Position numbers and translations under genes: made by a program
Shown: in pieces, positions 1-64,000 of the stretch
Layout of the letters: the number at the start of each line of letters is the position of its first letter
Position numbering within the stretch: the stretch's first letter is position 1
Notes under the pieces: model-generated
Told to the model about the DNA's origin: nothing
Seen by the model: the letters and a program-made list of their open reading frames with translations, nothing else
Databases searched by the model: none
NCBI GenBank assembly: GCA_902610845.1
Contig: CACLXJ010000005.1
Location: 1-64,000 of the forward strand
Direction: 5' to 3'
Origin: an uncultured Alphaproteobacteria bacterium
GTDB lineage: Bacteria > Pseudomonadota > Alphaproteobacteria > HIMB59 > GCA-002718135
DNA length: 64,000 bases

Positions 1-1190
1 GGTAACTTACTTGGCTTCTCAATCCAACCAACAAATGGTGTAATAATGAAGAAAAAACCAAAGTAGTAAAGTAAACCCACTCTTGCAATTAAAAGATATA
101 AACCTTCAGCAGGAAGCATACCTACATAACCTAATGCGAAAAAATTAACAAAAAAGCCCATCATAAACCACTTATATATTGGTCTGTAATTACAGCTTCT
201 TACTTTTGATCTATCTAACCAAGGTAAAACAAATAAAATTGCAATTGCACCAAACATCAAAAGAACTCCTCCAAGTTTATCGGGTACGGCTCTTAAAATT
301 GCATAAAAAGGAGCAAGATACCAATTTGGTACGATATGTGCAGGGGTAACAAGTGGATCTGCAGGTATATAATTATCAACTTCTGACATCAAGTTTGGTC
401 CAAAAAATATTACTGCAGATAAGGCAACTCCAAAGGCGCACATTGCAACAGTATCTTTAATTAACATATAAGGAAAAAAGTTTACCGAGTCGTTGTTAGT
501 TTTAATATCAATTCCATCAGGGTTATTTGAGCCATGAACATGGACGGCGGCAACGTGTAATCCTACAACACCAAAAATAACAAAAGGTAAAACATAATGA
601 AGGGCAAAGAAACGGTTTAATGTGGCATTACCAACATTGTAATCACCGAGAAGCCATGTTTTTAGTCCTTCACCAATAAATGGTATAGCACTAAATAAAT
701 TAGTTATAACTGTTGCTCCCCAATAAGACATTTGTCCCCACGGTAAAGTGTAACCAAGAAAAGAAGTTGCCATCATTAATAAAAATATGAATACACCTAA
801 AATCCAATTAAGTTCTCTTGGATATTTGTAGGAACCAAAATACATTGCCCTTACAATATGAATATAAACTATAATAAAGAAAAAGGATGCTCCATTAGAA
901 TGAATATACCTCATTAACCAACCGTAATTCACATCTCGCATTATTCTTTCAACACTATCAAATGCCATATCGGTGTGTGGTGTGTAATTCATTGCAAGGA
1001 ATATTCCACTCACAATCATTGTAACAAGTGTAATTGTTGCTAGTGCACCAAAACTCCAAAAATAATTGCAATTTTTAGGCATTGGATAATCACCGTATTC
1101 TTTTTTGAAATAAGAAATAATTGGAAGACGAAATTCTATCCAGTTAAGGACAGGATTTTTAAATTGATGTACTTTTCTATTCTTATCCAT
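1..1190 (-). CDS. petB: Cytochrome b subunit of bc1 complex (3' end truncated by window edge)
   Basis: Reverse-strand translation starts MDKNRKVHQFKNPVLNWIEFRLPIISYFKKEYGDYPMPKNCNYFWSFGA, typical of cytochrome b N-terminus; directly follows the Rieske gene; no stop before the window edge. Confidence 0.93.
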   Translation of the reverse strand, partial: MDKNRKVHQFKNPVLNWIEFRLPIISYFKKEYGDYPMPKNCNYFWSFGALATITLVTMIVSGIFLAMNYTPHTDMAFDSVERIMRDVNYGWLMRYIHSNGASFFFIIVYIHIVRAMYFGSYKYPRELNWILGVFIFLLMMATSFLGYTLPWGQMSYWGATVITNLFSAIPFIGEGLKTWLLGDYNVGNATLNRFFALHYVLPFVIFGVVGLHVAAVHVHGSNNPDGIDIKTNNDSVNFFPYMLIKDTVAMCAFGVALSAVIFFGPNLMSEVDNYIPADPLVTPAHIVPNWYLAPFYAILRAVPDKLGGVLLMFGAIAILFVLPWLDRSKVRSCNYRPIYKWFMMGFFVNFFALGYVGMLPAEGLYLLIARVGLLYYFGFFFIITPFVGWIEKPSKL

Positions 1191-1192
1191 AG

Positions 1193-1720
1193 TTATCCAA
1201 TCTTTATAGTGTTATCATTTAAAAAAGCATAGGGCGGAACGTCCAAGTTTTTAGGTGCTGGCCCTTTTCTTATTCTTCCTGATGTATCATAATGTGAACC
1301 GTGACATGGGCAATACCAACCATCATACTCACCTTTCATATCTGAAACTTTCTGACCAAGTGGAACACAACCTAAGTGTGTGCATACTCCTACTAAAACT
1401 AACCATTCCTCTTTTTGCACTCTATCAGCATCATCTTCTGGATCTCTTAAATCAGAAGCTTGAACCATTTTTGCAGCATCTATCTCTTCCTTTGTTCTTT
1501 TTTTTATGAAAACTGGCTTTCCACGCCATTTTATAGTTATACTTTGGCCTTCTTCAATAGCACTAATATCTACTTCTGTAGATCCCGCTGCCAAAGTATC
1601 CTCTGCTGGACTCATACTTTTTAGAAATGGCCATATAAATGCAGCTGTGCCTACAGCACCAAGTGTTACAGTGCTTAGTTGAAGGAAATCTCTTCTCTTA
1701 TTTTTGGGTTTTTTAGCCAT
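1193..1720 (-). CDS. petA: Ubiquinol-cytochrome c reductase iron-sulfur (Rieske) subunit
   Basis: Rieske motifs CTHLGCVP and CPCHGSHYD; twin-arginine-like N-terminus [16 protein letters not shown]. Confidence 0.96.
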
Positions 1721-1814
1721 TTTTTATGTTTTTGTTATATATGAATTAATAAAAAAAATACTGAATATATATGTGCCAGCGTGACGCAAGGTTATCATAA
1801 TATAGTATAAATTT

Positions 1815-2261
1815 ATGAGAATTGCACTCTTTGAACCTGATATTCCTCAAAATGCTGGAAACATATTTAGACTAGGTGCCTGTCTTGGAATACCAATAGA
1901 TATAATAGAGCCAGCTGGCTTTGTGATTGATGATAAAAGACTAAAAAGAGCATCAATGGATTATTTTGATTATCTTGATCTCACAAAACATTTGAGTTGG
2001 GATAAATTTAAAGAATGGTCAAAAGAAAATTCTTATAGATTAATTTTGCTTACAACAAAAAGTCAAAAAAGTTATTTTGATTATAAATTTCAATCAAATG
2101 ATATTATTTTATTTGGAAGAGAAAGTGCGGGAGTGCCTGAGTTTATTCATGAATCAGTAAATGAAAGATTAACTATACCAATGATAAAAGGGCCTAGATC
2201 GATTAATCTTAGTAGTTCAGTTGCTATTGTAGCTGGTGAAATGTTACGTCAATTAACTTAA
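1815..2261 (+). CDS. trmL: tRNA (cytidine(34)-2'-O)-methyltransferase, SpoU/TrmH family
   Basis: MRIALFEPDIPQNAGNIFRLGACLG and FGRESAGVPEFIHE / IPMIKGPRSINLSSSVAIVAGE motifs of the SPOUT family. Confidence 0.93.
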   Translation: MRIALFEPDIPQNAGNIFRLGACLGIPIDIIEPAGFVIDDKRLKRASMDYFDYLDLTKHLSWDKFKEWSKENSYRLILLTTKSQKSYFDYKFQSNDIILFGRESAGVPEFIHESVNERLTIPMIKGPRSINLSSSVAIVAGEMLRQLT

Positions 2262-3115
2262 GTTAAGCTTCCCATCTTGCCATCTTGATAGTCCATCATT
2301 GCTTGCTTGATTTCTCCTTCAGAATTTGCCACAAAAGGACCATAACGTGCTACAGGTTCTTTAAGCGGCTTACCTGCTAAAACTAGGTAGGATCCTTTTT
2401 CTGATATTGACGTGAGTTGAATCTCATTACTTGACTGATCAAAGTAAATCATATCACCTTTATTAGCGATTTTATCTTCCTCGTTAAATTGTAATTGACC
2501 ATCGATAATATAGATCATAAGATTTTGTTCTTTATCAACATTAAACTTTGTCATATCTGGTTTTGAAAATTGAATATCAAATATTGATACAGGTGAATAT
2601 GTTTGAACTTTGGATTTGGTTCCATTTATTTCACCCACAAGAACTTTAATTTCTATATTTGCATTTTCAGATACTGTTGGAATAGTGTTTCTTTTAATAT
2701 GTTGATACCAAGGTTTAACTTTTTTATTTTTTTGTGGAAGGTTTACCCAAATTTGTAATCCTTGCATGACACCTCCACTCTTCTTAAATTTTTCAGTTAC
2801 TAATTCAGAGTGAATTAAACCTGATCCAGTTGTCATCCATTGTACATCACCAGTTTCAATTTCTGCCTGTCCTCCAAATGAGTCTCTATGTTCTACTTCA
2901 CCACCAAGCATGTAAGTAATTGCCTCAAATCCACAATGAGGATGTGCTGGTACCCCGGTTGCACCTCCCGGTTCATAATTAATTGGGCCGAAATGATCAA
3001 AAAGAAGAAATGGATCATTTTCTCTCATTCCGGGGACAGGGAAAGCTCTCGTTACAGGTATCCCGTCACCCTCGAAAGTCTTCATACACTCTTTAATTTC
3101 TATTATTTTTCTCAT
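2258..3115 (-). CDS. Pirin family protein
   Basis: DPFLLFDHFGPINYEPGGATGVPAHPHCGFEAITYMLGGEVEHRDS and GDVQWMTTGSGLIHSE, characteristic of pirin cupins. Confidence 0.93.
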   Translation of the reverse strand: MRKIIEIKECMKTFEGDGIPVTRAFPVPGMRENDPFLLFDHFGPINYEPGGATGVPAHPHCGFEAITYMLGGEVEHRDSFGGQAEIETGDVQWMTTGSGLIHSELVTEKFKKSGGVMQGLQIWVNLPQKNKKVKPWYQHIKRNTIPTVSENANIEIKVLVGEINGTKSKVQTYSPVSIFDIQFSKPDMTKFNVDKEQNLMIYIIDGQLQFNEEDKIANKGDMIYFDQSSNEIQLTSISEKGSYLVLAGKPLKEPVARYGPFVANSEGEIKQAMMDYQDGKMGSLT

Positions 3116-3158
3116 AAATTTGTTTAAAAATTATTGAGATATAGATATAGGTATCATT

Positions 3159-3242
3159 ATGAAAAATCAAAATCCAAACCCACCAAAGTGTGGTTGCAGT
3201 TGTAGCTGTTGCTGTACTTGCGAAGGTGGAGGGTGCTGTTAG
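3159..3242 (+). CDS. 27-aa cysteine-rich mini-protein, metallothionein-like candidate
   Basis: ATG at 3159, TAG at 3240-3242; MKNQNPNPPKCGCSCSCCCTCEGGGCC (9 Cys of 27). Weak SD-like AGG at 3149-3151. Below the length cutoff of the ORF track. Adjacent to the zinc transport locus. Confidence 0.6.
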   Translation: MKNQNPNPPKCGCSCSCCCTCEGGGCC

Positions 3243-3253
3243 TTAACACCCTC
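3229..3253 (+). terminator. Candidate hairpin overlapping the 3' end of the Cys-rich ORF
   Basis: Perfect 7-bp inverted repeat GAGGGTG (3229-3235) / CACCCTC (3247-3253), 11-nt loop; followed by AT-rich sequence but no clean U-tract. Confidence 0.4.
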
Positions 3254-3282
3254 AATTTAAATTTAATATTTAAAATATATTT

Positions 3283-4437
3283 CTAACAACCTTTAAGTTC
3301 ATTTCCTAAGTTTTGTATTAACTTAAAATAAAGATCTTTATTTGAGTCAATATTAGCACCTAGAGGATCAAAAACTCCTGTTTTGATATTCATGTCTTCA
3401 GCAATTGTTGTAATTATCTTTGGATTGAACTGTGGTTCAGAAAAGATACATTTAATTCCTCTATCCTTAATTACATCTTGAATATCAGCAATCTGTTTAG
3501 CACCAGGTAAAACATCCGTGTTCAAAGTAAGCGCTCCAGCAGCTCTAGTTTCAAATCTTTCTTCAAAGTATTGATAAGCATCATGGAAGACAACAAACTT
3601 TGCATCTTTATTTATTTCTTTTTCAATATCCTTAACTAATTGATCTAGTGCTTGAATTGTAGCTTGTGCATTAGCTTCATATTTATCCTTATTTGCTGGA
3701 TCTAAATCACTTAACTCATGAGCAATTTCATGAACCATTTCTTTTGCATTCATTGGATCTAACCAAATGTGAGCATCAAATTCACCATGTGCATGACCGT
3801 GATCGTCGTGTCCACTGTGATCATCATGGTCATCGTGATCATCATGGTCATCGTGATCATCATGGTCATCGTGATCATCATGGTCGTCATGGTCATCATG
3901 GTCATCATGGTCATCGTGATCATCATGGTCGTCATGGTCATCATGCTCATCGTGATCATCATGATCATCATGGTCATCGTGATCATCATGATCTTCATGG
4001 TCATCGTGATCATCATGATCGTCATGGTCATCATGATCGTCATGGTCATCGTGATCTTCAAAAATTGATTCTTCTCTAAACTTCAATTTATTAATACTTT
4101 CAACTTCCATGAACTCTATAACTTCTGCATTTTTGACAATTGACTCAAGAGGTCTTTCCATGAACGTTTCTATACTTTCACCAACCCAGAATATGATATC
4201 TGCTTCTTCTAAAAGTTTGGCATGAGAAGGTTTTAATGTAAAACTATGGGGGGAAGTACTTCCTTCAATTATAAGTGCTGGTTCACCTACACCATCCATT
4301 ACATTCGCAATTAGTGAATGAAGTGGTTTAATTGTAGTTACAACTTTTAATTCTGCTCTTACAGCTGAAGTTGCAACTAAAATTGATGAAAAGAAAAATA
4401 CTTTCAAAAGCATCAAAAAAATGTTGTTTTGTCTCAT
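3283..4437 (-). CDS. znuA: Zinc ABC transporter substrate-binding protein with very long Asp/His repeat loop
   Basis: Signal peptide; VVTTIKPLHSLIANVMDGVGEPALIIEGSTSPHSFTLKPSHAKLLEEADIIFWVG; GEFDAHIWLDPMNAKEMV; FVVFHDAYQYFEERF; ISEPQFNPK-type C-lobe; divergent from znuCB. Confidence 0.96.
   Translation of the reverse strand: MRQNNIFLMLLKVFFFSSILVATSAVRAELKVVTTIKPLHSLIANVMDGVGEPALIIEGSTSPHSFTLKPSHAKLLEEADIIFWVGESIETFMERPLESIVKNAEVIEFMEVESINKLKFREESIFEDHDDHDDHDDHDDHDDHDDHEDHDDHDDHDDHDDHDEHDDHDDHDDHDDHDDHDDHDDHDDHDDHDDHDDHDDHDDHDDHSGHDDHGHAHGEFDAHIWLDPMNAKEMVHEIAHELSDLDPANKDKYEANAQATIQALDQLVKDIEKEINKDAKFVVFHDAYQYFEERFETRAAGALTLNTDVLPGAKQIADIQDVIKDRGIKCIFSEPQFNPKIITTIAEDMNIKTGVFDPLGANIDSNKDLYFKLIQNLGNELKGC
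3817..4059 (-). repeat. In-frame tandem repeat encoding 27 consecutive (D/E)(D/E)H triplets
   Basis: 81 codons of 9-nt units; first three 18-bp units (gtgatcatcatggtcatc on + strand, 3817-3870) identical; 24 DDH, 2 EDH, 1 DEH. Confidence 0.97.
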
Positions 4438-4478
4438 AAAAAATGTTCCTATTAATAATTAAGTCTGTTAATGAACGT

Positions 4479-4497
4479 AATGTTATAATATTACATT
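4479..4497. promoter_or_regulatory. Candidate Zur-binding palindrome between znuA and znuC
   Basis: AATGTTATAATATTACATT: 19-bp dyad with 8 of 9 arm positions symmetric, in the 79-bp divergent znuA/znuC intergenic region; resembles proteobacterial Zur/Fur-type boxes. Confidence 0.6.
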
Positions 4498-4516
4498 TTA
4501 GATTGTAAATATAAAA

Positions 4517-5260
4517 ATGAATGAAAATAATAGTTTATTGGTAAGATTAAAAGATTGCGGTGTCCAAAAATCTTCAAAATGGATTGTAAAAGGTATCTCT
4601 CTTGAGATTCATAAGGGCAAAATTGTAACCTTGATTGGCCCAAATGGCTCAGGAAAAACAACTACCGCTAAAATGGCACTTAATATTCTAAAATCAAATG
4701 AAGGTTCAATTGAAAATTATTCAACAAAAATGGCATATGTTCCACAAAAAATTAGTATTGATTGGACTATGCCCCTTCGAGTTATAGATTTTATGAATCT
4801 AACAAGTCATATTAATAAAGATGAAATTATTGAAGCTTTAGAATTAACAGGGGTTCAGCATTTAATATACAATGAGATTCATAACTTATCTGGTGGGGAA
4901 TTTCAGAGAGTTTTAATCGCAAGAGCAATTGCTAAAAAACCAGATCTACTTGTTTTAGATGAACCTGTGCAGGGAGTAGATTTTAATGGAGAGATAGCTC
5001 TATACAATCTTATAAAAGAAATTTGTACCAAATTTAATTGTGGCATCCTTCTTATATCTCATGATCTCCATTTTGTTATGTCTGCAACAGATCATGTAAT
5101 TTGTTTAAATGGTCACATTTGTTGTTCTGGATCACCTAAATCAATAGTAAAAAATTCTTCCTACATAGAATTATTTGGAGAACATAATGCTGCTACCTTA
5201 TCACTCTATCAACATGAACATGATCATTCACATCAGACAGATGGGAGTGTTAAAAATTAA
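4517..5260 (+). CDS. znuC: Zinc ABC transporter ATP-binding protein with His-rich C-terminal tail
   Basis: Walker A GPNGSGKTT, signature LSGGEFQRVLIARAIA, Walker B LLVLDEP; C-terminal HEHDHSHQ. Confidence 0.95.
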   Translation: MNENNSLLVRLKDCGVQKSSKWIVKGISLEIHKGKIVTLIGPNGSGKTTTAKMALNILKSNEGSIENYSTKMAYVPQKISIDWTMPLRVIDFMNLTSHINKDEIIEALELTGVQHLIYNEIHNLSGGEFQRVLIARAIAKKPDLLVLDEPVQGVDFNGEIALYNLIKEICTKFNCGILLISHDLHFVMSATDHVICLNGHICCSGSPKSIVKNSSYIELFGEHNAATLSLYQHEHDHSHQTDGSVKN

Positions 5261-6066
5261 TGTTTGATGATTTTTTTATTCGTGCACTTGTTGCAGGGGT
5301 TGGTATAGCTATTGTTGCTGGACCACTTGGATGCTTAGTTATCTGGAGGAGGTTATCATATTTTGGTGACACCTTATCTCACTCAGCCCTTTTAGGAGTA
5401 ACATTAGCATACTCATTTAGTTTAAATATTGCTTTTTCTGTGTTTGTAATATCAGCTGTTGTTGCTTTACTTCTTGTGAGCTTACAAAAAAGAACAAAAC
5501 TAGCTGGCGATTCTTTACTTGGACTTCTTGCTCACTCAACACTTGCCATCGGTTTAGTATTGATTGGTTTTTTATCTTATATCCGATTTGATCTCATGGG
5601 ATTATTATTTGGCGATATTCTTGCAGTAACAACTGCAGACATTGGTTTAGTTTGGATAGGTGGAAGCATAATATTAATTATCTTATATTTTATTTGGAAA
5701 TCTTTATTTTCAGCAACTGTAAATTATGATTTGTCAGCTGCTGAAGGTATGCGGCCGGAAGTTTCTAATTTTATATTTACCCTTTTATTGGCAGGAGTAA
5801 TTGCTTTGTCTATTAAAATGATTGGAGCACTATTAATTACAGGTTTACTTTTAATTCCTGCGGCTATTGCCAGGAACATTAGCAACAGTCCTAGACAAAT
5901 GATTGTTATCGCAATCTTATCAGGTATTTTATCAGTAGTAGTTGGATTATTTGCTTCTTTAGAAATAAATACTTCTTCAGGACCTTCAATAATAGTGGTG
6001 GCTTTAATACTTTTCATTATTTCATTGGTTCCTCTTGAAATTAAGGGTCAGTTGCAAAAACGATAG
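5260..6066 (+). CDS. znuB: Zinc ABC transporter permease
   Basis: ABC-3 family permease: GPLGCLVIWRRLSYFGDTLSHSALLGV; multiple TM segments; overlaps znuC stop. Confidence 0.95.
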   Translation: MFDDFFIRALVAGVGIAIVAGPLGCLVIWRRLSYFGDTLSHSALLGVTLAYSFSLNIAFSVFVISAVVALLLVSLQKRTKLAGDSLLGLLAHSTLAIGLVLIGFLSYIRFDLMGLLFGDILAVTTADIGLVWIGGSIILIILYFIWKSLFSATVNYDLSAAEGMRPEVSNFIFTLLLAGVIALSIKMIGALLITGLLLIPAAIARNISNSPRQMIVIAILSGILSVVVGLFASLEINTSSGPSIIVVALILFIISLVPLEIKGQLQKR

Positions 6067-6085
6067 CAATTTGGTAATCTATAAT

Positions 6086-6490
6086 ATGTCTTTAGAAACT
6101 TTAAACTTAACTAAAAATCAACAAACAGTTCTTGATATTTTAGAAAGCGCATCAGAACCTCTTAAGGCATATACAATCCTTTTTGATATTCAAAAAAAAG
6201 GAATTAAATCTCCTCTTCAAGTTTATAGAGCTTTAGATAAGCTTATTGAAATTGGCAAAGTGCATAAAATAGAAAGTAGAAATTCATATGTTGCTTGTAA
6301 GCATGAAGGTTGTAATGCAAAAAATTCTACGTCTTTTTTGATATGTGAAAACTGTGAAAGCGTTACTGAACTAACTGGAAATAATTTGATTTCTTATTTT
6401 TCAAAACAAGCAGAAAAGAATAACTTCAATTATAAAAAACATAATTTAGAAATATTTGGTTTGTGCGAAAATTGTAAACTAAAAAACTAA
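6086..6490 (+). CDS. zur: Fur-family zinc uptake regulator
   Basis: MSLETLNLTKNQQTVLDILESASEPLKAYTILFDIQKKGIKSPLQVYRALDKLIEIGKVHKIESRNSYVACKHEGC; CENCE and CENCK zinc-binding pairs. ATG at 6086 preferred over the ORF-track start at 6035, which overlaps znuB. Confidence 0.88.
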   Translation: MSLETLNLTKNQQTVLDILESASEPLKAYTILFDIQKKGIKSPLQVYRALDKLIEIGKVHKIESRNSYVACKHEGCNAKNSTSFLICENCESVTELTGNNLISYFSKQAEKNNFNYKKHNLEIFGLCENCKLKN

Positions 6491-7284
6491 TTTATTAAAT
6501 TATCAATCTTATTCAGACATTTATTTAATCCAAGATTGTATTTTGTTCGTATGAAATGCTCTTTAACTATTTCAACCCATTTAAATTTTTGTAACGTTTG
6601 ATGAGATATGTAAAAACAATTTAATGGAAAAGACATATTAAACATTTTTAATATTTCTTGCCTTATTACATCGTTGGTCAACACTGCCAAAGATTCGTGA
6701 ATATATTTTTCTACGATTTTTTGATCACTTAAAGATGTTTTAGGTAAATTAAATAAACCTCTAAATCTAAAGTATCGATAGATTCTTAAGTAATCTTCTT
6801 TTATTCTATCATCTATTTCACCAATAAAAGTAATTTTACTTTCATTTAAATCTGATTGGCCATTGTAATAATCATGTAGTTTATTATTGTTTCCGACATA
6901 TAAAGCATTGAAAGTAAAATCTCTTCTGGCTGAATCTTTTTTCCAGCTGTTGGTGTAAATTACATTTGTATGTCTTCCCATTTGATTAATATCTTCACGT
7001 AAAGTTGTAATTTGTATTTTTCGATTATGAGGATAAGCAATTATAGATCCATATTGAATAGCAAAATCATCATATTCAATATTGTTATCTTTTAGTAATG
7101 ACAAAACATCCTGAGGCTCCAAAGTTGTTGCTGTATCAATATCTTTGATTTCTCTTTCAAGAAGAGCATCTCGTATACATCCTCCTACTAATCGAATTTC
7201 AATATTATTTTCTTCAAATATAGATATTAAAAACTTAACATGCTCCAGATTCAATAAATTCGCTATTTTATTTATTTCCATCAT
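6487..7284 (-). CDS. CCA tRNA nucleotidyltransferase / poly(A) polymerase family, short form
   Basis: LVGGCIRDALLEREIKDIDTAT (GG...DxD), SARRDFTFNALYV, RIYRYFRFRGLF, VIRQEILKMF; only 265 aa. Confidence 0.85.
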   Translation of the reverse strand: MMEINKIANLLNLEHVKFLISIFEENNIEIRLVGGCIRDALLEREIKDIDTATTLEPQDVLSLLKDNNIEYDDFAIQYGSIIAYPHNRKIQITTLREDINQMGRHTNVIYTNSWKKDSARRDFTFNALYVGNNNKLHDYYNGQSDLNESKITFIGEIDDRIKEDYLRIYRYFRFRGLFNLPKTSLSDQKIVEKYIHESLAVLTNDVIRQEILKMFNMSFPLNCFYISHQTLQKFKWVEIVKEHFIRTKYNLGLNKCLNKIDNLIN

Positions 7285-7322
7285 CTAGCTATTTCTTCAA
7301 AACAATTTATATTACAGGAACC

Positions 7323-7931
7323 ATGTCGACTTCTTCAAAAGAAAATACTCAAGAAATATTTGAAGATATAAAGAAAAATTTAACCCGAGGGGTAAAGGAT
7401 AGAAAACATGCTTTTCACACCCCTGTAATTAGCAATGTTGATGCTGAGGGCGGAATAGACTCGAGAGTAGTAGTTTTACGAAAATTCGACCCTACTAATT
7501 TAATACTAAATTTTCATACAGATTTTAGATCCCCAAAAGTTTTTAATTTACAAAAAAATAATAAATCTCTTTTTGTTTTTTATGATCATAAACTGAAGAT
7601 TCAATTGCGTATCAAAACAACTTCTTCAATTAATAATCAAAACGAGAAAGCTAAAGAAATGTGGGATAAGACAAGACTATTTAGTAGAAAATGTTATTTA
7701 ACATTAAAAGACCCAAGCTCAGTTACTGAGTTTCCAGAAGATGGAATTCCAGAACATCTGACTGGGAAAGAACCAAGTCTTGAAGAAAGTGAGCAAGGTT
7801 ATAAAAATTTTACAGTAGTTGAAAATAAAATTGATGAAATTGATTGGCTATATTTAGAAATTTCAGGTCATCGTAGATTGAAATTAAAATTTATTAATAA
7901 TGAACCAGAATACGAATGGTTAATACCTTAG
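7323..7931 (+). CDS. Pyridoxamine 5'-phosphate oxidase-like FMN-binding protein
   Basis: PNPOx-like: RKHAFHTPVISNVDAEGGIDSRVVVLRKFDPTNLILNFHTDFRSPKVFNLQKN; LYLEISGHRRLKLKF. Confidence 0.8.
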   Translation: MSTSSKENTQEIFEDIKKNLTRGVKDRKHAFHTPVISNVDAEGGIDSRVVVLRKFDPTNLILNFHTDFRSPKVFNLQKNNKSLFVFYDHKLKIQLRIKTTSSINNQNEKAKEMWDKTRLFSRKCYLTLKDPSSVTEFPEDGIPEHLTGKEPSLEESEQGYKNFTVVENKIDEIDWLYLEISGHRRLKLKFINNEPEYEWLIP

Positions 7932-8761
7932 TATAATTTAAAGTTATCAATAATTCTTATTTCACCAATGTATAAAGCAATAAAAAGTCGCGCCTTAGAA
8001 GAAACGTTTGTTATGTCTAAGTTATTTTCATTTCTGATCTCAATGTAATCAATCTTGTTAATACTATTTTCTAATATTTGTTTTTTAAAATTATCAAGAT
8101 TGATATTACTAGATTTTTTTTTACAAAAATTTATAAATTCATAAATTTTACTTCCTAATTGATTAAATATTTTTGATTGATCATTGGTAAATTTTGAATT
8201 CCTTGAGGATAAGCTCATACCACTATCATCTCTAATAGAAGGGCATGAAACAATTTTAATATTGTGATTTTTAATTTTTACTAACTCTTGAATTATTTTT
8301 ATTTGTTGAAAATCTTTTTCACCAAAGTAACTTGCATTCGGCTTAATTATACTAAAGAAAATATCTACAACTGTAGTAACTCCATCAAAATGGCCTGGTC
8401 TATATTTATCACAAAGAATACCTCTAAAATTGTTTACAATATTTTGTTTTAGTAAATCTCCTGGATAGATTTCTTGTATCTCTGGCAAGAATAATAAATC
8501 ACAACCTATTTTTTCTAATTTAGCAATGTCATCATCTATTGTTTTTGGATAAGAACTGAAATCTGTTTCATTATTAAATTGTGTTGGATTAATAAAAATT
8601 GAAGTTACAACAAAATCATTATTTATCTGTGCTTCTTTGATTAGCGATAAATGTCCATCATGTAAGTTACCCATTGTTAGGACTGAACCGATAGATTGAC
8701 CTTTGTCTTTAATTAAAACTAAGATTTGCTCTAATTCATTAGTTTTTCTTATAATTTTCAT
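7928..8761 (-). CDS. panC: Pantoate--beta-alanine ligase
   Basis: GSVLTMGNLHDGHLSLI, SIFINPTQFN, LCDKYRPGHFDGVTTVV, YFGEKDFQQ, SSRNSKF. Confidence 0.95.
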   Translation of the reverse strand: MKIIRKTNELEQILVLIKDKGQSIGSVLTMGNLHDGHLSLIKEAQINNDFVVTSIFINPTQFNNETDFSSYPKTIDDDIAKLEKIGCDLLFLPEIQEIYPGDLLKQNIVNNFRGILCDKYRPGHFDGVTTVVDIFFSIIKPNASYFGEKDFQQIKIIQELVKIKNHNIKIVSCPSIRDDSGMSLSSRNSKFTNDQSKIFNQLGSKIYEFINFCKKKSSNINLDNFKKQILENSINKIDYIEIRNENNLDITNVSSKARLFIALYIGEIRIIDNFKLY

Positions 8762-8824
8762 TGAATATTCAAGTAAATATTTGACTTATATATAATGAAT
8801 TCGTATTAGGCCCAAAGATTTAAT

Positions 8825-8959
8825 ATGAAACGAACATACCAACCTAGTAGAGTAATTAGAAAAAGAAGACACGGCTTTAGAGCTAGAATGGCTACTAAGG
8901 CAGGTCGTCAGATTATTAACAGACGCCGTGCAAAAGGAAGAGCTCAGTTAAGCGCTTAA
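8825..8959 (+). CDS. rpmH: 50S ribosomal protein L34
   Basis: 44-aa ORF below track cutoff: [44 protein letters not shown]; precedes rnpA. Confidence 0.98.
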
Positions 8960-8967
8960 TAGGCCTA

Positions 8968-9297
8968 ATGGCCCATAAAATATTTACAATTAAGAAAAGA
9001 TCTACTTTCGTCATGATACGAAATGAAGGAAAGTTTATTAAAAGTAAAAATATGAATGTTCAAATTTTAGATAATCAAAATCTAGAAAATTCTATTGGGA
9101 TAGGATACACAGCATCTAAAAAAATTGGAAATGCAGTTAAAAGAAATAAAGCAAAAAGAATAATGAGAGAATTAGCCAGAAAAATACTTATTAATGGTAA
9201 AATAAATTCATATTATGTGTTAATAGCTAAAAGTTCAATACTTGAAGAAAAATTTGAAAAACTGCTATTAGAACTTAAAGAAAAAGCAAATGATTAA
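8968..9297 (+). CDS. rnpA: Ribonuclease P protein component
   Basis: [31 protein letters not shown]-type motif; follows rpmH. Confidence 0.94.
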
Positions 9298-9535
9298 TAA
9301 ATATATTTCATTCCCTTTAATTTTAATGATTAGATTATATCAGCTTTTTATTTCACCCCTTCTTGGTCAAAACTGTAGATATCTACCTACATGTTCAGAA
9401 TACTCAGTTAAATCATTAAAAGAACATGGCTTATTTAGAGGATCAATATTATCAATAAAGAGAATTTCAAAGTGTCATCCTTGGGGTTCACATGGTTTTG
9501 ATCCAGTACCAAAGAAAACCGATTTGAACAAATGA
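9290..9535 (+). CDS. yidD: Membrane protein insertion efficiency factor YidD
   Basis: [32 protein letters not shown]...[14 protein letters not shown]. Confidence 0.96.
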
Positions 9536-11259
9536 ACGAACAACGAAATTTATATCTTGCTATTGGCATTTCAATTGCAATCATTATTTTTTTTCAATTT
9601 TTATTTCCAACTCAACCCATTCAAACAACATCCTTTGAAGAAGATGAAGTTTTAGAACCTGCTACGTCAATTGATGGGCAAGGTAATGAAACTATTTCAG
9701 AAATAAAAAGTCGGGATGAGGCTTTAATTGAAACAGATAGAGTTATTTTTAGTAATTCATCAATAGAGGGTTCTATAAATCTTAAAGGTGCAATTCTTGA
9801 TGATCTTATATTATCAAAATATAAAACCAGTTTAGAACCTGGCTCTGATAATATTCAACTTCTATTACCAGAAGGAACATCGAATCCCTATTATATTGAA
9901 ACTGGGTGGAAAGAATTGAAAGATACTGAAGTAGAATTACCAGATTTAGAAACACTTTGGAAAACTAACTCTACTAACTTAACTCCCTCAAATCCTGTAA
10001 CATTAAGTTGGACAAATAATCAAAATATAACATTTAAAATTAATTATACGATTGATGATGAGTATATGTTTTCAATTACTCAAGAGATTGAAAATAAAGG
10101 AAATAGTAATATTGAAGTATTTCCTTACCGATTAATTAAAAGAATAAATACTCCAGACACTATTAATTTTTTTATTCTTCATGAAGGTTTTATAAGTTTA
10201 ATTAATGATGAATTATTAGAAAAAAATTATGATGATATTGCTGATGATTGTAATTCATCAATGCCATCTAAGAAGGAATTTTGTGATAACAAAGCACAAG
10301 GTGGTTGGTTAGGGTTTACAGACAAGTATTGGATGTCCGCTTTAATACCTGATGCCGATCAGTCAATTAATGTTAATTATAGATATGGCAATAATGGAAG
10401 GGATAGTTACAGAGCTGGATACGTAGGACAAATATACAAAGTTAGTTCTGGTGAAAGTTTAGAATACGGTGGAAAATTATTTGTAGGTGCGAAAAAATTA
10501 AATGTTTTAAGTGCTTACGATGAAAAACTTTCTATCCCAAGATTTACAGATGCTATCGACTGGGGATGGTTTAGTTTCTTAACAAAACCAGTCTCATATG
10601 CAATTAATTGGTTTTTTGGGTATGCAGGTAATTTTGGTTTGGCAATTATTGCATTTACAATTTTAATGCGTTTAATCTTGTTCCCTCTTGCACAAGCATC
10701 ATTCAAATCAATGGCAAAAATGAAAAAACTTCAGCCAGATATGCAAAGATTAAAAGAGACATATCCTAATGATAGACAGAAAATGCAACAAGAATTAATG
10801 GCTTTATATAAGAGAGAAGGTGCTAATCCAGTAGCAGGTTGCCTGCCAATATTAGTTCAGATACCAATTTTCTTTTCTTTATATAAAGTTTTATTTGTAA
10901 CCATTGAAATGTACCATGCACCTTTTTATGGATGGATACATGATCTCTCTGCTCCTGATCCATTAGGTTTAATGACAGTTTTTGGATTAGTTCCTTGGGA
11001 TGTACCACCATTACTTTCCATAATTGATATTGGAATTCTTCCAATAATTATGGGTTTCACAATGTGGTTACAGCAAAAATTAAATCCAGCACCTGCTGAT
11101 CCTACACAAGCTAGAATTTTTGCATTACTTCCTTTTGTATTTACTTTTGTACTAGCTGGATTTGCAGCTGGGCTAGTTTTATATTGGTCTGTAAATAATA
11201 TTTTATCAATTGCTCAACAGTGGTTCATTCAAAGAAGAATACTAGCCAAAAATGGCTAG
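9532..11259 (+). CDS. yidC: Membrane protein insertase YidC
   Basis: [22 protein letters not shown]-terminus; [41 protein letters not shown]. Confidence 0.97.
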
Positions 11260-11878
11260 CCTAAATAAAAATCTAAATAAGTTTTTCAATAACAATAAGT
11301 TTGTAGGTTCATTTCCTTCGTACAAAGATATTCCTTACTTAGAGATTAAAAGAGAATGTTGTTTTATTGGAAGGTCAAACGTTGGAAAATCAAGTTTAAT
11401 AAATTCAATAACTGGAACTAAAAAATTAGCTAAAACAAGTAAAACACCGGGAAGAACACAAGCGATAAATATTTTTGTCATTAGTGAAAAAATTAATATG
11501 ATAGATTTGCCAGGTTATGGTTTTGCTAAAGTATCAAAAGTTGCAAGAGAAAATCTAATGATACTTATAGAAGAGTATATTGAAAATAGAGATAAATTAG
11601 ATCATGTTTTTTTACTTATAGACTCAAAGGTTGGAGTCAAAAATTCTGATATAGATATGTTTGATTTATTGGGTAATTGTTCAAGAAAATTCTCTATAAT
11701 TTTAACAAAAATTGATAAGGTTTCTAAAAGTTATTTAGATTATCAAAAAAAATCAATTCTGAGTTTAATGAAAAATTATAAAGATTCTTTTGAAAATATC
11801 TATCAATCTGAAACAAAGAAAAATAATGGTATTACTGAAATCCAAAGATCTATATACGGTATTTCACAATCATCATGA
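11252..11878 (+). CDS. engB: Ribosome biogenesis GTPase EngB/YsxC
   Basis: GRSNVGKSSLINSITG, KTPGRTQAINIF, DLPGYGFAKVS. Confidence 0.95.
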   Translation: MASLNKNLNKFFNNNKFVGSFPSYKDIPYLEIKRECCFIGRSNVGKSSLINSITGTKKLAKTSKTPGRTQAINIFVISEKINMIDLPGYGFAKVSKVARENLMILIEEYIENRDKLDHVFLLIDSKVGVKNSDIDMFDLLGNCSRKFSIILTKIDKVSKSYLDYQKKSILSLMKNYKDSFENIYQSETKKNNGITEIQRSIYGISQSS

Positions 11879-12786
11879 AATTTGATTTTTTATCAGAAAG
11901 TGATCAAGCTTATTTTATTCATAAAGCTTCTACATTAGTTGAAGCTCTTCCTTACATAAGAGAACATAGTGGAGATACTATTGTTATAAAGTATGGTGGA
12001 CATGCAATGGGAGATAAAAAACTGTCAGAGAGTTTTTCCAGAGATATTGGATTATTAAAAGAAGTAGGTGTGTCGCCAATTATTATTCATGGTGGAGGGC
12101 CTCAAATTGGTGAAAGACTTAAATCAAAAAATATATCAACACAATTTGTTGAAGGATTACGAGTTACTGATAAAGAAACAATCAAGGTAGTTGAAGAAGT
12201 CTTATCTAAAGATATCAATTCAGAAATAGTGGAATCTATAAGTGCCTCTGGAGGAAAAGCAATAGGAGTATCTGGTAATGATAACTTAGTCACTGCAACT
12301 AAATTTAACGTGGAAATTAAAGATAGTGATTCAAATATTGAAAAAATAGTTGATATTGGTTTTGTTGGACAGCCAAAAAAATTAAACAAAGATATGCTAA
12401 CTAACTTTATAAAAAATGGTCAAATACCTGTCATATCTCCTTTAGGTAAGGATGAAAATAATTTTACATATAATATTAATGCTGACACAGTTGCAGGTTT
12501 TATAGCAGGTGAGTTACAGGCAAGTAAATTATTACTACTAACCGATGTACCTGGAATTTTAGACAAAGATGAAAAATTAATCTCATCAATAACATTAGAA
12601 GAGGCTAAAAGTATTGCTAATAAAGAATATATTTCTGGAGGTATGAAGCCTAAAATTAATACATGTATTGATGCAATGAAAAAAGGTGTTAAAAAATCTA
12701 CTATTTTAGATGGAAGAATTCCTCATTCAGTAATATTAGAGTTATTCACTGAACATGGAATTGGTACACAAATAACAAGTAATTAA
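11875..12786 (+). CDS. argB: Acetylglutamate kinase
   Basis: TIVIKYGGHAMGD, IIIHGGGPQIGERLK, LLLLTDVPGILDKD, GGMKPKI. Confidence 0.96.
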   Translation: MKFDFLSESDQAYFIHKASTLVEALPYIREHSGDTIVIKYGGHAMGDKKLSESFSRDIGLLKEVGVSPIIIHGGGPQIGERLKSKNISTQFVEGLRVTDKETIKVVEEVLSKDINSEIVESISASGGKAIGVSGNDNLVTATKFNVEIKDSDSNIEKIVDIGFVGQPKKLNKDMLTNFIKNGQIPVISPLGKDENNFTYNINADTVAGFIAGELQASKLLLLTDVPGILDKDEKLISSITLEEAKSIANKEYISGGMKPKINTCIDAMKKGVKKSTILDGRIPHSVILELFTEHGIGTQITSN

Positions 12787-13461
12787 ATGAGCTTTAAAGA
12801 TAACATCAATACCTGGATATTTGATCTAGACAACACACTGTACTCTGCAGACAGCGGAATTTTTCAGCAAGTACATAAATTAATGGGTGAATTTGTAGCT
12901 AAAAACTTAAATATGGGATTAGATGAAGCAAAAAAACTACAAGCAAAATATTACAAACAACATGGCACAACTCTAAGAGGTATGATGGATAATCATGGTG
13001 TAGATCCTGATCATTTTTTAGAAGAAGTTCATAAATTAGATTACTCAATTGTTGGTCCAAATCAAAGTCTTAATGATGAATTATATAAACTTGAGGGAAG
13101 AAAAATTATTTATACAAATGCAAATAAGCAACATGTCTTAGATGTGTTAGAGAAAATAAATCTTACAAATTTTTTTGATAAAATATATGATATTAAAATG
13201 GCTGATTATGTTCCCAAGCCAGAAATTTCTCCCTATGAAAAAATTATCGACTTATTTGATATAGAAGCAAATAAATCAGCAATGTTTGATGATATTGCAA
13301 AGAATTTAGTTCCCGCAAAAAAAGTTGGTTTCACACCTGTCTGGGTTGATGCTGGTTATGAGAATTTTTCTGATGATATTGAAGCGTCTAAAAAATATTT
13401 AGATTTTCAAACAAGAGATTTGAGTTTATTTTTAAAAAATGTAAATGATGGGGAAATATGA
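12787..13461 (+). CDS. HAD-family pyrimidine 5'-nucleotidase
   Basis: [60 protein letters not shown] (SDT1/YjjG-like). Confidence 0.87.
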
Positions 13462-14294
13462 AAAATCTTGAAGAATTAATTATAAAAGCTTTTGAGGATC
13501 GTGATAACATTAATAAAGATACACAAGGTGAAATAAGAGAAGCAGTTGATGTTACATTAAATCAGTTAGATTCAGGAACTATTCGAGTTTGCGAAAAAAG
13601 TGATGATCAATGGATTGTAAATCAGTGGATTAAGAAAGCCATTCTTTTAAGTTTTCGTTTAAGTGATAATGAAATCATTAAAGCATCACATGCCACTTGG
13701 TTTGATAAAGTGGAAAGTAAAACTGCAAATTGGACTAAAGACGATCATTTAAAAGCAGGATTTAGATATGTGCCAGATGCTGTTGTTAGAAAATCTGCAT
13801 ATATTGCTAAGGGAGTTGTACTAATGCCATCATTTGTAAATCTTGGAGCATATGTGGACGAAGGAACGATGATAGATACTTGGGCTACAGTTGGATCTTG
13901 CGCACAAATAGGTAAAAATTGTCATATATCAGGAGGAGCTGGAATTGGTGGAGTTTTAGAACCATTACAAGCAAATCCTGTAATTATAGAAGATAACTGT
14001 TTCATAGGCGCAAGAAGTGAAGTTGCTGAAGGTGTCATAGTTGGTGAAGGTTCAGTTTTATCAATGGGTGTTTTTATAGGTGCATCAACAAAAATAGTTG
14101 ACCGTGCTACTGGAGAAATTCATATGGGAAAAGTTCCACCTTATTCAGTAGTCGTTGCTGGCTCTATGCCAAGTAGTCAAGGTGAAAAAAAATGGTTTGT
14201 TACTAATCCAGGATTATACTGTGCTGTAATTGTTAAAAGAGTGGATGAAAGAACTAGAAGTAAGACTTCTATAAATGAGTTATTACGCGATTAA
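13458..14294 (+). CDS. dapD: 2,3,4,5-tetrahydropyridine-2,6-dicarboxylate N-succinyltransferase
   Basis: Hexapeptide repeats [43 protein letters not shown]. Confidence 0.97.
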
Positions 14295-15466
14295 TGTCAG
14301 AAATTAATTTTGATCCAGTTAATCTTACACAATCCTTAGTTAAATGTGCAAGTGTAACTCCAAAAGATGAGGGCGCTTTAACAGTCGTTGAAAATCATCT
14401 AAATGCTATAGGATGTGACTGTCATTCATTAACTTTCTCTGGAAACAATTCTTATGAAGTAAAAAATTTATTTGCAACGATAGGAAATGAAGGAAAGCAT
14501 TTTGTATACGCTGGTCACACAGATGTAGTTCCAGTAGGAAATGAAAGTTCTTGGAAATATCCTCCTTTTTCAGCAAAAATAGATGATGGTAAACTTTATG
14601 GAAGAGGTAGTGAAGATATGAAAAGCAGTGTTGCATGTTTTATTAGTGCCGCTAAAAGATTTGCAGATAAGTATAAAAATCTTCCAGGTAAAATTTCATT
14701 TATTATTACAGGTGATGAAGAAAGAGATTCTGTAAACGGCACACCAAGAATACTAGAATGGGCAAGCAAACAAAATTATAAATTTGATCATTGTCTTGTA
14801 GGTGAACCAACTTCTAAAAATGAGGTCGGCGATAAAATAAAAATTGGAAGAAGGGGATCAGTTAGTTTCTTTTTTCAGGTAAAAGGTATTCAAGGACATA
14901 CTGCGAATTCTCATTTAGCTGAAAATTCTTCACATCACTTAGTGAATTTATTAAATAGTATATTAGAAGAGCCGCTAGATGAAGGTAATGAAAATTTTTT
15001 ACCAACATCAGTTCAAATCGCTACTATTGATATTGGCAACCCCGTTCAAAACGTAATTCCGGAATTTGCTAAAGCAACAGTTAATATTAGATTTAATGAT
15101 ATGCACTCATCTGACTCAATTATAAAATGGATTGATAATAAAATAGAAAAGATTTTCTCTAAACTGGAAAAAGCTAGTTGCACTTATACATATGATGCAA
15201 CGGCTGAGTCATTTCTAAATAAACCCGGTGATTTATATAATATTATTTCGCAATCAATTTCTGATGTTACAGGAAGAAATAGCCCACCTGAGCAAGCAAC
15301 TGATGGTGGTACTTCTGATGCAAGATATATAAAGAACTATTGTGAAGTAGTAGAGTTAGGTCTTAGAAATCAAACTCTTCATAAGGTTGATGAGTTTGTA
15401 TACATTGAAGATATCATACAACTTGAGAAAATATATTTTAAAATTTTGGAAAATTATTTCAAGTAA
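14294..15466 (+). CDS. dapE: Succinyl-diaminopimelate desuccinylase
   Basis: FVYAGHTDVVPVG, YGRGSEDMKSSVACF, ITGDEERDSVNGT, downstream of dapD. Confidence 0.96.
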   Translation: MSEINFDPVNLTQSLVKCASVTPKDEGALTVVENHLNAIGCDCHSLTFSGNNSYEVKNLFATIGNEGKHFVYAGHTDVVPVGNESSWKYPPFSAKIDDGKLYGRGSEDMKSSVACFISAAKRFADKYKNLPGKISFIITGDEERDSVNGTPRILEWASKQNYKFDHCLVGEPTSKNEVGDKIKIGRRGSVSFFFQVKGIQGHTANSHLAENSSHHLVNLLNSILEEPLDEGNENFLPTSVQIATIDIGNPVQNVIPEFAKATVNIRFNDMHSSDSIIKWIDNKIEKIFSKLEKASCTYTYDATAESFLNKPGDLYNIISQSISDVTGRNSPPEQATDGGTSDARYIKNYCEVVELGLRNQTLHKVDEFVYIEDIIQLEKIYFKILENYFK

Positions 15467-15494
15467 ATATTCCAAATTTTAATAAACCCTAATT

Positions 15495-16430
15495 TTAATA
15501 AAAATTCTTTATAGATTTAATATCAGATTTTAATGTATTATTTTTTTTATACATTTTATATTTCTTAAACATGTATTTTATTGCAGACTCTATTGCTGTA
15601 ACTCCTGCCACATGTGGAGTAATGGTAACATTTGGTAAAGTCCAAAGTTTACTTGACGATTTTAATGGTTCATTTTTAAATACATCTAAATAAGCATAAA
15701 ACTCTTTGTTTCTTTTTAGATGTTTTATTAGTGCGTTTTCATCTATAGCGTTTCCTCTGCCAATATTTATTAAACAAGATTTTTTTTTCATTTTTTTTAA
15801 GAACGATGTGTTTATAATATTGTCTGTTTGAGGTGTTGCAGGTAAAATTGAAATAATAATATCTGAATTTTTGATAAATTTATTTAAGTTCTTTTTTGAA
15901 TATGTTTTTATATTCGAAGAGCGAACGATAGATTTTTTATAACCAATAACATTGTATTTTAATTTGATTAAGACTTTGGCAATATAAGTTCCTAGAAAAC
16001 CTAAGCCAAGAATACCTATAGTTAAGTTTTCATTATCGATAGGTGTTCTTTCTCCAGACCAATATTTTTTGTTTTGAGAATTTTGAAAAATTTTAAAGTT
16101 TAATTGGTAGTTTAATATTTGAGCCAAAGAGTAATTTGCTATTCTCTTGCCCATTTCAGGATCTTTTATTCTAATTATAGGTATTTTTTTATCATAATTT
16201 TTTAATTTTAAAATATGATCAACGCCAGCGCCCATAGAGAAAATAACTTTTAAGTTTTTTAGCTTAGAAAGAACTATATCTGGTAAATCCCAGATTATTG
16301 CATATTCTACATCATTAAATTTTTTATAATCATTAATAGAAATAATTTTTTCATCTTTAAAATATTTTTTTATAGTTTTTTTATAAATATTAATTTTGTC
16401 GAAAGTTACATTATGGAACAATATACTCAT
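15495..16430 (-). CDS. D-isomer-specific 2-hydroxyacid dehydrogenase (GhrA-like)
   Basis: TIGILGLGFLGTYIAKVL, SCLINIGRGNAIDENALI, LPNVTITPHVAGVT. Confidence 0.87.
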   Translation of the reverse strand: MSILFHNVTFDKINIYKKTIKKYFKDEKIISINDYKKFNDVEYAIIWDLPDIVLSKLKNLKVIFSMGAGVDHILKLKNYDKKIPIIRIKDPEMGKRIANYSLAQILNYQLNFKIFQNSQNKKYWSGERTPIDNENLTIGILGLGFLGTYIAKVLIKLKYNVIGYKKSIVRSSNIKTYSKKNLNKFIKNSDIIISILPATPQTDNIINTSFLKKMKKKSCLINIGRGNAIDENALIKHLKRNKEFYAYLDVFKNEPLKSSSKLWTLPNVTITPHVAGVTAIESAIKYMFKKYKMYKKNNTLKSDIKSIKNFY

Positions 16431-17530
16431 TGAATATTTGTTATTAATTTATTATATTTGTTTATTTGAGTCTCCCAATTTAGTTCTTTTTCTGCTCGGA
16501 TTTTTGCATTTTCTCCTAATTCAAATCTAAAGTTTTTATCTTCGATCAGCTTTTGTATTGCATCATCTAATTCACTAATTTCATTAATAATTAGGCCAGT
16601 ATTTTTATGTAATACAGCTTCTGGTGTACCCCCTACATTTGATGCAATTGATGGTATCCCAAATTTAGCTGCCTCAATGTATGATATACCAAATCCTTCA
16701 ATAGACTTCTCATGTATTTCATCTGAAGTTGGCATAACCATAATATCAGTTTTAGAAAATATATAATTTTTTTGATTCTCATTAATTGTTCCAACTAAAT
16801 TAACATTTTGTTCTAAGCTATATTTTTTAATTAGTTTTTTAATATTATCTAATTCATATCCTTCACCAGCAATGATATACTGGATTTTAGGATACAAATT
16901 TTTTAGATTATATATTGATCTTAAAATTAATGAATGACCTTTTCTTTTTTCAAGCCTTGCTAAAGTTAATAAAGTAGGTGTTCCTTTATTCAGATTAACT
17001 CTTTCCTCAGTGTATTTGTTTGTAAGATCTATACCTGGATATATAACATGTATATTTTGTAATTTATTACTTATTTCATTTAAAAGTTTTGTAGTAAAAT
17101 TAGAATTGGTTACAATACCATTTGTAAGCTCAAGTATATTTTGAATTCTTTTTTTATGTTTTTCATTTTTTATTATTATTTCATTTCCGTGAATAAGACT
17201 TATTGTTGGTATTTTATTTTTGTTTAGAAAAATGATTGGCAACTCTAGGCTTTTCCAACTATCACTTATAACTGCCTCAATATGATTCAAAGAAAATATA
17301 TTTACTAATTCTTTTAATTTTTTTCTTTTTCGTAAAAATTTTAAACCACGAAATCTTTTTATTTGAAAATTTTTTTCATTTATATCAAAAATTTTATCAT
17401 TAGATATATTTTGTGCATCAGCTAAAACAATCACTTTTTTATTTTTGCTAAGGAATTTGGCTATATTGTAAACTAATGTTTCAATACCTCCTACTTTTGA
17501 TGGAAAACATTGAGTTAGAATAACAATCAT
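16427..17530 (-). CDS. Glycosyltransferase family 4 protein
   Basis: CFPSKVGGIETLVYNIAKFL; TLLTLARLEKRKGH; GFGISYIEAAKFGIPSIASNVGGTPEAV. Confidence 0.92.
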   Translation of the reverse strand: MIVILTQCFPSKVGGIETLVYNIAKFLSKNKKVIVLADAQNISNDKIFDINEKNFQIKRFRGLKFLRKRKKLKELVNIFSLNHIEAVISDSWKSLELPIIFLNKNKIPTISLIHGNEIIIKNEKHKKRIQNILELTNGIVTNSNFTTKLLNEISNKLQNIHVIYPGIDLTNKYTEERVNLNKGTPTLLTLARLEKRKGHSLILRSIYNLKNLYPKIQYIIAGEGYELDNIKKLIKKYSLEQNVNLVGTINENQKNYIFSKTDIMVMPTSDEIHEKSIEGFGISYIEAAKFGIPSIASNVGGTPEAVLHKNTGLIINEISELDDAIQKLIEDKNFRFELGENAKIRAEKELNWETQINKYNKLITNIQ

Positions 17531-17583
17531 TGATAAATAATATTTAAATTAACTTGTTTTGTTATTAACATTAATTTCCTTAT

Positions 17584-17650
17584 AAAATAGATATTTTTGT
17601 ATATGCAATTAGAACATATCTATTTTCATTTATTGATACTTTAATTGCAT
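17584..17650. promoter_or_regulatory. Two interleaved perfect inverted repeats upstream of small ORF
   Basis: AAAATAGATAT (17584-17594)/ATATCTATTTT (17616-17626) and ATGCAATTA (17603-17611)/TAATTGCAT (17642-17650); A-B-A'-B' order. Confidence 0.5.
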
Positions 17651-17690
17651 GTCATTTTTACCTATGTAATTATTATTAGAAAGGTAATTT

Positions 17691-17867
17691 ATGTTAAATG
17701 TATTTGGATTTTTCAACAAAATGTATGACGAATTAAATAGTAATGATAGTTCTACTGATAAAGAACTAATAAAGTATTTCAAAAGTGAATATGGAAATGA
17801 ATGGAAGATCGAACTAGATAAATACCTTTTAAAGTCTGATTATGAAACTAACTCTAAAGCCGCATAA
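17691..17867 (+). CDS. 58-aa hypothetical small protein
   Basis: ATG 17691, TAA 17865-17867, AAGG SD 8 nt upstream; MLNVFGFFNKMYDELNSNDSSTDKELIKYFKSEYGNEWKIELDKYLLKSDYETNSKAA; missed by 60-aa cutoff of track. Confidence 0.75.
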   Translation: MLNVFGFFNKMYDELNSNDSSTDKELIKYFKSEYGNEWKIELDKYLLKSDYETNSKAA

Positions 17868-17879
17868 TAGGTGGATTTT

Positions 17880-19649
17880 TTAATAATATAACTTCTCTGT
17901 AACTTCTTTAAGCCAAATACGCTCTTTTGGGTCTAAATAATCTTTCAATTTCTGATAAACTTTATAATGATAAGAGTTTAACCATTCTAACTCATCAAAT
18001 TTAAGCATCTCTATATTTATGAGATCTCTATCAATAGGGCACCATGATATATTCTCAAAGAACAATCTCCTATCAGATTTTTCTTTAACAAGTATTAGAT
18101 TTTCTGTTCTTATTCCATATTCATTTTCCTTATAATATCCTGGTTCATTTGAAATAATCATTCCAGGTATTAATTCTATACTTTCAAACATTGATTTCTT
18201 AGCTATTCTTTGCGGTCCTTCGTGTACACTTAAAAAACTTCCAATACCGTGACCTGTCCCATGATCATAATCTAAATTAATTTCTTGCAGACTTTTTCTT
18301 GCCAGATAATCAATATCAGTTCCTTTTGTGCCCTTTTCAAAAACATGATTTGATAAGGCTATATGACCTTTAAGAACCCTCGTAAATCTATCTTTTTGTT
18401 CTGTTGTTGGTTTACCTAAAATTATAGTTCTTGTTATATCTGTTGTTCCATCAGAATATTGACCCCCCGAGTCAACAAGGTAAATATTATTTTCGGAGAA
18501 AGATGATTTACCTTCTTCAGTAACACGGTAATGAGGAAGGGCTGCATTTTTATCAATTGCTGATATTGTATCAAAAGATAGAGAATGAAATAATTTATTT
18601 TTTCTTCGAAGATTTTCTAAATGATGTGCAACACTTATTTCATCATTTGATTTAGGATCCATGATATTTTTTAACCAATAAATATATTTGGTAATACTAA
18701 CACCATCTCTTATATGTGCTTTTTTTGCTCCATCTAGTTCAGTTTCATTTTTGATAGCTTTTAACAAAATACATGGATTTGCTAAATTTTTAGTACTTAT
18801 TTTTTGTTTTCTTAAAAGATCTAAAAAATAATAAGTGGTGGAATTAAAATCTAAACCAATTGATTCAGATGAATTAATATTATTAAAAATTGATCCAATG
18901 TTTTCAATTTTATTAATATTTATTAATGTTTGGATTTCTTTTTTTAGTATTTCTGGCATTGCAGACTCTTTAATATACAAAGAGTGCTTATTATTTTTTG
19001 AAATTAAAAGATAAGAATAAAGTAGTGGTGTATATTCAATATCACCTGCTCTTAAATTTAATAGCCAAGCAATATTATCAAGACCAGAAATAAAGTAATG
19101 ATCAATTTCATTTTGATTTAAAAATTTTTTTAAAGTATCTAATTTTTCATGTCTGCCCTGACCAGCAAAACTTGTTGGGTGATCAAATATATCTGTATAC
19201 TGAGTTTTTGGTTGATTTTCCCATATTAAATCAACTAAATTTTTATCTATTAGTTGGAGTTGAGATGTTGAATTCTCTAACATTTTTTCCACTTTTTCAA
19301 TTTCTATAATTGAATGAAGAGTTGGATCTAATGCAATTTTATATTCTTCTTCTAATAAAATTTTTTCTAAATCTGTCCAAAAGTTATTTAAATGTTTTGC
19401 CTGAATTTCTTTGGCATTAATTTGAGTATTCGCTTGAAAAGTATATCGTCCATCGACATATAAGAAGGCATCTGTTGGCATTATAATTGCTCTTCCTGCT
19501 GAACCAGAAAAGTTTGTTATAAAATTTAATCTTTCTGCATTTGGAGAAATATACTCATTTAAATATTCATCACTTCTATTAATAACAAAAATATCGATAT
19601 CTTTTTCTTTTAATAGATTTTGTAATTTTTTTAAATTTGATTGATTCAT
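17880..19649 (-). CDS. Aminopeptidase P family (M24) protein
   Basis: NLRAGDIEYTPLLYSYLLIS; LVDSGGQYSDGTTDITRTI; HGTGHGIGSFLSVHEGPQ; ISNEPGYYKENEYGIRTENLI. Confidence 0.94.
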   Translation of the reverse strand: MNQSNLKKLQNLLKEKDIDIFVINRSDEYLNEYISPNAERLNFITNFSGSAGRAIIMPTDAFLYVDGRYTFQANTQINAKEIQAKHLNNFWTDLEKILLEEEYKIALDPTLHSIIEIEKVEKMLENSTSQLQLIDKNLVDLIWENQPKTQYTDIFDHPTSFAGQGRHEKLDTLKKFLNQNEIDHYFISGLDNIAWLLNLRAGDIEYTPLLYSYLLISKNNKHSLYIKESAMPEILKKEIQTLININKIENIGSIFNNINSSESIGLDFNSTTYYFLDLLRKQKISTKNLANPCILLKAIKNETELDGAKKAHIRDGVSITKYIYWLKNIMDPKSNDEISVAHHLENLRRKNKLFHSLSFDTISAIDKNAALPHYRVTEEGKSSFSENNIYLVDSGGQYSDGTTDITRTIILGKPTTEQKDRFTRVLKGHIALSNHVFEKGTKGTDIDYLARKSLQEINLDYDHGTGHGIGSFLSVHEGPQRIAKKSMFESIELIPGMIISNEPGYYKENEYGIRTENLILVKEKSDRRLFFENISWCPIDRDLINIEMLKFDELEWLNSYHYKVYQKLKDYLDPKERIWLKEVTEKLYY

Positions 19650-20611
19650 TATAACTTATTAAATAAACTTAAATCGATATTACCACCAGAAATCATAACT
19701 ATAATTTTTTTATTTTTGATATCAATTTTATTATTTAATACTGCAGCTGCTGCAACTGCTCCTCCTGGCTCCACAACTATTTTAAGTTGTTCAGCTAGCA
19801 AAATTATAGTTTTTGTTACTTCTTCATCAGAAACACTTAATCCTCCTTCAAGATTATTTGAATTAATTTGAAAAGTTATATTACCAGGTTGTGGTGCCAA
19901 TAGTGCGTCACAAAAAGATTTAGCATTTTTTTTATTTTCTATAATTTTACCAGCTTCTAAAGATCTTTTTGTGTCATCAAATTCATTAGGCTCCACAGAA
20001 TATGATCTTATATTTGGATAGATATGCTTTAAGTATGTTGATGTTCCTGCAATAAGACCTCCACCTCCACAACAACATAAATACAGATCAGGTTCAATTG
20101 ATTGCTCTTTCAAATCATTTACAATTTCGATAGCTGCAGTTCCCTGACCAGCAATTATATCTTCATCATCATAGGGTTTAATTAAAGCTCTATTATCCTT
20201 CTTTTGAATTTCATTTCCTATCTCTTCTCTACTTTGAAAGTAAGTGTCATATAATATTACCTCTGCTCCATATTTTTTTGTATTTTCAATTTTTATTTGA
20301 GGTGCAGTTTTAGGCATTATTATTTTTGCACTTAAATTATTTTGAGAAGCTGAAAAAGCAACTGCTTGTGCGTGATTGCCTGAAGAGTAAGCAACTACTC
20401 CATTTTCTGAAATATCATTTAAAGATTTTAAGATTTTATGGGTTGCTCCTCTTAACTTAAAAGATCCAGTGCTCTGAAGATTTTCAAGTTTAAAATATAT
20501 TTCTGAATTTAATAAATTATTTATGTAATCATTTGATACAAGTGGAGTTTTGATTATTTTCTTATTTATAAGATTATAAGCTTCTTCGATTCTTTTATGA
20601 TTTAATGTCAT
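19649..20611 (-). CDS. Threonine/serine dehydratase (PLP fold type II)
   Basis: LENLQSTGSFKLRGA PLP-lysine motif; AYSSGNHAQAVAFSA; CCCGGGGLIAG. Confidence 0.9.
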   Translation of the reverse strand: MTLNHKRIEEAYNLINKKIIKTPLVSNDYINNLLNSEIYFKLENLQSTGSFKLRGATHKILKSLNDISENGVVAYSSGNHAQAVAFSASQNNLSAKIIMPKTAPQIKIENTKKYGAEVILYDTYFQSREEIGNEIQKKDNRALIKPYDDEDIIAGQGTAAIEIVNDLKEQSIEPDLYLCCCGGGGLIAGTSTYLKHIYPNIRSYSVEPNEFDDTKRSLEAGKIIENKKNAKSFCDALLAPQPGNITFQINSNNLEGGLSVSDEEVTKTIILLAEQLKIVVEPGGAVAAAAVLNNKIDIKNKKIIVMISGGNIDLSLFNKL

Positions 20612-20777
20612 TTAAAGTATATATATTTTGTTTGCACTATTTCTTATTCTAAAATTTTAAAAATTTATATCAAATTATTTTAATTAAGAATAATTATAAA
20701 ATTATTAATTTTCTTTATAGTATTAAGGTTTTTTTAGTCTGTCTTTAAAGTTTAGATTTTTAATATATTTTGATTAT

Positions 20778-21080
20778 ATGTACATTGCTATGAACAGATT
20801 TAAAATTATACTTGGAAAAGAAGTTGATTTTGAAGAAATATGGAAATCTAGAGAAACTCATCTCGAAAAAGTTCCTGGATTTAAAAAATTTAATTTAATT
20901 AAAGGTAAAACTACTGAAGAATATGCCCTTTATGCATCACATAGTATTTGGAATAGTGAAGAAGATTTTATTAATTGGACTAAATCAGAAGAATTTCGAT
21001 TGGCCCATAAAAATGCTGGCAATAATAAACATTTATACCTTGGACACCCAGAATTTGAAGGTTTCAAAAAAATACTGTAG
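20778..21080 (+). CDS. ABM-domain protein, heme-degrading monooxygenase-like (IsdG/HmoA-like)
   Basis: MNRFKIILGKEVDFEEIWKSRETHLEKVPGFKKFNLIKG...SIWNSEEDFINWTKSEEFRLAHKNA. Confidence 0.75.
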   Translation: MYIAMNRFKIILGKEVDFEEIWKSRETHLEKVPGFKKFNLIKGKTTEEYALYASHSIWNSEEDFINWTKSEEFRLAHKNAGNNKHLYLGHPEFEGFKKIL

Positions 21081-21688
21081 TGAAAAAAATATTTATTGTC
21101 TTTGGGCATCATAACATTAGTGGTTCTTTTAATTCACAAATAAGAGACACTTTTATAAATGAAGCTGAAAAACTAGGTCATACAATTGATTTAGTAAATT
21201 TGTTTGATGAAAAAGAATACTTACCTTTCTATAATTCAAATTTTAATCCTCCTCCGAAGCTAGTTATTGATTACAGAAACAGATTAGAAAAATGTGATAT
21301 AATGTTTTTAATAGGCTCATGTAATAACCTAAGATTAAATTCTATTTTAGAAAATTGGGTAGATTGGGTTTTGCATCCTAAATGGTTTTTTTCCTATAAA
21401 AGCATGATGCCTAATAGCAGATTCTTTAAAAATTATGGTTACACTGTTCCAGGAGCAATGAAAGGAAAACTAGGAATTGTTTCTATAACTTATGGTGGGC
21501 CAATGATTAGTTATTTTAATTTTTCTATTTTTGATAATATCCCTTATAGAAGAATTAAAAAAGCTGTTTTCAATTTAGGTGGAATGAAAACTAAATATAT
21601 AAGATTTTATTCTGTACTACCAGGTATTTCGAAGACAAAATTTAACACACACATGCATCGTGTAAGGAAATTGGTTAATAGTTTATAG
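21080..21688 (+). CDS. NAD(P)H-dependent flavodoxin-fold oxidoreductase
   Basis: GTG start overlapping upstream stop; KIFIVFGHHNISGSFNSQIRDTFINEAEKLGHTIDLVNLFDE; ILENWVDWVLHPKWFFSY; MKGKLGIVSITYGGP. Confidence 0.78.
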   Translation: MKKIFIVFGHHNISGSFNSQIRDTFINEAEKLGHTIDLVNLFDEKEYLPFYNSNFNPPPKLVIDYRNRLEKCDIMFLIGSCNNLRLNSILENWVDWVLHPKWFFSYKSMMPNSRFFKNYGYTVPGAMKGKLGIVSITYGGPMISYFNFSIFDNIPYRRIKKAVFNLGGMKTKYIRFYSVLPGISKTKFNTHMHRVRKLVNSL

Positions 21689-21722
21689 TTAAAAATAAAT
21701 ATTAAATTTAATGTTATTAATA

Positions 21723-22286
21723 TTAATCCCAGATAGTTACAAAGTCCTTATTATCCAGTTCAGGTATTTTTGAAGCCTCGACCTCAGGTGTTCCAACATA
21801 TAAATAACCTAATACTTCATCATCTTTCTCAAGTGATAGTTCAGAAGATATATGTTCGTTTCTCTCAGTTGAATATTTTCCTGTTCTCCAATAAGCTCCA
21901 TAACCTAAATCGTGCAAAGCAATTAAAATATTTTGTGCTGCAGCAGCTGTGGATTGAATCTGTTCTAACCTTGGAACATTAGGTTTTTCGTGATTGATTT
22001 TTGCTATTACGACAATAATCATTGGAGATCTCATTGTCAAAGCTGCAATTTTACTCTCTCTTTCTTCATCTAACTCTTCAGTTTTTTTTGTAGATTCAAT
22101 AAATGCTTTTCCTAATTTTTTTCTACCATCACCTACAACTTCTATAAATCTCCAAGGTCTCAACCATGAGTGGTCTGGTGCTCTAAGAGCGGCCTGATAA
22201 ACATTTTCCATTTCTTCTTTGGAAGGGTATGGCTCTGCTAACTTTGATATTGATCTTCTTGAAAGAAGAGTTTTCATGGTTTCCAT
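21723..22286 (-). CDS. Nitroreductase family protein
   Basis: METMKTLLSRRSISKLAEPYPSKEEMENVYQAALRAPDHSWLRPWRFIEV; QNILIALHDLGYGAYWRTG (YdjA-like). Confidence 0.9.
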   Translation of the reverse strand: METMKTLLSRRSISKLAEPYPSKEEMENVYQAALRAPDHSWLRPWRFIEVVGDGRKKLGKAFIESTKKTEELDEERESKIAALTMRSPMIIVVIAKINHEKPNVPRLEQIQSTAAAAQNILIALHDLGYGAYWRTGKYSTERNEHISSELSLEKDDEVLGYLYVGTPEVEASKIPELDNKDFVTIWD

Positions 22287-22365
22287 AATGTGTAAAATAT
22301 TGGTAATTTAATGAATATCAATCAATTTTTTAAAAATAAATTTAAAAAAACTTTATAAAAACTAT

Positions 22366-22956
22366 ATGTTAAATATGTTTAAAAATATTTTGAAACTCAT
22401 TGTTTTTTCTATTTTTCTATCTAAAAGTTCATTTCTTCATGCTAGTGAAAGTAAGGCAATGATTTTAGATAATCTCAGCAACCCTGGTGTAAGCTCTCAA
22501 GGCCAAAATTGGGCTTTTTTTACTGATGGAGTAATGGGTGGATTATCTCAGGGTAAAGCGATCATATCAAAAGTTAATGATGTTAATTGTTATCATATGA
22601 CAGGAGATGTCACGACTGAAAATAATGGTGGTTTTATTCAAATAAGAAATCAATTAAAACCTTCAATATCGACAGAAGAGTTTGAGGGTGTTTATTTTAA
22701 AGTGTTTGGTAATAATGAAGAGTATTCAATTCATGTAAGAACCGCTTTGACGATGGCACCATGGCAATATTATAAATATAGTTTTAAAACTAATTCTGAA
22801 TGGACAGTAATAAAAGCACCCTTTAGTAAATTCAAAAAATCAAATGCTTATCAACCAAAAAAATTAGTTGGTCAGAATATTAAGACATTAGGTTTGGTTG
22901 CTGGATTTAAAGATTTTCAAGCAGATATTTGCTTATCAGAAATTGGCTTTTATTAA
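22366..22956 (+). CDS. CIA30 (NDUFAF1-like) family protein with signal peptide
   Basis: WAFFTDGVMGGLSQGKAII; GGFIQIRNQL; hydrophobic N-terminus LKLIVFSIFLSKSSFLHA. Confidence 0.82.
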   Translation: MLNMFKNILKLIVFSIFLSKSSFLHASESKAMILDNLSNPGVSSQGQNWAFFTDGVMGGLSQGKAIISKVNDVNCYHMTGDVTTENNGGFIQIRNQLKPSISTEEFEGVYFKVFGNNEEYSIHVRTALTMAPWQYYKYSFKTNSEWTVIKAPFSKFKKSNAYQPKKLVGQNIKTLGLVAGFKDFQADICLSEIGFY

Positions 22957-23687
22957 TAATCTATTTTCATTAAATATAATCCTTCAGGTGGCGCAGTAAC
23001 TCCTGCATATTCTCTTTTTTTGGATTGAATAATTTCTGAAATAGATTTTTCTATTTTATTTAAGCCTATGTCAACTAATGTGCCTACCATAATTCTAACT
23101 TGAGAATGTAAAAAAGATTTAGCTGAGATTAAAAAATTTATTTCATCATGATTAAAATTTACTTCCAACGAATTAATAGATTTAATTGGTGATTTGGATT
23201 GGCAATTTATTGATCTAAAAGCAGACAAATCGAATTTACCTATAAATTGATGTGATTGTTTTTTTATTTTTTCAGTGTCAATTTTTTTATGTACACACCA
23301 AACTTTGTTTTGCTCTAACGTAATTGGCGATCTTCTATTTAAGATTTTGTACTTATACCATCTTAATTTAGCTGAAAATCTAGAATTAAAATCTTTGTCA
23401 ACTTCTTCAGCATGTAAAATAGATATGGGTTGTGGTCTTAGATAATGATTGATGCCATCTCTAATAGTATCACTATCAAAATGTTGTTCTATTTCAAAAT
23501 TAGCTACTTGCCCTCTTGCATGAACACCTGCATCAGTTCGACCAGCCCCAAAAAGTGTTATTTTTTGTTTTGATAGTTTTTCTATTGCCTCTTCAACCAA
23601 TTGTTGAATCGAAGGACCATTTTCTTGACGTTGCCAACCAACATAATTAGTACCATCATATTCTAATGTTATCTTGTAGTTAGGCAT
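22953..23687 (-). CDS. truA: tRNA pseudouridine(38-40) synthase
   Basis: YKITLEYDGTNYVGWQRQ; LFGAGRTDAGVHARGQVANF; SFLHSQVRIMVGTLV. Confidence 0.96.
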   Translation of the reverse strand: MPNYKITLEYDGTNYVGWQRQENGPSIQQLVEEAIEKLSKQKITLFGAGRTDAGVHARGQVANFEIEQHFDSDTIRDGINHYLRPQPISILHAEEVDKDFNSRFSAKLRWYKYKILNRRSPITLEQNKVWCVHKKIDTEKIKKQSHQFIGKFDLSAFRSINCQSKSPIKSINSLEVNFNHDEINFLISAKSFLHSQVRIMVGTLVDIGLNKIEKSISEIIQSKKREYAGVTAPPEGLYLMKIDY

Positions 23688-24603
23688 TTATTATATCATT
23701 AATCTTAAAGCTATAACCTCGAAGAAAATCATCTTTAGAAATAGCATTTTTGCCTTCTCTTTGTAAAATTAGTGGCTCTATACTTCCGTCATTACAACCA
23801 ATATCAAAACTATCATTAATAATCGTTGATGGATTACCATTAGAATTTGATTTTCTTGCTTTAATAATCTTAATTCTTTCATTTTGTATAGTGAGCCAAG
23901 CACCAGGTTTAGGTGCATGAGCTCTTATAAGATTTAAAACTTCATTTACTGATTTATTAAAATTAATTTTTCTATTTTCTGAAGAAATTTTATTTGCATA
24001 TGTTGCATCATTATCATCCTGCTTTGAATAAATTACCTTTTTATCAAAAATTAGAGGAATAGTTTCAACTAATAATTTTATTCCAGCCTCAGTTAATTTT
24101 TGACTCAATTCATTTTTATTACAACTGTCTTCTATATCTACTTTTTTTTGATTAATAATTGGTCCAGCATCTAATTTTTCGATTAGCTGTATTATTGATA
24201 TGCCAGTCTCTTTATCGCCATTCATTAAAGAATGCTCAATAGGGGCTGCACCCCTCCATCTAGGTAACAAAGAGACATGGATATTGATACAACCAAATGG
24301 TGGTAAATCTAAAATATTTTTTGGCAATATTTTACCATATGCCATGACAATAATTAAATCAGGATTTAATTTTTTCACTGTCTCAATAGTATCTTTATCA
24401 AACGTATTTGGACTAAAAACCTCAATTTTGTTCTTACTTGCAAGTTGATGGACTTCAGATTCAATTATTTTCATTCCTCTAGATTTCTTTTTTGGGGGTT
24501 GTGAAAATACTGCGGAAATTATAAAATTATTTTTAATTAAAGCTTCAAGATATTCAGAGGCTATTTTTGGCGAACCCATAAAAATTATTTTCTTATTATT
24601 CAT
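23680..24603 (-). CDS. fmt: Methionyl-tRNA formyltransferase
   Basis: KIIFMGSPKIASEYLEALI; CINIHVSLLPRWRGAAPIEHSLMNGDKETGISII. Confidence 0.96.
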   Translation of the reverse strand: MNNKKIIFMGSPKIASEYLEALIKNNFIISAVFSQPPKKKSRGMKIIESEVHQLASKNKIEVFSPNTFDKDTIETVKKLNPDLIIVMAYGKILPKNILDLPPFGCINIHVSLLPRWRGAAPIEHSLMNGDKETGISIIQLIEKLDAGPIINQKKVDIEDSCNKNELSQKLTEAGIKLLVETIPLIFDKKVIYSKQDDNDATYANKISSENRKINFNKSVNEVLNLIRAHAPKPGAWLTIQNERIKIIKARKSNSNGNPSTIINDSFDIGCNDGSIEPLILQREGKNAISKDDFLRGYSFKINDIINA

Positions 24604-25112
24604 TATTTTTTGTTTTTTAAAAATTTTTGTACTTTTTTGATCATTATATTCCTTTTTAATGAAGAAAGATAATCTACAAATAACTTTCCAGAAAGATGAT
24701 CAATTTCATGTTGTAAAATTCTTGATTCCACTCCACTCACTTCTTTTTTTATTTGTTTGTTATTTTCATCTAGGTACTCGACTACTATATTTTGAGGTCT
24801 CTCAATTTCTGCAAATTGTTCAGGAAGAGATAAACAGCCCTCTTCCATAACAATTTTTTCTTGAGAATAAGAAACAATATTTGGATTAAATAGTGAATAT
24901 TGAGTTTCTTTTTTAGTCTCTTGATCTACAAAAAATATAGTCACAATTTGTTTTAGAATTCCAATTTGATTTGCTGCTAGACCTACACCTGGTGCTTTTA
25001 TCATTATTTGCATCATTTTTTTGGCAATTTCTTTTTCCGTACTTCCAACAGATTGAATTTTATCTGCTTTTTGGCGTAATAGTGGATTTGGGACGTAAAG
25101 TAATTTATCCAT
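24603..25112 (-). CDS. def: Peptide deformylase
   Basis: PGVGLAANQIG; EEGCLSLP; ILQHEIDHLSGKLFVDYLS. Confidence 0.97.
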   Translation of the reverse strand: MDKLLYVPNPLLRQKADKIQSVGSTEKEIAKKMMQIMIKAPGVGLAANQIGILKQIVTIFFVDQETKKETQYSLFNPNIVSYSQEKIVMEEGCLSLPEQFAEIERPQNIVVEYLDENNKQIKKEVSGVESRILQHEIDHLSGKLFVDYLSSLKRNIMIKKVQKFLKNKK

Positions 25113-25117
25113 TCAGT

Positions 25118-25717
25118 TTATGTAATTTTTCTTCTAGATTGAAATGCTGTATTTAATGTGTTTTCATCTAGGTAATGTACCTCTCCACCCATAGGAATAC
25201 CTTGTGCAAGTCTTGTTACATTCAAATCTTTAAATTTTTCTAGTTTATCTGCAATTACAAAAGATGTTGTTTGTCCTTCCATAGTTGTACTTAAGGCAAG
25301 AATAATTTCTTTAACATTATTTGTATCAATTCTGTTTAGCAGATGTTCTATTTTCAATTCATCAGTTCCTATACCTTGAATTGCTGATAATGAGCCACCT
25401 AGAACATTATAGAGACCTCGATAAAACCCTACTTTTTCTAGAGTCCACAAATCTGACACGTCCTCAACGACACAAATAGTTGTTTTATCTCTTTTAGGAT
25501 TTGCACAGATATTGCATGGATTTACCATATCTATATTTCCACATTCTGAGCACTCAATAATTTTATTATAAGATAAGTTTAAACTCTCAATTAAAGGAGA
25601 TAGATTTTTATCTTTATTTTTTAATAAAAAAAGAGCGATTCTTTGAGCCGATCTTCTTCCTAATCCTGGAAGTTTTGAAATATCGTTTATTAATTTATCT
25701 ATTGGGGATTGCTCCAT
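25118..25717 (-). CDS. recR: Recombination protein RecR
   Basis: LPGLGRRSAQRIALFLL; C4 zinc finger; VTRLAQGIPMGGEVHYLDE. Confidence 0.96.
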   Translation of the reverse strand: MEQSPIDKLINDISKLPGLGRRSAQRIALFLLKNKDKNLSPLIESLNLSYNKIIECSECGNIDMVNPCNICANPKRDKTTICVVEDVSDLWTLEKVGFYRGLYNVLGGSLSAIQGIGTDELKIEHLLNRIDTNNVKEIILALSTTMEGQTTSFVIADKLEKFKDLNVTRLAQGIPMGGEVHYLDENTLNTAFQSRRKIT

Positions 25718-25719
25718 TT

Positions 25720-26043
25720 TTAAAAGGGAAGTTTCATTCCTGGAGGTAACGGTAGGCCTCCTGTGAGATTTTTCATTTCTTCTTGGGCTGCAGCTTCTCC
25801 TTTTTCTTTAGCATCATTTATTGCAGCAACGATCAGATCTTCAAGTATTTCTTTCTCTTCTTGTTTGATCAAGCTATCATCAATTGAAATTCTTTTAAAT
25901 ATACCTTTTGCTGTAGCTGTTACTTTAATAAGGCCTCCTCCAGAAGTACCCTCAACTTCAATATCATTTAATTTATTCTGTGCTTCAGCCATTTTTTTTT
26001 GCAACTGTTGAGCTTGCTTCATCATATTACCTAGATTAACCAT
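25720..26043 (-). CDS. YbaB/EbfC family nucleoid-associated protein
   Basis: MVNLGNMMKQAQQLQKKMAEAQNKLNDIEVEGTSGGGLIKVTATAKG; between recR and dnaX. Confidence 0.96.
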   Translation of the reverse strand: MVNLGNMMKQAQQLQKKMAEAQNKLNDIEVEGTSGGGLIKVTATAKGIFKRISIDDSLIKQEEKEILEDLIVAAINDAKEKGEAAAQEEMKNLTGGLPLPPGMKLPF

Positions 26044-27731
26044 TAATTCTCCTTTTTCATCTTTGTTTGATTTATATCTGCGTCATTATCATTTATTTCA
26101 CCTAGTTCTGTAATAGCGTGAATTTTACTTTCAGGAAATTCTTTTAATATTTTTTTTACTTCTGGATGATTTTTCATTATTTCAATTTCTTTTTGTTGAT
26201 TAATAATATCTTCATCGTGTAAACTTTTTCCAAGATTGCTTGAAGATGAATGTATCTGCCATATTCTTCCTGTCCATTTAGAGATTAATTTAGCAACAGT
26301 TCTATTGAAGCCAGTGTCATTAACTTTGGATGTATTTAAGGTAACTTCTCCTTCTTTAAAAGAGACTAATTTTACATCATTGTACAACTTAGTGTGGAGT
26401 AATCCTTCTCTATTTTTAAAAAACATATCGACAAAATGTCTGAAGTCTTGAACATGTATTATATTTACATTTTCTTTTGGTGAAATATCTTTTTTATTTT
26501 CATTAAAGTTTAGAACTTTGTTACTTTCGTTAGATTCATTTTGTAGTTCAGGATTTTTTTTTAAGGGTTCTTTTTTTACTACTTCTTTGTCCATTTTTTT
26601 AATTAGATCTTCTGGGCTTGGACCATCATGTAAATAAATAATTCTTAAAATAATCATTTCTCCATGTTGGTATAAATGAGAGCTATTTTGTAATTCTTGA
26701 TAACCTTTGAATAAAATTTGCCATATAATATTCAGATTATTTAATGTCATTTTTGATGACAATTCAGCTCCTTTATTTCTTTCAAATTCAGGAACATAAA
26801 TGTCATCTTTTAAATCTGGTGCTATCTTTATTTGAACAAGGAAATGTACTACGTTTAATAGTTCATCAAATATCATTGCTATATCTGCCCCTAACTCATA
26901 CAACTCTTTATACTTATTGATTGAACCAAGGGCATCTCCTTCTAAAATAATTTCAATTAAGTTAAATATTTTTTCTCTATCAGCTAGTCCCAGCATACTT
27001 ATTACAGTTTGCGAATCAACTTTTTCATTTGGACTAGTTATTGCTTGATCTAATAGACTAAGACCATCTCTTACAGATCCATCTGCTGATCTTACAAGTA
27101 AAGAAATAGCATCTAAATCTATATCAATATTTTCTAGTTTGGAAATTTTTAATAAATGATCTGATAAAATTTTATTTTCTATTCTATGTAAATCAAATCT
27201 CTGACACCTTGATAAAACAGTTATTGGTACTTTTTTAATTTCTGTTGTGGCAAAAATAAATTTAACATGTTCTGGTGGTTCTTCTAAAGTTTTAAGCAGA
27301 GCATTAAATGCACTTTTTGAAAGCATATGAACTTCATCGATTATAAATATTTTATAATCACTGATAACGGGTTTGTATTTTACATTGTCAATTATTTCTC
27401 TGATATCATCAACGCCAGTATTCGATGCTGCATCAATCTCAATAACATCAAGATTACTATCCAAAGTTGTTGATTTGCATGAATCACAATTTCCACATGG
27501 TTCACAATTTTTTTTATCTCTATTCTTACAATTAATACTCATCGCTATAAGTCTAGCAGTGGTTGTTTTTCCAACACCTCTGACACCTGTTAGAATATAT
27601 GCGTGAGCTAACCGGTCATTATTAATAGCGTTTGATAGAATTTTAACTAATAATTCTTGACCAATTAAATCTTCAAATTTTTTCGGTCTGAATTTTCTAG
27701 CTAAAACTTTATATTTTTTTTCTTCTGTCAT
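26043..27731 (-). CDS. dnaX: DNA polymerase III subunits tau/gamma
   Basis: YKVLARKFRPKKFEDLIGQ; GVRGVGKTTTARLIA; zinc-binding Cys cluster; FIIDEVHMLSKSAFNALLKTLEEPPEHVKFIFATTE. ATG at 27731 (MTEEKKYKV) preferred to 27764, which falls in the SRP RNA. Confidence 0.95.
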   Translation of the reverse strand: MTEEKKYKVLARKFRPKKFEDLIGQELLVKILSNAINNDRLAHAYILTGVRGVGKTTTARLIAMSINCKNRDKKNCEPCGNCDSCKSTTLDSNLDVIEIDAASNTGVDDIREIIDNVKYKPVISDYKIFIIDEVHMLSKSAFNALLKTLEEPPEHVKFIFATTEIKKVPITVLSRCQRFDLHRIENKILSDHLLKISKLENIDIDLDAISLLVRSADGSVRDGLSLLDQAITSPNEKVDSQTVISMLGLADREKIFNLIEIILEGDALGSINKYKELYELGADIAMIFDELLNVVHFLVQIKIAPDLKDDIYVPEFERNKGAELSSKMTLNNLNIIWQILFKGYQELQNSSHLYQHGEMIILRIIYLHDGPSPEDLIKKMDKEVVKKEPLKKNPELQNESNESNKVLNFNENKKDISPKENVNIIHVQDFRHFVDMFFKNREGLLHTKLYNDVKLVSFKEGEVTLNTSKVNDTGFNRTVAKLISKWTGRIWQIHSSSSNLGKSLHDEDIINQQKEIEIMKNHPEVKKILKEFPESKIHAITELGEINDNDADINQTKMKKEN

Positions 27732-27734
27732 TAT

Positions 27735-27838
27735 AATTAATGGAAGGAGTTGAGACCCAAACAAGATTGTTACAGCTGCTTCTTTTCAGATCTGACTGGA
27801 TTAGCAATTTATTTGCCCTCAATCCTCCCTGTAGCAAT
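27735..27838 (-). ncRNA. ffs: Signal recognition particle RNA, small bacterial type
   Basis: Reverse strand: ...GGGAGGATTGAGGGCAAATAAATTGCTAATCCAGTCAGATCTGAAAAGAAGCAGCTGTAACAATCTTGTTTGGGTCTCAACTCCTTCC; domain IV match (TCAG..TCT-GAAA-AGA-AGCAGC, GNRA tetraloop) and terminal stem; immediately upstream of dnaX. Ends approximate. Confidence 0.85.
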
Positions 27839-27883
27839 ATAACATTAATGTAAATAAAATATAAATAGACTTTTCAAAAAATA

Positions 27884-28726
27884 CTATTTTTTCCTGAATG
27901 AAGATTTCTCATATACTCCAAGGATTTCTATCTTCTTACAAAAAAATTTCATCTCTTCTAACGCTAATTTTACAGATGTATTTTCAGGATGTCCCTCAAA
28001 ATCTACATAAAATTGCGCAACATCAAAACCCTGAGGGTGAATGTAACTCTCTAACTTAGTTATGTTAACACCATTACTAGCAAATCCACCAAGACATTTA
28101 TATAAAACCGCTGGAATACTTCTAACTGTAAATACTAATGTTGTAAGGATCCCTTTTGTTTCTGGACTTATATCTAATAAATTTTTTTGCATAACGAGAA
28201 ACCTGGTTACGTTATTTTGGGTATCTTGAAAATTTTTTTCCAAAATATCAAGGTCATAAATCTTAGCAGCAAGTGTAGATGCGATAGCGGCATCTTCAAT
28301 ATTATTTAACTCAGAAATTAGTTTAGCAGATCCAGCTGTATCAGCTTCAACAATCATTTGTTTATCTAGTTTTAAAATTTTCTTTCGACATTGAGCAATT
28401 CCCTGTTCATGACTTCTTATTCTTTTTATATCTGAAATTTTTGCACCTCTAATTCCAACTAAGTTATGATTTACTTCATAAAAATATTCATAAGTTATTT
28501 TTAAATCAGAGTCGGGTATTAATCTTTGAGTATCAGCTACTCTCCCTGCAAGAGAGTTTTCTATTGGAACCATTGCTGCTTCTGATTTTCCTGATCTAAC
28601 ATGTTCAAACATATCTTCAAAAGTTGCACACGGCATACTTGTTGCGTTTGGAAAAATATTTTTTCCAGCTTGTTCACTATAAGCACCATTTACACCTTGA
28701 AATGAAAAACTATCAATTTTTATCAT
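27884..28726 (-). CDS. pheA: Prephenate dehydratase
   Basis: FQGVNGAYSEQAGKNIFP; PIENSLAGRVADT; NVTRFLVM; ACT domain SIPAVLYKCLGGFASNGVNITKLESYI. Confidence 0.94.
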   Translation of the reverse strand: MIKIDSFSFQGVNGAYSEQAGKNIFPNATSMPCATFEDMFEHVRSGKSEAAMVPIENSLAGRVADTQRLIPDSDLKITYEYFYEVNHNLVGIRGAKISDIKRIRSHEQGIAQCRKKILKLDKQMIVEADTAGSAKLISELNNIEDAAIASTLAAKIYDLDILEKNFQDTQNNVTRFLVMQKNLLDISPETKGILTTLVFTVRSIPAVLYKCLGGFASNGVNITKLESYIHPQGFDVAQFYVDFEGHPENTSVKLALEEMKFFCKKIEILGVYEKSSFRKK

Positions 28727-29447
28727 TGTGCTCTCTTATATTAGTTTCAATATTTATTAAATCCTCTTTTGTATCTACACTCATTGGAACTTCAGGAACA
28801 TACATAACTCCAATTGGAATGTTAGAATCCATTGCTCTCATTTGTTCTAAGCTTAGATCGATTTCATTTTTTGATTTAGGTAGATTGATAAATGTATTTA
28901 TTGAATCTGGAGTATAACTGTAGATGCCAACATGATGGTATAAGTTTTTATTTTCTATTCTAACTTCTCTATAAAAACTTAACGCCTGCGCTATTTCATT
29001 TTCTTTAAAATCAACTTCAACTTTTGTTACATTGGGATTATTTAATTCATTGTCATTTAAGTTTGTTGCAAGTGTGCCAATAGTAAAATTTTTTTTTATT
29101 GGGTCAGTGACTTTAAGAATATGTTCTGGATTTATAAGAGGCATATCACCTTGTAGATTAATTATTACATCAATGTCTTTGTTATTTTTTATCTTTAAAA
29201 AAGCGGAGTGAACTCTATCCGTTCCAGATGGGAGATCTGGATCAGTCATAATAGCTTTGCCACCATTATTTACGATTAAATCATGCACTTCAATTTCAGA
29301 ACAAGCAACAAACACTTCTCCAATATTTGACTCAATTGCTTGTTGCCATACTCGTTGTATCATTGGAATACCATTTATCTCAATTAATGGTTTGCCCAGC
29401 AGTCTAGTGGAAGCCATTCGTGAAGGTATAATTACTACGCTTTTCAT
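28713..29447 (-). CDS. kdsB: 3-deoxy-manno-octulosonate cytidylyltransferase
   Basis: VIIPSRMASTRLLGKPLIEINGIPMIQRVWQQA; NLQGDMPLINP; HVGIYSYTPDSI. Confidence 0.95.
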   Translation of the reverse strand: MKSVVIIPSRMASTRLLGKPLIEINGIPMIQRVWQQAIESNIGEVFVACSEIEVHDLIVNNGGKAIMTDPDLPSGTDRVHSAFLKIKNNKDIDVIINLQGDMPLINPEHILKVTDPIKKNFTIGTLATNLNDNELNNPNVTKVEVDFKENEIAQALSFYREVRIENKNLYHHVGIYSYTPDSINTFINLPKSKNEIDLSLEQMRAMDSNIPIGVMYVPEVPMSVDTKEDLINIETNIREHNDKN

Positions 29448-29538
29448 AATTTATGCGACAATTAAGCAAGAGAATTTAAATTTCATACTTACGACAAATA
29501 TATTCTTTCTTCTAAAAAATCTGTATATGTACTTACAC

Positions 29539-30084
29539 ATGTCTGGGCTTGAAGTTAATAAAATTTTAGCATCTATTATATTAGCAGTCTTAATTGTTAC
29601 CCTTATCGGGCATTTTGGAGATTTAGTTATTGATATTGATCATGATGAAAAAAAAGAAACAGCTTATAAAATAGACGTTCCTGAGGATTCTACTGGCGTT
29701 GGAGTAGTAGAAAAAAAAGAAGAAGTAATAGAGCCAATTTCAATGTTATTAGCAAGTGCTTCTCTAGATAATGGAGAAAAATTATTCAAAAAATGTGCTA
29801 CGTGCCATAATTACGAAAAAGGTAGTGCAAATAAAGTAGGTCCACATTTATGGAATATATTAAACAGACCAAAGGCAAATGTTGAAGGTTTTGCTTACTC
29901 TAAAGCTCTAGCTGAATATGGTGGAGAATGGGGATATGAAGAGTTAGCAGAATTTTTATACAAACCAAAAAAATATATAAAAGGTACAAAAATGAACTTT
30001 GCAGGTTTGAAAAAAGTAAAAGATAGAGCAGACCTAGTTTATTTCTTAAGAGAGCACTCAGATAATCCGGCACCACTTCCATAG
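29539..30084 (+). CDS. Membrane-anchored class I cytochrome c
   Basis: N-terminal TM helix ILASIILAVLIVTLIGHFG; heme motif CATCH; VGPHLWNILNRPKANVEGFAYSKAL; TKMNFAGLKK. Start 29539 (or 29527) preferred over track start 29257, which overlaps kdsB. Confidence 0.92.
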   Translation: MSGLEVNKILASIILAVLIVTLIGHFGDLVIDIDHDEKKETAYKIDVPEDSTGVGVVEKKEEVIEPISMLLASASLDNGEKLFKKCATCHNYEKGSANKVGPHLWNILNRPKANVEGFAYSKALAEYGGEWGYEELAEFLYKPKKYIKGTKMNFAGLKKVKDRADLVYFLREHSDNPAPLP

Positions 30085-30093
30085 ACTAAAGTA

Positions 30094-30867
30094 ATGATCT
30101 TAGATACAGAAGAGTTTTCAAAATTTGCAAACTCTTTAGCCGATGATGCATCTAAAACTTCAATGCATTATTTTAGAAATAAAATTGAAATAGAAATCAA
30201 AGATGATGAAAGTCCTGTAACTCTAGCAGATAAAGAAACAGAACAGGTATTAAGAGAGAGAATAAGAAAAGAATATCCTGATCATGGAATTTTAGGTGAG
30301 GAGTATGAAAATGAAAAAATAGATGCTGAATTTATATGGGTATTAGATCCTATAGATGGCACAAGAAGCTATATAGCTGGACATAAAGATTTTGGTAATT
30401 TAATTGCATTACTTCATAATAAAAAACCAATTTTAGGAATTATTAATTGTCCTGCACATGATGAGCGATGGATAGGAATAAAAAATCAAAAAACAAAATG
30501 TAATAGAAAAGATGTTCAAACTAGCGAAATTAAAAAAATCAGAGATGCCTATCTTTTTACATCTGGATTATATTTTGATGAACCTCAAATAAAAAAAGGA
30601 TTAGAATTACTCAAAGAAAAATCAAGATACTATAGACTTGGTGGTGACTGTTACATGTATGGAATGTTAGCCTCAGGTCTAATTGATATTGTTTTAGAAG
30701 ATACATTAAAAGTGCACGATTATATGGCTCTTGTAAATATAATTGAAGGAGCTGGGGGGGTAATTACTGATAAGTTTGGACAAGATATATCTTTAGAATC
30801 AGATGGCAGTTTAGTTGCCTCCAGTACAAGCTCTCTTCATGATGAAATAATTAAATTAATAAACTAA
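30094..30867 (+). CDS. Inositol monophosphatase family protein (histidinol-phosphatase-like)
   Basis: LADKETEQVLRERIRKEYPDHGILGEEYE; WVLDPIDGTRSYIAGHKDFGNLIAL. Confidence 0.9.
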   Translation: MILDTEEFSKFANSLADDASKTSMHYFRNKIEIEIKDDESPVTLADKETEQVLRERIRKEYPDHGILGEEYENEKIDAEFIWVLDPIDGTRSYIAGHKDFGNLIALLHNKKPILGIINCPAHDERWIGIKNQKTKCNRKDVQTSEIKKIRDAYLFTSGLYFDEPQIKKGLELLKEKSRYYRLGGDCYMYGMLASGLIDIVLEDTLKVHDYMALVNIIEGAGGVITDKFGQDISLESDGSLVASSTSSLHDEIIKLIN

Positions 30868-30908
30868 AATTTATTTTAATTTTTAATAAATAGACATATA
30901 TTAAAATT

Positions 30909-32735
30909 ATGAAAATACTCACTTTGATCTTTACATTTAGTCTAATTCTTCAACTAAAAGCACAAGCAAATACTAATATATCACATGCAATTGCAATGCA
31001 TGGTGAGCCAAAATACTCAAAAGATTTTGAAAATGTTGAATACATTAATCCAAATTCAAGCAAGGGTGGATCAATAGTAAGAAGTGCCATTGGAACCTAT
31101 GACAGTTTCAATCCATTTATTTTAAAAGGAACCTCGGCAGCTGGAATTGGAGGATTGTATGAAACATTAACAACGGGATCAAGTGATGAAGCATTTACGG
31201 AATACGGATTATTGGCAGAAACGATTGAATGGCCAGATGATAGATCTTGGGTTTCATTTACATTAAGAAACGAAGCATTTTGGCACGATGGGAAAAAAAT
31301 TACAGCTGACGATGTTGTTTGGACATTTAATACCCTAATAGAAAAAGGCCACCCATTTTATAAATACTACTATGGAGATGTTAAAGAAGTAATTAAAGAA
31401 CAAGAAAATAAAGTTAGATTTAATTTTACAACAAATACGAATAAAGAATTAGTATTAATTGCTGGTCAATTACCTGTACTTCCAAAACATTATTGGGAAA
31501 ATAAAAACTTTGAAGAAACATCTCTGGAAATACCAATTGGAAGTGGTCCATATAAAATTAAATCTTTTGATAGTGGAAGATCAATTACTTACGAACTAGA
31601 TCAAAATTATTGGGGTTTTGGTGCATCTATTCCAATTAAAATTGGTAAAGATAACTTTGGCACAATCAGATATGATTATTACAAAGACAGAGGTATTGAA
31701 AGAGAAGCTTTTAAATCTGGTGAGATTGATTTCTTCTCTGAAAATTCATCAAAAGAATGGGCAACTGCGTATGATATAAACGCTGTGAATCAAGGCTTAA
31801 TTAAAAAACAATTAATAAGTCACGAAAATCCACAAGGTATGCAAGGTTTTGCATTTAATATAAGAAAAGACAAATTTAAAGATAGAAGAGTAAGAAAGGC
31901 TCTTTCTAATGCTTTTGATTTTGAGTGGTCAAATAAAAATTTATTCTTTGATGCATATAAAAGAACAGATAGCTTTTTTGAAAATTCAGAACTTGCTTCC
32001 TCTGGTCTTCCCTCAAAAGAAGAATTAAATTATTTAAATCCATATTTTGATGTACTGCCAAAAGAAATATTTACAAAGGAATATACAAATCCAGTCACAG
32101 ATGGTTCCGGTTATATGAGGATGCAACTGCAAGAAGCTTCAAAGCTTCTAGAAGAAACTGGATGGGAATTAGTTGATGGTAAACTTTTACATTCTAATAC
32201 AAAAGAACCTTTTGAATTTGAAATCTTGTTACGATCACCAGCGTTTGAGAGAATAGTTTTCCCATTTAAAGACAATCTTGAAAAATTAGGAATAATTGCA
32301 GAAGTAAGAACAATCGATAGTGCACAATATCAAAAAAGAATGGAAACATTTGATTTTGATATGGTTGTGCAAACCTTTGGTCAATCTTTATCTCCAGGTA
32401 ACGAGCAAAGAAATTTTTGGGGTTCTGATGCAGCAGATACTGATGGCTCTAGAAATGTTGTTGGTATAAAAAATTATGCTGTAGATGGATTAATTGAAAG
32501 CCTAATTAAAGCTAGTGATAGAGAAGAATTAATTACAATTACCAAAGCTCTAGATCGTGTTCTTCTATGGAATTATTATGTTATTCCACAATGGCATATC
32601 TCCTCATACAGAGTTCTTTACTGGGATTTTTTTAATCAACCAAAAATAAAACCAAAATATTCTTTAGGCTTTGATACATGGTGGATTAATCAGAATAAAT
32701 TTGAAACGATCCAATCAAATAGAACATCAAACTAA
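30909..32735 (+). CDS. yejA: Peptide ABC transporter substrate-binding protein, YejA-like
   Basis: SBP family 5: ETLTTGSSDEAFTEYGLLAETIEWPDDRSWVSFTLR; followed by yejB/E/F homologs. Confidence 0.88.
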   Translation: MKILTLIFTFSLILQLKAQANTNISHAIAMHGEPKYSKDFENVEYINPNSSKGGSIVRSAIGTYDSFNPFILKGTSAAGIGGLYETLTTGSSDEAFTEYGLLAETIEWPDDRSWVSFTLRNEAFWHDGKKITADDVVWTFNTLIEKGHPFYKYYYGDVKEVIKEQENKVRFNFTTNTNKELVLIAGQLPVLPKHYWENKNFEETSLEIPIGSGPYKIKSFDSGRSITYELDQNYWGFGASIPIKIGKDNFGTIRYDYYKDRGIEREAFKSGEIDFFSENSSKEWATAYDINAVNQGLIKKQLISHENPQGMQGFAFNIRKDKFKDRRVRKALSNAFDFEWSNKNLFFDAYKRTDSFFENSELASSGLPSKEELNYLNPYFDVLPKEIFTKEYTNPVTDGSGYMRMQLQEASKLLEETGWELVDGKLLHSNTKEPFEFEILLRSPAFERIVFPFKDNLEKLGIIAEVRTIDSAQYQKRMETFDFDMVVQTFGQSLSPGNEQRNFWGSDAADTDGSRNVVGIKNYAVDGLIESLIKASDREELITITKALDRVLLWNYYVIPQWHISSYRVLYWDFFNQPKIKPKYSLGFDTWWINQNKFETIQSNRTSN

Positions 32736-32774
32736 TTATTAAAGTTTATTAGAAATAATATAAAATAGCACAAT

Positions 32775-33878
32775 ATGGGTGCTTACTTAATAAAAAGACT
32801 TCTTTTAATTATCCCAACTCTTTTTGGGATAATGGTTATAAATTTTGCAATCATTCAAATTGTTCCAGGAGGCCCAGTAGAACAAATGATTGCACAAATG
32901 ACTGGTACAGCTGTTGAGTCAACAGCTCGATTTTCAGGTGGTGGCGAGGGTGAAACTTTAGAGTTTAATCGAGATAATTCTACATCAGTTAATGATAGTA
33001 AATATAGAGGAGCACAAGGCCTAGATCCAGATGTTATAAAAGAAATTGAAAAGATGTATGGAATGGACAAACCGGCACATCAACGTTTCATGAAAATGTT
33101 AAAAGATTATTTAACTTTTGATTTTGGAGAAAGTTTTTTTAGAGATCAAAAAGTTACTTCAATTGTTTTAGATAAAATGCCAGTTTCAATATCACTTGGT
33201 TTATGGACAACTTTATTAGTATATTTGATATCTATACCTCTTGGTATAAGAAAAGCGATAAAGGATGGATCAAGGTTTGATATAGTCTCAAGTTCTATTG
33301 TAACAATTGGTTATGCAATACCAAATTTTTTATTTGCTGTAATACTAATTGTATTTTTTGCAGGAGGAAGGTTTTATGATATTTTTCCTCTAAGAGGTTT
33401 ATTTTCTGAGAATTTTGATGAGTTAACATTATTTCAGAAAATACTAGATTACTTCTGGCATTTAGCACTGCCTTTAACTGCCATGCTTGTAAGCGGATTT
33501 GCTGGATTAACTTTTTTAACAAAAAATTCATTCCTTGATCAAGTAAATCAACAATATGTAATTACTGCACGTTCTAAAGGTTTAACTGAAAGAAAGGTTC
33601 TTTATAGTCATGTATTTAGAAATGCAATGTTAATAGTAATTGCTGGTTTTCCATCAGCATTTATTGGAATTCTTTTTTCAAGTTCTCTTTTCATTGAGGT
33701 TATTTTTTCTTTAGATGGGTTGGGGTTACTAGGATACGAAGCTGCTCTGACAAGAGATTATCCAGTTATATTTGCAACACTTTATTTTTTCTCATTACTC
33801 GGTTTAGTTATGGGAATAATTGGGGATTTTATGTACTCAATTATTGATCCACGTATAGATTTTGAATCAAGACAATGA
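32775..33878 (+). CDS. yejB: Peptide ABC transporter permease, YejB-like
   Basis: [36 protein letters not shown]; permease EAA region. Confidence 0.91.
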
Positions 33879-34903
33879 AGAAATTATCAAAATTAAATCA
33901 AAGAAGACTGAATAATTTTAAGAACAACAAGAGAGGTTATTACTCTTTTTGGATATTTAGTTTTTTATTTATTATTTCTTTGTTTGCTAATTTTATTGCA
34001 AATGAAAAGCCTTTATTAGTAAAATATAACTCAAATTTTTATTATCCAATATTTTCTTTCTATTCAGAAACAACATTTGGAGGAGATTTTGAAACAGAGG
34101 CAGATTATAAAGACCCATATGTTAAAAAGTTAATTGGGGAAAATGGATGGATGATTATGCCTATAATTCCATATTCGTATAATACTATAATAAGAGATTT
34201 ATCAGCTCCAGCCCCTTCACCACCATCAAATAAGAATTGGCTTGGAACCGATGATCAAGCAAGAGATGTATTATCAAGGCTAATATATGGTTTTCGAATC
34301 TCAATATTATTTGGATTTACTCTAACATTTTTCTCAATGATTATTGGAGTATCAGCTGGAGCTATACAGGGGTATTTTGGAGGAAAAACTGATTTATTTT
34401 TTCAAAGATTTATGGAGGTATGGTCAGCTATACCAACACTATATGTTTTGATAATTTTAGCGAGTGTAATTCAACCAAATTTTTGGTGGTTACTTATTAT
34501 TTTACTACTTTTTAGTTGGATGGGCTATGTTGGTGTTGTACGTGCAGAATTTCTTAGAGCAAGAAATTTTGATTATATAAGAGCTGCAAGGGCATTAGGC
34601 GTTTCAAACACAAGGATTATGATTAGGCACATGCTCCCAAATGCAACAATAGCTACAGTTACCTTTCTTCCTTTTAGTTTAAGCGCATCTGTAACAGCTT
34701 TATCAGGTTTAGATTTTTTGGGCTTTGGTTTACCACCAGGATCTGCATCTTTAGGCGAAATGGTAAATCAAGGAAGAAATAATTTACAAGCACCATGGCT
34801 TGGAATTACCAGTTTTTTAACATTAGGTATAATGTTAGGATTACTTGTATTTGTTGGAGAGGCCATAAGAGACTCCTTGGATCCTAGAAAGACATTTAGT
34901 TAA
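33875..34903 (+). CDS. yejE: Peptide ABC transporter permease, YejE-like
   Basis: [74 protein letters not shown]. Confidence 0.91.
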
Positions 34904-34904
34904 T

Positions 34905-36482
34905 ATGGATTCGATTATATCAATCAAGAACCTCTGTGTTACGTTTAATAATAATAATGAAGTTATTAAAAACGTAAATATCAAAATCCTTAAAGGCAAA
35001 ACTACTGCAATAGTTGGTGAATCAGGATCTGGAAAAACTCTATCAGCACTAAGTATACTAAGATTATTACCAAGTAGCGCTAAAATTACTAAAGGTGAAA
35101 TTTTATATAAAGAAAATAATATTTTGAAACTTAATAAAGAAAAAATTCAAAAAATAAGAGGTAATAAAATCTCTACAATTTTTCAAGAGCCAATGACAAG
35201 CTTAAACCCTTTGCATACTATAAACAAACAAATTGTGGAAATAATAACTAATCATAATATAATTAAAAAAGAAAAAGCATTTATTAAAACTCAACAATTA
35301 TTAAATCTAGTTGGTCTCGAACAAATTGCAAATAGACCTAAAGTTTATCCATATGAATTATCAGGTGGACAAAGACAAAGAGCTATGATTGCAATGAGTA
35401 TAGCTAACAATCCCGATGTATTGATTGCAGATGAACCGACAACTGCTCTAGATGTAACTATACAAATGCAAATATTGAACCTACTCTCTAATCTTCAAAA
35501 CAAACTTGGAATGACTATGCTTTTTATTAGTCACGATCTTTCAGTCATTAAAAAGGTAGCAGATTTTATATATGTTATGAAAGATGGCAAAATTGTTGAG
35601 AATGGTTCAAGTGAGAAAATTTTCAAATATCCAGAACATTCCTATACTAAGGAATTAATTTCATCACAAAGCAAAAAGAAAGTTAGAAATGATCTTCATC
35701 AAAGTGAAATATTAAAAGTTGAAAATCTTGATGTATGGTATCCAATAAAAAAGGGACTATTAAAAAGAACTATTGATTATGTTAAAGCAATAAACAAGGT
35801 TAGTTTTACTTTAAACAAAGGTGAAAGTTTAGGAATTGTTGGTGAGTCTGGCTCAGGAAAAACTTCGCTTATATTAGCAATTTTAAAACTAATAAATTGC
35901 AAAGGACAAATTATAATAAACAAACAAAATATTGAGTTACTTAATGATAAAGAAATTTTAAAATTACGAAAAGAGATTCAAATAGTTTTCCAAGATCCAT
36001 TTTCATCCCTAAGTCCACGTATGAATGTTGAAGAAATAATTTCTGAAGGTTTAAATATTCATTATTCAAAAATTGGTAATGATCAGAAGAAAAAAAGAAT
36101 AAAAGATGTATTAAAAAAAGTTGGGTTAAATTATTCTAAAAGTATTAACAAATATCCACACGAATTTTCAGGCGGTCAAAGACAAAGGATTGCAATTGCA
36201 AGAGCTTTAATATTGGAACCAAAAATATTAATATTGGATGAGCCAACTTCAGCTTTGGATATTACAATACAAAATCAAATCATTGATTTGCTTAATGAAA
36301 TACAAAGAGATTTGTCTCTTAGTTATATTTTTATAAGTCATGATATGAAAGTTATTAGATCCATTTCAGACAATATTATTGTATTAAAAAATGGAGTAAT
36401 AGTTGAACAAAATATTTGTGAAGAATTATTTAATCATCCTAAATCTGATTATACCAAGAACTTAATTAGATCAGTATTGTAA
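34905..36482 (+). CDS. yejF: Peptide ABC transporter ATP-binding protein (duplicated NBD), YejF-like
   Basis: Two Walker A (GESGSGKT) and two signature motifs (LSGGQRQRAMIAMSIA, FSGGQRQRIAIARAL). Confidence 0.93.
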   Translation: MDSIISIKNLCVTFNNNNEVIKNVNIKILKGKTTAIVGESGSGKTLSALSILRLLPSSAKITKGEILYKENNILKLNKEKIQKIRGNKISTIFQEPMTSLNPLHTINKQIVEIITNHNIIKKEKAFIKTQQLLNLVGLEQIANRPKVYPYELSGGQRQRAMIAMSIANNPDVLIADEPTTALDVTIQMQILNLLSNLQNKLGMTMLFISHDLSVIKKVADFIYVMKDGKIVENGSSEKIFKYPEHSYTKELISSQSKKKVRNDLHQSEILKVENLDVWYPIKKGLLKRTIDYVKAINKVSFTLNKGESLGIVGESGSGKTSLILAILKLINCKGQIIINKQNIELLNDKEILKLRKEIQIVFQDPFSSLSPRMNVEEIISEGLNIHYSKIGNDQKKKRIKDVLKKVGLNYSKSINKYPHEFSGGQRQRIAIARALILEPKILILDEPTSALDITIQNQIIDLLNEIQRDLSLSYIFISHDMKVIRSISDNIIVLKNGVIVEQNICEELFNHPKSDYTKNLIRSVL

Positions 36483-36492
36483 TGTTTAAATT

Positions 36493-38469
36493 ATGATAAA
36501 TGAACCTATTGTTAAAAAAAGAGAGGAATTAATAAATCTTTTTGAACAAAAAAAATACTCTGAATTAATAAAAAATATTTTAGAATTAAAAAGAAAATTT
36601 CCTAGATCAATTTTTTTGCTAAGCTTATCTGGTAATATTTATAGTAATTTAGGAAACTATGAAAAGAGTATAGAAAGTTTTAAAGAAATAATCAAAATTG
36701 ATAAAAATAATTCAGATGCATATTATAATTTAGGAATTATATACAAAACAATAAAAGAATTTGATAATTCAATAATTAATTACAATAAATGTATAGAAAT
36801 AAATCCATATAAGTTTGAGGCTTATAATAACTTAGGTAACATTTATAGAGATAAAAATAAGACAAAACTAGCAATTGATAAATATATACAATGTCTAGAA
36901 ATAAATCCTAATTATACGATTGCACTTCAAAACTTTGGTGTTTGTTTACAAAACTTTAGATTCTCAAAAAGCTCAAAAGTAATTGATAGAAATATATTAA
37001 ATCTTTTAAAAAAAAATAATATTTTGAGACCCTTTGATATAATTCAAAACTTAATTGAATATTTATACTTAAATCCAAAAATATTATCAATTACAAATAA
37101 TTTAGAAATATTAGATAAAAAATATTCATTAGATGAATTAATAAATGAAATTTTAAATTTAAAAATATTAGTATTACTATTAAAAATAACTCCAATTACA
37201 GATTTAAAGTTAGAAAAATTAATTAAATATTTAAGAAAAAATATTTTACTAAATATTATATCAATCAAAGATAAAGAAAAGGCTCTTGAACTTATGGGTG
37301 CGATAGCATCTCAGTGTTTTATAAATGAATATATATACTCTCATGAAAATGTTGAATTAAATGCTCTGACAAAAATTAAAAAGAAAATATATTCAAATTT
37401 TGATCAAAAATTATACAATGATAATAGTTTACTCATTACCTGTTTAGCAGCTTATAAATCTCTAAATTTATATAAATTTCCTATAAAGATATTAGACATA
37501 GAGTGCATTTCTGATTTAATTAAAAAACAAATTTCTGACCCAAAAAAAGAACAGCAATTAAAAGAAGAACTTTTATCAACAAAAATTGAAAATTTTATTT
37601 CTTCAAAAGTAAAAAAACAATATGAAAACAATCCCTATCCTAGATGGAATAAAACTGCATTAACTAATAACCCAAAAATTCCTAATGATTTTTTTAAAAG
37701 TTTAGAATTAAATTTTGAAAACAAAAGTATAAAAAACTGGCAAAATGTTGAAGTTTTAGTAGCTGGATGCGGTACTGGTCAACACGCAATTACTACTGCA
37801 ACTAAATATGCAAACTCGTTTATTACTGCAATTGATTTAAGTTTAAATAGTTTAAGTTATGCAAAAAGAAAAGCAACTGAGTTGGGTGTACAAAATATTG
37901 ATTTTATTCAAATGGATATTTTGGATTTGGAAAATTATGGAAAAAAATTTCATGTCATTGAAAGTATTGGTGTTTTACACCATATGGAAAATCCTTATGA
38001 AGGATGGATGAAATTATACAATGTTTTAATTAATAATGGATTAATGATGATTGGTTTATATAGCAAAATTGCAAGAAATCATATTCATAGAATAAGAAAT
38101 GATATTGCAGATCTTGATCTAAAAATTAATAGTGAAAATATCAAGAAATTCAGAGATAAAATTATAGACTCTAGCAAGAAGGATTATAAACTAATTACTC
38201 AAAGCACAGATTTTTACTCATTAAGTAGTTTAAGAGATTTAATATTTCATGTTCAAGAACACAACTTTACAATAACTGAAATATATGATTTTTTAAAAAA
38301 AACAAATTTGAAATTCTGTGGTTTTGAAAATAGACAATTATTAAATTATTTTAAGAAAACGAATAATAAAGTAAATGATCTTTATGATTTATCAATATGG
38401 AATGAATTTGAAATTAAATATCCAAGAATTTTTGCAGGTATGTATCAATTTTGGTGTCAGAAGAGGTAA
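36493..38469 (+). CDS. TPR-repeat / class I SAM methyltransferase fusion
   Basis: TPR repeats (SDAYYNLGIIYKTIKEFDNSIINYNKCIEINPY...); C-terminal VLVAGCGTGQHAITTA and ESIGVLHHMENPYEGW; linker KKQYENNPYPRWNK. Confidence 0.88.
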   Translation: MINEPIVKKREELINLFEQKKYSELIKNILELKRKFPRSIFLLSLSGNIYSNLGNYEKSIESFKEIIKIDKNNSDAYYNLGIIYKTIKEFDNSIINYNKCIEINPYKFEAYNNLGNIYRDKNKTKLAIDKYIQCLEINPNYTIALQNFGVCLQNFRFSKSSKVIDRNILNLLKKNNILRPFDIIQNLIEYLYLNPKILSITNNLEILDKKYSLDELINEILNLKILVLLLKITPITDLKLEKLIKYLRKNILLNIISIKDKEKALELMGAIASQCFINEYIYSHENVELNALTKIKKKIYSNFDQKLYNDNSLLITCLAAYKSLNLYKFPIKILDIECISDLIKKQISDPKKEQQLKEELLSTKIENFISSKVKKQYENNPYPRWNKTALTNNPKIPNDFFKSLELNFENKSIKNWQNVEVLVAGCGTGQHAITTATKYANSFITAIDLSLNSLSYAKRKATELGVQNIDFIQMDILDLENYGKKFHVIESIGVLHHMENPYEGWMKLYNVLINNGLMMIGLYSKIARNHIHRIRNDIADLDLKINSENIKKFRDKIIDSSKKDYKLITQSTDFYSLSSLRDLIFHVQEHNFTITEIYDFLKKTNLKFCGFENRQLLNYFKKTNNKVNDLYDLSIWNEFEIKYPRIFAGMYQFWCQKR

Positions 38470-38504
38470 TTGAATTTATAAGTTATTAATTTAGTGATTT
38501 AACT

Positions 38505-40316
38505 ATGCTAGTGAATATTGTTTTATTTATTTTTTTCTACATATCATCTGCACTTATGGTGATCGGTTATGGTCAGCTTTCTAAATCTTTAATAATTTCT
38601 AATCAAAAAAATTTTAATGAAATTGGATTTATTGGATTATTTGGATTTTTATTTTTATACTTTATTTCTTCAATTATTATTTTTTTTAATAATATAAATA
38701 ATTATGTTTCTAGTATCATTTTTTTATTAGGCATTACTTTATTTTTTATTTTTTTATTAAAAAAACAATATAATAAAAAATCATTAATCATATTTTCATT
38801 TATAATTATAATTTTTTTGCCTTTAGCAATAATTTCAGAACCAAATGAAGATTTTTTCTTTTACTATAAACCTTACATGAATTATTTACAGAATTCGAAA
38901 ATTATTTTTGGTATTGTAAATGTAAATAGTACATTGGCTTTTTCAACTTATAGTCTTTATGATATTATTATATTTTTTAATATAAGTGAAAAATTTGAAA
39001 ATAATTTTTCAATTCCTATTTTGATTTTTTACTTTTTTTATTTAACTTTCCTTATCGAATTATTATTTAAAAAATTCAACATTTTTTATTTTGTTGTTTT
39101 ATTCCTTAGTATTGTGAGTTTTGCTAAATTAAGAGATTTGGGGACAAGTATACCTCCGCAATTATTATTGATAATTATTGCATGTTTAATCTACTACCTT
39201 CTATTAAATGGATTTAAAGAAGAGATTATAACAAAAATATTTTTGTTATTAGTTTTTGCAATTTTATTAAGATTTAACAGTATCATAGTAATACCACTAA
39301 TTTTATTATTATTTATTCGTTATTATAAATTCATACTGCATTATTTAATTAATAATAAAAGAAGTGTTATATTTATGTTTATTGTTTTAGCATTATTTTT
39401 TTCTAAAAATATTATAAATAGTGGTTGTTTAGTATACCCTGTTAAAACTTTATGTTTTGATAATCTTTATTGGTCTTCAAACCTCAAAGTAACCGAACAA
39501 AAATATAATAAATTAAGCTCAGACTCTAAGGGATGGGCATTTTATGCAAAGGAAAATTTCAAAATCACAGATAAATTTATATGGACAAACTTAGAAAAGG
39601 AAAATTTTTATAATTATAATTCTTATCTAAAAACATCTCCTATATTTTGGTCTCAATATTGGATTAAAGATCCTAATTATAAAAAAATTTTAAATTTATT
39701 TCTTTTGGGTTTATTTGCACTCATTATACTCAATACTTTTAAAAGGGGTAAAATCAATAAAAATAATATTGATAAAAAAAATATATTTGTTTTTTTTACT
39801 TCAATTTTTTTAGTAATTGTTTTTTGGTTTCTAGTATCACCTCAGATGCGTTATGGGGGATACTTTTGCTTCATTATTTTTGTAAGCTTAATTGTAAGTT
39901 TATTTGATAAATATATAAATAGAAATAGTCATATAGTAACACTAATTTTTTTAATTGTACTTGCAGTTAGCTATGTGAATATAAAAAATATTCAAAGAGT
40001 ATATAAAGACTTTGGAGAAAACAAATTTATCAATTTTCCATGGCCAAATAATCATAAATTAAATAAAAATATTGATTACACTACATTTACAAAGGATAGT
40101 ACCTTGTATAATCAAAGATTAAGAACTAAAAAATTAGTTTTTGATAATGGAGAACAAGCTATTCTAATGTGTGGTGATATAGATTTTCCATGTATACCAG
40201 TTGGCAAAGAAGTCTGCTTAGGAGAAAAAACAGTCTATAATTCTTTTATTTTTTATAAAAAGAATACAAGAGAAAATCAATGTTATGAATTTATGAACAA
40301 AAATATATTATATTGA
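38505..40316 (+). CDS. Polytopic membrane protein, GT-C-like candidate
   Basis: Many hydrophobic segments; SGCLVYPVKTLCF; shares motifs with 45531-47048 product. Confidence 0.65.
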   Translation: MLVNIVLFIFFYISSALMVIGYGQLSKSLIISNQKNFNEIGFIGLFGFLFLYFISSIIIFFNNINNYVSSIIFLLGITLFFIFLLKKQYNKKSLIIFSFIIIIFLPLAIISEPNEDFFFYYKPYMNYLQNSKIIFGIVNVNSTLAFSTYSLYDIIIFFNISEKFENNFSIPILIFYFFYLTFLIELLFKKFNIFYFVVLFLSIVSFAKLRDLGTSIPPQLLLIIIACLIYYLLLNGFKEEIITKIFLLLVFAILLRFNSIIVIPLILLLFIRYYKFILHYLINNKRSVIFMFIVLALFFSKNIINSGCLVYPVKTLCFDNLYWSSNLKVTEQKYNKLSSDSKGWAFYAKENFKITDKFIWTNLEKENFYNYNSYLKTSPIFWSQYWIKDPNYKKILNLFLLGLFALIILNTFKRGKINKNNIDKKNIFVFFTSIFLVIVFWFLVSPQMRYGGYFCFIIFVSLIVSLFDKYINRNSHIVTLIFLIVLAVSYVNIKNIQRVYKDFGENKFINFPWPNNHKLNKNIDYTTFTKDSTLYNQRLRTKKLVFDNGEQAILMCGDIDFPCIPVGKEVCLGEKTVYNSFIFYKKNTRENQCYEFMNKNILY

Positions 40317-40324
40317 CAAATTTA

Positions 40325-41401
40325 CTATTTTTTCCAGTTATAAGATGTATTCATTGAATAGTTCCAAACACTACCAACAAAAGCACCAAGTAAAACAGCA
40401 AAATATATATTGAGTAAATTGTCGTATAACATTTTTGCAATAATAAAATTAAAAACTGCGCCAAATGAACAAAAGAAGTAGTATTTAATTAAACCCATAT
40501 AAAATAATTTTCCTCTTTTTTTTAAATCTGAGTATGTAATTTCATTATTTAAGATAAAATTAAAGAATATTGTAAGTATTATACTAAAAAGTAGAGATGG
40601 AATAAAATTTAAAAAAAACTGCAATATATAAAATACTCCTAGTTGAAAAATTACTCCAAGTGAGCCAATAAATGAATAAATAAAATATCTAGCAGGTATA
40701 ATTTTACCTATTAATTTATCAATTATTAAAGCAATAAAATCTATTAATACTTTACTGTTTAATTTACTCTCTCCACTGTATCTTTTTTGAAATTTAAATG
40801 GAATTTCAGAATATTTAATTGTATTTTTTGTAGTTAGAATAATATCAAGTAACAACTTAAATCCAATATTAGATAATTTTTTATAATTTTTTTTTAAAAA
40901 TTGATTACGTACTATAAAGTATCCAGTTAATACATCTGAATAATTAATTTTAAATAATTTCTTTAAAAGGTAATTTACAAACAAGGAGGCTCTGTATCTT
41001 TTTTGATGTAAAAATTCATTTCTCTCTAAAAATCTACTAGCAGAAACTATGTCTAAATTTTTATTACGAATTTCATCATACAAATTTTTTATTTTACTTG
41101 GCGGATGCTGTAAATCACCATCAATAAAAATAACGTACTCAGCATTTGATGATAAAGCACCTTGAATTAATGCTGATGACAAGCCTCTATTTTCAAATCT
41201 TTTAATAAGACAAATATTATTTTCTATATTTTGTAATTTATTTATTGCATTTGCTGTTTGGTTATCTTCACTATCATCTACAAATATTACTTCCCATATT
41301 ATATTTTGATTATCTAAATTTTTTTTTATTTCGTAAAAAAGTTTATTTATATTTTCTTTCTCATTTAATGTTGGGATAATTATTGAAATATTTTTTTTCA
41401 T
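40325..41401 (-). CDS. GT2 family glycosyltransferase fused to GtrA-like membrane domain
   Basis: IIPTLNEKENINKLFYEIKKNL, VFIDGDLQHPPSKIKNL (DPM1-like); C-terminal GtrA-like TM region RYFIYSFIGSLGVIFQLGVFYILQFFL. Confidence 0.9.
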   Translation of the reverse strand: MKKNISIIIPTLNEKENINKLFYEIKKNLDNQNIIWEVIFVDDSEDNQTANAINKLQNIENNICLIKRFENRGLSSALIQGALSSNAEYVIFIDGDLQHPPSKIKNLYDEIRNKNLDIVSASRFLERNEFLHQKRYRASLFVNYLLKKLFKINYSDVLTGYFIVRNQFLKKNYKKLSNIGFKLLLDIILTTKNTIKYSEIPFKFQKRYSGESKLNSKVLIDFIALIIDKLIGKIIPARYFIYSFIGSLGVIFQLGVFYILQFFLNFIPSLLFSIILTIFFNFILNNEITYSDLKKRGKLFYMGLIKYYFFCSFGAVFNFIIAKMLYDNLLNIYFAVLLGAFVGSVWNYSMNTSYNWKK

Positions 41402-41540
41402 TTTTCTCTTTCTAATCTTTCTAAAATATTTTCATAAATTAGCTATACCATAAATTAAAAATATCATGAGTACTTGTAAGAACTATATGAGACGAAACGT
41501 TTTTTTATTGATAAATTATTTAATGAAAATACCCATTTTA

Positions 41541-41630
41541 TGGCGGAGAGAGAGGGATTCGAACCCTCGGTAGTATTGCTACTACACACGCTTTCCAAGC
41601 GTGCTGATTAAACCGCTCTCACATCTCTCC
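41541..41630 (-). tRNA. tRNA-Ser(GGA), CCA encoded
   Basis: Reverse strand GGAGAGATGTGAGAGCGGTTTAATCAGCACGCTTGGAAAGCGTGTGTAGTAGCAATACTACCGAGGGTTCGAATCCCTCTCTCTCCGCCA; 7-bp acceptor stem, long variable arm, anticodon GGA. Confidence 0.97.
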
Positions 41631-41711
41631 AGTTATTATTATAAAACTTATTTATTTCTTTATATTGAATAGAATATATAACTTTAAACATATTAAAATA
41701 AATAATTTTTT

Positions 41712-42410
41712 ATGCAAAGTCTGAGTATAATAATACCAGTTTATAATGAGGAAAAAACTCTATTAAACGTATTAAATAAAGTTAAGAAATTACATACTAT
41801 CTGTGATCTCGAAGTTATTATTGTTAATGATGGATCTTCAGACAAATCCAAGGAAATCATAGATAATAATGAAAATTTATTCAGCAAAGCTATTCACTTA
41901 AAAAAAAATTCCGGAAAAGGGAAAGCTGTTATTGAAGGAATTAAAAAATGTAATCTTGATTACATATTAATACAAGATGCAGATCTAGAGTATGATCCAA
42001 ACGATATCAAAGTTTTTTTGGAGGAAAATAAAAGGTTCAACTACGATCTAATAATGGGAAGTCGATTTATTGGAACACGTAGGTCTGTTTTGCATTTCTG
42101 GCATATGTTAGGAAATAAATTTATTACATTTTTATTCAATTTTTTAAATAATACTACCTTCACTGACATTTATTGTTGCTACTGTATGTTTAGAAGAAAT
42201 TCAATAAATGTAGAAAATTTAAAATGTAATAATTGGGGTCAACAAGCAGAGATTTTGACATACGTAGTTAATAAAAACTCAAAAATATTTGAAATTGGTG
42301 TTAACTATCATGGAAGGACATATAATGAAGGTAAGAAAATAAGATATTATGATGTATTTTCAGTCATATACTGGATATTTGCGACTAAAATTAAAAAATA
42401 TTTTATATGA
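41712..42410 (+). CDS. Glycosyltransferase family 2 protein
   Basis: LSIIIPVYNEEKTLLNVLNKV; VIIVNDGSSDKSKEII; LIQDADLEYDPNDI. Confidence 0.93.
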   Translation: MQSLSIIIPVYNEEKTLLNVLNKVKKLHTICDLEVIIVNDGSSDKSKEIIDNNENLFSKAIHLKKNSGKGKAVIEGIKKCNLDYILIQDADLEYDPNDIKVFLEENKRFNYDLIMGSRFIGTRRSVLHFWHMLGNKFITFLFNFLNNTTFTDIYCCYCMFRRNSINVENLKCNNWGQQAEILTYVVNKNSKIFEIGVNYHGRTYNEGKKIRYYDVFSVIYWIFATKIKKYFI

Positions 42411-43588
42411 AGTGTAAAATTTGTAATTCTAATAATATATCTGAGGTAATAAATCTTGGAAAACAACCATTAGCTAATAAATACCCAAAAAATAATTTAG
42501 AAATTAATAATGAAAAAAAATTTACACTAAAAATATTATTCTGTGGAAGTTGTAGATCAGGACAAATAAAAAAAATAGTAAATAGAAATATTTTATTTGA
42601 AGATTATTATTATCTATCGTCTGTAAATAAAAAATTAAGAGAACATTTTGAGGACCTTGCTTTAAAGATTAAAAAATATAATTTCGTAGTAGATATAGGA
42701 TCTAATGATGGTATTTTATTAAAACCTCTTAGGAAATTAAAAGTAAAATCAATAGGTATAGATCCGTCCATTAATGTTGGGAAAATAGCTAATGACAGAG
42801 GTTTAGAAACTTTTGTAGGTTTTTTTGATATTAATATTATTAAAAAAATATTAAAAAAGTATGAAAAGCCTGATCTAATAGTTGCTTCTAGTGTTGTTAC
42901 ACATTTAGAAAAACCTATTAAGTTTGCAAAAGATATTAAGCGTTTAATAAAAAAAGATGGAACTTTAATAATTGAGATAGAATATCTACAAAATTTTTTG
43001 AAAAACTTAGAGTTTGAAAGATTTTATTTTGATAGACCATTTTATTACTCAGCAAATTCCATAAAAAAACTTTTTAAAAATGTTGGTATGACTTTATATG
43101 ATATAGAGAAAATAAATACTCATGGTGGATCATTACGATGTTTTATTAAAAATTCTAGAAATATAAAAATTACAAATAGATGTAAAATAATATTAAATGA
43201 TGAGAAAAAACAGTTAAGTCTGAATAAATTTAAAAAATTTAATAATAAAATTTATCAAAGTTCTAAAATTTTTAAAGACAAACTAACCAGCCTTAAGAAG
43301 AAAGGTAGCAAAATTATTGGATATGGCTCTCCAGCTAGGGTTTCGACAATTACAAATGTTGCAAAAATAAATTCTAATTTAATTGAGTATATTATCGATG
43401 ATAGTCCACTGAAACAAAATAGATTTTCTCCTGGGATGCATATTAAAATTCTACCAAGAAAAAATAATATTAGTAATCAAATTGATACAGTAATAGTATT
43501 TGCTTATGAATATTTTAATGATATTAAAAAATATTTTGGCAAAAGAAAAATACAATTTTACAAACCTATACCATTTAGAAAGCTATAA
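42407..43588 (+). CDS. Class I SAM methyltransferase with N-terminal zinc-binding domain (NDP-sugar C-methyltransferase type)
   Basis: MKCKICNSNNISEVINLGKQPLANKYPK...LFCGSCRSGQ; VVDIGSNDGILLKPLR; C-terminal KGSKIIGYGSPARVSTITN...YIIDDSPLKQNRFSPGMHIKI. Confidence 0.87.
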   Translation: MKCKICNSNNISEVINLGKQPLANKYPKNNLEINNEKKFTLKILFCGSCRSGQIKKIVNRNILFEDYYYLSSVNKKLREHFEDLALKIKKYNFVVDIGSNDGILLKPLRKLKVKSIGIDPSINVGKIANDRGLETFVGFFDINIIKKILKKYEKPDLIVASSVVTHLEKPIKFAKDIKRLIKKDGTLIIEIEYLQNFLKNLEFERFYFDRPFYYSANSIKKLFKNVGMTLYDIEKINTHGGSLRCFIKNSRNIKITNRCKIILNDEKKQLSLNKFKKFNNKIYQSSKIFKDKLTSLKKKGSKIIGYGSPARVSTITNVAKINSNLIEYIIDDSPLKQNRFSPGMHIKILPRKNNISNQIDTVIVFAYEYFNDIKKYFGKRKIQFYKPIPFRKL

Positions 43589-44628
43589 TGAGTTTTTTTT
43601 TAGAAAAAGATATTGATAAAATAATAAAAAATACAAAAAATATTTCTAAATATTTTAGTGGAAAGAATATATTAATTACTGGAGGAAATGGATTTTTAGG
43701 TAAATATTTTGTAGAAGTTTTTAAAGAATATAACAAATTTTTAAAAAAACCTGTAAGAGTTATTATTTATGATAAGACATTAAAAAATTCAAAATCATTA
43801 AATTCTACAAATTTTAAATTTATAAAAAAAGATGTCTCCAAAAAATTTGATATAAATATGAAAGTGGATATAATAATTCATGCTGCAGGTATAGCTAGTC
43901 CATTTTATTATAGAAAAAAACCAATAGAAACTTTAGACGTAGCTATAAATGGAACAAGAAACTTGCTAGAGTTTGCAAAAAAACAAAAAGCTAAATTTAT
44001 TTTTTTTAGTTCAAGTGAGATATATGGTGACCCAGATAAATACAATGTTCCTACAAAAGAAACGTATAGAGGTAATGTCAGTTCTATGGGACCAAGAGCT
44101 TGCTACGATGAAAGCAAAAGATTAGGTGAAACAATTTGTTATATATTCAATAAATATCATAAATTACATACAAATATTATTAGACCTTTTAATATTTATG
44201 GCCCAGGTATGGGTCAAAAAGATTATAGAATATTCCCAAATTTTATAAGTAATATCCTAAACAATAAGAAATTAAATATTTATGGATCTGGTAATCAAAC
44301 AAGAACATATTGTTATATTACAGATGCTATTGAAGGATTTATAAGGGTTATGTGTTTTGGTAAGTCTGGAGATGCTTATAATATAGGGACTAATAAACCT
44401 GAAGTTTCAGTAAAAGATATTTATAAAATCTTAAAAAAAATACATGATAAAAATGTAAAAGCTATATTTATCTCTCATCCAAAATCTTATCCAAATGATG
44501 AACCACAAAGGAGATGCCCAGATATAAATAAAGCAAAAAAAGATCTAAAATATAAGAGCAAAGTAAAATTAGAGAAAGGATTGAAATATTTCTTAGATTG
44601 GGCAAAAGATAATTATAAAATTTATTAA
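43588..44628 (+). CDS. NAD-dependent epimerase/dehydratase (extended SDR)
   Basis: NILITGGNGFLGKYFVE; FFSSSEIYGDP; NIIRPFNIYGPGM; YDESKRLGE (YxxxK). Confidence 0.92.
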   Translation: MSFFLEKDIDKIIKNTKNISKYFSGKNILITGGNGFLGKYFVEVFKEYNKFLKKPVRVIIYDKTLKNSKSLNSTNFKFIKKDVSKKFDINMKVDIIIHAAGIASPFYYRKKPIETLDVAINGTRNLLEFAKKQKAKFIFFSSSEIYGDPDKYNVPTKETYRGNVSSMGPRACYDESKRLGETICYIFNKYHKLHTNIIRPFNIYGPGMGQKDYRIFPNFISNILNNKKLNIYGSGNQTRTYCYITDAIEGFIRVMCFGKSGDAYNIGTNKPEVSVKDIYKILKKIHDKNVKAIFISHPKSYPNDEPQRRCPDINKAKKDLKYKSKVKLEKGLKYFLDWAKDNYKIY

Positions 44629-45521
44629 TGATTAATATTGCTGTTGTTGGTTGTGGAAATTGGGCATCAAAGATTATTAATGAGATTAATAACAATAATA
44701 AATTTAATTTAACATCTATAGTCTGTAGAAAAAAAAAGGAAAATATTCCTAAAACAGTAATTTTTGATTCAATAGATAAAATGATAAATTCAAAAATTAA
44801 TGATTCTATTTATGTAGCAGCAGAACCCAAGCTAAACTTGGAGATAGTAAAACTTATTAAAAATAAAAAAATCCCTATTATTTTAGAAAAGCCAATTAGT
44901 GATTCATATGAGAATATTAATGAATTAAAAAATATTATAGAAAAGTACAATTTGATTGCTTTACCAAATCTTACTAATTATTTTTCTGAAAGCTTTATGG
45001 AGTTAAAAAAAATTACCCATGAGAAATATAAAAAAATAAATGAAATAATAATATATGAGGGAAATTTTGGTCCATTCAGAAAAAATATTCATCCTATTTG
45101 GGACTGGGGATTTCACTCAATATCACTTCTATTTCTTCTTTTTGAAGTAGAGAACCTAACAAATATTGATATGAAAATAATTAAATCAAATAACTTTTAC
45201 GGTAAAGGAATTGTGTCAAAATTTTCTTTTAAAATAAATAAGAAAATAAAGGTAAAAATTATAACAGGTAATTTATTCAAAAAGAAATTAAGAAAAATGA
45301 AAATAAAATTTGATGACAATACTTTTATTTTAAATGATATGGTAAAACATAAACTATACTTTAATAATAAATTTATATTTGCAAATAATATAACACCAGT
45401 ATCATCTCTTTTACATAATTTTGAAAAAATAATACAATTAAATAGAAACGAACTTTCAAGAGAACTAATTGATATTTCCTGTAAGACAACAAAATTTCTT
45501 GAAAAATTCTTCAGATGTTAA
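44628..45521 (+). CDS. Gfo/Idh/MocA-like oxidoreductase
   Basis: INIAVVGCGNWASKIINEI; IPIILEKPISDSYENINEL. Confidence 0.82.
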   Translation: MINIAVVGCGNWASKIINEINNNNKFNLTSIVCRKKKENIPKTVIFDSIDKMINSKINDSIYVAAEPKLNLEIVKLIKNKKIPIILEKPISDSYENINELKNIIEKYNLIALPNLTNYFSESFMELKKITHEKYKKINEIIIYEGNFGPFRKNIHPIWDWGFHSISLLFLLFEVENLTNIDMKIIKSNNFYGKGIVSKFSFKINKKIKVKIITGNLFKKKLRKMKIKFDDNTFILNDMVKHKLYFNNKFIFANNITPVSSLLHNFEKIIQLNRNELSRELIDISCKTTKFLEKFFRC

Positions 45522-45530
45522 TTTATAGAT

Positions 45531-47048
45531 ATGAATATAAATTTTATTGACCTAATTTTTTTTCCAGTTTTATCTCTATTGATTTTAATATGTATTTTAG
45601 GGTATGGTATTTTTTTTAATAAATATACTTATATTAATGAAGATAAACTAGGACTTAAAAATTTAATTTTTATACAAGGATTAATTTTTATTGGGTTAGT
45701 TTTCATTTTTATAAATTTTTTTTATCCAATCTCAGATACGTTATCTATTATAACAATATTAATAGGAACATTATTATACGTAATTAATTTTTTAAAAATT
45801 AAAAGAATAAAACCTGAATTAAATTTTCTATTTTTTGTTTTAATATTTAGTTTTATTTATTGTTTTTATGCAGGAATAAGTGATGATTTTATTTATCATT
45901 TCGAAACAATAAAAAATTTTAAAAATAAAAATTTATATGAAATCTTACACGATAGAAGAATAAGTTATAATTCTCATTGGTTATTTTTAACCTCTATTTT
46001 TTCATTAAGTTATTTAAATAGTACATTATTTATTTTAACTTCATTATTTTTTACTATTAGCATTTATGATTTTTTAAAACTATCATTCATAATAACAAAA
46101 AATAAAAACTATTATTTATCAATTTTATCTTTTTTCATTTTAATTTTTTTCTTAGGGGTTTTGAATAATTACAAAGATTTGGGTACTGATATACCAGGTG
46201 TTATTATTAGTATGTATATGTTAATTATTATTTTTAATTATTTTTATAATAAAGATTTTGAATCAATAAATAATGATTTTTTATTTTTACTTTTACTTGG
46301 CTATTTCGCATTCATAATAAAAATTACTAATGTCCTAATCTTTTTATTCTTAGTATTCTTATTTTTTAAACTTAGTCAGAAAAGTAAAAAATACTGGATG
46401 ATTTTAATTATTTCCTTTTATCCATTGCCATGGATTTTTCAAAATTACATAATTAGCGGATGTTTAATTTGGCCAATTAACATGGTGTGTTTTACAAATA
46501 AGGAATCAGCAATTTATGAAACGTATCTTATAGAATCTTTTGCTAAAGGAGATATTACAACGACAATGAAGGTAAATAATTTTGATTGGATCAAAGTATG
46601 GTTTTTTAATCATTTCAATAAATTACTTGAAACATACTTTATATATTTTCTTATACTTATAACACCTATTATTTATTTTTTATTTAAAAAAAACAACAGG
46701 ATGGAAATATCATTTAATTTTTTTAAAAAAAAATATTTAGATCTTAATTACAAATATTTTTTATTAATATTACTTATTTGTAATACTATTTGGTTTATTT
46801 ACGCTCCAGCATATAGATTTGGAATTTTTTATAATTTGTCATTATTAATAACATTGGTACTTCCAATATGGATATTAATGTTAAGAAAAAATTATAATTT
46901 TATAATTAAATATTCAAAAGTTATATTATCACTAATAATTTTTTATTTTGTATATGAAAACATCAATAGAATTGGTTGGTACAACGAAAGGTATAATGTT
47001 TGGCCTCCAATGGAAAATGGTAAAATTTTAGAAAGAATTAAAAATTAA
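45531..47048 (+). CDS. Polytopic membrane protein, GT-C-like candidate; related to 38505-40316 product
   Basis: Many TM segments; [23 protein letters not shown]. Confidence 0.65.
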
Positions 47049-48847
47049 TTATTGTTCATTTTTAAAGCATTTAAAAAAGTATTTTGGGGGATATCAACTT
47101 TTCCAAACTGTCTCATTCTTTTTTTACCTTTTTTTTGTTTATCTAAAAGTTTATTTTTCCTAGTGACATCTCCACCATATAATTTTTGTGTAACATCTTT
47201 TCTGAATGAGGCTACTGTTTCTCTAGCAATTACTTTTCCACCTATTGCTGCTTGAATGGCTACTTTAAATTGTTGTCTTGGTATAAGATCTTTTAGTCTT
47301 TCACATAAAGCTCTACCTCTTTGTTCAGATCTTTCTTTATGAACTATTAATGAAAGTGCATCAACAGGATCGCCATTTATAAGTATTCCAACTTTCACTA
47401 AATTATTTACCTCATATCCAGTAATTTCATAATCAAAGCTTGCATAGCCTTTTGTAATTGATTTTAATCTATCATAAAAATCAAAAACAACTTCATTAAG
47501 TGGAAGTTTATACTCAACTAATGGTCTATTTCCTGCATAACTCATATTTAGCTGAATACCTCTTTTTGAAGTACATAATTCTAATACTGAGCCCAAAAAT
47601 TCTTCAGGCACAATAATTGTTGCCTTTATCCAAGGCTCTGAAATATTTTCAACTTTTACTGGATCTGGCATATCAGTAGGATTATGCAGATTTATAGTAG
47701 ATCTATCTTTCATTAATATTTTATAAACAACTGATGGGGCAGTAGTTACAAGTTCTAAATTAAATTCTCTTTCAAACCGGTCTCTGATAATTTCTAAATG
47801 TAGTAAACCTAAGAAACCACAACGAAAACCATAACCTAAAGCTGGACTTACTTCTGGTTCATAAGAAAAGCTTGAATCATTTAATGCAAGTTTAGACATA
47901 CTATCTCTCATATGTTCATAGTCATCTGAGTCGACAGGAAACATTCCACAAAAAACGACTGGTTGAGATGGTTTGAAACCTGGAAGAACGTCTTCAGTTG
48001 GAAGTTTATCATCTGTTATTGTGTCACCAACTTTACAATCGGAAACACTTTTAATACCAGAATTTATAAAACCTATTTCTCCTGGTCCAAGTGTACCAAC
48101 TTCAGTTGCTTTAGGAGAAAAAATCCCCACTCTATCAATTGTATAAGTTGCACCTGTTGCCATAAATCTAATTTTTTGACCTTTTTTTAGCTCTCCATTT
48201 ATCACCCTTACAAGTACCACGACACCAAGATAACTGTCATACCAACTATCAACTAACATACATTTTAATTCTTTACTTATTTCACCTGATGGAGATGGAA
48301 GAAGAGTTATAATTTTATTTAATAAATCTTCTATACCTGCACCTGTTTTTGCTGAAACAAGAGAAGTATTGTCTGTTTCAATACCAAGAACATCTTCAAT
48401 TTGTGATTTTATTTTATCTGGCTCAGATGAGGGAAGATCAATTTTATTAAGCACGGGCAAAATTTCATGATCATTATTAATAGCCTGGTACGCATTAGCT
48501 AATGTTTGTGCCTCAACACCCTGTGTAGAATCAACTATTAATAAAGATCCTTCACATGCTGCTAATGATCTAGATACCTCATAAGAAAAATCAACATGTC
48601 CTGGGGTATCCATAATATTAAGTATGTAAGTCTTGCCATCATTTGATTTGTAAGAAAGTCTCACTGTTTGAGCCTTAATTGTAATACCTCTTTCTCTTTC
48701 TAATTCCATTGAGTCTAAAACTTGCTCTTTCATCTCTCTATCCGTTAAACCTCCACAAAACTGTATTAGTCTATCGGCTAACGTTGATTTTCCATGATCT
48801 ATATGAGCAACAATTGAAAAATTACGAATAGAACTAAGTTCAGTCAT
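47045..48847 (-). CDS. lepA: Elongation factor 4
   Basis: [48 protein letters not shown]; full-length. Confidence 0.98.
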
Positions 48848-51237
48848 TAGTTTCTTATAGATGCATCAAGCGATTTAGATATTTCGTCAATTATTTTATT
48901 TGATAATTCCTCAATTTCTTGATCGTTAAATGTTTTATCTTGAGGTTGTAATAAAACCCTAAAAGCAATACTTTTTTTATTTTCTGGAAGTTTATCACCC
49001 TCATAAACATCAAATATCGTTGCGTTTTGAATTATATTTTTATCTATTTTTTTTACTCTTTTAATTATCTCAACAGCTCTAACTTTTTTTGGGAAAAGAA
49101 AGGCAAAGTCTCTTTCAACCATTTGATAGGGATTGTTGGTAAAACCTCCTTTTGAAGAAGATTTATTCTCTTGAAATTGTGAAATATTTTCCAAATATAT
49201 TTCAAAACCGTATACCTTGAAATTAACATCCATTGTTTTTAATAGAACTGGATGTAATTCTCCAAAATTAGCTATTTTGTTTTTACCAAGCCTCAAAGAA
49301 GATGATTTGCCAGGATGATAAATTTTACCCTCTAATTTTTCATATAGCAAATTATCTATAGGTACATTTAAATCAGCTAAAATAGAAAATAAATCAGCTT
49401 TTATGCTAAAGACATCAATATTTTTTTTATTTGATAACCAATTTTTTTCATCAGATGAGCCATAAGCTATAGCAGTGGCAACATTTTCTTGTTGGTCAGG
49501 TAGTGATTTAGAAAAATTTGGACCTACTTCAAATAATTTTGCTCTTAGATACATTCTAGATTTATTTTGATTGATTGCTTCTAATAAATTTGGAAGCGTA
49601 GAAGGTCTCATCGTATTTAAATCGGTACTTATAGGATTTTTTAAACTAATTATTTCATCTGATATAATTTTTGCATTATTTTCATCCATAAACGACCAAG
49701 TTACAACTTCTGAGTATCCATTCAGAGCCATAGTTTTTTTACTTTTATAAAAAGTTTTTGTTTTGGTATTTAAAATCTGCTTTTTTTCTTCGTGATTAGT
49801 TACTTTTTTAAGAGGAATTTTATTATAACCATAAATTCGAATTATTTCCTCAACGATATCTGCTTCACCAACAATATCTGGTCTAAAAGTAGGATTTTGA
49901 ATTTCAAATTTGGATTTTTTTTCATTAACAGAGAAACCAAGTGAAACTAAGATTTTTTCTTGTTCCTTATTATTGATTTCTATTCCACCAAAAGTCTTCA
50001 CTTTATTTGTATCAAACATGAATGGTTTACTTTTTTCTATATTAATTTCTGAAGAAACGAACTCACTTACTTCACCTCCACATAATTCTAAAATCATTTG
50101 AGTTGCTGCATCGACACCCCAATAAATCGAATCAGTATCTATCCCTCTTTCAAAACGATAACGTGCATCACTTTGTAGATTTAATTTTCTTCCAGTTTTA
50201 GTGACAGAAACCGGATCAAATAACGCAACTTCTAGAAAGACATTTTTAGTCTCCAAACTACAACCACTATTAAGACCTCCCATAACACCACCAATTCCAT
50301 GAAGTTTATTTTCATCATCAGAAATTACAATCATATCATTGTCACATTTATAATTAACTTCATTTAGTGCTAAACACTCCTCATTTTTATTGGCTAATCG
50401 CATTGTTAAATTGCCTGATACTTTGTCAGCATCATAAACATGTAGTGGTCTTCCTAAGTCAAAAGTAATATAATTTGTAATGTCAACAAGAGCTGAAATG
50501 GGTCTTAATCCAATTGCAGTTAATCTATCTTGAAGCCATTTAGGACTTTCTATATTTATAACATTTTTGAAATATCGACCTGCTACTCCAGGACAGAGAT
50601 TTTTATTTTGAAATTCTTTTTTCCACGTAATTGGACTTTTAAATGATTCTTTTACTTTTTTATAATTTAAGTCTTTTAATTTACCAATACCAGCTGCTGC
50701 TAAATCCCTTGCGATACCTCTAACTGATAAACAGTCAGATCTATTCGGTGTTAAATTAATTTCTATAACAGGTTCATCTATTGCAAAAATTTTACTAAAT
50801 AAATCACCAATTTTATAATTATCTTTTATTTCAATAATACCATCGTGTTCATCAGAAATACCCATTTCTCTCTCTGATACAAGCATTCCACAAGACTCAA
50901 CTCCTCTTATTTTAGTTTTTTTTAAATGCAAGTCTGTTCCAGGAATGTAACTATTTTCTGGAGCAAAAATTCCAAGCATTCCTTCTCTTGCATTTGGGGC
51001 ACCGCACACAACTTGATAATTTCCATTTATTGTTTCTACCTGACATACTTTAAGTTTATCTGCATCTGGATGTTTTTCTGCTTTTAAAACTTTAGCTACT
51101 GTAAAATTCTTTAATATTTCTGATTTATCTTCTACACTTTCAATCTCTAAACCAATATTAGTTAAAGTATCTGTTATGGTATTTAGATTTTCAGAGGTAT
51201 CTAAATGATCTCTTAGCCAGTCTAAAGTAAATTTCAT
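48847..51237 (-). CDS. pheT: Phenylalanine--tRNA ligase beta subunit
   Basis: [18 protein letters not shown]; tRNA-binding domain [13 protein letters not shown]; downstream of pheS. Confidence 0.97.
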
Positions 51238-52299
51238 TTATAGCCCTGATCGTGTTTGATTATCTAAAATACTAAAACCATAATGGTCCAACCATCTATA
51301 ATTAGGATCAAAAAAACTTCTTAAATCTGAAATACCATATTTAAGCATCGACAAACGCTCAATTCCCATACCAAAAGCAAAACCCTGATACTGTGTTGAA
51401 TCAATATTACAATTATCTAAAACTACAGGATTGACCATTCCACAACCCAGTATTTCTAACCAGTTATCTCCTTCACCAATTTTTATTTTATTATTTACTT
51501 TGGTATAAGCTACATCCATTTCTGCACTAGGCTCGGTAAAAGGAAAATAACTAGGGCGAAAACGGTATTGTAAGTTTTTTACTTCGAAAAATTCTTCTAA
51601 GAATGAAACGAGTGTTGATTTTAAATCAACCATAGTAGAACTTGTATCAACGACTAAACCTTCTACCTGATGAAACATAGGAGCATGTGTAGCATCTGAG
51701 TCACTTCTATAAGTTCTGCCAGGCACAATAATTTTAATAGGTGGTTTAGTGTTGAGCATAGTTCTTACTTGAACAGGGCTAGTATGGGTTCGAAGAACAT
51801 TTTTATCTCCGTTATCCTGAATATAAAAAGTATCCTGCATTTCTCTTGCTGGGTGATGTTCTGGTATATTTAAAGCTGTAAAATTATTAAAATCTGTTTC
51901 TATATCTGGACCTGTTTCCACTGCATAATTTAAATTTCCAAAAATTTCTATAATATTAAATATTGTTTGACTAATTGGGTGTATTTTTCCTTTTTCAGAA
52001 ATATTAGGTGGTAGAGTAACATCAATTGATTCTAAATTAATTCTGTTTGAAATTTCAATATTTTCAAGTTCTGTTCTTTGGTTTTTAATACCTTCTTCAA
52101 TTTCTTTTTTAATAATATTTAATTCCTGTCCTTTTGATTTTTTTTCTTCGATCGACAAAGAACCTAATCCTTTTAAAGCTTCAGGTATTAATCCTTTTTT
52201 ACCTAAATAATATAATCGAAGTTTTTCTAAATCTTCGAAGGATTTTGAGGTTTTAATTTTTTTTAGAACATCAATTTTATTTTCAACAAATGCCATCAA
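51238..52299 (-). CDS. pheS: Phenylalanine--tRNA ligase alpha subunit
   Basis: HPAREMQDTFY; LLRTHTSPVQ-like; GMGIERLSMLKYGISDLR. Confidence 0.97.
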   Translation of the reverse strand: MMAFVENKIDVLKKIKTSKSFEDLEKLRLYYLGKKGLIPEALKGLGSLSIEEKKSKGQELNIIKKEIEEGIKNQRTELENIEISNRINLESIDVTLPPNISEKGKIHPISQTIFNIIEIFGNLNYAVETGPDIETDFNNFTALNIPEHHPAREMQDTFYIQDNGDKNVLRTHTSPVQVRTMLNTKPPIKIIVPGRTYRSDSDATHAPMFHQVEGLVVDTSSTMVDLKSTLVSFLEEFFEVKNLQYRFRPSYFPFTEPSAEMDVAYTKVNNKIKIGEGDNWLEILGCGMVNPVVLDNCNIDSTQYQGFAFGMGIERLSMLKYGISDLRSFFDPNYRWLDHYGFSILDNQTRSGL

Positions 52300-52325
52300 T
52301 ATCTATTATATTTTATTAATTAAAA

Positions 52326-52679
52326 TTATCTAGCAGATTGAGCTTTATCAACTAAAGCTTTAAAAGCCTCTGGCTGGTGAACTGCAAGATCCGCCAATAT
52401 CTTTCTATCTATTTCAATAGATGATTTTTTAAGACCAGATATAAATTGCGAATATGTTAAACCATGAAGTCGAACACCGGCATTTATTCTTTGAATCCAT
52501 AAACCCCTAAAATCACTTTTTCTTTTTTTACGATCTCTATAAGCATATTGCATGCCTCTTTCAACAGCTTGCACAGCAACTCGAAAAACATTTTTTCTTC
52601 TACCGTAATAACCTTTTGCTCTTTTAATTACTTTTTTGTGTCTAGCTCTTGCTGTAACACCTCGTGATACTCTTGCCAT
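52326..52679 (-). CDS. rplT: 50S ribosomal protein L20
   Basis: [33 protein letters not shown]; start corrected from 52718 to 52679. Confidence 0.97.
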
Positions 52680-52689
52680 TGATTTCCCC

Positions 52690-52890
52690 TTACTTGTTGT
52701 ATGGTAACATATGATCAATTAAAGCGGAGTCACCTGGTGACATAATTGCAGATCTTTTAGTGTTACGAATAAATTTATTGGAACGTTTACTCATTCCATG
52801 TCTCTTTCCAGCAGGTTTAAATTTAATTTTACCAGTACCTGTTCTAGAAAATCTTTTCTTTAAACTACTCTTAGTTTTAAGCTTGGGCAT
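52690..52890 (-). CDS. rpmI: 50S ribosomal protein L35
   Basis: [37 protein letters not shown]. Confidence 0.96.
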
Positions 52891-52913
52891 TGCTATCTCC
52901 TATATTTTAAGTT

Positions 52914-52938
52914 TACCCGTTAGGCTGCCCCGCAGGCC
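52914..52938 (-). promoter_or_regulatory. GC-rich hairpin in rpmI-rplT 5' leader, candidate r-protein leader element
   Basis: Reverse strand GGCCTGCGGGGCAGCCTAACGGGTA; CTGC-GGG-GCAG stem flanked by GG/CC in an otherwise AT-rich infC-rpmI gap. Confidence 0.35.
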
Positions 52939-52992
52939 ATAACAAGATTTAATGGTTTATACTGATAATTGAGTATTTTGCAATATGTAGAA

Positions 52993-53532
52993 TTACTTAG
53001 CAACTTGAGGAACAAGTATCATCATTATTTGTCTTCCCTCAAATTTAGGAGCTACTTCAACTTTTGCATATTCTTCAACTTCTGAAGTTAGTTTTTTTAG
53101 AAGATCAAAGCCTAAATTTTGATGCTCCATTTCACGTCCTCTGAAACGCATAGAGACTTTTACTTTATTACCGCCACCTATAAACTTTGAGAGTGCTTTA
53201 ATTTTAACATTATAATCGTGTGTATCAATGCCAGGTCTCATTTTAATCTCTTTAACTTCAATTGTTTTTTGTTTCTTTTTTGCTTCTTTCTTACTTTTTT
53301 GCTCTCTATATTTTAATTTACCATAATCTATAATTTTACAGACTGGTGGATTAGCTTCAGGAGACACTTCAACTAAATCAAAACCTTCATCTTCTGCTTG
53401 AATTAAAGCTTCACGAATGCTCAAGATCCCCATTTGTTTACCACTGCTTGATATTAGTCTTACTTCACTTGCAGTAATCTGCTCGTTTATTCTTGGACCA
53501 ATATCTTTCTTTGTTTTGAAATTTACAGCCAA
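52993..53532 (-). CDS. infC: Translation initiation factor IF-3 (non-ATG start)
   Basis: GPRINEQITASEVRLISSSGKQMGILSIREALIQAEDEGFDLVEVSPEANPPVCKIIDYGKLKY; TTG at 53532, preceded in frame by ATT and ATA; no in-frame ATG upstream. Confidence 0.95.
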   Translation of the reverse strand: MAVNFKTKKDIGPRINEQITASEVRLISSSGKQMGILSIREALIQAEDEGFDLVEVSPEANPPVCKIIDYGKLKYREQKSKKEAKKKQKTIEVKEIKMRPGIDTHDYNVKIKALSKFIGGGNKVKVSMRFRGREMEHQNLGFDLLKKLTSEVEEYAKVEVAPKFEGRQIMMILVPQVAK

Positions 53533-53688
53533 AATTATATAGGGATTGAGTTAAAGCTATTATTTAATAGCATATTAGGAAATTAAGTCTTTTGTCATAT
53601 TTTGTTAGGATATAATCTCAAATGAATTTAAATTCAAGGGCTGATTTTAAAAAATATAAACTGTTTTTTAAGTTATTAAATACACTTT

Positions 53689-54696
53689 ATGAAAATTTGT
53701 TTAGTTAGAAACGATAAAATGGGAGATATGATCCTTACTCTTCCAGTTATTCAAGGACTGAAAGAAGCTAATCAGGATTATAAAATTGATATTGTATGTT
53801 CTAGAAAAAATCAAAAAATATGTAAAAACTATAAACCTATTAACAAAATTTTTTTACTTCAAAATAAATTTCATCAAGTCTTAAAAATAATTTCAAAATT
53901 AAGAAATGAAGATTATGATTATATTTTCACATTTAGTCCTGGTATCATCAGTATATTAATATCAATTTTTTCTAAAAGTAAAATAAAGTCATTGTTAATT
54001 TTTAAATCTAGATACAAAAATAATTACATGAGTAAATTTTTAGATAGAATTTTGGGTAAAATCTTTTTTACTCACTGCTTAATAATCGATCGCAAATTAA
54101 GATATTCAAAAAAAATCCCAATTCATCAAACAGAGATTATGATGGAGTTGGTTTCTAAAAATGGATTAAATTATAATAATACTGCTGATATTAAGAATGA
54201 ATTTGGATTTAATAAAATAGAATTAAATTCTAAAAAATTATGCTTAGTTCATTTATCTTCAAAATGGATCAATAAATATTTTTCAGAAGAAAACTTTATC
54301 AATCTATTAAACAATCTTAAAAATTTGAAAATTAATATTGTAATGACAACCGATGGAACATCAAAAAATGTATTCTATGAAATATTTAAAAAATATAAGA
54401 TTATTACTAATGAAGAGTTTGAAAATCTTAAAAGTATAAATAATGTTTTAATTTTAGATCAATTAAATTTTGATAATTGGACATCAATAATAAACTCTTC
54501 AACATATGTAATTACACCTGAATGTGGATGCACACATATTGCATCACTTTCTGAAACGAAACTTTGTGTTATTTATGATTCAGATAATGTTCCAGGTATG
54601 ATTGCAGAAGAATATGCACCGTGGAAGAAAAAATATACTAAACTATTCTCTAACAACCAAAATTTAGAAAAAGAATTAATTTCATTTATTAGTTAA
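53689..54696 (+). CDS. Glycosyltransferase family 9 (heptosyltransferase-like)
   Basis: KICLVRNDKMGDMILTLPVIQGLKE; YVITPECGCTHIASLSETKLCVIYD. Confidence 0.85.
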   Translation: MKICLVRNDKMGDMILTLPVIQGLKEANQDYKIDIVCSRKNQKICKNYKPINKIFLLQNKFHQVLKIISKLRNEDYDYIFTFSPGIISILISIFSKSKIKSLLIFKSRYKNNYMSKFLDRILGKIFFTHCLIIDRKLRYSKKIPIHQTEIMMELVSKNGLNYNNTADIKNEFGFNKIELNSKKLCLVHLSSKWINKYFSEENFINLLNNLKNLKINIVMTTDGTSKNVFYEIFKKYKIITNEEFENLKSINNVLILDQLNFDNWTSIINSSTYVITPECGCTHIASLSETKLCVIYDSDNVPGMIAEEYAPWKKKYTKLFSNNQNLEKELISFIS

Positions 54697-55617
54697 TTTA
54701 CTATCATGTAAAAAATCTAAAACTTGTTTTACTGAAATTGAGTCCATTTTATCGGTCAGAATCGTATAAGCATTTTTATATTCAGATAAGTTTGATTTTG
54801 AGATAACATTATCTTTAGCTAAAAAAAGAATAGGTGAATTACTTAAAGCTGCTATATGACCTGGGCCAGTATCATTACTAATTATAAAATTACTTTTTTT
54901 AGCAATGGAATAGATGATTTCAGGAGGTGATTTATCGCTTAAATCAATAACCTTGTGACATGCATTATTGATAGTATCTAATGTTTTCTTATCTGATTTT
55001 TGCCCAATAACACAAATATTATATCCTTTTTTTTCTAAAGTACTTGCAAGTATTGCAAATTTATCTGGTGACCATTGCTTGTCCTTTCCTGATTTAGAAA
55101 CACCAGGTATTATTAAGATTATTTTGTCTTCATTAATCGCGGATATATCTTTAGATAGCCAATCTACATTTTGATTAATTTCACTTACTCCAAGTAACTT
55201 TAGTTGATTGTATAAACCTTGTTGTGGAGACTCAGTTCCTTGTGGAGGAATTTCATATTGAATATCACAATTAGAACGAGATCCATTAACTTTTACTTCT
55301 GAAATAAATTTTAAGAATGACCAATAATTATTTGTTCTTTTAGAATTCTGTAAATCTATGATTAGATCATATTTATTTTGATTAATTTTTAATATAACCT
55401 TAAGTGAATCAATTATTCCTTTTCTATTATCTTTAAAAATCGAATTAAAATAATTTGAATTGCTTAAAAAATTTACGTATTTTTCTTCAGTGAGCAAGTC
55501 AATAGTGGCATTATTAAAAAATTGCTTAATTGATGCCATAGCAAGTATAGAAAATGCAATATCACCAAGCGATCCATGCTTTACAACTAGTATTTTGTTA
55601 AATTGACTGCTGTTCAT
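54682..55617 (-). CDS. Glycosyltransferase family 9 (heptosyltransferase-like)
   Basis: ILVVKHGSLGDIAFSILAMASIKQFF; IIPGVSKSGKDKQWSPDKFAILA; FIISNDTGPGHIAALSNSPILFL. Confidence 0.88.
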   Translation of the reverse strand: MNSSQFNKILVVKHGSLGDIAFSILAMASIKQFFNNATIDLLTEEKYVNFLSNSNYFNSIFKDNRKGIIDSLKVILKINQNKYDLIIDLQNSKRTNNYWSFLKFISEVKVNGSRSNCDIQYEIPPQGTESPQQGLYNQLKLLGVSEINQNVDWLSKDISAINEDKIILIIPGVSKSGKDKQWSPDKFAILASTLEKKGYNICVIGQKSDKKTLDTINNACHKVIDLSDKSPPEIIYSIAKKSNFIISNDTGPGHIAALSNSPILFLAKDNVISKSNLSEYKNAYTILTDKMDSISVKQVLDFLHDSKLTNK

Positions 55618-56725
55618 ATAAGTCTACGTAACTTTGTACCATTTGGTTTTTTGAAAATGTTTTTGATATGTAGTCTTGACTATTTAAAGAAATATTAGAA
55701 AATTTTTCTTTATCTATTTTTATAATATTTTGAAGTTTTATATCTACTTCATTATATTTATGAGGATCTACTTTATAAATATCATCTAATTTATCAAGCT
55801 GATCTTTGACACCACCATAGTTAAAAGTAAGTATCTTCTTTTTCATTATTAATGCTTCGCTTATAGTTCTTCCAAACCCTTCAGCTTGTAAAGGAAAAGA
55901 GGTAATAATTGATGATAGGTAATATAAAGTTTTCAAATCATCTCTTAGTAGATTGCCTATAATCTTACATTTATGACCAAGCTTAAAACTTTGAATTTTA
56001 TTTTGTAGTTTCTCTGTATAAGATTGATTTTTTGTATCACCGGCAAAATAAAGTAAAAAATTATCATTTTGCATCTTATTAAATATATCTAAAAACTCAA
56101 TTTGACCTTTCCAGTTTGTTAGCCTTGCAGGATATAGAATAATATTTTTTGAGGTATCAATTTGATACTTATTTATTATATTTTCTATTTGAGAATCTAA
56201 AATTGGTTTTTCAAAATATTTAACATCAACTCCTCTATTAATCACTTTAATTTTATTTGAATCCAAATTGTATTTTTTACTAATTTCATTTTTTACATAA
56301 TTTGAAATCGCAACAATCTGATCAACTTTGGATAATTGCTTATTATAGATTTTTTTAAAATAAGAATTACCACTATACACATTATGAAATGTAGATATTG
56401 TTTTGAAGTTTCTATTTTTTATAAAACTTAAAATCCAAGCTGGTGCTCTTGATCGTACATGAACCACATTAATATTTTGATTAAAAATTAATTTTTTTAA
56501 TTGATTAGCAATTAATGGATAAATAAAAAAATTTTTTGAGTTAACTGGTAATTGAAAATGATCAGTATAATTTTTATCAATTTCCTTAATTAAACGCCCT
56601 CCATTTGAAATAATATTATTTTTTAAATTTAATTCAGATAAATAATTTGCGACTTCAATAGTGCCTCTTTCGACACCACCAGAATCTAAAGAGGGAAGAA
56701 TTTGAGCGACATTAAATGATGACAT
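55598..56725 (-). CDS. Glycosyltransferase family 4 protein
   Basis: ILPSLDSGGVERGTIEVANYL; ILYPARLTNWKGQIEFL; FPLQAEGFGRTISEALIMKK. Confidence 0.92.
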   Translation of the reverse strand: MSSFNVAQILPSLDSGGVERGTIEVANYLSELNLKNNIISNGGRLIKEIDKNYTDHFQLPVNSKNFFIYPLIANQLKKLIFNQNINVVHVRSRAPAWILSFIKNRNFKTISTFHNVYSGNSYFKKIYNKQLSKVDQIVAISNYVKNEISKKYNLDSNKIKVINRGVDVKYFEKPILDSQIENIINKYQIDTSKNIILYPARLTNWKGQIEFLDIFNKMQNDNFLLYFAGDTKNQSYTEKLQNKIQSFKLGHKCKIIGNLLRDDLKTLYYLSSIITSFPLQAEGFGRTISEALIMKKKILTFNYGGVKDQLDKLDDIYKVDPHKYNEVDIKLQNIIKIDKEKFSNISLNSQDYISKTFSKNQMVQSYVDLYEQQSI

Positions 56726-56755
56726 TTTATTAAAATATAAGTATTTGTATCAAAG

Positions 56756-57487
56756 ATGCCTTACTTTATTAATAAGAAAAAAGAAAGAATTCGCTATAAA
56801 TCTATAAAGGGTAAGGGGCCTGGTATCATCTTTATCCATGGCCTTAAATCAGATATGAGTGGTCAAAAAGCTTTGTCTTTAGAAAGATTTGCCCGAAAAA
56901 ATAAATTGCGGTTTATCCGTTTTGAATGCCGTGGTCATGGTAAATCTGATGGAAAATTCGAAGATTTTACAATTTCAGATTGGAAGAAAGACTTAATTAA
57001 TATCATTGATTATATTGCAAAAGGACAGCAAATTCTGGTTGGTAGCAGTATGGGTGGATGGTTAATGTTTTTAGCTGCCAAAGCAAGACCAAAAAGAATT
57101 GCCGGATTAATTGGCCTAGCGGCAGCACCTGATTATATCGATGGGTTTTATAAAAAACTCCCTTTAAAGAAAAAACAAGAAATGAATAAAAAAGGAATTA
57201 TTAAATATTCCTCCTATGGGTTTAGTTATCTTATAAAAAAGAAATACATTGTTGAAGGTAGAAAAAATAAAATTTTAAATAAAGAATTCAAATGGAATAA
57301 GCCCTTAATTTTAATACAAGGACTAAAAGATAATGTTGTCACTCCAGATGTTCCAGAAAAAATAGTAAAAAAAATTAAAGGTAATCAAATCCAAATAAAA
57401 TTATTAAAAAATAGTGATCATAGATTATCCGATCCATTTGATTTAAAAATAATGAATGATTCTATTAAATCAATAGTAAAAAACTAA
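56756..57487 (+). CDS. Alpha/beta hydrolase (ABHD10-like)
   Basis: PGIIFIHGLKSDMSGQKALSLERFARKN; GSSMGGWLMFLAA; catalytic NSDHRLSDP. Confidence 0.88.
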   Translation: MPYFINKKKERIRYKSIKGKGPGIIFIHGLKSDMSGQKALSLERFARKNKLRFIRFECRGHGKSDGKFEDFTISDWKKDLINIIDYIAKGQQILVGSSMGGWLMFLAAKARPKRIAGLIGLAAAPDYIDGFYKKLPLKKKQEMNKKGIIKYSSYGFSYLIKKKYIVEGRKNKILNKEFKWNKPLILIQGLKDNVVTPDVPEKIVKKIKGNQIQIKLLKNSDHRLSDPFDLKIMNDSIKSIVKN

Positions 57488-60400
57488 GCAGATTTTTCTT
57501 CTTGAATTAATACAGGTTGATCAAATTTATTGATCATTTCTTTTGGAACAATCTGCCAGAAGAGTAATTTCTCATTTTCCCAATTTTCGAGTAAATTTTT
57601 TGCAAACATTGAATTTGTTTCCTTGATATGTTCTTCAATTTTTTGATGTAAAACTTTTTCCCAATAATTTGTCATTTGTTGTTGATAGAAAATATCCTCA
57701 AGATTAATTCGAAGTGGTAGAGTTCCTTCTTTATCGTACACAAATGCCATACCTCCAGTCATTCCAGCTCCAAAATTATTTCCTACTTCGCCAAGAATAA
57801 CTGCACTTCCTCCAGTCATATATTCACATCCATTATCACCACATCCTTCAATAACAGCATGTGCGCCAGAGTTTCTAACAGCAAATCTATCACCAGCAGT
57901 TCCAGCTGCAAAAAATTTACCACGCGTTGCTCCATATAGGACAGTATTCCCAATGATAACATTTTCGTTTGTTTTTAGTTGTGAAGATGAGCTTGGTTGA
58001 ATAACAATTTTACCCCCTGATAAACCTTTTGCAACATAATCGTTAGCGTCACCAAAAACTTTAAGAGTAGTTCCTTGCACACTCCATGCTCCAAAAGATT
58101 GCCCAGCAGAACCATGGAAATTAACTGTAAAGAAATCCTCTGGAAGAGAACTCATTCCTTTTGTAGTAGTAATTTCTGATGCAAGTCTTGTGCCAATAGC
58201 TCTATCAGTATTTTTGATATTGTAGTTTAGTTCAATTTTTTGATCTGTTTCAAAGAAAGACTTAGCATCCTCTATGATTTTAAGATCAAGACTATCGCTA
58301 ACTTTATTAATTGTATTTTTCTTTATATCAAATTCTCCGACTGATGAATCAATGGTTTGAATAATTGGGTTTAAATCTAAATCATCAAGATCAGAACTTC
58401 CTCTACTGACTTGATATAAAAGATCAGATCTTCCAACTACTTCATCAAGAGAAGAAAAGCCTAGTGATCCTAAAATTTCTCTTACTTCATCGGCGATAAA
58501 ACTAAAAAGATTAATTACTTTTTCAGGTGTTCCTGTGAATTTTTCTCTAAGTTTTTCATCCTGAGAGCAAACTCCAACGGGGCAAGTATTTGAATGACAT
58601 TGTCTAACCATGATACAGCCCATAGCAACTAAACTTGCTGTCCCAATTCCATATTCTTCTGCCCCAAGCATAGCCGCAATAACAATATCTTTTCCTGTTT
58701 TCAAACCTCCGTCAGTTCTAAGAACAACTTTATCCCTTAAGTTATTTAGAGATAGAACTTGATGTACTTCACTTAATCCAAGTTCCCAAGGAAGTCCTGC
58801 ATACTTAATACTTGTTTGTGGGCTTGCTCCAGTTCCACCATTGTGACCTGATATGAGTATCGTATCAGCTTTTGCTTTTGCAACACCAGCTGCGACTGTC
58901 CCAATCCCTGACTGAGCAACTAACTTAACGCATACTTTAGCTCTTGGATTAATCTGTTTCAAATCGTAAATAAGCTGAGCTAAATCTTCGATAGAATAAA
59001 TATCATGATGAGGAGGAGGACTAATAAGCGTCACACCTTCAGTTGAATGTCTTAGTTTAGCAATTAATTCTGTAACTTTTCCTCCTGGCAATTGTCCACC
59101 CTCGCCAGGTTTCGCACCTTGTGCAACTTTAATTTCAATTTCTTCGCAATTATTTAAATATTCCGCGGTTACCCCAAATCGTCCACTTGCAATTTGTTTA
59201 ATTTTGGATGATGCATTATCTCCATTTAGCTTAGGTTTAAATCTAATTGGATCTTCACCACCTTCACCAGAATCTGATTTAGCGCCTATCCTATTCATTG
59301 CTACAGAAAGAGTTTCGTGCGCTTCTGGACTAAGGGCTCCAAGTGATATTCCTGGTGCAACTAGCCTTTTTCTAATTTCTTGAGAAGGTTCTACTGTGTT
59401 AGAGTTACTATTATCGTTATTCTTTTTGAATTCTAAAAGATCACGAATATTTATAGGATCCATTTCATCTATCATTGTAGAATATTTTTTAAATAAAGAA
59501 TAATTATTAGAAGTTACTGCAGTTTGAAGCATGTGAATTGATCTTGCTTCAAAAGCATGTTTTTCGCCACCAAATCTGTAGCGATAGTTTCCTCCAATTG
59601 GTAGAGTAATAACACTTTCTTCATAAGCCTTGTCATGAGCTAATCTAGATCTTCTTTCAATACCACTGATTCCGATACCAGATATTTTAGAACTCATAGA
59701 AGGGAAATATTTGCTCATTAAATTTCTACTAAGACCAATTGCTTCAAAGTTACAACCACCTCGATATGAATTAATGACTGATATTCCCATTTTACTCATA
59801 GTCTTAAGCAAACCATTATTTATGGAATTAATGAATCTCTCTACACATTCTTCATAAGAAAGATTTTTGAATAATCCCTTTTTATGTCTTTCCGCTATAG
59901 CTTGTTGTGCCATATACGCATTCACACTTGTTGCCCCTACTCCAATAAGCACTGCAAAATATTGCACGTCTAAACATTCTGCAGATTGAATGTTTAAGGA
60001 AATAAAAGTACGAAGATTTTGTTTAATTAAATGATGATGAACAGAACTTGTAACTAATATCATAGGAAGAGCTATTCTTGTTTTAGACATTTCTTTATCA
60101 CTTAAAATTATATGTACATACCCTTCTCTAACTGCATGTTCAGCTTCTTGATTAATTCTTGAAATTTCTGTCTCAAAATTATTTTCAGGATTCGTTTTAT
60201 CCATTGTAGTGTCAATGATTTTAACCGTATCTTTCATATATCTACGCATAGATTTGAATTGCTCTATTGAAAGAACAGGGGAGTTCAATTGTAGATGATC
60301 ACATTGATCTTCATCTTCATCAAGAATGTTACTTAAATTTCCTATTCTAGTTCGAAGACTCATAACAACTCTTTCTCTTAATGAATCGATCGGTGGGTTT

Positions 60401-62001
60401 GTAACTTGACTAAAATTTTGTCTAAAAAAGTGATGTAGTCCTCTATATTTATTTGAAAGTACAGCTAAAGGAGTATCGTCTCCCATTGATCCCGTTGCTT
60501 CTTTTTTTTCAGCAATCATAGGATGAAGTATTAATTCGATGTCTTCTACCGACCAAGCAAAGCATGCCATTCTTTTTCGTAAATCACCAGAATCTAAATC
60601 TCTAAATTCCTCATCTGCAGATTGCACAAGTTTATCAATATAGGTTATTTTTTTAGCCCAGTCGCCAAATGGCTTTGTATCAGCTAAGTATTTTTTTATC
60701 TCATGATCTTTAAAGAATTTTTTTTCTTTAAAGTTAACTGCTATTAATTGACCTGGTCCTACTCTCCCTCTTTCTACTACTTCATTTTCTCTAATATCAA
60801 CCATTCCAGTTTCAGATCCAGCGATAAGAAGATTTTTTGTTAATGTATATCTAATAGGTCTAAGGCCGTTTCTATCCATTCCAGCAATTGCCCAATCACC
60901 GTAAGCACCACATATTGCTGCTGGACCATCCCATGGCTCCATAACTGCTCCACCATAAGCATATAAATCTTTTATTTTTTTTGGAAAATCTCTTCTATGG
61001 GACCAAGCTTCTGGAATTGTTATTATTTTAGCCATAGGTAAAGAGCGATTAGCTTTGACTAATAACTCTATAGTTGAATCCAATGCAGCAGAGTCAGACG
61101 CTTTAGCATCAATTATAGGTTTTAAATCATTTACATTATTACCAAAATTTTTATGTTCCATTCTTGGCTCATGTGCAGCCATCCAATTTTTATTACCTTT
61201 AAGTGTATTTATTTCACCATTGTGAGCTATCACTCTAAAAGGCTGTGCCAAAGACCATGTTGGAAATGTATTGGTGGAATACCTTTGATGATAAACAGCA
61301 TATCGTGAAACAAAATTTTCATTTTGTATATCTGGGTAAAAATTAGAAAGTTGTTCTGCCAGAAACATACCCTTGTAAACAATAGACTGACAAGAGAGTG
61401 AGCAAATATAAAAGTCAGATATGTTTTGTTTTCTAATCTCTTTTTCTATTCTTTTTCTAATTATATAAAGTTTATTATCAAATTGCTTTTCATCTTCTAG
61501 TTCTTCATTACAAATTAGTATTTGTTCTATTTCAGGTCTTGTTGCTTTGGCCTTATCACCTATTATGGATGAATTAATTGGAACATGTCTCCAACCATAT
61601 ATTTTCAAACCTTCTTTAATTATTTCAGATTCAACAATTGTACGTGCATTTTCTTGAGCAGCAAAATCTGTACGTGGTAAAAAAATCATACCGACCCCAA
61701 AAGGGAAATCATTAGGAGCGTGGCCAGTTCTTTCTATTTGTTGAGTAAAAAAATTCTTTGGTATGGATAACTGTATTCCAGCACCATCACCTGTTTTACC
61801 ATCTGCATCAACTGCACCCCGGTGATATAAAACTCTTAAAGCTTGAACCCCTAACTCTACTATTTCTCTTGTCTCAGAGCCATTTAAAGATGCGATTAAT
61901 CCAACACCACATGATGAGTGTTCATCTTGTTCATTATAAATGTGATTTTCTTCTAGGAATTTTTTATCCTTTTTATACTTTTCAATAAAGTAATTATGCA
62001 T
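57484..62001 (-). CDS. gltB: Glutamate synthase large subunit
   Basis: [11 protein letters not shown] N-terminal Cys nucleophile; [32 protein letters not shown]; FeS [11 protein letters not shown]; 1505 aa. Confidence 0.98.
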   Translation of the reverse strand: [1505 protein letters not shown]

Positions 62002-63439
62002 TTACTACTTTCTTATTAATATTATTTTGATCGGCAAAATTATTTTCTAAATATTCATTAATATTTTTTGCTGCATCACGACCATCTTTGATTCCCCAAA
62101 CAACTAGACTTGCGCCACGAACAATGTCTCCAGCAGCAAATACTCCATCAACTGATGTCATCATATTTTTATAATTAATTTTTAGTGTACCCCATCTAGT
62201 AACTGTCAGGTCACTATTATCAAAAAGCTTAGGTAAATTTTCAGGTTCAAAACCTAGAGCTTCTATAACTAAATCAACATCCAGATCTTTTTCTGTACCT
62301 TCTTTTGGCTCTGGCTTCCTTCTACCTGACTCATCTGGTTCACCAAGTTGCATTAAAACTGTTCTGACATTTTTTAATGACCCGTTTCCAGAATATTCAG
62401 TTGGTAAAGTTAACCATTGAAAATCAACACCCTCTTCTATTGCATTTTGGACTTCTCTTTGTGAGCCAGGCATGTTTGTTTTATCACGTCTATAAAGACA
62501 CTTAACAGATTTTGCTCCTTGTCTTACGGCCGTTCTAACACAATCCATAGCGGTATCACCACCGCCAATAACAACTACATTTTTCACATTTGCGTTTAAT
62601 CTACCATTTGTGAAATCTTTAACCGTATCTTTTAAACCAGTCTTGTTACTTGCTATTAGAAAATCTAAAGCTGGCACAACATTATTAAAATTAGAATTAT
62701 TAAGATTAATTTCTCTAAATTTGTAAACCCCAGTCGCTATAAGAACTGCATCATGCTTATTTTTAATATCATCAAAAGTAATGTCTTTGCCAATATCACA
62801 GTTTAACTTAAACTTAATTCCACTTTCTTTAAGTCGATTAGTTCTTCTTATAACAATATCTTTTTCTAGTTTGAAATTTGGAATGCCATAAATTAAAAGA
62901 CCACCTGGTCTGTCGTAACGATCATATATTGTAACTTGAAACCCTTTTTTGCGAATTTCTTCTGCTGCTGCTAGACCAGCTGGACCAGAACCAATAATTC
63001 CTACACTCTGATTTCTTTCTTCAAGTGGTTCTATATTTTTAACCCAACCCTCTTCCCAGGCTTTATCAGTAATATATTTTTCTATCGATCCTATAGTAAC
63101 AGTACCGTGGCCAGATTGTTCAATTACACAGTTGCCCTCACACAAACGATCTTGTGGACATATACGACCACAAATTTCAGGCATGTTATTTGTAGAATTA
63201 GAGATTTCAAATGCTTCTTGCATTCTATCTTCAGCTGTAAGTTTTAACCAGTCGGGAATATTATTGTGAAGTGGGCAATGAACTTGGCAAAAAGGTACTC
63301 CACATTGAGAACATCTTGAAGCCTGTTCTTCAGCTTTTTGCGAAGCATATTTAGAGTAGATTTCATCAAACGACTTTACTCTTTCTTTAGCGGAAATTTT
63401 ACTTGGATTTTCCTTGTCTATTTTTGTAAATTTTAACAT
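61994..63439 (-). CDS. gltD: Glutamate synthase small subunit
   Basis: CSQCGVPFCQVHCPLHNNIPDWL; ICGRICPQDRLCEGNCV; GIIGSGPAGLAAAEEIRKKG. Confidence 0.97.
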   Translation of the reverse strand: MLKFTKIDKENPSKISAKERVKSFDEIYSKYASQKAEEQASRCSQCGVPFCQVHCPLHNNIPDWLKLTAEDRMQEAFEISNSTNNMPEICGRICPQDRLCEGNCVIEQSGHGTVTIGSIEKYITDKAWEEGWVKNIEPLEERNQSVGIIGSGPAGLAAAEEIRKKGFQVTIYDRYDRPGGLLIYGIPNFKLEKDIVIRRTNRLKESGIKFKLNCDIGKDITFDDIKNKHDAVLIATGVYKFREINLNNSNFNNVVPALDFLIASNKTGLKDTVKDFTNGRLNANVKNVVVIGGGDTAMDCVRTAVRQGAKSVKCLYRRDKTNMPGSQREVQNAIEEGVDFQWLTLPTEYSGNGSLKNVRTVLMQLGEPDESGRRKPEPKEGTEKDLDVDLVIEALGFEPENLPKLFDNSDLTVTRWGTLKINYKNMMTSVDGVFAAGDIVRGASLVVWGIKDGRDAAKNINEYLENNFADQNNINKKVVNA

Positions 63440-63557
63440 TTAGTTACCATTTGTGTACTATTTTATCTAGGTTGAAGCAAATACACATTCAAGATTAAAA
63501 AAGAAACAAAAATTTTGCAAAAGTAGTACCGTTTATGTACTAAAAGTAAAAATATCC

Positions 63558-64000
63558 CTAATTTACGACAATATTCTTAAGTACTTGTAATGTGTCCTGT
63601 GGATTAATATCAAGATTTTCTAACGATTTATCTACATTTACAGCAAGATTATCTTTTTCAAATAACATTAATTGTTCTGATGTAAGTGGTGAAATTGGAG
63701 TTTTTTCGGCAATATTTATCATAGGTTTCATTACTCCCATAGGCACAGGAACCAAAACTCTGGTTTTATTTAAAAAATTGGAAATATGATTGAAAAATTC
63801 TTTATAAGAATAAATTCTAGGACCAACTAACTCATAAATACTCTTTCCTGTAATACTAGTATTAATTATTTGATTAATAGCTAGAGATACATCGTCAATA
63901 AATACGGGTTGGAATTTTGTTGAACCATCTCCAAAAAGTGGGACAAAAAATGAAGTTTTAAATATTGGCAAAAGTCTTTTCATGAAAATATCGCCACCAC
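63558..64000 (-). CDS. NAD(P)-binding protein, NDUFA9-like atypical SDR (5' part outside window)
   Basis: Frame remains open to the window edge upstream of the track ATG (GGDIFMKRLLPIFKTSFFVPLFGDGSTKFQPVFIDDVSLAINQII); YELVGPRIYSYKEFF. Confidence 0.78.
   Translation of the reverse strand, partial: GGDIFMKRLLPIFKTSFFVPLFGDGSTKFQPVFIDDVSLAINQIINTSITGKSIYELVGPRIYSYKEFFNHISNFLNKTRVLVPVPMGVMKPMINIAEKTPISPLTSEQLMLFEKDNLAVNVDKSLENLDINPQDTLQVLKNIVVN

Follow-up and report, generated by a model that had tools for sequence, protein, structure and literature searches.

A conserved 27-residue, nine-cysteine mini-protein encoded next to a zinc-uptake operon: a candidate metallothionein-like peptide of one alphaproteobacterial order

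The mini-gene and its flanks

The window, i.e., the whole 64,000-nt stretch of DNA that was analysed, belongs to a host genome assembly of 1.08 Mb, from an uncultured marine bacterium, that is 59% complete. A very short gene lies close to the start of the window, between pirin and the zinc-uptake gene znuA. The features that matter here are as follows:

3159 to 3242, + strand: mini-gene with a 27-aa cysteine-rich product, nine Cys spaced C-x-C-x-C-x-C-C-C-x-C-x4-C-C (translation, conservation, dN/dS)
2258 to 3115, minus strand: pirin, the divergent neighbour, with murJ in its place in some relatives (Pfam Pirin, synteny)
3116 to 3158, + strand: divergent intergenic region of 43 bp, common to pirin and the mini-gene (alignments, Zur scan)
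3229 to 3253, + strand: hairpin GAGGGTG...CACCCTC spanning the mini-gene stop codon (folds, window z -2.3)
3283 to 4437, minus strand: znuA, the convergent neighbour, outside the mini-gene transcription unit (Pfam PF01297, ZnuA)
4480 to 4496, no strand assigned: Zur-box-like palindrome ATGTTATAATATTACAT, between znuA and znuC (Zur scan)

Translation of 3159-3242 on the + strand yields MKNQNPNPPKCGCSCSCCCTCEGGGCC followed by a stop codon, in exact agreement with the original prediction of a complete, 27-residue ORF with nine cysteines. Cysteine accounts for one-third of the product, and scanning for its spacing pattern gives a single match in the 64-kb window and no match in any of 100 dinucleotide shuffles. 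The mini-gene is unannotated, its short length having led gene callers to pass it over; one copy among the relatives starts with GTG.

Pirin, on the minus strand, starts 43 bp upstream of the mini-gene, confirming the divergent arrangement that had been described, and the znuA stop codon lies 40 bp downstream. The placement immediately downstream of znuA, also claimed at the outset, is correct in that the mini-gene adjoins the znuA 3' end, but the two genes converge and the mini-gene is outside the znuA operon. With pirin divergent and znuA convergent, the mini-gene does not share a transcript with the zinc operon. Its promoter must sit in the 43-bp region 3116-3158, where alignments reveal a conserved TATAGGTAT-like stretch directly 5' of the ATG.

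At its other end, the mini-ORF runs into a hairpin. In relatives with murJ as the upstream neighbour, the last part of the ORF itself supplies the 5' arm of a strong, longer hairpin followed by a U-tract on the + strand (z -4.6 at L022 and -4.3 at L005), a terminator-like arrangement of the kind that would be expected if the mini-gene had its own terminator; the window hairpin is weaker than these and has no U-tract.

Two further observations concern the window itself. ZnuA contains a long Asp/His-rich (DDH)n tract (3759-4061), the length of which differs greatly between relatives, the whole protein ranging from 321 to 530 aa. Positions 27736-27831 on the minus strand match the bacterial small SRP RNA (Rfam RF00169, E 6.8e-10).

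Occurrence across genomes and codon-level selection

The mini-gene was recovered from 75 of the 111 genomes of the family at 81-100% identity, and all 75 carriers belong to the window's genus; pirin served as the anchor for finding related loci. Of the 52 genomes in a second family within the order, 36 encode a 26-aa orthologue, MDNNKPKPDCGCSCSCCCTCGDGCCQ (67-73% identity over the match). In alignments, the orthologue has the same nine cysteines as the genus protein, and the segments C-G-C-S-C-x-C-C-C-T-C and C-C are invariant in both families.

Fourteen genus genomes without a match were checked: znuA is present in only three and pirin in two others, and for most of them the locus is absent from the assembly; in G012, one of the three with znuA, the contig ends before the mini-gene site is reached. 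By contrast, in G002 and G008 znuA is followed by murJ and the mini-gene is absent from a clean intergenic region, which means that real losses occur. These two losses, together with a second-family genome that is 99% complete and has no mini-gene, show that the gene is dispensable.

Where the gene is kept, its protein sequence is tightly constrained. The 37 distinct DNA alleles of the genus give pS 0.42, pN 0.027 and dN/dS 0.046, and the second family gives a dN/dS of 0.039; these values are biased against nonsynonymous change because the set was gathered by a core-motif pattern. A second set of 59 synteny-anchored copies, defined by pirin and the first codons, gives dN/dS 0.046 as well (58 copies, one frameshifted copy omitted), as compared to 0.067 for the pirin genes of these genomes. 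All nine cysteines are kept in 57 of the 59 copies. The exceptions are L079, with a frameshift near the end of the mini-gene that is possibly a sequencing error, and L081, which carries C11F and E22K. A single-base insertion or deletion, as found in L079, also affects the copy at L286:1974-2039 (G006), which apart from this change is complete in its original frame and may reflect an assembly error.

Variation falls on codon position 3 in 22 of 26 codons and on positions 1 and 2 in 5-6, and the frame test returns a ratio of 0.061 for frame 0 and 0.17-7.9 for the other five frames. In alignments, the mini-ORF has changed far less than its flanks. Ser14 and Ser16 have AGY codons in the genus, and Ser14 has a TCN codon in the second family; Ser14 is thus kept despite a two-step codon switch, i.e., the residue is conserved and not the DNA. 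The mini-ORF codes for protein, and purifying selection on it is strong. The alternative that it is a chance ORF, or a non-coding RNA or 3'-UTR element between convergent genes, would fit the 3'-end hairpin and a length below gene-caller limits, but selection at the codon level is seen in the assigned frame only and conservation spans two families and survives the change of both flanks. A chance ORF is ruled out by dN/dS, and the probability of the alternative as a whole is negligible.

Searches for known relatives returned little. The mini-protein matches no Pfam or NCBIfam family at E<=10 (hmmscan, which has low power for 27 aa) and no PDB entry (a search weak for 27 residues); tblastn found no phage or plasmid match, and a literature search for the string CGCSCSCCC gave none. 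Searched with a profile, 395 class and 399 phylum genomes produced only weak matches (E 0.005-0.04), which were rejected on reading as internal or out-of-frame stretches of unrelated frames. Matches to the Cys-spacing pattern in the 395 class genomes, outside the order, were discarded as mainly TGC/TGT-repeat low-complexity DNA, and a degenerate pattern run against viral contigs found no short ORF resembling the mini-protein among the matches listed. Within the sampled genomes, and with searches that are weak for 27 residues, the family was found in one order only.

The proposal of a conserved, metallothionein-like gene that annotation had missed is thus strongly supported by occurrence in both families and by dN/dS, with the class assigned by composition. 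The grounds on which it was to be abandoned (no conservation, frameshifts, decay) were checked against the relatives, and none applied.

Two neighbourhoods and the question of zinc

In all 118 genus locus records with readable flanks, many of them the same genome counted via two routes, the mini-gene is directly followed, in convergent orientation, by the 3' end of the zinc operon: znuA in 34 records, DUF1636 in 30 and an 84-aa ORF in 54. On the upstream side, 103 records have pirin and 14 have murJ. Within the genus, the gene has therefore kept its place at the end of the zinc operon although its other neighbour varies, and a fixed link to pirin was rejected since murJ substitutes for it in some relatives. 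In sister species, the operon reads znuA-CobW-WD40-84-aa ORF-(DUF1636), with CobW being a COG0523-type GTPase. The CobW-WD40-84aa-DUF1636 module lies between znuA and the mini-gene at L036:1110-3809 and L044:1538-3853 and in L142 and L287; it is absent from the window's species.

The second-family orthologue has a different setting: its neighbours are not zinc genes and it is not near znu. It is usually found beside a gene for the proteasome-type protease Anbu and a circularly permuted ATP-grasp gene, and is convergent to a conserved membrane ORF:

L137:6057-6215, also in L131, L132 and L284: 52-aa membrane ORF of the second family

This ORF, unannotated, is downstream of Anbu and overlaps the end of the mini-gene by 7 bases. 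Anbu is present in 37 of the 52 second-family genomes and coincides with the mini-gene with few exceptions (near-coincidence at L137:5983-6944 and in L281 and L282). A fixed link between the two was nevertheless rejected: the Anbu gene is absent from all tested genus genomes, and in G121, which carries both the mini-gene and the 52-aa ORF, other genes occupy the place expected for Anbu. In part of the second family, a 306-aa protein that has no Pfam match is encoded divergently from the mini-gene (L131:6249-7169, L136:4846-5766). The position of the mini-gene is independent of the neighbouring operons.

These arrangements bear on two alternatives. A RiPP-type precursor, with cysteines modified by a maturase, would be short and Cys-rich, and the second-family copy is close to Anbu and the ATP-grasp gene; yet no leader-like segment is present, the genus neighbourhood contains no maturase and that Anbu gene is missing from the tested genus genomes, making a RiPP quite improbable. 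Still harder to sustain is a cis-acting, cysteine-responsive leader peptide (attenuator) akin to the mycobacterial polycysteine uORFs. Such attenuators exist in the literature, and the mini-ORF shares with them its shortness and a run of Cys codons, the CCC tract. However, the mycobacterial leader ORFs precede co-directional genes, while the mini-gene is followed by no same-strand gene in any arrangement, the next gene being convergent everywhere; purifying selection also acts on Pro, Gly, Ser and the C-terminal CC. Gene orientation led to the rejection of an attenuator.

Regulation was assessed by a Zur scan with 130-nt control windows (95th percentile -1.5). All 62 znuA/znuC intergenic regions contain the palindrome, which we take to be the Zur box, as ATGTTATAATAT(T/A)ACAT or a one-base variant, with scores of 23-25.6. 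Upstream of the mini-gene, where the best score is 4.3 and the median -5.8, there is no Zur box, and the hypothesis of such a box at the mini-gene was rejected. The mini-gene is thus no recognisable member of the Zur regulon, and its other surroundings in the second family also argue against membership. No recognisable metal-responsive operator was found at the mini-gene.

The original prediction had tied the peptide to the znuA-znuCB-zur locus as a zinc-specific buffer or metal-transfer peptide, and this link is half borne out. In its favour, the zinc-operon tail is the next gene in every readable genus flank, and the sister-species operon has gained CobW and DUF1636. Against it, the mini-gene is on the opposite strand and convergent to the operon, has no Zur box, and resides elsewhere in the second family; synteny with znuA is kept throughout the genus and not in the second family. 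Furthermore, znuA persists without the mini-gene in G002 and G008. A functional tie to zinc uptake is possible, and can be advanced only tentatively.

A putative minimal metallothionein and known systems

With nine Cys in 27 or 26 aa, arranged in CxC and CC motifs, the proteins of both families have the high-cysteine character of the metallothionein-like class. Their consensus sequences are free of His and of aromatic residues, the spacers between cysteines are Gly/Ser/Thr, and no hydrophobic stretch or signal peptide is visible in the mini-protein. This composition and the strict conservation of Cys spacing would fit a cytosolic, all-thiolate metal cluster, and the mini-gene probably encodes a cytosolic metallothionein-like peptide. 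After translation, the nine cysteines would wrap a small polynuclear metal-thiolate cluster of d10 ions, Zn(II), Cu(I) or Cd(II), and thereby buffer or sequester metal, with the N-terminal PNPPK stretch forming a polar tail. We infer translation of the mini-protein, metal binding, and the stoichiometry and metal identity of the cluster.

The one-third Cys content, and genomes that appear to come from sunlit oligotrophic plankton, could also suggest a thiol-redox or cysteine-store peptide in which cysteines act as a reductant or sulfur reserve and not as metal ligands. Exact spacing of nine cysteines and retention of Gly/Ser/Thr would be needless for a store, and this role is unlikely.

For the metallothionein-like peptide, a position beside the zinc operon throughout the genus tips the balance slightly towards zinc. 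Cu(I) stays nearly as likely, given that a Zur box is lacking, that the second-family copy is located elsewhere and that fungal copper thioneins of 26 aa are similar in size. A Cu(I)-thionein that works as do the 26-aa copper metallothioneins of Neurospora and Agaricus would match the mini-protein in its lack of His as well as in size, but no copper gene is nearby in either family and the Cys spacing differs; this reading is only slightly less likely than the zinc-specific one.

On sequence grounds, the product is best read as a new, lineage-specific metallothionein-like peptide. A broader proposal has roughly even chances: that these proteins of 26-27 residues, with a complete nine-Cys cluster, form a minimal metallothionein family in their own right, restricted to one order of streamlined ocean-surface Alphaproteobacteria, whose gene is a separate transcription unit and has shifted from one neighbourhood to another (zinc-operon tail, Anbu region). 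If so, these peptides would rank with the shortest bacterial metallothioneins known. If metal-binding, the peptide would represent an encoded metal buffer roughly half as long as the metallothioneins known from bacteria, in a group that is abundant in the open ocean and has a poorly known metal economy. Streamlined genomes keep a gene that costs nine cysteines per 27 residues, and the peptide is short enough for solid-phase synthesis.

Metallothioneins of the SmtA/BmtA type are about twice the length of the mini-protein, and MymT has about 53 aa. SmtA/BmtA and the Pseudomonas MT (Pfam PF02069 type) resemble the mini-protein in being small, Cys-rich, cytosolic and, by inference, metal buffers. 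SmtA adopts a GATA-like zinc-finger fold and contains hydrophobic residues as well as His ligands (PMC10612145), whereas the mini-protein, with neither His nor aromatics in its consensus, shows no sign of such a hydrophobic core and matches no curated model in hmmscan, at its low power for 27 aa; on these features it falls outside that family. The MymT-type mycobacterial Cu metallothionein is also a small Cys-rich bacterial protein (PMC10612145), but its Cys spacing differs and the mini-protein has no family match.

The fungal family-8 copper metallothioneins, e.g., Neurospora crassa MT with 26 aa and 7 Cys, follow the spacing X2-CXC-X5-CXC-X3-CXC-X2-C-X3 (PMC4755600). Compared by eye, the mini-protein departs from this pattern, with nine Cys, a CCC tract and a terminal CC, and it has no detectable homology with these fungal, non-bacterial proteins. 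Nonetheless, the two are alike in their length of about 26 aa, their abundance of CxC motifs, their Ser/Gly spacers and a Cys share of about a quarter to a third (PMC4755600), and in size the fungal Cu-metallothionein would be the closest functional analogue.
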